From Gammaproteobacteria bacterium (GTDB lineage: Bacteria; Pseudomonadota; Gammaproteobacteria; Chromatiales; Sedimenticolaceae), in NCBI GenBank assembly GCA_020445165.1, contig JAGRHE010000095.1:1-9972 (forward strand): DNA of 9,972 bases, written 5' to 3'. Within the stretch, counting starts at the first letter, position 1, and the number at the start of each line of letters is the position of its first letter. The notes beneath the pieces are model-generated. The model did no database searches and was not told the DNA's origin. It saw only the letters and a program-made list of their open reading frames with translations. This document shows, one piece after another, positions 1-9,972 of the stretch. Made by a program: the position numbers and the translations under genes.

Positions 1-708
1 CAGGAAGACGCCATCGGGCGCCATCGCCAACACCTCGGCGGCGGGCGTCCTGGCGGGGACAACGGTTATGCGACAACCACGATCGACCAGCATGCGCAGT
101 ATGTTGCGCTTGACACCGTAGTCGTAGGCGACCACGTGATACCTGGCCTGAGCGGGATCTTTGACCGGGTGTCCCTCGGCCAGCCGCCAGGTGCCCTCAT
201 TCCACTCGTAAGATGCCTCTGTCGTCACCTTACGCGCCAGGTCCATGCCCTTGAGCCCGGCAAATCCACGTGCGGCCGCCAGGGCCGCGGCCTCATTCGG
301 CTCACCGGCGATGATGCAACCATTCTGGGCGCCTTTCTCGCGCAGCAGCCGGGTCAGGCGCCGGGTATCGATCTGGGCGATACCGACGACACCGGCGGCG
401 ACCAGGTAATCCTGCAGGGATTGTTCACTGCGAAAATTGCTCAGCAGCAGCGGCAAATCGCGGATGACCAGGCCGGCGGCGTGGATCGCGGCGGATTCCT
501 CGTCCTCGGCGTTGACACCGGTATTGCCGATGTGGGGGTAGGTCAAGGTGACGATCTGGCGACTGTAAGAGGGGTCGGTCAGGATCTCCTGATAGCCGGT
601 CATCGCGGTGTTGAAAACCACCTCACCGACTGTCTGCCCGTCAGCACCAATCGACTGGCCGTGAAAAACACTGCCGTCTTCGAGAACAAGTATCGCCGGT
701 CTGGTCAT
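1..708 (-). CDS. carA: Carbamoyl-phosphate synthase small (glutaminase) subunit, 3' end cut off by window
   Basis: CarA hydrolyses glutamine and passes ammonia to CarB for carbamoyl phosphate, the precursor of arginine and pyrimidines, in the cytoplasm. The reverse strand reads [17 protein letters not shown], then a [21 protein letters not shown] segment (only its first part is needed to recognise the family), [11 protein letters not shown] and a late [11 protein letters not shown], all typical of CarA. The window holds 236 codons: the N-terminal small-subunit domain and the start of the class I amidotransferase domain. It ends at DGVFL, just before the expected SNGPGDP, so the catalytic Cys/His/Glu triad lies outside. 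ATG at 708-706 is chosen because homology begins there; the preceding GCGGAAAA is a modest ribosome site. The usual gammaproteobacterial upstream neighbour dapB is absent; a trxC-type gene sits there instead. The family call is firm. Confidence 0.97.
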
Positions 709-811
709 TTTTCCGCGCACAAACAACCGGTAGAGGCGCCGTTGGTCGCCCCTTCCAGTTTGGATCAGTCGTAGAATTTCGTGGACTCACAGCTCTTTGC
801 TGCGGTGCAGT

Positions 812-841
812 ATGCTAACCGCCGGACAGCCCTGCTGTCCA
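812..841 (-). promoter_or_regulatory. Possible sigma-70 promoter for carA
   Basis: Read on the minus strand, TGGACA (836-841, 5 of 6 to TTGACA) and TAGCAT (812-817, 4 of 6 to TATAAT) are 18 bases apart. Transcription would start near 805, leaving a leader of roughly 95 bases before carA. It lies in the 199-base gap (709-907) between trxC and carA. No leader peptide or known pyrimidine attenuator is evident in the gap. The call rests on motif matching alone. Confidence 0.35.
824..840. repeat. Perfect inverted repeat GGACAGC-cct-GCTGTCC upstream of carA
   Basis: Seven-base arms are perfectly complementary around a three-base loop. The repeat covers most of the putative carA -35 element and part of its spacer. 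No T-run follows on either strand, so it is not a standard intrinsic terminator. It could be an operator for a dimeric repressor, or a simple RNA hairpin at the end of a trxC transcript. Confidence 0.4.
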
Positions 842-907
842 CGTCTCGAAGGGCATTCTACCAGTCGCAACGTCTGCCGTGGGCACTCAATTCGACAGTG
901 CCTGATT

Positions 908-1345
908 TCAGCCCAGGTGCTGGCGGGTCCAGGCGACGATATGACGGGCATCCATGGCGCCCGACATGCGTTGCACCTCGCGTCCGCCAGCGAATATCGC
1001 CATGGTCGGAATGCTGCGGATCGAGAATCGGGCTGCCAGTGCCTGCTCCTGTTCGGTGTTCACCTTGAGCACCCGCACCACCGGCTCGAGTTGCCTCGCC
1101 GCCTCGGCAAATGCTGGCGCCATCATCCGGCAGGGGCCGCACCACGGCGCCCAAAAATCCACCAACAGCGGAATCTCGCTGCGATTGAGCTGGGTTTCGA
1201 ACTCACGCTGGCCCACGTCGGCCGGCTTGCCTTCGAACAATGGCCGCTTGCAACGGCCACAAATCGCGCCGGCACCCAGGCGGGCGACCGGGACCCTGTT
1301 CACTCCCGCGCAGTGGGGGCAGACGACATGTTTGGTTTCACTCAC
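908..1345 (-). CDS. trxC: Thioredoxin 2 (TrxC type) with N-terminal zinc ribbon
   Basis: Cytoplasmic protein-disulfide reductase of the Trx2 class. Counting from GTG at 1345, the 145-aa product has two Cys pairs, C9-x2-C12 (CPHC) and C29-x2-C32 (CGRC), the zinc ribbon that separates TrxC from TrxA. A thioredoxin fold follows with FWAPWCGPC (C69 and C72 redox active), the VNTE segment and the cis-Pro loop RSIPT. An upstream in-frame ATG at 1375 gives 155 aa, but GGAG sits six bases before the GTG, and the GTG start gives a protein close to the E. coli length (139 aa). In E. coli trxC belongs to the OxyR regulon; no OxyR site was identified here. The gene is divergent from cnoX, and carA lies downstream on the same strand 199 bases away. 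Symbol assigned by domain architecture. Confidence 0.93.
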   Translation of the reverse strand: MSETKHVVCPHCAGVNRVPVARLGAGAICGRCKRPLFEGKPADVGQREFETQLNRSEIPLLVDFWAPWCGPCRMMAPAFAEAARQLEPVVRVLKVNTEQEQALAARFSIRSIPTMAIFAGGREVQRMSGAMDARHIVAWTRQHLG

Positions 1346-1422
1346 ACCAGGCTCCAGGTGGCTGCAATCTCTCATCGCTTCAAATGGGGGTCGAAAGGCC
1401 CCGCTTCAACCCCGACGGCAGC

Positions 1423-1451
1423 TTGAAATTTATGTGTCGAGCCCGCATTTT
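1423..1451 (+). promoter_or_regulatory. Possible sigma-70 promoter for cnoX
   Basis: TTGAAA (1423-1428, 5 of 6) and CATTTT (1446-1451, 3 of 6) are 17 bases apart in the 141-base gap between trxC and cnoX. The -10 match is poor, so the call is tentative. cnoX itself has a clear GGGGAG ribosome site about ten bases before its ATG. Confidence 0.25.
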
Positions 1452-1486
1452 CCGCGCTTGGCCATACCGAAGGGGAGACCTCGTAA

Positions 1487-2347
1487 ATGTCCGAATCGCC
1501 CTATATCGTCGACATCGACGAGAGCAATTTCGAGCAGATCGTGTTGCAGGGTTCGCATCGCGTCCCGGTGCTGGTCGACTTCTGGGCCAGCTGGTGTCAA
1601 CCATGCCAGATGCTGATGCCGCTATTGGCCAAACTCGCTGACGCCTACCAGGGACGCTTCGTCCTCGCCAAGATCAACACCGAAGAGCAGCAGACGATCG
1701 CGGCCCAGTTCGGCATACGCAGCATTCCAACGGTCAAGCTGTTCAAGGATGGCGCTGCAGTCGACGAGTTTGCCGGAGCGCTGCCGGAGGCGCAGATTCG
1801 CGAATTTCTCGACCGCCATCTGCCGCGCGCCTCAGATGACCAGGTGGCGAGAGCCGAGCAGCTGCTGTTCTCGGGCGATTACGATGGGGCTATCGCCTTG
1901 CTCGTCGAAGCCCGCGATGCCGATCCAGACAACCCACGCATCAGCGCAACCATCGCCCGCGCATACTCGGCGGCGGGCGATCTCGACGCCGCCGACGCAG
2001 AACTGGACAAACTTCCGGCAGGCCAGCAGGACGAACCAGACATCAAGCAGCTGCGCTCACTGCTGTTCTTTGATCGCATTGCCAGTTCCGGCGACTCACC
2101 CGATGTGCTCGACCGGCAACTGCACGACAATCCCGGCGACAGTGACACGCGCTACAAGCTGGCGGCATGCCAGGTGCTGGCAAACGACATCCACGGTGCA
2201 ATGGAAAACCTGCTGCTGATCATGCAGAAGGACCGCAAATACGGGGACGATGCGGCCCGACTGGCGCTACTGCGGCTGTTCGACATGCTCGGCGATGATC
2301 CGGCGGTCACCCGTTACCGGGCCCGCATGTTCAACCTGCTGCACTGA
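1487..2347 (+). CDS. cnoX: Chaperedoxin CnoX (YbbN-type thioredoxin-TPR protein), redox-active variant
   Basis: CnoX holds stress-unfolded proteins and hands them to DnaK/DnaJ and GroEL. The 286-aa product has a thioredoxin domain (about residues 5-110) with FWASWCQPC, putting cysteines at 37 and 40, followed by INTEEQQ and the cis-Pro loop RSIPTVKLF. A helical TPR-like region (about 115-286) contains repeats such as AEQLLFSGDYDGAIALL and a C-terminal DPAVTRYRARMFNLL segment typical of YbbN proteins. E. coli CnoX has SQHC and lacks the first Cys; the intact CxxC here resembles the Caulobacter type, so thiol-disulfide activity is expected (inference). Start ATG 1487 has GGGGAG upstream. The DUF1244 gene follows 54 bases downstream on the same strand, with its own ribosome site, and is probably co-transcribed. 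Confidence 0.95.
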   Translation: MSESPYIVDIDESNFEQIVLQGSHRVPVLVDFWASWCQPCQMLMPLLAKLADAYQGRFVLAKINTEEQQTIAAQFGIRSIPTVKLFKDGAAVDEFAGALPEAQIREFLDRHLPRASDDQVARAEQLLFSGDYDGAIALLVEARDADPDNPRISATIARAYSAAGDLDAADAELDKLPAGQQDEPDIKQLRSLLFFDRIASSGDSPDVLDRQLHDNPGDSDTRYKLAACQVLANDIHGAMENLLLIMQKDRKYGDDAARLALLRLFDMLGDDPAVTRYRARMFNLLH

Positions 2348-2401
2348 TCGCAGACGCGACTGAATTCCCACGTTCCCGCTTTTTCCAAGGAGACGCCAAC
2401 G

Positions 2402-2707
2402 ATGACCCCCGAACAACAGACCCAGATCGAAGCGGCCGCGTGGCGCACCCTGGTCGGCCACCTGCAAAAACGCACAGACGTTCAGAATATCGATCTCATG
2501 AACCTGGCCGGCTTCTGCCGCAACTGCATGTCACGCTGGATGGCGCATGCGGCCGACGCACAGCAGGTCGACCTGAGCGAACCGCAGGCGCGCGAGATCA
2601 TCTACGGGATGACCTACGACGAGTGGAAATCCAAGCACCAGCGCGAAGCGACTGCCGAACAGCTCGCGCGTTACAAGCAGATCGGTCCGGACGACACGAC
2701 CGATTGA
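2402..2707 (+). CDS. DUF1244 family small protein, function unknown
   Basis: A 101-aa cytoplasmic protein with the DUF1244 signature: NLAGFCRNCMSRW (C39 and C42, a CxxC pair), then IIYGMTYDEWKSKHQ and the tail ATAEQLARYKQ. The family is widespread in proteobacteria and, to my knowledge, has no established function; the conserved CxxC suggests metal binding or redox chemistry but this is inference. ATG 2402 has AAGGAG (2387-2392) nine bases upstream. It follows cnoX by 54 bases with no terminator visible between them, and is convergent with trmO, whose stop is 23 bases away. No signal peptide or membrane segment is present. Confidence 0.92.
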   Translation: MTPEQQTQIEAAAWRTLVGHLQKRTDVQNIDLMNLAGFCRNCMSRWMAHAADAQQVDLSEPQAREIIYGMTYDEWKSKHQREATAEQLARYKQIGPDDTTD

Positions 2708-2730
2708 CCTCGCAGGTCTGCGCTCAATGG

Positions 2731-3435
2731 TCAGGGGTGCAGAATTGCGACCACCTCGACCCCGGCATCATCGACGCGCCAGCGGACGTCTCGACCCGCC
2801 AACGCTACGCCATAGGTGCGATTCGGTTCGGCTCCACGCCTGTATGCCGGGCGCGGATCCAGGCACAGCACCTCTTCGATAAGACAGCGCAGCTCGTCCG
2901 CATCTGCATGCGCCCGCAGATCGCGGCGGGCTTCGTCGGAAAAACGGACGGCACACACGGCCTTGGGCTGATCATCGGCGAATCCTCCATGCGCATCAGC
3001 GATCGCATCCGCATAGGGAACGTAGGGCCGGACGTCGACAATCGGGGTTCCGTCCACCAGGTCCAGGCCGGCGACCCGTAGCATGGGCACCGGTCGCTCG
3101 ATCACCGACAGCAGACGCACGGCGGACAAGCCAAGGAAATTGGGACGGAACGGCGAGCGGCTGGCGAACACCCCAACCTCGGTGTTGCCACCGAGCCGGG
3201 GCGGTCGTACCCGTGTCCGCCATCCCTGTTCCAGGCAGCGATCGAACACGAAGGTCAGCCAGACATGGGAAAATCCTGCCAGGCCATCGACCATTGCCGG
3301 ATCGTCGTAAGGTGGCAGGAATTCGATCTCGCCAATCGCGCTCGGCGCCAGGCCCGGCTGTCGTGGCACCGCGAACTTTTCGTCGAATGGCGAACGGACA
3401 CGACCCACGGGCTCGATACAGAATGTGGATTCCAA
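2731..3435 (-). CDS. trmO: tRNA (N6-threonylcarbamoyladenosine37-N6)-methyltransferase TrmO, TTG start
   Basis: TrmO uses S-adenosylmethionine to methylate t6A37 to m6t6A37 in threonine tRNAs. The product (234 aa from TTG; E. coli about 235) carries the family's hallmarks in order: VGRVRSPF near the start, KFAVPRQPGL, FSHVWLTFVF, RPPRLGGN, GVFASRSPFRPNFLG, DLVDGTPIVDVRPYVPY, and the C-terminal LDPRPAYRRG and DVRWRVDDAGVEV. The reading frame is open far upstream (to about 4038) with no plausible ATG near the homology start. TTG at 3435-3433 gives MESTFCIEPVGRV, aligns with the E. coli N-terminus, and has GAGG eight bases upstream. Convergent with DUF1244 and divergent from the c-di-GMP gene region. 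Confidence 0.95.
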   Translation of the reverse strand: MESTFCIEPVGRVRSPFDEKFAVPRQPGLAPSAIGEIEFLPPYDDPAMVDGLAGFSHVWLTFVFDRCLEQGWRTRVRPPRLGGNTEVGVFASRSPFRPNFLGLSAVRLLSVIERPVPMLRVAGLDLVDGTPIVDVRPYVPYADAIADAHGGFADDQPKAVCAVRFSDEARRDLRAHADADELRCLIEEVLCLDPRPAYRRGAEPNRTYGVALAGRDVRWRVDDAGVEVVAILHP

Positions 3436-3488
3436 AGATTCGCCCTCGAGTGTGCCTTGGTGCGCAAAAATGGCCGCTGGGTCCAGAC

Positions 3489-3516
3489 ATAATACCCGCT
3501 GCCGGCGTCCGTTAAA
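3489..3516 (-). promoter_or_regulatory. Possible sigma-70 promoter for trmO
   Basis: On the minus strand TATTAT (3489-3494, 5 of 6) is preceded by TTTAAC (3511-3516, 3 of 6) with a 16-base spacer. The start would fall near 3482, about 47 bases ahead of the TTG. Its -35 overlaps the -35 of the divergent sigma-28-like promoter. The -10 is good, the -35 weak. Confidence 0.4.
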
Positions 3517-3539
3517 GTCGTTGCATTCCTGACCGATAA
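3513..3539 (+). promoter_or_regulatory. Sigma-28 (FliA)-type promoter for the leader ORF and c-di-GMP gene
   Basis: TAAAGTCG (3513-3520), 11 bases, then ACCGATAA (3532-3539). Against the E. coli FliA consensus TAAAGTTT-N11-GCCGATAA this is 6 of 8 and 7 of 8 with exact spacing, including the whole TAAA core. The -10 ends 23 bases before the ATG of the leader ORF, a normal short leader. It predicts late flagellar (class 3) expression of the gene downstream. Many FliA regulons include c-di-GMP enzymes, for example pdeH (yhjH) in E. coli. Seen by eye; no start-site data. Confidence 0.7.
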
Positions 3540-3562
3540 CCCAGGAAACCGGAGGACAAGCA

Positions 3563-3628
3563 ATGCACGAAGGGCCTGATCGCCCGACTCGATCGCGACC
3601 GCAGACGACAGCCGGTGACAGCCTGTGA
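3563..3628 (+). CDS. 21-codon leader ORF translationally coupled to the c-di-GMP gene
   Basis: An ATG at 3563 follows a strong GGAGG (3551-3555) by seven bases. The encoded 21-aa peptide begins MHEGPDRPTRSR and is rich in Arg, Pro and Thr, with no membrane segment. Its stop, TGA at 3626-3628, shares its A with the ATG of the next gene (TGATG), the classic arrangement for translational coupling. The downstream gene has no convincing ribosome site of its own (GCCGGTGACAGCCTGTG precedes its ATG), so ribosomes finishing the leader may be its main source. Too short for homology; conservation of position would be the test. The peptide itself may have no function. Confidence 0.55.
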   Translation: MHEGPDRPTRSRPQTTAGDSL

Positions 3629-5727
3629 TGACCGCATTGCGCAAGCCTGTTGCGCTGTTCCTGCTGATCCTGGTCGGCGAACTCGTCTCGTCCCTGGTGC
3701 TGCATGGTGCGGACAGCCTGACGCCGGCCGCGGTCGGCACCGCTACCCTGGTTGCGGCGTTGATCGCCGTTGTCTGGGATTTCGCCGTACACCGCCCAGC
3801 AAGGCAAGGGATGCGAATGCTGCGCGGACGCATGCGCACGCTGTCTGCCCGTGCTCCGGGCGCACCCGACGACCAGCCGCGTCCGGGCTCGGATACCGAC
3901 CCTCTGACACTCGACCGCATTCTGGTCGCACGCCAGAAGAAGATCGCAGCCTATACCCGCCGGCTGCGCAGTCAGCTCGATCGCTACCAGGCAATTTATC
4001 GGCAATCGCATGACGCGGTCCTGGTGTTCGAACCGCACACCATGGTGCTTTTCGACTGCAACCCGCGCGCATGTGACTTCCTCGGCCGTTCACGTGGCGA
4101 GATGACCGGCCTGCGCCTGGTCGATCTGCACGACGAAGACGAGACCTATCTGCGCAACCTGATCGACGACGTCATGGGAAGCACGCATGGCAGGTATTTC
4201 CGGATCAACTACCGGACTGCAGATGGTCGCTTGTTGCCCGCCGAGGTCTCCGCATCACGCATCGTGCACGAACAGGGCAACCTGCTGATGTGCATCGCAC
4301 GTGACGTCAGTGAGCGGGAAAATGCCGCGCGCAAGATCCAGCACCTCGCCTATCACGACACGCTGACCAACCTGCCCAACCGCACCCTGCTGACCGACCG
4401 CGTCAATCGCGCCCTGGCACGCGCGCGGCGCACGAGCCAGGTCGGTGCGCTACTGTTTCTCGACCTCGACCGGTTCAAACGCATCAACGACTCCCTGGGC
4501 CATTCGGTCGGTGACGCGTTGCTCAAGGAACTGGCCAACCGCCTGCGCGCGACCTTGCGCGAGGAAGACACGGTCGCGCGTCTGGGGGGGGACGAATTCG
4601 TGATCCTGCTGGAAGGACTCGGTACCGACTCGCAGCTGGCAACCGACAAAGCGAGCGAGATCGCGGAGAAGGTCCGCCAGGTTTTCAACGATGAGTTCAT
4701 GCTCGACGGACATGAACTGTATGTCACATCGAGCATCGGCATCGTGACTTTCCCGCGCGACGGCGACAGCGTCGAAACCCTCCTCCGCCATGCCGACACT
4801 GCGATGTACCACGCCAAGGGTGCCGGTCGCGATGGCGCGCGGGTCTTCGAGAGCAGGATGGACGAAGCGGCCACGTCACGCCTGCGACTCGAAAACGAGT
4901 TGCGTATCGCGCTGCGGGAACAACAGTTCGAGTTGTACCTGCAACCGGTGCTGGCCATCCGCGATGGGCGCGTGCTCGGCGCCGAGGTGCTGGTCCGCTG
5001 GCAGCATCCGACCGAGGGCCTGATCTCGCCGACCGAGTTCATGACCTACATCGAAAACTGCTCGCTGATGCTCAAGCTGGATGACTGGGTACTGACCGAA
5101 ACCTGCCGATTGCTGGGTGAGATCGAGGCTGACGAAGACCTCCAGGTACCCGTGTCACTCTCCGTAAACGTCAGCCAGCAGCAATTCCACCAGGCCGATT
5201 TCGTCGACCGGGTGGCCATGATCCTGCAACAGACCAGCGCCGACCCTAGACGACTGCAGTTTGATATCACCGAGACGGTTCTGCTCAAGGACACCAGCGA
5301 GTCGGTAGCGCGCATCAATGCCCTGAAGAAGATGGGAATTCGTTTCGCGATTGACGATTTCGGGACCGGTTATTCATCCCTGGCCGACCTGCGCCAACTG
5401 CCGATCGATACGATCAAGATCGACCGCACCTTCATCCGGGATATCGCGACTGACCAGAACGATGCCGCGATCGTACGCGCTGTACTGTCGATGGCCACAC
5501 ACCTGGGCGTCAGCGTGATCGCCGAAGGCGTCGAGACGCGCGAGCAACTCAGCTTTCTGCGCCAGGCAGGCTGCCATTATTACCAGGGGTTTCTCGGCCG
5601 CCCACCCTTCTCCGCCGAGCGTTTCCGCGAGGAGCTCCAGTTCAGCGGCGAGCTTTACCGGCCGGTATCGCCGGAAAAATCGAATGCCACCGAGATCGAA
5701 CCGGCATCGTCGTCATCGGCCGCCTGA
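3628..5727 (+). CDS. Membrane-anchored PAS-GGDEF-EAL cyclic-di-GMP enzyme
   Basis: Bifunctional-type c-di-GMP protein of 699 aa. Two hydrophobic stretches (about 8-27 and 33-52) form an N-terminal membrane hairpin; a basic linker, then a PAS domain (about 120-232), GGDEF (about 236-405) and EAL (about 417-665) follow. The cyclase motif RLGGDEF is intact (GGDEF at 320-324), with the RxxD inhibitory site (REED) at its normal place. The phosphodiesterase side keeps the expected residues: AEVLVRW (E453; EVL replaces EAL), NVSQQQF, DITET, DDFGTGYSS (from 576), KIDRTF, AEGVET and the YYQGF glutamine. Both activities are therefore possible; which dominates cannot be read from sequence. ATG 3628 is used; GTG at 3625 is an adjacent alternative, and TGA at 3616-3618 closes the frame upstream. 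A sigma-28-like promoter links it to motility. It ends in a Ser-rich tail. Confidence 0.96.
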   Translation: MTALRKPVALFLLILVGELVSSLVLHGADSLTPAAVGTATLVAALIAVVWDFAVHRPARQGMRMLRGRMRTLSARAPGAPDDQPRPGSDTDPLTLDRILVARQKKIAAYTRRLRSQLDRYQAIYRQSHDAVLVFEPHTMVLFDCNPRACDFLGRSRGEMTGLRLVDLHDEDETYLRNLIDDVMGSTHGRYFRINYRTADGRLLPAEVSASRIVHEQGNLLMCIARDVSERENAARKIQHLAYHDTLTNLPNRTLLTDRVNRALARARRTSQVGALLFLDLDRFKRINDSLGHSVGDALLKELANRLRATLREEDTVARLGGDEFVILLEGLGTDSQLATDKASEIAEKVRQVFNDEFMLDGHELYVTSSIGIVTFPRDGDSVETLLRHADTAMYHAKGAGRDGARVFESRMDEAATSRLRLENELRIALREQQFELYLQPVLAIRDGRVLGAEVLVRWQHPTEGLISPTEFMTYIENCSLMLKLDDWVLTETCRLLGEIEADEDLQVPVSLSVNVSQQQFHQADFVDRVAMILQQTSADPRRLQFDITETVLLKDTSESVARINALKKMGIRFAIDDFGTGYSSLADLRQLPIDTIKIDRTFIRDIATDQNDAAIVRAVLSMATHLGVSVIAEGVETREQLSFLRQAGCHYYQGFLGRPPFSAERFREELQFSGELYRPVSPEKSNATEIEPASSSSAA
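4584..4591 (+). repeat. G8 homopolymer inside the GGDEF catalytic codons
   Basis: Eight consecutive G bases span the Leu-Gly-Gly-Asp codons of the RLGGDEF motif (CTG GGG GGG GAC). Slippage of one base here would abolish both the cyclase motif and the EAL domain. The tract is in frame in this assembly. Confidence 0.9.
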
Positions 5728-5731
5728 CCGT

Positions 5732-5947
5732 TCAGCCTGTCACCACCCGGTTTGCCCACAGTAACGCGCGTCGCTGGCCGAGCTGCTGTTCGAAGAACCG
5801 GATCAGGGCCTTTTCGTAACCACAGTCACCATCCGGCCCGATTTCGGCCAGACGCTTCTCGAGAATCGCGATCTCTTCGCGCAAACGCGATTGGCTGACA
5901 TTGGGCAGGCACGTTCTTTTTCGTACCGTCTGCATGCGCATCTTCAT
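5732..5947 (-). CDS. Small helical (coiled-coil) hypothetical protein, 71 aa
   Basis: Not assigned to a named family. The 71-aa product is almost all helix, with a charged heptad-like stretch (QSRLREEIAILEKRLAEIG), a GPDGDCGYEKALIRFFEQQ turn-and-helix and a basic end; it has no signal peptide or membrane span. The loop GDCGYEKALIR looks like a conserved core rather than random translation. Start is uncertain: ATG at 5947, 5941 or 5935 are all in frame. AAGAAGAG is badly close to the first and best spaced (eight bases) for the second. It is convergent with the c-di-GMP gene with only four bases between stops. A GTCGATAA (5957-5964) upstream resembles a sigma-28 -10 but lacks a fitting -35. Confidence 0.68.
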   Translation of the reverse strand: MKMRMQTVRKRTCLPNVSQSRLREEIAILEKRLAEIGPDGDCGYEKALIRFFEQQLGQRRALLWANRVVTG

Positions 5948-6015
5948 TACTCTTCTTTATCGACATCCAGACGTTAACCGGCGTTCATGAAAGATGCATG
6001 ACAATCAACCGGGCA

Positions 6016-6032
6016 CCCGCTTCGGCAGCGGG
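6016..6032 (-). terminator. Possible weak terminator hairpin after the antiporter gene
   Basis: CCCGCT and AGCGGG arms pair perfectly over a five-base loop, about ten bases beyond the antiporter stop. The following sequence on the minus strand (TGCCCGGTTGATT) has no real T-run, so intrinsic termination would be inefficient. Nothing else is recognised in the 94-base gap (5948-6041) apart from the upstream region of the 71-aa gene. Confidence 0.3.
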
Positions 6033-6041
6033 AAACGCGCT

Positions 6042-7211
6042 CTAGTCCCTGCGCAACGCATCATTGACGGCGATCGGTGTCGGGAATCGCTGAACCACGA
6101 TGTACGAAGATACGAGGAAGGTAAGCAGCGTGGACAACTGGATGAGGTAGGAAGCCTCGGCGCCGATCACCTTGTTTTCCAGCGCGAGCACCGCCACCAG
6201 CAGTGAGAACTCGCTCATCTGGCCGAGCCGGAACCCGACCTCGTGCGACCGTTTCTCGGATTCGCCGGTGCGCAAGAGCAGCCAGCGGAAGACAGGCGGT
6301 TTCAGCAACATCAGGACCGCAGCCATGATCAGTGCCGGCAGGATCACGTCGTCGATGACACCAATATCGAAACCGGCCCCGAGGGAGAAGAAAAACAGGA
6401 CCAGGAAGAAGTCGCGCAGCGGTTTGAGACTCTCTGCGATGAACAGTGCAATCGGGCTCGAAGCGAGCACGACGCCGGCGATGAAGGCACCGATTTCTGC
6501 TGACAGCCCGATCAGAGCGGCGAGTTCCGCCATACCCATGCACCAGCCGAGCGTCATCAGGAAGATGTATTCCTGGATCTTGTCGAAGCGCCGGATCAGC
6601 CGGATCAAAATATAGCGCTCGAATACCCAGGCGAAAGCGATCAGTGCCGGCAAAGCGATCAGCAGCTTGGCAATGTCCCCGAATTGCAGGCCACCGTGTG
6701 ACGAACCCTGCACGACCAGCAGCAGCACGATCGCCAGAAGGTCCTGCAACAGCAGGATACTGATGATCACCTCACCGGTTCGCTGGTGATGCAACATGGT
6801 TGTCGGCAGAAGCTTCAGGCCGACGATCGTGCTCGAAAAGGTGACCGCCGCACCAACCAGCAACGCCTCCCGCCAGGCAAATCCGAATGCCATGGCAATC
6901 GCAGCGCCCGCCAGCATGAACACCAGCGAACTGAGTAATGTCACCTGGGTGGTCTTGCTGACCATTCGCAGCAGTTCCTGCGGTTGCAGGTTGAGGCCGA
7001 GCAGAAACAGCAAGAACATGATGCCGAACTCGGAGATGCTGCGGATCAGCTCAGGATCGGTGACCACTCCGAGCACCGAAGGTCCGAGCAGCGCACCCAG
7101 CAGGATGTAGGCGACCAGCAAAGACTGCCGCGCGAACAGTGCAATCGTCGCAAACAGCGCTGCACCGGTGAAAACGGCAAAGATGGTGAATACGATCGGA
7201 TCCTGATGCAT
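6042..7211 (-). CDS. CPA2-family (Kef-type) cation:proton antiporter, transmembrane domain only
   Basis: Integral inner-membrane Na+/K+:H+ exchanger-type protein, 389 aa and hydrophobic throughout, with about 11-13 predicted helices by eye. Family landmarks are GPSVLGVV, EFGIMFLLFLLGLNL, the AVTFSSTIVGLKLL segment, the LLLQDLLAIVLLL helix carrying the family's Gln-Asp pair, and IGAFIAGVVLASSP. It lacks the C-terminal RCK/TrkA-N domain of KefB and KefC, which end near 600 aa, so glutathione or nucleotide gating of the KefC kind is not expected. Substrate ion cannot be told. ATG 7211 begins MHQDPIVF just before the first helix; its ribosome site is weak. An intrinsic terminator at 7266-7293 separates it from the upstream gene, so it should have its own promoter in 7212-7265, where none is obvious. 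Confidence 0.93.
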   Translation of the reverse strand: MHQDPIVFTIFAVFTGAALFATIALFARQSLLVAYILLGALLGPSVLGVVTDPELIRSISEFGIMFLLFLLGLNLQPQELLRMVSKTTQVTLLSSLVFMLAGAAIAMAFGFAWREALLVGAAVTFSSTIVGLKLLPTTMLHHQRTGEVIISILLLQDLLAIVLLLVVQGSSHGGLQFGDIAKLLIALPALIAFAWVFERYILIRLIRRFDKIQEYIFLMTLGWCMGMAELAALIGLSAEIGAFIAGVVLASSPIALFIAESLKPLRDFFLVLFFFSLGAGFDIGVIDDVILPALIMAAVLMLLKPPVFRWLLLRTGESEKRSHEVGFRLGQMSEFSLLVAVLALENKVIGAEASYLIQLSTLLTFLVSSYIVVQRFPTPIAVNDALRRD

Positions 7212-7265
7212 TAATCACAACACGTTGAGACGTGATCGTTCCGACGATAGCAAGCCGGCACGGAC

Positions 7266-7293
7266 AAAAAAACACCCACCGTGGAGGTGGGTG
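7266..7293 (-). terminator. Intrinsic terminator of the four-cysteine secreted protein gene
   Basis: On the minus strand CACCCACC, a five-base loop and GGTGGGTG form a perfect eight-base-pair stem followed directly by seven T's. It begins 35 bases after the stop of the small secreted protein gene. This is a textbook rho-independent terminator and should insulate the antiporter gene from upstream transcription. Confidence 0.93.
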
Positions 7294-7328
7294 CTCCTCA
7301 CCGATCGTCACACCGGCAATTCAGCCGC

Positions 7329-7592
7329 TCACTTCGAGCGCACCACCTGCAAAGCCGACGGGACATCGGCCGCCGAACTGCGACTGCCTCGACTCAACTT
7401 GCAATGACTGCTGACCGCCCGCCCGTCTTTGCGTGTGTAGCCCTGGACCCAGGTACAGGCCGAGTCATCGGCGCAGGCCTGTTCGGACATTCCCTTGCAT
7501 TGGCTGGCAGCCCCGACAAACGGACTGAGCGCCAGCAGCGCGCCGGCAGTTACGGTAAGGATGGATTGACGAATCGAAACGTGGGTAGGCAT
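7329..7592 (-). CDS. Small secreted four-cysteine protein, function unknown
   Basis: An 87-aa product with a classical signal peptide: basic start (MPTHVSIRQS), hydrophobic core LTVTAGALLALSPFV and a likely cut around GAAS. The mature part, about 57 aa, has cysteines at 32, 40, 46 and 64 (CKGMSEQAC, ACTWVQGYTRKDGR, HCKLSRG), probably two disulfides in the periplasm, and a basic, Ser-rich tail. No lipobox precedes the first Cys. I do not recognise a named family, though the TWVxGYTRKDG block looks like conserved sequence. ATG 7592 has AAGGAG (7600-7605) at ideal spacing. It appears to be a single-gene transcript with its own promoter, a leader hairpin and a strong terminator. Confidence 0.88.
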   Translation of the reverse strand: MPTHVSIRQSILTVTAGALLALSPFVGAASQCKGMSEQACADDSACTWVQGYTRKDGRAVSSHCKLSRGSRSSAADVPSALQVVRSK

Positions 7593-7614
7593 GCGTTCTC
7601 TCCTTAGAACTCAG

Positions 7615-7634
7615 CGGCACCGACCCTGGTGCCG
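7615..7634 (-). promoter_or_regulatory. Leader hairpin ahead of the four-cysteine protein gene
   Basis: CGGCACC and GGTGCCG pair perfectly over a six-base loop, ending about nine bases before the AAGGAG ribosome site. No T-run follows, so it is not an intrinsic terminator for the upstream pentapeptide gene. It would lie near the 5' end of the mRNA and may stabilise it. Confidence 0.45.
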
Positions 7635-7640
7635 GAACCA

Positions 7641-7670
7641 AGTCTAACAATCATCCGCGCCGCGTCTCAA
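7641..7670 (-). promoter_or_regulatory. Sigma-70-type promoter for the four-cysteine protein gene
   Basis: TTGAGA (7665-7670, 5 of 6) and TAGACT (7641-7646, 4 of 6) with an 18-base spacer on the minus strand. Transcription would begin near 7634, right at the leader hairpin. It starts eight bases beyond the stop codon of the upstream pentapeptide gene. Confidence 0.5.
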
Positions 7671-7677
7671 GTCGGCC

Positions 7678-8430
7678 TCAGCGCGGGCAGTTTCCCTGGT
7701 CGCAGCGCGACCCGTCGATCCAGATCGCCCCCTGAAGCCTGGCGTCCCCAAACCGGGCACCTCCGATTCGCGCACCGCGCAGGTCGACATAACTCAGGTC
7801 GGCCCCGCTCAGGTCGCTATTGGTCAGGTCAGCATTGCGCAGGGTGGCACCCAGCAGGTTGGCCCGCTGCAGACGCGCATAGGCAAGGTCCGCTCCACTC
7901 AGATCGGCATAGCGCAGATCGGCAGCACGCAGATCGGCAGTGCCCAGGCGCGCACCGCTCAGGTTGATGTTTGTGGCATGTAAGTCGCGCAGGTCAACAC
8001 CCTCCCAGTCAACCCCGGACAACACGCATCCCTCGTAGACATTTCCCGCGGCCGGAGCCTCGTCACAGTCGCGTTCGGGCAGGGAATCGGTCTTGCTGAC
8101 CAGGGTAACCAGCACGATCAACCCGATCACGACACTGGCGGCCACAACGATAGACCGGAGCGCACGCGCGCGTTCGAGCCTGCGCACGACCTTGCGGTCC
8201 GGCTCGAGCACCGGACCGTCGCCAGCCGGTCGCATCTGCAGCGGCACCACTTCCGGCACCCGTCCGATCGGCTGCCACTGCTTGCGGTCGCCACTGACCT
8301 GGTCCTCCAGGGACAGTTTTCCCTCGAGCAGGAAATGCCGGATCTTGGCACTGCTGAAAGGGCCGCGGACGACGCTGCCACGCCGTACGAACCATTCCAG
8401 CCCCGGGATCTTCACCTGCTCTGTGCGCAT
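7678..8430 (-). CDS. GYF_2-transmembrane-pentapeptide-repeat protein
   Basis: A 250-aa three-part protein. Residues about 11-56 (WFVRRGSVVRGPF ... QWQPIG) match the GYF_2 (DUF4339) fold, a peptide-binding-type domain. A basic stretch RKVVRRLERARALR leads into one membrane helix (about 92-111). Residues about 136-237 are tandem pentapeptides of the A(D/N)LxX kind, such as LSGADLAYARLQRANLLGA, forming a right-handed beta-helix. By the positive-inside rule the GYF_2 part is cytoplasmic and the beta-helix periplasmic. Cysteines 122 and 135 before and 243 and 248 after the helix could be disulfides at its ends. ATG 8430 has GGAGG five bases upstream; the in-frame GTG at 8442 lies 5' of that site and is less likely. 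A sigma-28-like promoter precedes it, shared face to face with a flagellar FliK-like gene. No function is known to me. Confidence 0.92.
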   Translation of the reverse strand: MRTEQVKIPGLEWFVRRGSVVRGPFSSAKIRHFLLEGKLSLEDQVSGDRKQWQPIGRVPEVVPLQMRPAGDGPVLEPDRKVVRRLERARALRSIVVAASVVIGLIVLVTLVSKTDSLPERDCDEAPAAGNVYEGCVLSGVDWEGVDLRDLHATNINLSGARLGTADLRAADLRYADLSGADLAYARLQRANLLGATLRNADLTNSDLSGADLSYVDLRGARIGGARFGDARLQGAIWIDGSRCDQGNCPR

Positions 8431-8445
8431 TGTCGCCTCCACCTT

Positions 8446-8465
8446 CCGATAACTGCAGTTATCGG
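8446..8465. repeat. 20-bp perfect palindrome plus a third half-site (8474-8484)
   Basis: CCGATAACTGCAGTTATCGG is a perfect palindrome centred at 8455/8456. A third copy, CCGATAACTTG, follows in direct orientation at 8474-8484. The second and third copies, each preceded by G, form the -10 boxes of the two divergent sigma-28-like promoters. The first copy (TCCGATAA) has no matching -35 and may be a leftover or an operator half. Confidence 0.85.
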
Positions 8466-8480
8466 CTCACCTGCCGATAA
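8454..8480 (+). promoter_or_regulatory. Sigma-28-type promoter for the FliK-like operon
   Basis: TGCAGTTA (8454-8461, 5 of 8 to TAAAGTTT), 11 bases, then a perfect GCCGATAA (8473-8480). The GTG start lies 30 bases beyond, giving a short leader of about 24 bases. The -35 core TAAA is poorly matched, so strength may be modest or depend on the -10. A late flagellar promoter suits the FliK-like and FlhB-like products. Confidence 0.62.
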
Positions 8481-8485
8481 CTTGC
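8459..8485 (-). promoter_or_regulatory. Sigma-28-type promoter for the GYF_2-pentapeptide gene
   Basis: On the minus strand GCAAGTTA (8478-8485, 5 of 8) and a perfect GCCGATAA (8459-8466) are 11 bases apart. The -10 ends 28 bases before the ATG at 8430. It interlocks with the plus-strand promoter: each -35 shares three bases with the opposite -10, so polymerase could occupy only one at a time. Confidence 0.6.
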
Positions 8486-8510
8486 GCACCGGTCCACCCA
8501 GGCTCAAGAC

Positions 8511-9623
8511 GTGAAGATTCCGGCAACGCTGCAACCGCTGCTGACTGCATCCAGGAACGAGATTCCATCGCTGCTCAAGCAGCTCCAGATCGGCCAGATC
8601 CTGCCGGCCAAGGTACTCGCGCAATTGCAGCCCAATCTCGTCCGGCTGCAGCTTGCAACCACCGAACTGCTGGCCCGCAGCCCGGTGCGGCTGGAAACCG
8701 GCGCGTCCCTGCGCCTCGAGGTGGTCGCCAAGACACCAGTTCCGGAACTGCGCATCCTGCGCGAGCCAGTACCGGTCGACCCGCAGAAACAGGTGGTGCG
8801 CAGCGCTCTGGCACGGCAACTGCCCGCCGCGGACGTACGCGAACAGGTGGGCGCGCTGCGCCAGGCGGCACGCACGCCGCAACAAGTCGAGCTCCTGCAG
8901 CGTTTCGAATCCATTTTGCGCTCGGCAGGCCTGGGTCCGGAGCGTCCCACTGCGCACCAGGTCCAGCGCGCAATCGCGCTTAGCGGGATCTTTCACGAAA
9001 CGCAACTGCGCACCGGCACCTCGCCCACAGGCAACGTCAAGCGACAGCTGCTGCAACTGCTTTCGACGCTGAGCGGGGAAAGCCGGCAACGCACCCGCCC
9101 GGAGCCCGCAGCAGCCGACCGGCAGCCGACCTCGCCGGAAGGCGCCCGCTCAACCGACAGCCTGCTGAACCGCCTTCTGCGCCTGGTCGAAGGCAGCATC
9201 AACCGGATCCAGATGCAACAAAGCACGGCATTACCGGTCGAAGACAGTAACCGCCAGGCGTGGCAGGTCGACATCCCGATGCGACTGCCGGAAAGCGCCG
9301 ACGACATCCTGCTGCGCATCGAGCGTGACTCGGACAAGGATTCCGGCGATGGCACGGGCTGGGCGGTCAACCTGGCATTCGAGTTCGACACCATCGGGAC
9401 CTTGCAGTGCCGGATCGGGCTGCAGGGCGACCGGGTCGCAACGACATTCTGGTGTGAACAAAGCAGCACCCTGGAGCGCGTCGAGCAACGCCTGCCCACG
9501 CTGCACGAGGCACTCGAAGCACAGGGACTGGAGGTGGTGCATCTGCGCGGCACCCTGGGTGAACCACCCGATCCTCTACTGCACGTACCCTTGCCTGACA
9601 TCCTGCTGGATGAGCACGCCTGA
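8511..9623 (+). CDS. FliK C-terminal-like (Flg_hook domain) protein
   Basis: A 370-aa protein resembling flagellar hook-length control proteins in its C-terminal part. Residues about 245-350 (WQVDIPMRLPESADDILLRIERD, GWAVNLAFEFDTIGTLQCRIGL, TLERVEQRLPTLHEALEAQGLEV) fit the Flg_hook domain of FliK, which in true FliK contacts FlhB to switch export specificity. The N-terminal 200 residues are Leu/Gln/Arg-rich and helical, and a low-complexity linker (about 190-220) joins the parts. There is no signal peptide, as expected for cytoplasmic or type III-exported proteins. GTG 8511 follows a weak CAGG; it is the only start close to the promoter. The stop meets the next gene. Probably a FliK paralogue rather than the hook ruler itself, since no hook genes are adjacent. 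Confidence 0.85.
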   Translation: MKIPATLQPLLTASRNEIPSLLKQLQIGQILPAKVLAQLQPNLVRLQLATTELLARSPVRLETGASLRLEVVAKTPVPELRILREPVPVDPQKQVVRSALARQLPAADVREQVGALRQAARTPQQVELLQRFESILRSAGLGPERPTAHQVQRAIALSGIFHETQLRTGTSPTGNVKRQLLQLLSTLSGESRQRTRPEPAAADRQPTSPEGARSTDSLLNRLLRLVEGSINRIQMQQSTALPVEDSNRQAWQVDIPMRLPESADDILLRIERDSDKDSGDGTGWAVNLAFEFDTIGTLQCRIGLQGDRVATTFWCEQSSTLERVEQRLPTLHEALEAQGLEVVHLRGTLGEPPDPLLHVPLPDILLDEHA

Positions 9624-9624
9624 C

Positions 9625-9954
9625 ATGAAGCGCCGTGATCCCCTCGTATCCGGACACAGCGACGTCGCGATCGCGTTGCGTTACGACGGCAAGGGAGCAC
9701 CACGCGTCACTGCGAAGGGCGACGCACACCTTGCCGAACGGATCATCGAGGCCGCAGAGCAAGCCGGCGTGCCGCTATACCCCGACGCCGAACTGGCAAT
9801 GGTGCTGTCGCAGATTCCTATGGGAGAAGAGATCCCGGACAACCTGTACAAGGCGATCGCCGAGGTGATCGCTTTTGCCTACATTCTGGCCGGCAAGTTC
9901 CCGGAGGGATTCGATCTGCACCAGCCGCCGGGGCCGCAGGCAGGTGACGACTGA
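9625..9954 (+). CDS. FlhB cytoplasmic-domain-like protein without the NPTH autocleavage motif
   Basis: A roughly 109-aa soluble protein (114 aa if started at the in-frame ATG 9610, which overlaps the FliK-like gene by 14 bases; ATG 9625 lies one base after that stop). It matches the C-terminal domain of FlhB/YscU: VAIALRYDGKGAPRVTAKG, LAERIIEAAEQAGVPLYPDAELAMVLSQIPMGEEIPDNLYKAIAEVIAFAY. The membrane domain is absent. Where FlhB has NPTH before AVALRYD, this protein has GHSD, so self-cleavage is not expected. Such stand-alone proteins are often encoded next to FliK-like genes (for example ylqG-ylqH in Bacillus). It is co-transcribed with the FliK-like gene and may modulate or partly replace the FlhB cytoplasmic domain; that is inference. 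Confidence 0.9.
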   Translation: MKRRDPLVSGHSDVAIALRYDGKGAPRVTAKGDAHLAERIIEAAEQAGVPLYPDAELAMVLSQIPMGEEIPDNLYKAIAEVIAFAYILAGKFPEGFDLHQPPGPQAGDD

Positions 9955-9972
9955 CGGGCGCTTTCAGTGGGC

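Follow-up and report, generated by a model that had tools for sequence, protein, structure and literature searches.

The window analysed here, a 9,972-nucleotide stretch of DNA from a gammaproteobacterium of the family Sedimenticolaceae (contig JAGRHE010000095.1), contains two diverging genes separated by an intergenic gap of 80 bases, which extends from ATG 8430 on the minus strand to GTG 8511 on the plus strand. The leftward gene (7678–8430, minus strand) encodes a 250-aa protein with a GYF_2 domain and pentapeptide repeats, as judged by Pfam; its start at ATG 8430 has GGAGG just upstream and is shared in position by homologues, and GTG 8442 also lies in frame. The rightward gene (8511–9623, plus strand) encodes a FliK-like protein with a Flg_hook C-terminal domain, an assignment based on Pfam and homologues. 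It is followed in the same operon by a gene (9625–9954, plus strand) for a 109-aa protein resembling the cytoplasmic C-terminal domain of FlhB, which matches positions 260–334 of the 335 in PF01312. Because a second, stronger FliK match occurs elsewhere in six of the nine genomes searched in the window's clade (10 genomes, comprising the window, L001–L008 and L139), the copy beside the gap is regarded as a second, divergent FliK; in the remaining three genomes, which are drafts, no FliK beyond this one was found. The presence of FliA (13/14 and 27/29 genomes), FlhA (14/14), flagellin (13/14) and FlgM (45/46) indicates that the relatives are flagellates. In addition, the FlhB-like protein starts near the self-cleavage site and reads SGHS where FlhB has NPTH; it may imitate the switch domain in an uncleaved or pre-cut form.

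The gap carries two predicted promoters facing in opposite directions, and their geometry agrees in every respect with the original prediction of two interlocked, face-to-face sites. The -10 box GCCGATAA is perfect (8/8 bases) on both strands, at 8473–8480 (plus) for the fliK-like operon and at 8459–8466 (minus) for the pentapeptide gene, the two copies being 6 bases apart. Each is separated by an 11-base spacer (N11) from a -35 octamer, TGCAGTTA at 8454–8461 on the plus strand and GCAAGTTA at 8478–8485 on the minus strand. The overlap of each -35 with the opposite -10 is exactly three bases and reciprocal: positions 8459–8461 are common to the plus -35 and the minus -10, and positions 8478–8480 to the minus -35 and the plus -10. 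Together the sites span 32 bases, with 30 nt between the plus box and GTG 8511 and 28 nt between the minus box and ATG 8430. The sequence can be written as TGCAGTTATCGGC-TCACCT-GCCGATAACTTGC, an imperfect inverted repeat, so that symmetrical core elements for two orientations are present in overlapping DNA, an arrangement kept across the clade. By chance, 0.15 occurrences of GCCGATAA are expected per window, and three matches were reached in 0/200 shuffles; the third match in the window (3996–4003, minus) lies within a GGDEF-EAL reading frame. A half-copy, CCGATAA at 8446–8452, which the original prediction did not mention, forms a perfect 20-bp palindrome with the minus box (CCGATAACTGCAGTTATCGG, 8446–8465). 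When the 10 clade genomes are aligned on an anchor, this palindrome is specific to the window, and the half-copy falls in the unconserved left flank.

Both sites were scored with a FliA (sigma-28) matrix built from 25 E. coli ChIP-seq sites that are bound in vivo, the rows scoring above 4 in the site table of PMC4183435, whose text gives 26. The scores of 17.73 (plus) and 19.02 (minus) fall within the range of bound E. coli sites, the matrix being that of E. coli and not of the host; in a leave-one-out comparison, 12/25 and 10/25 bound sites outscore the plus and the minus site, respectively. Across the 10-kb window the two sites rank third and second, and the next-best position reaches 10.6. 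The null fractions of 3.2e-5 and 1.9e-5, taken over 310,114 positions, are somewhat high because the gap sites themselves were included. Against this fit, the matrix derives from E. coli and gives motA sites taken as true only 8–13. The top score in the window (19.5) belongs to a separate plus-strand site at 3513–3539, TAAAGTCG-N11-ACCGATAA, located 23 bases upstream of ATG 3563; this ATG opens a 21-codon frame, and the GGDEF-EAL gene begins in overlap with its stop codon. The site is a likely sigma-28 promoter for this c-di-GMP gene.

The -35 elements fit less well. Each matches the -35 consensus TAAAGTTT at 5/8 positions, and TAAAG is absent from both. Within the same order, TAAAG was found in 30/30 motA upstream regions examined (a match occurred in 42/46 genomes and loci were available for 30), the typical best site being TAAAG-N11-NCCG(C/T)TA or similar, and in 22/25 readable flgM upstream regions. 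The procedure that picked these sites sought the TAAAG consensus and thus leans towards it; the constancy is nonetheless clear. The -35 elements in the window are weaker than those found upstream of motA and flgM in this order, and the fliK gap shows the reverse composition, combining a perfect -10 with a poor -35. A comparable combination is bound in vivo in E. coli at fliAYZ (TGCAGAAA), yafY (GATGAATG) and ves (AACGTAAA), according to the table in PMC4183435. At E. coli aer, where the -10 is imperfect, single -35 changes, one of them yielding TATAG, strongly reduce activity, as described in the available text of PMC2859248. Regarding the bases that are retained, the plus -35 has an invariant T1 and an invariant A4 in 33/33 chosen rows, and the surrounding bases vary; these rows were drawn from 37, with L157 (a near-copy) and L185, L201 and L287 (doubtful picks) left out. 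A scan of 13 spacer offsets placed N11 best on both strands in clade A; on the plus strand it was best in three of the four groups. The offsets favoured in group B2 are N10 (plus) and N12 (minus), and in a distant interlocked group a spacing of 12 bases suits the minus -35 better than one of 11. The original interpretation is partly supported. Site sequences, matrix fit and an interlock conserved within the clade and across separate lineages are consistent with two sigma-28-type promoters, and the -35 elements without TAAAG speak against them; FliA dependence, a switch or balance, and a late flagellar role for both products are predicted parts of that interpretation.

Readings with other sigma factors were considered and rejected. 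A sigma-54 reading, in which the consensus GG-N10-GC spacing was set by eye against the right box, gave no fit. A sigma-70 reading, TTGCAG-N17-GATAAC, fits roughly in the window, and its first hexamer fails in other groups. Flagellin upstream regions yielded no clear sigma-28 site and were useless as a control, loci matched on the minus strand having been scanned unturned; genome-wide TAAAG or AAG sites with CCGATA were mostly background. Several separate observations were made in the relatives. Flagellin genes at L060, L063 and L086 have an apparent sigma-54 promoter rather than a sigma-28 one, of the TGGC-N-TTGC type. Those at L059, L072, L074 and L085 (G002, G004) are preceded by a palindrome around TACGAACNTTCGTA with flanks GGCGGTA and TATCCGCC. 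In two genomes, TAAAGTT(C/T)-N11-GCCGTTAG stands before type IV pilin-like genes (L211, L222) as a possible sigma-28 site.

Within the window's clade, both boxes occur at the same offset in 10/10 genomes, and a threshold of 12 is passed on both strands in 9/10, the exception being L006 with a minus score of 11.7. Element identity to the window is 69–88%, and that of the ungapped flanks is 22–51%. The mean majority share is 0.84 over the 32 element columns versus 0.49 and 0.51 in the flanks, which delimits an ungapped island of conservation. This island speaks against chance similarity without function, as does the frequency of such sites in mononucleotide-shuffled gaps (plus 1.0%, minus 1.6%, both in 0/1460), and this explanation appears very improbable.

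Conservation was also followed beyond the clade. An initial set of FliK homologues comprised 14 loci from records labelled Gammaproteobacteria, Chromatiaceae or Chromatiales, plus Thalassolituus; among 210 genomes searched in the same order, 108 gave a FliK match, and gaps were taken from 86 of them, together with four outside. Of 105 loci, 73 were counted after removal of 14 second genome copies and 18 near-copies or rows with uncertain starts. At a threshold of 12 on both strands, 17 of these 73 gaps are interlocked, 16 carry the minus site only, 13 the plus site only, 3 both sites elsewhere and 24 none. Restoring the 18 rows (1 interlocked, 2 plus, 15 neither) gives 91 gaps, with 18 interlocked, 16 with the pentapeptide-side (minus) site only, 15 with the fliK-side (plus) site only, 3 with both elsewhere and 39 with neither, although in several of the 15 restored rows with neither the match begins inside the protein and the true gap is perhaps out of view. 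In all 18 interlocked gaps the box-to-box offset is exactly 14 bases. The original prediction had named orthologous gaps without either box as evidence against it; it withstands this check inside the clade, where both boxes are present in 10/10 gaps, and fails it farther out, where 39/91 gaps have neither. In a quick FliK tree of the 73 rows, the interlocked state occupies 10/10 members of the window's clade, 8/10 of a distant group and L149; these 19 rows include two relabelled by hand, L006 (minus 11.7) and L199 (where a chance hit is 0.1 higher). The state needs five changes on this tree, and the starred branches force five. The layout could either be ancestral and subsequently lost or have arisen more than once. 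In L149, L150, L152, L153, L190 and L202, the plus box ends 8–10 nt upstream of the fliK ATG and a ribosome site is not evident, as for a near-leaderless fliK transcript.

The inverted repeat might instead be the operator of a dimeric regulator of both genes, its likeness to sigma-28 sites being incidental. The near-perfect dyad GTTATCGGC-N6-GCCGATAAC, whose spacing is fixed in the clade, and the weak -35 elements are in keeping with such an operator, which was favoured once the constancy of TAAAG at motA and flgM was known. Matches with up to three mismatches also exceed a reversed-pattern control (64 vs 10 forward in G001–G008), the pattern being rich in common codons. At up to two mismatches, however, the matches listed comprise the fliK gap and a few single places, and one strict repeat search revealed no second family of the dyad among the matches listed. 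Furthermore, no regulator gene adjoins the gap in the window, and the invariant T and A of the 33 chosen rows lie outside the dyad. The arms are also lost one at a time, in the 15 plus-only gaps (such as L150, L152, L153, L190 and L202) and the 16 minus-only gaps (such as L160, L162, L163, L166 and L296, the last with TAAAGTTG-N11-GCCGATAT) among the 91. Because the boxes are lost singly among relatives, two promoters are preferred to one dimer operator. The operator was dropped on these single losses and the E. coli table, and the matrix fit, the constancy of T1 and A4 and the separate loss of boxes led back to sigma-28; an operator is now considered unlikely.

Single retention bears on a further alternative, in which FliA transcribes in just one of the two directions in the window's genome, the opposite site being a leftover or its role being taken by a sigma-70 promoter elsewhere in the gap. 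Many relatives do keep one site alone, and a sigma-70-like TATACT or TATAAT lies on the fliK side of several minus-only relatives. In the window's clade, by contrast, both -10 boxes and both spacers are retained in 10/10 genomes and column conservation spans both sites, which makes a single working direction improbable there.

The gap thus likely holds two interlocked, divergent FliA-type promoters, a reading drawn from sequence, to which the holoenzyme would bind either way but not both. On the complementary strand, the opening bases of each -10 box would double as the final three bases of the -35 facing it, and FliA-RNA polymerase, if it binds the two sites as their sequences suggest, would occupy either orientation and never both at once. 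One orientation would yield the fliK-like/flhB-C transcript, with a start expected near 8486, and the other the pentapeptide-gene transcript, with a start expected near 8453. These positions are extrapolated from E. coli aer, where the start lies 6 bp past the -10 octamer (PMC2859248, available text). Mutual exclusion would follow from the overlapping footprints and from analogy with sigma-70 bidirectional promoters (PMC12825309, available text). The two genes are probably rivals for a single polymerase, and the arrangement may act as a switch or balance between the two products. It is proposed, more tentatively and at somewhat less than even confidence, that the pair represents a class of bidirectional flagellar-sigma promoter, with each -10 woven into the opposite -35, that was maintained or evolved anew in no fewer than two separated lineages. 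Such a promoter would share out a single late-flagellar polymerase between the second FliK with its FlhB-C partner and a pentapeptide protein of the membrane, at a ratio fixed without a regulator. The second FliK with the short FlhB-like protein, an unstudied pair, and the GYF-pentapeptide membrane protein are accordingly suggested as members of the flagellar programme.

Individually, the window sites resemble known FliA sites. In PMC4183435, E. coli FliA sites combine a GCCGATAA -10 with an N11 spacer, and the site bound at the fliA gene of E. coli, TGCAGAAA-N11-GCCGATAAC, has the same TGCAG -35 as in the window (Table 2). Among the 52 sites listed in that source, no overlapping divergent pair was seen, unlike in the window; the fliC and fliD motifs, for example, have centres 120 bp apart. 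The CRP-dependent sigma-28 promoter of aer, TAAAGATA-N11-GCCGACAT, shares the N11 spacer, whereas it is one-directional and has an activator and the window pair has no known activator (PMC2859248, available text). No overlapping, divergent or bidirectional sigma-28 pair was described among the matches listed in a search of the open literature. The closest parallel is provided by the sigma-70 bidirectional promoters of E. coli reported by Warman, Grainger and colleagues (PMC12825309, available text), in which pseudo-symmetrical DNA supports mutually exclusive orientations, as proposed for the window. There the starts are mostly 18 bp apart, and also 10 and 23 bp, versus about 33 bp expected in the window, which differs further in its sigma factor and in the overlap of each -10 with the opposite -35. 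Bidirectional promoters have been described for sigma-70, which is tolerant of loose sites. If a stringent alternative sigma factor truly uses a conserved pair of this kind, the layout can be selected and not merely tolerated, and the pair would offer a clear example of competition between two orientations for the same holoenzyme.
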